Assembly (NCBI GenBank): GCA_021791615.1
Contig: JAJYWG010000409.1
Location: 1-13,076 of the forward strand
Length of the DNA stretch: 13,076 bases
Source: Actinomycetes bacterium
Lineage (GTDB): Bacteria > Actinomycetota > Acidimicrobiia > Acidimicrobiales > RAAP-2
Reading direction: 5' to 3'
Positions 1 through 13,076 of this stretch are shown in pieces. Position 1 is the first letter of the stretch. Every line of letters begins with the position of its first letter. Both the position numbers and the translations under genes were made by a program. The notes under the pieces are model-generated. The model saw nothing but the letters and a program-made list of their open reading frames with translations, had not been told where the DNA came from and made no database searches.

Positions 1-27
1 GCCTACGCATCGGTCGCCGCTCTTTGA

Positions 28-52
28 CCCAGGCTGATCGTCGCGACCTGGG
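28..52 (-). other. weak inverted repeat downstream of the second sigma-like gene
   Basis: Arms CCCAGG (28-33) and CCTGGG (47-52) are separated by 13 nt and lie just past the stop codon of the sigma-like gene ending at 65. It could be a weak hairpin at the end of that transcript. The stem is only 6 bp and no T-run follows, so a terminator role is not well supported. Confidence 0.2.
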
Positions 53-64
53 CCGATGGGGGGG

Positions 65-841
65 CTATTTCGTCAGCGAGAAGTGCGGAACGTCAGTTCG
101 GGCGCGTGTATCCCCGGGGATACACGCGCCCGGACCAGCATCGAACGGACCGACGCGACGGCCGGCAACACCCGGGTGGCGGAGCAGTGCCGCGATGCGC
201 TGACGACGCGCCGCACCACTCGCGCCGGGCCCCTCGAGAGATCGCGTGTCCGCGCTCTCTACGACAACCCCGTACGCCCACGACCCCAGGATCGCTGCCT
301 CGTCCTCCGATAACAGCGCTGCAAACTGCGCGACCCCTGCGGCTTGCGTCGCCGACTCCATCGCGCTGAGCGCAGCATCCTCGACAGAGAGGTCCTCACG
401 ACCACCGAGCTCGTCGACGAGATCGGGGGTAAGCGCCACGTCATGACCGCCGATCCGACCCCCTGCACGCAACACGGCCCGAGCGACAGCGGGCGCGGCG
501 AAGACGTCTAGTCGCGCGATTCGCCAGTTGTAGCTCCGCAGGCACTGAAGCAGTGCAAGCCGACCTTCCTGGGCCGCGTCGGCCACACGATCTCGCAACG
601 ACAGTCGAGTCGCGGCGAGCCGGACGACTCCGTCGCGGACACCCATGAGGTCGGACTCGAACGCATTGTGGCGCGCCCGCCGCTCGAGATCCCGGCGCGT
701 GCCGGGATCCTCGACAAGCCCGCTCGCAAGCAGGGCCACGGCAACAGCACTGCCCTCGAGGGACCACGCGAGAGCGATCTCCCGGCCACGTGCCACAGGC
801 GCGACGGGGGCAGTTCGCAGCTGGCTCACGACATCTGGCAC
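65..841 (-). CDS. divergent sigma-70-like protein (sigma-like B)
   Basis: About 258 aa if started at the GTG at 841. I chose it because a GAGG (850-853) sits 8 nt upstream and the gene then begins just after the preceding sigma-like gene ends at 913. An upstream ATG at 1012 would overlap that gene by 100 bp. Residues about 70-125 resemble sigma region 2: the stretch ADAAQEGRLALLQCLRSYNW matches the DLVQEGNLGLLRAVEKF type of region 2.2, followed by a basic helix (APAVARAVLRAGGR). Residues about 160-225 could be a degenerate region 4 (LSEDEAAILGSWAYG, then RRQRIAALLRHP). Known of the family: sigma factors direct core RNA polymerase to promoters. Inference: a highly diverged sigma factor or sigma-derived regulator, probably cotranscribed with the larger sigma-like gene 71 bp upstream. 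Its C-terminal tail is encoded by a perfect palindrome (99-132), so the true C-terminus may be altered. Confidence 0.6.
   Translation of the reverse strand: MPDVVSQLRTAPVAPVARGREIALAWSLEGSAVAVALLASGLVEDPGTRRDLERRARHNAFESDLMGVRDGVVRLAATRLSLRDRVADAAQEGRLALLQCLRSYNWRIARLDVFAAPAVARAVLRAGGRIGGHDVALTPDLVDELGGREDLSVEDAALSAMESATQAAGVAQFAALLSEDEAAILGSWAYGVVVESADTRSLEGPGASGAARRQRIAALLRHPGVAGRRVGPFDAGPGACIPGDTRARTDVPHFSLTK
99..132. repeat. perfect 34-bp palindrome
   Basis: Two 17-nt arms meet with no spacer at 115/116. The left arm is CGGGCGCGTGTATCCCC and the right arm is its exact reverse complement. It lies inside the 3' end of the sigma-like gene ending at 65, where either strand reads the peptide GACIPGDTRAR. 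No T-run follows on either strand, so it is not a typical intrinsic terminator. It could be a dispersed REP-like palindrome, an operator for a dimeric regulator, or a resolution or integration site. No second copy was noticed in the window. Confidence 0.8.
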
Positions 842-912
842 GCCACCCGCCTCACCTCGCCCCAACCCAGCACTGTCGTCGCACGCGCCGACGCGACGGC
901 CCCGCAGACACC

Positions 913-2043
913 TCAGGCGCTGGCAACGCTCGCGAGCCCAGCGACCGAAGAGCCTGCCGCGAGCAGCATCGACACGACGTCCGCGGTCGCCCGCAGGCGC
1001 TCGCGCTCCCACGCACCGACGTCTCCGCCAGCCGCGATGCGTTTTACGATCATCGCAGCCACGAAGTCCACGCGGGCGACCCGCTGGATGAGTTCGCGTC
1101 GCACGTCGTCGGGCTCGTCGCAGCGCTGGGGAACGCCTGCGCGGCCACCGACATCGAGATAGGCGTGCAACCGTGCGAGCACGCCCTCTGTGCGACCGAG
1201 AACGGCGCGATCTCGCGCCCCGATCGTCTCGCCCGCAAAGGCCCGAGCGACCACCCGCGCAGCTCCCCGATCGAGCGCTGCGATCTCCTCGATGACACGT
1301 CTGCGTGCCCGCGCATCGCCGAGACTCGTCACGATCTCCTCCGGTCCAAGCGGTTCGGATGCGACGAGCGCTTCTTCTTCGCCAGCGACGCGTCCATGCT
1401 CGACTCGCTGCAGCATTGCGACGGTCGCGTTCGGTGCGACCTCGGCGAGCAACTGGCGTCGTTCAAGCGCCGTTAGGCGCTGCCGATGATCGCCGGTTCT
1501 GCGACGTTGTGCAATGATCTCGTCCATCCGCTGGGCGAACTCCCGAGATCGCTCTCGCGCAACCCGCTTGCACGGATCAAGCCCGCGCATCGCCTCGCGA
1601 AGCGCTCCACGCGCGGTGCTTTCGATGAAGCGGAGAATCTCCGCGGGTGAGCGAGACCACTCGATGGCCTGAAGCGTCGGGGCATCACGACACAGACTGC
1701 GCGATCGCGGGTCCCTGGCCACGCTCTCCGAGACGCTGCGCGCGAGCCCACCAACGAGCGCTGGATGCGCCGGGGACTCGTCCGCGACATGGATCCCCTC
1801 GCAGCGCTTCCACACGAGTAGTTGTGCCTCCGCGATGATCCCCTCGCGGTCGACGTCAAAGCCCAGACCGGGGTACTTCATACGCAGAATCGCCGGGATG
1901 TAGCGGAGGAGGACCCACTGGGCGAGCTCGGCACGCGCAAGTGCCTGTTCTCGCTCCGTACCGTCTTGAAGCAACTCCTTGTACGCGGCGAGCCGTGCAT
2001 AGAGTGCTCCGTTGATCGTCTGCGGGCGCGACGAGACAGACAT
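913..2043 (-). CDS. divergent sigma-70-like protein (sigma-like A)
   Basis: 376 aa. The ATG at 2043 is supported by GGAGG (2049-2053) 5 nt upstream. Residues about 36-82 resemble sigma regions 2.1-2.2 (LARAELAQWVLLRYIPAILR, then DREGIIAEAQLLVWKR). A loop follows, and residues 136-154 (ILRFIESTARGALREAMRG) align with the region 2.3-2.4 pattern of WhiG/FliA proteins (FxxFAxxRIRGAxxDELR). Residues about 165-215 could be region 3 and about 243-290 a degenerate region 4. It is longer than a usual FliA/WhiG protein (about 240-280 aa), with an extra insert after region 2.2 and an extended C-terminus. It is first in its transcript: an intrinsic terminator (2133-2160) separates it from the upstream polymerase gene, and a pair of direct repeats lies in its promoter region. 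It probably shares an operon with the second sigma-like gene. The sigma assignment rests on pattern resemblance only. Confidence 0.65.
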   Translation of the reverse strand: MSVSSRPQTINGALYARLAAYKELLQDGTEREQALARAELAQWVLLRYIPAILRMKYPGLGFDVDREGIIAEAQLLVWKRCEGIHVADESPAHPALVGGLARSVSESVARDPRSRSLCRDAPTLQAIEWSRSPAEILRFIESTARGALREAMRGLDPCKRVARERSREFAQRMDEIIAQRRRTGDHRQRLTALERRQLLAEVAPNATVAMLQRVEHGRVAGEEEALVASEPLGPEEIVTSLGDARARRRVIEEIAALDRGAARVVARAFAGETIGARDRAVLGRTEGVLARLHAYLDVGGRAGVPQRCDEPDDVRRELIQRVARVDFVAAMIVKRIAAGGDVGAWERERLRATADVVSMLLAAGSSVAGLASVASA

Positions 2044-2080
2044 TGCGACCTCCAGTTAGCAACAGGCGCGTGGCCCGCCG

Positions 2081-2117
2081 TAACGCGCCACAAACCAACC
2101 TAACGACACAAACCGAC
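2081..2117. promoter_or_regulatory. tandem imperfect direct repeat, candidate operator upstream of sigma-like A
   Basis: On the plus strand two units lie head to tail: TAACGCGCCACAAACCAAC (2081-2099) and TAACGACACAAACCGAC (2101-2117). They share TAACG and CACAAACC. The repeat lies 38-74 bp upstream of the ATG at 2043 in a short gap after a terminator, where the promoter should be. A regulator binding site is the likeliest role; iterons are possible but two units are few. Confidence 0.4.
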
Positions 2118-2127
2118 ACGGTCTTAA
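2098..2127 (-). promoter_or_regulatory. weak candidate promoter for sigma-like A
   Basis: On the minus strand TTAAGA (2127-2122) and TTAGGT (2103-2098) are separated by 18 nt, about 55 bp upstream of the start codon and between the upstream terminator and the gene. The match to a housekeeping promoter is poor. It overlaps the direct repeat, which would suit control by a repressor or activator. Confidence 0.2.
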
Positions 2128-2132
2128 GGAAA

Positions 2133-2160
2133 ATCTCCCGGGGGCGAGCCCCCGGGAGAT
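2133..2160 (-). terminator. rho-independent terminator of the DNA polymerase gene
   Basis: A 12-bp GC-rich stem (2133-2144 pairing with 2149-2160) with a 4-nt loop starts 15 nt after the polymerase stop codon. On the minus strand it is followed by TTTTCCTT, as expected for an intrinsic terminator. The T-tract lies on the minus-strand side only, so it ends the polymerase transcript and isolates the sigma-like genes downstream. Confidence 0.85.
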
Positions 2161-2175
2161 CACACCACGTGGTAG

Positions 2176-3906
2176 CTACTGCGCTGAGTGCGTCGCAGCA
2201 GCCCAGCACTCGGCGAAGCCGCCGGCAACCGGTGGCGACGGGAAGTGCAGACAGCGCTCGCCGGCGCGCGTCATCGCAGATTGGACGACATCGCGAGCGC
2301 GGTCCGTGCTGTCGGCGGGAGCCGCGACGAGGATCTCGTCGTGGATTGTCCCGACGATGCGCGCGTGCGGGATCTGTTCACGCAGGTCCCGCTCCACGGT
2401 GACGAGGGCTTCTTTGACCATGTCGGCCGCAGTCGCCTGGATTGGGGTGTTGGCCACCGACAACCGGCTCGACCCGTGCCGGCGGACAAGCCGCCGACGA
2501 TGCCGCGTCCGCACCTCGCCGACCCCATCAGCCCGAACGAGCAAGCCCGTCCCTGCGTCAGGAGCCGCCTCGATGCGTACCCGCGAGCCGAACGTCATTG
2601 CCTGCGGGTACGTCGCCTGCAGAGAACGACGCAGCACCCGCGCCGTCTCCACCGTGATACCGCATGCCTCCGCGAGCCCAGAAGCCTGCGAGCCGTAGCT
2701 CACCGACAGCAGCGCCCGCTTTGCAACACCACGCTCAACGCCGACCGCAGTGGCGATCCGCTCGTACGGATCGCCACGAGCGAGGTCGTCGGTGAGCGCG
2801 CCATCACCCGACACCGCCGCGAGCACGTAGAGCTCTTGGCGACCGTAGTCAAACGAGCCGAACAGCAGCCCGTCCTTGGCGACGACAGCTTCGCGGAGCT
2901 CGTGCGGCATACCCTGGACGTTCGGGTCATGGGACGTCACTCGACCCGTGACGGTGCCGAGCACCGACCACGATGGCCGAAGTGCACCGTCTCGAGGCAC
3001 CGCGGCCCATTGGGCGAGGTTGCGCCCCGACCTGTAAGCCTGGAGAGCTGCAATCTCGGGATGGGCGATTGACTCGAATGCCTTGGCAGCAGTCGATGAG
3101 ATCGCTGTGCCGATATGCTCCGAGAGGCGTCCAGCAACGTCTTGTGGGCTCGATGCGTTGAACCCGACGTAGCGTCCTGAATGGTCCTGGACGACGCCGA
3201 GAGCGTCGCACAGGGTCCGCTCTGCGACGACAGCAGCATCGAAGCCACCGCCACACAGCTCGCGCCACCGTCGCCGGTCGATCCGCAGCCCGTCGGGCTC
3301 CATACGACCGAAGACGAGTGCGACAGCAGATTCAAGACGCGCTGCCCGCTCGAGACCAGCCAGCTCCGCCTGAGCCAACAGGGGCTCGCCGACGCGACGA
3401 ACGTGACGAACATGCAGTGCCGCGGCATGCGCCTCAGATGCGTTGAGTCGACCATGACGGCCGCTGATGAGCAACGGATCGACACAGTCACCCTCGTCCA
3501 AAAGCACCCGGACCAGCTCGCCGAGTTCGAGTCCACCTAACCCGAGGTCGACAAAGTGCGCCGGCTCGAGACCAGCAAGCAGCAGCCGTGCAACGGCAAG
3601 GCCATCACACACTCCGGCGAGAATGACGCCGTAGCGAGCGACCAACCCCGCGAGCTGCTGGCCGTTGTAGATGAGCTTGGTCCTGCGTCGATCCTCCAGT
3701 ACGGATCGTATCGAGGCCTCTCGAAGAGGCCAGATGGATGCGTCGACGACGAACTCGTCGGTTGGGCCGGCAATCTGCCAGCTGAGCAACCGACCAGTCG
3801 TCGGAGAGGTCTCGACAGCAAAGCCGAGACGCTCGTTCATGCACAGAAACCTGCGCAGTAACGTCGCTTCAGAGGAGATCGCTCCCCGAACGTGGTAGAT
3901 GGTCAT
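2176..3906 (-). CDS. family A DNA polymerase, no 5' nuclease domain, 3'-5' exonuclease probably inactive
   Basis: About 576 aa from the ATG at 3906; a GTG at 3912 is in frame but lies only 2 nt from the same AGG. The C-terminal half has the family A motifs: TGRVTSHDPNVQGMP near 320; motif A GSFDYGRQELYVLA with catalytic Asp about 353 and steric-gate Glu about 358; motif B RGVAKRALLSVSYG near 392-405; motif C TIHDE near 520-524, followed by a normal C-terminus. In motif B the Phe/Tyr that usually precedes the conserved Gly (Phe762 in E. coli Pol I) is Leu. The N-terminal region keeps the outline of a DEDD exonuclease but not its acids: exo I DxE reads AVE, and the exo II NxxxD position reads YNGQQL. 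There is no FEN-like domain. Actinobacteria carry PolA-like proteins of this size annotated as bifunctional exonuclease/polymerase; a plasmid or phage replicative enzyme is the alternative. Polymerase activity looks intact. The gene ends in its own terminator. Confidence 0.9.
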   Translation of the reverse strand: MTIYHVRGAISSEATLLRRFLCMNERLGFAVETSPTTGRLLSWQIAGPTDEFVVDASIWPLREASIRSVLEDRRRTKLIYNGQQLAGLVARYGVILAGVCDGLAVARLLLAGLEPAHFVDLGLGGLELGELVRVLLDEGDCVDPLLISGRHGRLNASEAHAAALHVRHVRRVGEPLLAQAELAGLERAARLESAVALVFGRMEPDGLRIDRRRWRELCGGGFDAAVVAERTLCDALGVVQDHSGRYVGFNASSPQDVAGRLSEHIGTAISSTAAKAFESIAHPEIAALQAYRSGRNLAQWAAVPRDGALRPSWSVLGTVTGRVTSHDPNVQGMPHELREAVVAKDGLLFGSFDYGRQELYVLAAVSGDGALTDDLARGDPYERIATAVGVERGVAKRALLSVSYGSQASGLAEACGITVETARVLRRSLQATYPQAMTFGSRVRIEAAPDAGTGLLVRADGVGEVRTRHRRRLVRRHGSSRLSVANTPIQATAADMVKEALVTVERDLREQIPHARIVGTIHDEILVAAPADSTDRARDVVQSAMTRAGERCLHFPSPPVAGGFAECWAAATHSAQ

Positions 3907-4020
3907 GTGCACAACCTGGCCGGGCAGTCGAACTGTGCAGCACGACGACCGCGACCAGACACGAGCCCGAGCCCCCGCCCTCGTCTCCTACCAAGCAGGA
4001 GCCGAGCACCGAGCCGTTGC

Positions 4021-4860
4021 TCAGCGGCCTGGCCACCAGCTCCGACTGCGCAAGGCTGAGGCAAGACAGGCCCGCGCCTCGTCGTCGAGGGCTTGTCGGA
4101 GCATCGCCCGCAGCTCTGCCGTCCGCGGCTGCTGGCCAAGGAGCACCCACCCGAGGCCCCCGTCACCCATCCACTCGACGAACGGGCGGATGTCGACTCC
4201 TGCGATCAGGATTGGCGCGGCTGAGATCTCGATGTGGCGAGCGATCGCCTCCCATGCCCGACCCGGCTCTCGGGGGTCGACAAACTTGAGCGGGTCGGAA
4301 GCAAGGACGACATCGACCCCGAGTGGCGTTCCCAAGACCTGCACGAACGACAGCACCGAGAAGCACCACAACGCACCGAGCACCTCGCCGGCGAGGAGCA
4401 CCGGCGGCGTGTCCACGACACCCCCGGCGCGGAGCTCGGCGAGCGCGCCAAAGCGCCGCGCCGCAGGTGTCGGCAAGTCGGCGATCTCGTGACGAGTCGC
4501 CGGTCCGTCGCCGGTGCCGTAGAAAAGCTCGACCGACTGGCCCCGTCGCTCCGCCACGACGATGTGGCAGATGGGTTGGACAGGGGCACCCTCATCCCCC
4601 ACCTGGACATCGGTGAACACCACAGCCGATCCGATTCGGGAGCCAGCCGTCGCCCCGTCGACAAGGCCATCGAACGGTCGGTCGAGCGGTGGGACCGTCT
4701 CGAGGTACGCACCTTGGTCGAGCTTGTCGTAGACGGCGACGACGACCGTGCGCTTGTCGTCGCCGACCGCGTCAGCAAGCTCGAGCGAGACGAGATCAGT
4801 CGCACGCGCCTTGCTTTGGGAGAGCAGGTCGATGGCGACGGGGGCTGTCTTTGGTCTCAT
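4021..4860 (-). CDS. hypothetical protein between sigma factor and DNA polymerase
   Basis: 279 aa, not recognised. The ATG at 4860 has only a close AGG on its 5' side, so translation may depend on the transcript start. The protein is acidic to neutral and looks like a globular alpha/beta protein: hydrophobic strands (RTVVVAVYDKL near 37-47, ICHIVVAERR near 97-106, VLGTPLGVDVVLAS near 175-188), a short hydrophobic stretch LLAGEVLGALWCFSVLSFVQ near 155-174, and an Arg/Ala-rich C-terminal helix. The hydrophobic stretch is too weak to claim a membrane segment. No catalytic motif, zinc site or helix-turn-helix is evident. It starts 54 bp after the WhiG-like sigma gene and ends 114 bp before the polymerase gene, all on one strand, so cotranscription with the sigma gene is likely. 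Coding is supported by frame length and a conserved-looking sequence with few low-complexity stretches. Confidence 0.65.
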   Translation of the reverse strand: MRPKTAPVAIDLLSQSKARATDLVSLELADAVGDDKRTVVVAVYDKLDQGAYLETVPPLDRPFDGLVDGATAGSRIGSAVVFTDVQVGDEGAPVQPICHIVVAERRGQSVELFYGTGDGPATRHEIADLPTPAARRFGALAELRAGGVVDTPPVLLAGEVLGALWCFSVLSFVQVLGTPLGVDVVLASDPLKFVDPREPGRAWEAIARHIEISAAPILIAGVDIRPFVEWMGDGGLGWVLLGQQPRTAELRAMLRQALDDEARACLASALRSRSWWPGR

Positions 4861-4914
4861 ACCTAGATGATGACGGGTTGCGACCGAAGTACCGTGATGA
4901 GGATTCGGTACTGC

Positions 4915-5679
4915 TCAGGCGACGAGAAGATCCCGTAACCGACCGAGCGCCTTCGCCTGGATCTGGCAAACGCGCGACGCTGTGACACCGAGGATCTCCC
5001 CCACTTCGGCCTGGGTGTGACCGTCGAAGAAGCAGAGCTTGACCACGGTGCGCCACCGCTCCGGAAGCTCCTCGACGGCCCGCCGGACCGCCGTCTCGCC
5101 GTCGCGACGGACCAATTCATCCTCGGCCGACTCCTCGTCGTTCCCGATCAGCAGCGACCCGCTTCCGGGAATTGCGTCAAGACGAAGAACCTGGGAGCTC
5201 GCCACGGCAGCGAGCACCTCTGCAGGGTTCCTCACACCGAGGTCCGAGAGCACCTCTGCCCGATGAGGCATTCGACCAAGCGCGCCAACGAGCCGCTCCT
5301 CGCTCTCGGCGTAGCTGCGGACCTCGCGCCGGACACGCCGCGGCAGCCAGTCGAGCCGACGGAGCTCGTCGTAGACCGCGCCACGGATGCGCTTGGTCGC
5401 GAAACGCGGGAAGCTCGACACGGTCGAGCCCGGCGAGAACCGCGTGATCGCATCCATCAGGCCGAGCAGGCCGTAGCTACGGAGGTCCTCTACCTCCCAG
5501 TACGCATGGATCGATCGCGGAAGGCGATCGACAGCGCTCGCCACGAGAGACCCGTAGAACACGACGACGGCGTTGCGCGACTCGACCGATCCCTCGGTCC
5601 AGTAGGACGCCCAGAGCGCCTCGGGATCGCCACCGATGTGAGTGAGATGTGGCTGTCGGAAGCCAGATGTGGCGGACAT
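4915..5679 (-). CDS. WhiG/FliA-family RNA polymerase sigma factor
   Basis: About 254 aa from the ATG at 5679; a GTG at 5685 is an equally possible start, and neither has a clear ribosome binding site. All regions of the FliA/WhiG group are visible: region 2.1-2.2 (NAVVVFYGSLVASAVDRLP, then EVEDLRSYGLLGLMDAITRF); region 2.3-2.4 (FPRFATKRIRGAVYDELRR followed by LDWLPRRVRREVR, the diagnostic DWxPRxVR); region 3 (LVGALGRMPHRAEVLSDLGV); region 4.1-4.2 (EELPERWRTVVKLCFFDGHT, then QAEVGEILGVTASRVCQIQA). The length is normal. Members direct RNA polymerase to flagellar, sporulation or other specialised promoters in bacteria and actinobacteria. No flagellar or sporulation gene is nearby here; the neighbours are a hypothetical protein, a DNA polymerase and two diverged sigma-like proteins, so it may serve this gene block. 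No anti-sigma factor was recognised. Confidence 0.93.
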   Translation of the reverse strand: MSATSGFRQPHLTHIGGDPEALWASYWTEGSVESRNAVVVFYGSLVASAVDRLPRSIHAYWEVEDLRSYGLLGLMDAITRFSPGSTVSSFPRFATKRIRGAVYDELRRLDWLPRRVRREVRSYAESEERLVGALGRMPHRAEVLSDLGVRNPAEVLAAVASSQVLRLDAIPGSGSLLIGNDEESAEDELVRRDGETAVRRAVEELPERWRTVVKLCFFDGHTQAEVGEILGVTASRVCQIQAKALGRLRDLLVA

Positions 5680-5716
5680 AACCACTGATCGTGGTCACTC
5701 GGACACGCCACTGTCG

Positions 5717-5758
5717 AGCTGGCGAAGCTCCGGCTCTCGCCGCGAGGCGCGGCCAGCT
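5717..5758. repeat. long-loop inverted repeat
   Basis: Arms AGCTGGC (5717-5723) and GCCAGCT (5752-5758) enclose 28 nt that contain a smaller CTCG/CGAG inverted repeat. It could form a branched RNA or DNA structure just upstream of the sigma factor gene. No function can be assigned. Confidence 0.3.
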
Positions 5759-5821
5759 TCAAGACAGCGACGCTCCAGCCCGGTCTCCTGGCCCACGGGG
5801 ACCCGCCCAGATCGCCGGTTC

Positions 5822-5839
5822 GGGGTGGTCCGCCACCCC
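5822..5839. repeat. GC-rich hairpin with TCCG tetraloop
   Basis: A perfect 7-bp stem GGGGTGG/CCACCCC closes on the loop TCCG, which in RNA from the plus strand would be of the stable UNCG class. No T-run follows on either strand. It may be part of a structured leader or a remnant terminator. Confidence 0.4.
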
Positions 5840-5902
5840 TCCCGACCGGCTGGGTGGGGCGTCGTTATGGGCGGCTGTGTCGTCCAGCGGCGAGATCGGC
5901 GT

Positions 5903-5916
5903 AACGTGCGCACGTT
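5903..5916. promoter_or_regulatory. 14-bp perfect palindrome, candidate operator
   Basis: AACGTGCGCACGTT is a perfect palindrome in the control region between the divergent units. It is a plausible site for a dimeric regulator. It does not fit the actinobacterial SOS box (GAAC-N4-GTTC). Confidence 0.3.
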
Positions 5917-6100
5917 CGGTGCGACGTGGACCGAAGGGCCGGTGGATCCCGGCGTACCTGAACCGTCGATATGGCGCGGCAGAAGCCTCTTCAACCACGA
6001 TGTTCTGGGTGCTCATTCTGCAGACCCGCTGATCGGCACGTAATGGACAGCGTCACCACTCGGTCAGTCCATGGAACCTCGATCACCCGGCGGTCAGCGT

Positions 6101-6122
6101 GATGCCTCCGAGAGGTGGCATC
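6101..6122 (+). promoter_or_regulatory. leader hairpin just upstream of the radical SAM start codon
   Basis: GATGCC (6101-6106) pairs with GGCATC (6117-6122); inside, CC/GG pairs close a GAGA (GNRA-type) loop after a T-T mismatch. The hairpin ends 4 nt before the GAGG (6126-6129) that precedes the ATG at 6132. It could modulate access to that site. If translation starts instead at GTG 6099 or ATG 6102, this stretch is coding. Confidence 0.35.
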
Positions 6123-6131
6123 CTTGAGGCG

Positions 6132-7031
6132 ATGACGTACAAGGTGCGTTTGTCAGAAGCTGGCGTACACTTGTTCGAGCGCGTTTCCGGCCTGAACGTC
6201 CTACTCGACGAGGTGGACGTGCCTGCAGGCCAGGTTTCGCAGGCTCCGCGATACTTGTCGGTCGCGTTGACGAACGCCTGCGAACTCCGCTGCACCTACT
6301 GCTACGCGCCCAAGCATGCCGCCGCGCTCGACGTGGACCGCGTGGTCGCCTGGGCAGTCGAGCTCGACGGCGCCGGGTGCCTCGGAATTGGGTTCGGCGG
6401 CGGCGAGCCCACCGCGCACCCGCGGTTCGCAGATCTCTGCGTTCAGATCGCCGAGTCGACGTCGATGGCGGTGACCTTCACGACGCATGGGCATCGGCTC
6501 ACCCCTAATCTCGCCGAGAGTCTGCGAGGGTCTGTGCACTTCGCGCGCCTGTCCGTCGACGGGATCGGTGCCACCTACGAACGGCTCCGACGCCGGCCAT
6601 TTGCGGCGGTCCTTGCCGCGGCCGCCGCGCTTCGTTCGGTGGCTCCGATCGGCATCAACACCGTCGTGAACTCCGACACGATCGGCGACCTCGATTCCAT
6701 CGCCGAGTTCGCCGCCGACGTTGGTGCATCAGAGCTCTTGCTCCTGCCAGAGCAGCCGACCGCGGCCACGCTCGGTATCTCGGATGCTGACGCGAAGCGC
6801 CTGGTTCGTTGGCTACGAACTGCCAGGACCCGGGTGCGGCTCGCGATCTCACGTTCCGGGCTCGAGGCCTCGCTGCCGGCCGTCGAGGCCATCCCTGGTG
6901 AACGTCCTCTGGATGCCCACCTGCACGTCGACGCGACCGGTTTCCTCCGTCCCAACGCGTACGCGCCCGTGGGATTGCCGATCGAGGGCTCCATCCTGGA
7001 CGCCGTTCGAGCTCTGAGGGAGGCAGCGTGA
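6132..7031 (+). CDS. radical SAM enzyme, first gene of putative defence operon
   Basis: About 299 aa from the ATG at 6132, which has GAGG at 6126-6129 (only 2 nt away); GTG 6099 and ATG 6102 are in-frame alternatives adding 10-11 residues. The CX3CX2C motif ACELRCTYCY (Cys 50, 54, 57) binds the radical SAM [4Fe-4S] cluster, and GFGGGEP (about 87-93) is the SAM-binding GGE motif. Later strands fit the partial TIM barrel (HFARLSVDG, GINTVVNS, ELLLLPEQ). The C-terminus (HVDATGFLRPNAYAPVGLPI) has the spacing of a SPASM/twitch tail but no cysteines, so I see only one cluster. Known family chemistry: reductive SAM cleavage to a 5'-deoxyadenosyl radical. The substrate is unknown. The next gene overlaps it by 4 nt (GTGA), indicating coupling to the 137-aa protein and, behind it, the large STAND protein. 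No RiPP precursor was found. It is not viperin-like (CNYxCxFC absent) and not obviously QueE. Confidence 0.9.
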   Translation: MTYKVRLSEAGVHLFERVSGLNVLLDEVDVPAGQVSQAPRYLSVALTNACELRCTYCYAPKHAAALDVDRVVAWAVELDGAGCLGIGFGGGEPTAHPRFADLCVQIAESTSMAVTFTTHGHRLTPNLAESLRGSVHFARLSVDGIGATYERLRRRPFAAVLAAAAALRSVAPIGINTVVNSDTIGDLDSIAEFAADVGASELLLLPEQPTAATLGISDADAKRLVRWLRTARTRVRLAISRSGLEASLPAVEAIPGERPLDAHLHVDATGFLRPNAYAPVGLPIEGSILDAVRALREAA

Positions 7032-7441
7032 GGATCTGGCACAGCTACGGCTCCGAGCACTCCATGGACCTTGTCCTGATCGGCAGATTCGAGACGGTCT
7101 CCGGTGCGGAGGCGGCGATCGAGCGGATGGAGGCCCTGAAGGCCCTCGCCGAGGCCGAGTGGTCAGACGACGACTGGCGGCGCCATGACGACCGCATGCC
7201 TGAAACGCTCACCAATGAGCTGATCAAGCTGAAGCTTTACGAGATGGGGCGGTCCGACGTCGACATCTACGCCTACGATTACTCGATCGAACGCGACGGA
7301 TCTACCGTCCGTGTCCAGACCGAGGAATCCGAAGTCCAAGGCTTCCTCAAAGTGCTTCTCCACCTTGGTGCGCGCGTGGAGGTGTTCTCGCGCCACGACT
7401 GGGACGAGGACGGGACGCCGCGGACCGACGCAGGCAGCTGA
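7028..7441 (+). CDS. small conserved-looking partner protein (YGSEHSM motif)
   Basis: 137 aa. The GTG at 7028 overlaps the radical SAM stop codon (GTGA) and has GGGAGG (7018-7023) 4 nt upstream, so start and coupling are well supported. The N-terminus MRIWHSYGSEHSMDLVLIGRF has an unusual motif at residues 7-13 followed by a beta strand. A helix (GAEAAIERMEALKALAEAEW), an acidic Trp-rich linker, a central helix (LTNELIKLKLYEM) and a second beta-alpha-beta half (STVRVQTEESEVQGFLKVLL, then HLGARVEVFSRHDW) suggest two ferredoxin-like halves. From memory the N-terminus resembles the uncharacterised DUF6375 family; this is unverified. Function is unknown: it could be the substrate or a partner of the radical SAM enzyme, or a regulator of the large nuclease/NTPase whose GTG starts 8 nt beyond its stop codon. 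Confidence 0.88.
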   Translation: MRIWHSYGSEHSMDLVLIGRFETVSGAEAAIERMEALKALAEAEWSDDDWRRHDDRMPETLTNELIKLKLYEMGRSDVDIYAYDYSIERDGSTVRVQTEESEVQGFLKVLLHLGARVEVFSRHDWDEDGTPRTDAGS

Positions 7442-7448
7442 GGCAGCG

Positions 7449-10400
7449 GTGGACCTGACGGAGCTGGAGCACCTGCAGGGCGCCGCGGACCAAAACTTCG
7501 AGGCACTCACGCGGGCGATTGTGTCGCGCCGCTATGGCGCGCTGGGCACTCTTCGTGAGCGGCGCAATCAGCCAGGTGTCGAGTTCTACCTGCGGGTCGA
7601 GCACCCCGGTGCGCTCGGGGATCCGCCCCGTGTGTGGGGGTGGTCGTGCAAATGGTTCATCCTCGGCCGGAACAACGAGCTCACCCGCGACCAGCGCGAC
7701 CAGATCGAGGTCTCCCTCGGCAAGGCGATCGAGTACGTCGACGGGCTGACCGACTTCGTGCTCTGCCTTCCCCAGCGTCCAGCGAAGAAGGACGAGGAAT
7801 GGATCGACGCCCTCGGCCCAGCCAGAGACATCTCGACGAAACTGTGGGCGGCAGAGAACTTCGACGCGGAGCTCTCGGGATTCGACGAACTCCGCGCCAC
7901 CTTCTTCGGGGAGCTCATCCTGTCCCCGGAAGCGCTCGCGAACGCTCATGAGCGCTCCGTCGCCCCGGTCAAGGCCCGATGGCTACAACCGCTGCACACC
8001 ACGAATCACGTGGAGCATCGGCTCGAGCGGGCCCTCCTGCGCCGTGAGCCGTTCGACTGGCTCGATGAGCGTGTCGACGCCACCGCCGTCCGTACGGGGG
8101 CGCTCCGTGATGCGCTGGCCGACATCGATGACGGCGCCGCTCGTGCACGTGCCGAGGACGTCGCTGCGGATCTGGACCGATTCGTCGCCGACCTGAGGGC
8201 GATCGTCGACGCCGGACGAAACCTTCGGCCGATGGAGGTTCGTGAGCGCCTCGCCGACCAGCAGCCACCAACCACGTCGCCACGCAAGCTCCGAGCCCTC
8301 GTGCTTGAGCTGAGGAAGCAGCGCCTGCCGGCGGCCCTTGCCGTCACCGGCCTCAGCGCTGAAATCCGCGACGTTGTCTGGTGGCTGCAGGACTGGCACG
8401 CGGACGTACAGGCCCCGCTGATCGCGGTCGTCGCAGCGGCGGGGCTGGGCAAGACGCACCTTGCTGCCCAGCTAACTGCTGGGGCAGACGGACCGACTTC
8501 CGGAGTCTTCATCCAGGGTGGGCGACTGCGAGGCGGTGGCAGCCTAGATGATCTGGCGCGACGGATTCCCGGGCTGAAGATAGAGCGCTTCGAGCATCTC
8601 CTCGAAGCGCTCAACTCAGCCGGCGCCCGGGCCGGCGCCCGGATCCCGCTGGTCATCGACGGCTTGAACGAGGCCGAGCGGCCCTCGGAGTGGCGTCCGC
8701 TGCTCGATGAGCTAATGCCGGCACTTGGTGACTACCCGAACGTGCTGATGATCGTCACCGTCCGCGAGGCGCTTGCTGCTCGCGCCGTCCCGGGCGCAGC
8801 CGCGAAGGTGGATCTCGAGTGGTACCAGTCCGAGGCCAACGACATCGTCGCCGCCTACTTCGACCACTACCTGATCAGGCCCGCTGGCGCCTGGCTGCCG
8901 ACCGAGATGTTCCACAACCCGCTCTTCGTCCGCATGTATTGCGAAGCCGCGAATCCACGTCACCAGGAGCCGGTCGGTGTAGAGGCATTGCCAACCTCGC
9001 TCGTCGGTGTGTTCGAGCTGTACCGCGACGTGTTCAGCCAGCGCCTGGCCGAGGACCCCGCCCGTGAACCAGTGCCCGCTGACCAGATCAAGCGGCGCCT
9101 CGCCACGTTCGCGTTGAAGATGTGGTCTCGAGGAGTCCGTCGGCTCCCGTCCGATGATGCGAAGGCGATCCTCGATGCTGGTGAGACGAACTGGGACGAG
9201 AGCCTGTTCCGACGGCTCGAAGAGGAAGGGGTTCTCTTCCGCGAGGAGGTAGACGGTGCTGACGACACCGAGACTGGGGTCGTGTTCGACCGCTTCGCCG
9301 GGTACCTGACCGCTGACGCGCTCCTTGTGCGCATGGCCTACACCGAGGTCCAGGAACGGCTCGCGGAAGCGACCCTTTGGGATTCCCTACTCGGCGGCGA
9401 TAGCCATCCGTTGGGCGAGGACGTGGCCATTAGCCTGATCGGCCTGCTGCCCCGCCGGTTCGGCGCGCACCAGCACCTCTGGTGCCTCGCCCCGGCCGAG
9501 TACCGATTGCGGGTGCTCGCCCAGGAGCTCGAATCGGAGTCCGAGTTCCTCGATGACTGCACCGTCGACGAGCTCGCTACGTTGATCGTCACCGGGAATT
9601 GGAAGGCCACTGGTCCTCGCGGGTACGGACGCCCGCACCCATTCGACCGGCTGTGGGAGGTCCGCGCTTCCCCGGCACACCGTCTGAACGCCGACTTCCT
9701 CGACCGGGTCCTTCGAATGCTACCTCTCGCTGAGCGCGACACCAAGTGGACCGAATGGGTCCGCCATCGCGCCAGAGACCTACTCCTGGACGACCTAGAG
9801 AAGCTGATCAAGTATTGGACCGAGAACATGGATCGCGTCGAGGTGGACGACCTGGACGCGCTCGCGATCGCGTGGCTACTAACGTCCACTAATGAGGAGG
9901 TACGCGATCTAGCGGCCAAGGCGCTGCAGCGGTACGGTCGGCCGGAGCCGAAGCGCCTGTTCGACCTCGCTAGCGGCATGCTCGATGTTGACGACCCGTA
10001 CGTTGTTGAGCGCGTCGTCGGTGCCGCATTCGGTGCCGCCAGCGCACACCAAATGCCCGATCCCGGTGGGCCCTTCGAGCACGCCCTCGCTCGGTGGCTC
10101 GTCGAGTTGTGCGATCATTTCCTCGACGGACCCCCGACCTACCATGAGCTGCTGCGTAGCTATATACGTGCAACCTTCGAGCTCGCTGGGACCCTCCACC
10201 CCGGTGCGGTACCTGCCGGTGTCGAACCGTTCGCGCTGGCGTTCGCAGCTGTGCTGCCTGCGCCGATGATGGCTGACCACGACCCGAACGCCGAGGAGTG
10301 CGACAGCACCTTCGGCGTGGATTTCGAGAACTACGTGATCGGGACGGCCATCAACGGCCGAGAGAACTATGACTTCGATCACCCTGGCTTCCGTCGCGCC

Positions 10401-11471
10401 CGCGGCGAGGTCATGGCCCGCGTCTGGGATCTGGGGTGGCGTGCCGCGCTGTTCCGCGACGTCGACCGGGCAATTGCCGAAGCCGCCAGCCGATCCGGGC
10501 CAGAGCGCGCAAACGTGGAGCGCTACGGAAAGAAGTACGGGTGGATCGCCTACTACGAGCTGATCGGCCGGCTCGCTGACGCTGGACAGAGCCGGGACCG
10601 GTGGGTTGGAGGCGGGCGAAACGTGACGCCCGACATCGACCCATCCTTCCCCGATGAGCCGCCGGCGGCGCCCGTCCGCCTTCCGGAGTGGGCACCTGCC
10701 AGTCCAACGGAAGACGAGGTGTGGCTCCGGACCGGTGCCGTGAACGTGCCGGCCGAGTTGTGGTCACCTGAGGAGATCCAGGGCGTCACCGGCGGGTGGC
10801 TGCTGGTCGAGGGGTTCCTGCAGCATCGGCGTGATGGGCGCCGGGTGTCGGGATTCTTCCACACCCTCTTGCTGGACTCGGCCGATGTGGATGCCGCGCT
10901 CGAGCTGATCCACGGGCTCGAGTACCTCGGCAACCGCTTCTTCCCCGAGCTCCCGAAGGTTCGAGACGTGTTCGCCGGGGAGGCGCCTTGGAGCCCCAGG
11001 TTCGAGGTGCGCTTCGACGATGACGACGGTGAGGCCCACTCCCGTCCCGCGCTGCGTCATGACTGGCGCGACGAGGGCATCGAGCTCGGCCAGGTCGCAG
11101 TAGAGCTGTCGACAGGTGAACGGGGGTCACCGACTGTGCTGAAGCGGTCCTATGACGTGCCGTCGTTCGAGTTCGCCGCCCGATTCGGATTGCGTCAGCT
11201 CCCGGGCACGTTGGATCTCGTTGGTTTCGACGGGGTCCGTGCCTCGGCCACCTTCCGCATAGAGGAATCTTGGCGCGGACAGCTGCTGTTCCTTCGCCGG
11301 GAATTAGTCGTCGACTTCGCCGCCAATCGCCGGGTTGTGCAGGTTGGCTGGGGCGAGCGCGAGGTAACCGTCGAAACGAGGTCCATGCCCGCCTGGGTCC
11401 GGGAGGTCCACCAGAGCTACGAAAACGTCTGGCGCGAGATCCGAATGCTCGACGTGGTCTCACGGACCTAA
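7449..11471 (+). CDS. nuclease-STAND/NACHT NTPase with C-terminal sensor module, Avs-like
   Basis: 1340 aa from the GTG at 7449, with GAGG (7440-7443) 5 nt upstream inside the preceding stop region; the ATG at 7311 would overlap the small gene by 131 bp. Residues about 10-130 look like a PD-(D/E)xK nuclease fold: E18 in the first helix, GVEFYL with E45, then WGWSCKWF with K68, then RDQIEVSLGKAIEYVDGLTD. The Glu/Gln usually two residues before the Lys is Ser66. The STAND/NACHT core follows: Walker A AAAGLGKT (329-336), Walker B LVIDGLNEAE (Asp404), sensor Arg439 in IVTVRE, FHNPLFVRMYCEA (about 488) and VFDRFAGYL (about 612). Residues about 700-950 are helical with HEAT-like pieces (LAIAWLLTSTNEEVRDLAAK). 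RYGKKYGWIAYYEL (1025) begins a conserved-looking segment, then a beta-rich C-terminal module. Known of Avs proteins: the C-terminus senses a phage protein, oligomerises the NTPase and activates the N-terminal nuclease. That role here is inferred from architecture. Confidence 0.88.
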   Translation: MDLTELEHLQGAADQNFEALTRAIVSRRYGALGTLRERRNQPGVEFYLRVEHPGALGDPPRVWGWSCKWFILGRNNELTRDQRDQIEVSLGKAIEYVDGLTDFVLCLPQRPAKKDEEWIDALGPARDISTKLWAAENFDAELSGFDELRATFFGELILSPEALANAHERSVAPVKARWLQPLHTTNHVEHRLERALLRREPFDWLDERVDATAVRTGALRDALADIDDGAARARAEDVAADLDRFVADLRAIVDAGRNLRPMEVRERLADQQPPTTSPRKLRALVLELRKQRLPAALAVTGLSAEIRDVVWWLQDWHADVQAPLIAVVAAAGLGKTHLAAQLTAGADGPTSGVFIQGGRLRGGGSLDDLARRIPGLKIERFEHLLEALNSAGARAGARIPLVIDGLNEAERPSEWRPLLDELMPALGDYPNVLMIVTVREALAARAVPGAAAKVDLEWYQSEANDIVAAYFDHYLIRPAGAWLPTEMFHNPLFVRMYCEAANPRHQEPVGVEALPTSLVGVFELYRDVFSQRLAEDPAREPVPADQIKRRLATFALKMWSRGVRRLPSDDAKAILDAGETNWDESLFRRLEEEGVLFREEVDGADDTETGVVFDRFAGYLTADALLVRMAYTEVQERLAEATLWDSLLGGDSHPLGEDVAISLIGLLPRRFGAHQHLWCLAPAEYRLRVLAQELESESEFLDDCTVDELATLIVTGNWKATGPRGYGRPHPFDRLWEVRASPAHRLNADFLDRVLRMLPLAERDTKWTEWVRHRARDLLLDDLEKLIKYWTENMDRVEVDDLDALAIAWLLTSTNEEVRDLAAKALQRYGRPEPKRLFDLASGMLDVDDPYVVERVVGAAFGAASAHQMPDPGGPFEHALARWLVELCDHFLDGPPTYHELLRSYIRATFELAGTLHPGAVPAGVEPFALAFAAVLPAPMMADHDPNAEECDSTFGVDFENYVIGTAINGRENYDFDHPGFRRARGEVMARVWDLGWRAALFRDVDRAIAEAASRSGPERANVERYGKKYGWIAYYELIGRLADAGQSRDRWVGGGRNVTPDIDPSFPDEPPAAPVRLPEWAPASPTEDEVWLRTGAVNVPAELWSPEEIQGVTGGWLLVEGFLQHRRDGRRVSGFFHTLLLDSADVDAALELIHGLEYLGNRFFPELPKVRDVFAGEAPWSPRFEVRFDDDDGEAHSRPALRHDWRDEGIELGQVAVELSTGERGSPTVLKRSYDVPSFEFAARFGLRQLPGTLDLVGFDGVRASATFRIEESWRGQLLFLRRELVVDFAANRRVVQVGWGEREVTVETRSMPAWVREVHQSYENVWREIRMLDVVSRT

Positions 11472-11687
11472 CTTGAGTGGGTCAACATACTAACTGAGTG
11501 CCCGGCTGCGGGCCGACTAGTTCACGCCGAGTGGCCGAGGCTGGTCCCAAGGCGCCCATCCTCTTCGATCTGGCGCCACGGGTGGATCGAGGTGATCGGC
11601 GTTCGACGTGCCCGTCTGCCCGCGAACCGCGCCTGGTGGGCGTTTACGCTTCGCGTAGTCCAGGCCAATCTCGACTAAGCCCAATAC
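11472..11687 (+). other. spacer between defence operon and IS, possible gene remnant
   Basis: A plus-strand frame without an ATG runs to a stop at about 11676 and ends with a protein-like stretch (RARLPANRAWWAFTLRVVQA). It may be the C-terminal remnant of a gene cut by rearrangement, or chance. No terminator hairpin with a T-run was seen after the large gene. Confidence 0.25.
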
Positions 11688-11722
11688 CACTTAGTTAAGG
11701 GTTCATCCTGTAAGATCGACCG

Positions 11723-12922
11723 ATGCCACGGGTCGGTCAACTCAAGACTTCGGACGCTGAGCGCCTCACGGATCGCATCGCGCTCGGCGTGCTGACGGCG
11801 ACGTTCCCGCCGTCGCTCGTCGACGAGGTGCTCGAGGCGTCGAACCGCGTTGAGAAACGCCACCGACTGTTGCCGGCGCGCGTCGTCGTCTACTTCGTCC
11901 TCGCGATGTGCTTGTGGGCGGACGAGGAGTACGTCGAGGTCGCCCGACTGCTGGTCGGCGGGTTGAAAACGATGGCCCGGTGGCGGGGGTCGTGGCAGGT
12001 TCCGACCTCGGGAGCGATCACCCAGGCGCGTGCCCGTCTCGGTCCCGACGCGCTGAAGCTGCTCTTCGAGCGGGTGGCCGCACCGACGGCGACCGAGGGA
12101 TCTGCCGGCTCGTGGTGGCGCGGTCACCGGCTCGTCGCGATCGACGGGACGGTCTTCGACCTGCCTGACACCACCGAGAACGCTGCTCACTTCGGCCGGC
12201 CGGGGTCCGGCCGCGGCGACGGTGCGTTCCCCCAAGCCCGGGTCGCCGCGCTCGCCGAGTGCGGCACGCACGCCATCATCGGGGTGGAGATCGGACCGTG
12301 CACGACCGGAGAGACGACGCTCGCCCGCAAGCTCTTCTCGTTGCTTCGGCCGGGAATGCTCCTCCTTGTCGACCGGGGCTTCTCCGGCTACGAGCTGTGG
12401 GGGCAAGCGGCGGTGACTAAAGCGGCACTGTGCTGGCGGACGAGGTCGAACACGATCCTTCCGGTGACGACGACCCTCCCGGACGGTTCTTATCTGTCGG
12501 TCCTTCGGCCGCCGCAGGGCAACGGTGGGGGCCCGGTCACCGTCCGGGTCATCGAGTACACCCTCACCCACCCATCACGGGACCCCGACGAGGGTCCGAT
12601 CCGGCTCGTCACCACTCTGCTCGACCCGGCCGAGGCGCCCGCCCTCGAGCTCGCCGCACTCTACGGCGAGCGGTGGGAGGAAGAGAACGCCTTCGACGAG
12701 CTGAAGACCCACCAGCGCGGAGCAGGGCGGGTGCTGCGGTCGAAGTCGCCGGCGATGGTCACCCAGGAGATCTACGCCCACATGCTCGTCTACTTCGCGA
12801 TCCGGACGCTCATCAACCAGGCCGCCGAGCCCGAGGAGCTCGACCCGGACCGGGTCTCGTTCATCGCCTCGCTCCGCGTCGTCCGCCGCCTGGTCACCGA
12901 CCAGTCGGCCTTTTCCCCCTGA
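11723..12922 (+). CDS. IS4-family transposase, C-terminus probably frameshifted
   Basis: 399 aa from the ATG at 11723, without a clear ribosome binding site, as is common for transposases. The N-terminal region (residues 10-120: LTDRIALGVLTATFPPSLVD, then RLLPARVVVYFVLAMCLW) is the IS4 N-terminal domain. The catalytic triad is complete: D141 in VAIDGT, D217 in LLLVDRGF, and E321 within YGERWEEENAFDELK, which fits the IS4 signature Y-(2)-R-(3)-E-(6)-K. The frame stops at 12922 just after VTDQSAFSP. The reading continues convincingly in the +1 frame, so the product lacks about 50 or more C-terminal residues of its relatives. The catalytic core is intact, so activity of the truncated form is uncertain. 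Confidence 0.92.
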   Translation: MPRVGQLKTSDAERLTDRIALGVLTATFPPSLVDEVLEASNRVEKRHRLLPARVVVYFVLAMCLWADEEYVEVARLLVGGLKTMARWRGSWQVPTSGAITQARARLGPDALKLLFERVAAPTATEGSAGSWWRGHRLVAIDGTVFDLPDTTENAAHFGRPGSGRGDGAFPQARVAALAECGTHAIIGVEIGPCTTGETTLARKLFSLLRPGMLLLVDRGFSGYELWGQAAVTKAALCWRTRSNTILPVTTTLPDGSYLSVLRPPQGNGGGPVTVRVIEYTLTHPSRDPDEGPIRLVTTLLDPAEAPALELAALYGERWEEENAFDELKTHQRGAGRVLRSKSPAMVTQEIYAHMLVYFAIRTLINQAAEPEELDPDRVSFIASLRVVRRLVTDQSAFSP

Positions 12923-13076
12923 GCGCCTCGCTACTGCGCTCACCGAGACGACCGCCGAGATCTTGTCGAGGTTGAACACCCGCCGACTGCGGGCCAACCC
13001 ACGGGTGATCAAGCGCAAGATGTCCAAGTGGCCGAAGAAACGGGCCGAGCACGCGAACCCACCCCGTCCAGCGGCA
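12912..13076 (+). pseudogene. displaced C-terminal part of the IS4 transposase
   Basis: In the frame shifted by one base the sequence reads FPPERLATALTETTAEILSR and then a basic tail (RRLRANPRVIKRKMSKWPKK), open to the window end. This is the usual C-terminus of IS4 transposases after the VTDQ-x-F motif. The junction is the run TTTTCCCCC (12911-12919); removing one base there restores a single frame. Confidence 0.6.

Follow-up and report, generated by a model that had tools for sequence, protein, structure and literature searches.

A three-gene locus of a radical SAM enzyme, a DUF6375 protein, and an Avs-like nuclease-STAND protein as a candidate bacterial defence system

The window analyzed in this study was a stretch of 13,076 nucleotides from an Actinomycetes bacterium (assembly GCA_021791615.1, contig JAJYWG010000409.1). 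Three consecutive open reading frames were present on its forward strand, encoding a radical SAM enzyme (rSAM, 6132-7031), a DUF6375 protein (7028-7441), and a nuclease-STAND protein (7449-11471). As a preliminary description of the window had stated, the first two genes overlap by 4 nt and a gap of 7 nt separates the second from the third. The same description had given each gene its own Shine-Dalgarno site, which was slightly generous: a clear GGGAGG precedes the DUF6375 gene, and only GAGG was found before the rSAM and STAND genes. The starts at 6132 and 7449 match the beginnings of homologues in the alignments. The layout is not a product of chance, since 60 of the 75 complete trios identified elsewhere share the exact 4-nt overlap between the rSAM and DUF6375 genes (starts picked by script).

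An IS4-family transposase (231.9 bits, cut-off 115) is encoded at 11723-12922 on the forward strand, 251 nt past the STAND stop codon, and a repeat search revealed no terminal-repeat-like pair. To the left of the trio, an antisense block includes a DNA polymerase A-like protein of phage affinity (2179-3912, reverse strand; phrog_17, E 5.6e-51) and a FliA/WhiG-like sigma factor (4918-5685). The preliminary description had called the left block accessory-like; with a phage-like DNA polymerase and sigma factors, its nature is ambiguous.

The rSAM protein (299 aa) matched the Pfam Radical_SAM family with an E-value of 4.5e-17 and carries the CX3CX2C iron-sulfur motif at residues 50-57 (6279-6302, forward strand). 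In an alignment of 75 rSAM sequences, from which one row with an internal stop was left out, the conservation was 0.99 for C50, C54, and C57 and 1.00 for the GGGEP motif (residues 89-93). Past residue 103, no cysteine was conserved at 0.85 or above among these sequences, which makes a SPASM-type auxiliary cluster unlikely. The closest solved chains in the PDB list were SkfB and PqqE, both peptide-modifying enzymes, followed by cytosylglucuronate decarboxylase, a small-molecule enzyme; the likeness to the peptide maturases was confined to the common core. The NCBIfam list was headed by MoaA, and the MoaA, mycofactocin-maturase, and viperin models were of similar strength and all far under their cut-offs. 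Similarly, PADLOC returned weak viperin matches, the best with 58.9 bits. At a Halomonas locus (L062), an in-frame stop was located within the rSAM match.

The second protein (137 aa) belongs to PF19902, with 199.2 bits against a gathering score of 27.5; five divergent partners scored from 107 to 183 bits, and no PADLOC match was found for it. An AlphaFold2 model based on 73 sequences had a pLDDT of 86 and predicted an alpha/beta domain of ferredoxin-like order at residues 15-121, with fold matches headed, weakly, by ferredoxin-fold chains. Residues 1-5 and 8-10 had a pLDDT below 50, which may reflect absent partners instead of real flexibility. This N-terminal tail (residues 1-13; 7028-7066, forward strand) was the most conserved part of the protein, with a weighted identity of 0.82 versus 0.53 for residues 14-121. 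M1, W4, E10, H11, and S12 were conserved at 1.00 and G8 at 0.97, where the value for M1 was possibly raised by our choice of start codons. Because it is conserved, apparently unstructured, and encoded next to an rSAM gene, the tail resembles a modification substrate and was taken as the proposed target of the enzyme; alternatively, it could serve as a binding hook. In one Streptomyces genome (G774, locus L108), the DUF6375 match was split between residues 16 and 17, and locus L008 appeared alike.

The third protein (1,340 aa) combines a predicted PD-(D/E)XK nuclease fold with conserved STAND NTPase motifs. The nuclease domain spans residues 1-154 (7449-7910, forward strand, as for the features that follow) with the motif GVE45...W-x-C-K68, in which K68 was not strictly conserved among 72 aligned sequences. 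In the same alignment, G332, G334, and K335 of the Walker A motif (GxGK, residues 332-335; 8442-8453) were conserved at 1.00, and both the Walker B motif (DGLNE, residues 404-408; 8658-8672) and the RYGKKY motif at residues 1025-1030 at 0.99-1.00. The PADLOC Avs2 model PDLC02164 matched with an E-value of 9.6e-107, its best stretch covering residues 2-916, and the profile match of the solved Avs2 structure 9o4e covered residues 311-966 (E 1.9e-65). The nuclease-STAND-sensor layout of Avs proteins read earlier from the sequence was thus recovered in its first two parts; the C-terminal region, about residues 917-1340 (10197-11468), is a putative sensor by its position. The best Avs2 matches stop near residues 916-966 in the window protein and extend further toward the C-terminus in its relatives, up to residue 1202 at locus L073. 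A chimeric origin of the protein, with a C-terminus unrelated to Avs2, was considered and dropped.

A scan with a STAND profile, using one genome per species, identified 153 relatives, of which the best 80 were kept, corresponding to 77 loci. Two loci from a scan of viral contigs brought the total to 79, so that 77 of the 79 loci represent the best of the 153 relatives and more distant STAND relatives fall outside the counts. The rSAM, DUF6375, and STAND genes occurred in that order and on one strand in 75 of the 79 loci, including one (L057) where the contig starts inside a partial rSAM gene. The four exceptions (L044, L060, L076, and L079) say nothing about an absence of partners because their contigs start at the STAND or DUF6375 gene. 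Both partners were therefore present in every one of the 75 STAND loci with enough upstream DNA. By record titles, the trios came from approximately fourteen groups at the phylum level, which included Actinomycetota, Pseudomonadota, Bacillota, Bacteroidota, Cyanobacteriota, Planctomycetota, Verrucomicrobiota, Nitrospirota, and Gemmatimonadota, and a plasmid added the Deinococcota as about the fifteenth. Some of these loci are closely related and do not stand for 75 independent events.

The partners were also searched for in their own right. Among 392 Streptomyces genomes, the DUF6375 model and rSAM (E 1e-25) matched the identical 12 genomes, all contained in the 15 matched by STAND (E 1e-20), and the three genes were adjacent in all 12. 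Of the STAND-only genomes, two (G600 and G609) contained distant matches (29%) to the STAND part only, and the third (G760) contained a 126-residue C-terminal fragment at two places (L124 and L127), with no rSAM or DUF6375 match in the genome scans. Matches in two frames were observed within the 12 genomes for STAND in two (G768 and G548) and for DUF6375 in one (G774). Two contigs of Streptomyces sp. cf386 (L009 and L016) carried trios at equal locus coordinates with equal scores, and these may be terminal repeats on a linear replicon. Three of 398 Pseudomonas genomes contained DUF6375, each with an adjacent rSAM and STAND gene.

Of 72,556 plasmids, the same 16 records were matched by DUF6375 (E 1e-5) and by rSAM (E 1e-30), and STAND (E 1e-20) matched 15 of them; 12 of the 16 are from Vibrio, and the related records are not independent events. 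An IS3 element was annotated inside the STAND match in two of the 15 (H46 and H47, both Vibrio). In the sixteenth, Deinococcus pDEIPE01, an IS3 element begins where DUF6375 ends, and the 10 kb to either side contained no STAND match. The sole plasmid STAND match outside a trio was a distant archaeal HNH-STAND protein (27%, residues 324-1093).

Pairwise distances of the three proteins correlated at 0.89-0.94 among 65 trios including that of the window, a level reached in none of 1,000 permutations; this supports joint inheritance and does not measure it, since related sequences are not independent. Taken together, these comparisons show that inheritance and transfer involve all three genes as a single unit. 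The co-occurrence across phyla anticipated in the preliminary description was borne out, and STAND homologues lacking the partners, which would have spoken against it had they been the usual case, were limited to distant relatives, a fragment, and loci at contig ends.

The distribution of the trio was rare and patchy, with 12 of 392 Streptomyces, three of 398 Pseudomonas, and 25 of 5,426 E. coli genomes. The E. coli trios were chromosomal among the matches listed (20 of 25), and three copies that were examined occupied two sites, one with an integrase at tRNA-Phe and one next to yeeN, upstream of tRNA-Asn. Known defence genes adjoin some trios: at L024, PglXI and BrxHI of a BREX locus flank the trio, at L053 Dsr1 is located downstream, and at L037 GajA of Gabija is encoded approximately 6 kb upstream. 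Of nine large neighbour proteins picked by hand, four had a PADLOC match at 1e-30 and five had none. Additionally, 384 flanking ORFs were called at 35 loci, and 195 of these, from 19 loci, were scanned with PADLOC. At 1e-10, they gave 250 + 152 family matches versus 83 + 37 for 173 control ORFs, which came from 16 stretches in nine of the same genomes. Gabija genes were present even in one of the control stretches, and among the matches listed for the 83, 24 of 25 were to Gabija models, one member each. The expected proximity to defence genes was hence seen at individual loci, and the enrichment near them is suggestive, with a crude control, because family counts are not independent and 25 matches were listed per scan. 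Neighbours of the trio on cyanobacterial plasmids included TIR, macro, and DUF1156 proteins, and on the plasmid of L083, which is related to H46 and H47, predicted resistance genes were located directly downstream of the trio.

Several known systems share parts of the trio. Avs2 (AVAST type 2) shares the STAND core: PDLC02164 spans nuclease and core and scored 283-397 bits in the eight trio-family members scanned. However, the window protein reached 235.9 bits for the NCBIfam Avs2 equivalog NF041813, below its cut-off of 1,000, and Avs2 works as a single gene without partners, whereas the trio includes two that appear obligate (75 of 75 testable loci). With Avs4 (AVAST type 4), it has in common a predicted N-terminal PD-(D/E)XK nuclease of the type found there, and it differs in the partner genes; no Avs4 match was listed for the window protein at E 0.1 in PADLOC, and Avs4 matches in its relatives were N-terminal only. 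More generally, the protein has the N-terminal effector and STAND NTPase of Avs proteins. Prokaryotic viperins share the radical SAM core with CX3CX2C and an antiviral context, but rSAM scored 46.4 bits for NF038283 (cut-off 180) and is paired with DUF6375 and STAND. The SPASM peptide maturases SkfB and PqqE have the same motif and are the best solved matches of the core; in contrast to them, rSAM lacks conserved C-terminal cysteines, and in place of a short precursor it would act on a folded protein of 137 aa that bears a tail. The FtsH-type vWA-MoxR ternary conflict systems differ in having a core of MoxR, vWA, and FtsH, and no STAND nuclease is mentioned in the available part of their description (eLife 2020, PMC7159879).

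No paper on DUF6375 was found in a literature search covering few subscription papers, and none among the matches listed described a trio of rSAM with an Avs, AVAST, NACHT, STAND, or NLR protein. The effector itself is not new, since PADLOC labels it Avs2. The earlier suggestion of an undescribed system is supported, within the scope of that search, for the combination and not for the STAND protein. The trio looks like an Avs-like defence system in an undescribed three-gene form, and it very probably represents a defence nuclease with obligate partners.

PMC12931631 describes Avs1-4 as nuclease STAND receptors whose direct sensing of phage proteins leads to killing, and Avs proteins count among the bacterial relatives of NLR immune receptors. 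By analogy, the output of the trio would most likely be killing of the same kind. Upon infection, the STAND protein would oligomerize with ATP and its nuclease would cut DNA. With less certainty, rSAM, whose closest solved relatives modify peptides, may place a change, such as a cross-link, on the N-terminal tail of DUF6375. Modified DUF6375 would then bind STAND, either silencing it until a phage disturbs the modification or completing its sensor. The whole proposal, a system of the Avs/NLR type that acts against phages or mobile elements and involves tail modification, appears to us evenly balanced between right and wrong. More tentative is a guard reading, in which the NLR-like nuclease watches over a self-protein that has been matured chemically: rSAM marks the DUF6375 tail and STAND reads the mark.

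An unlikely alternative is that the product of rSAM during infection is a modified small molecule or nucleotide, in the manner of viperin or MoaA, and that DUF6375, with a ferredoxin fold like that of PII or CutA, activates STAND upon binding this product. Somewhat less likely is an arrangement resembling a toxin-antitoxin pair, in which STAND is toxic alone and the partners only keep it off, with no sensing. The constant presence of partners in the 75 testable loci and the retention of rSAM-DUF6375 without STAND in pDEIPE01 are in its favor; however, broken copies of STAND, rSAM, and DUF6375 were all found, with no clear asymmetry on informal inspection, and a radical SAM enzyme in the role of an antitoxin would be unusual. 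A role outside defence, as a regulated nuclease that serves housekeeping or development, is improbable: the named window neighbours, a DNA polymerase and sigma factors, are no obvious defence genes, but the trio is rare, patchy, carried on plasmids and at tRNA-linked sites, and in places adjoined by BREX, Dsr1, or Gabija genes. Least probable is a known Avs2 with passenger genes, where rSAM and DUF6375 play another role, as the PADLOC label covering even the nuclease part would allow, against the co-occurrence in both directions, the matched divergence of the three proteins, the constant gene order and common 4-nt overlap in different phyla, and the low NCBIfam Avs2 score.

If the guard reading is true, the trio would be, to our knowledge, the first immune receptor dependent on radical SAM post-translational modification. 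It would sense attack on SAM, on iron-sulfur metabolism, or on protein synthesis, or the mark would be a built-in part of the sensor. The partnering of an Avs-like nuclease with a radical SAM enzyme and a small protein wherever testable, in about fifteen groups with plasmids included, implies an added level of regulation through chemical modification, of which no description was found for the Avs class. DUF6375, a family without a function, also gains a clear hypothesis.

The trio exists in E. coli too, where two copies (L094 and L095), together with one from Xenorhabdus (L072), are mosaics. L094 and L095 share 90-98% in the middle of STAND and just 79-90% in rSAM, whereas L072 and L094 share 86-96% in rSAM and about 66-80% in the middle of STAND. 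The STAND match of L094 additionally contains a frame change near residue 1115.
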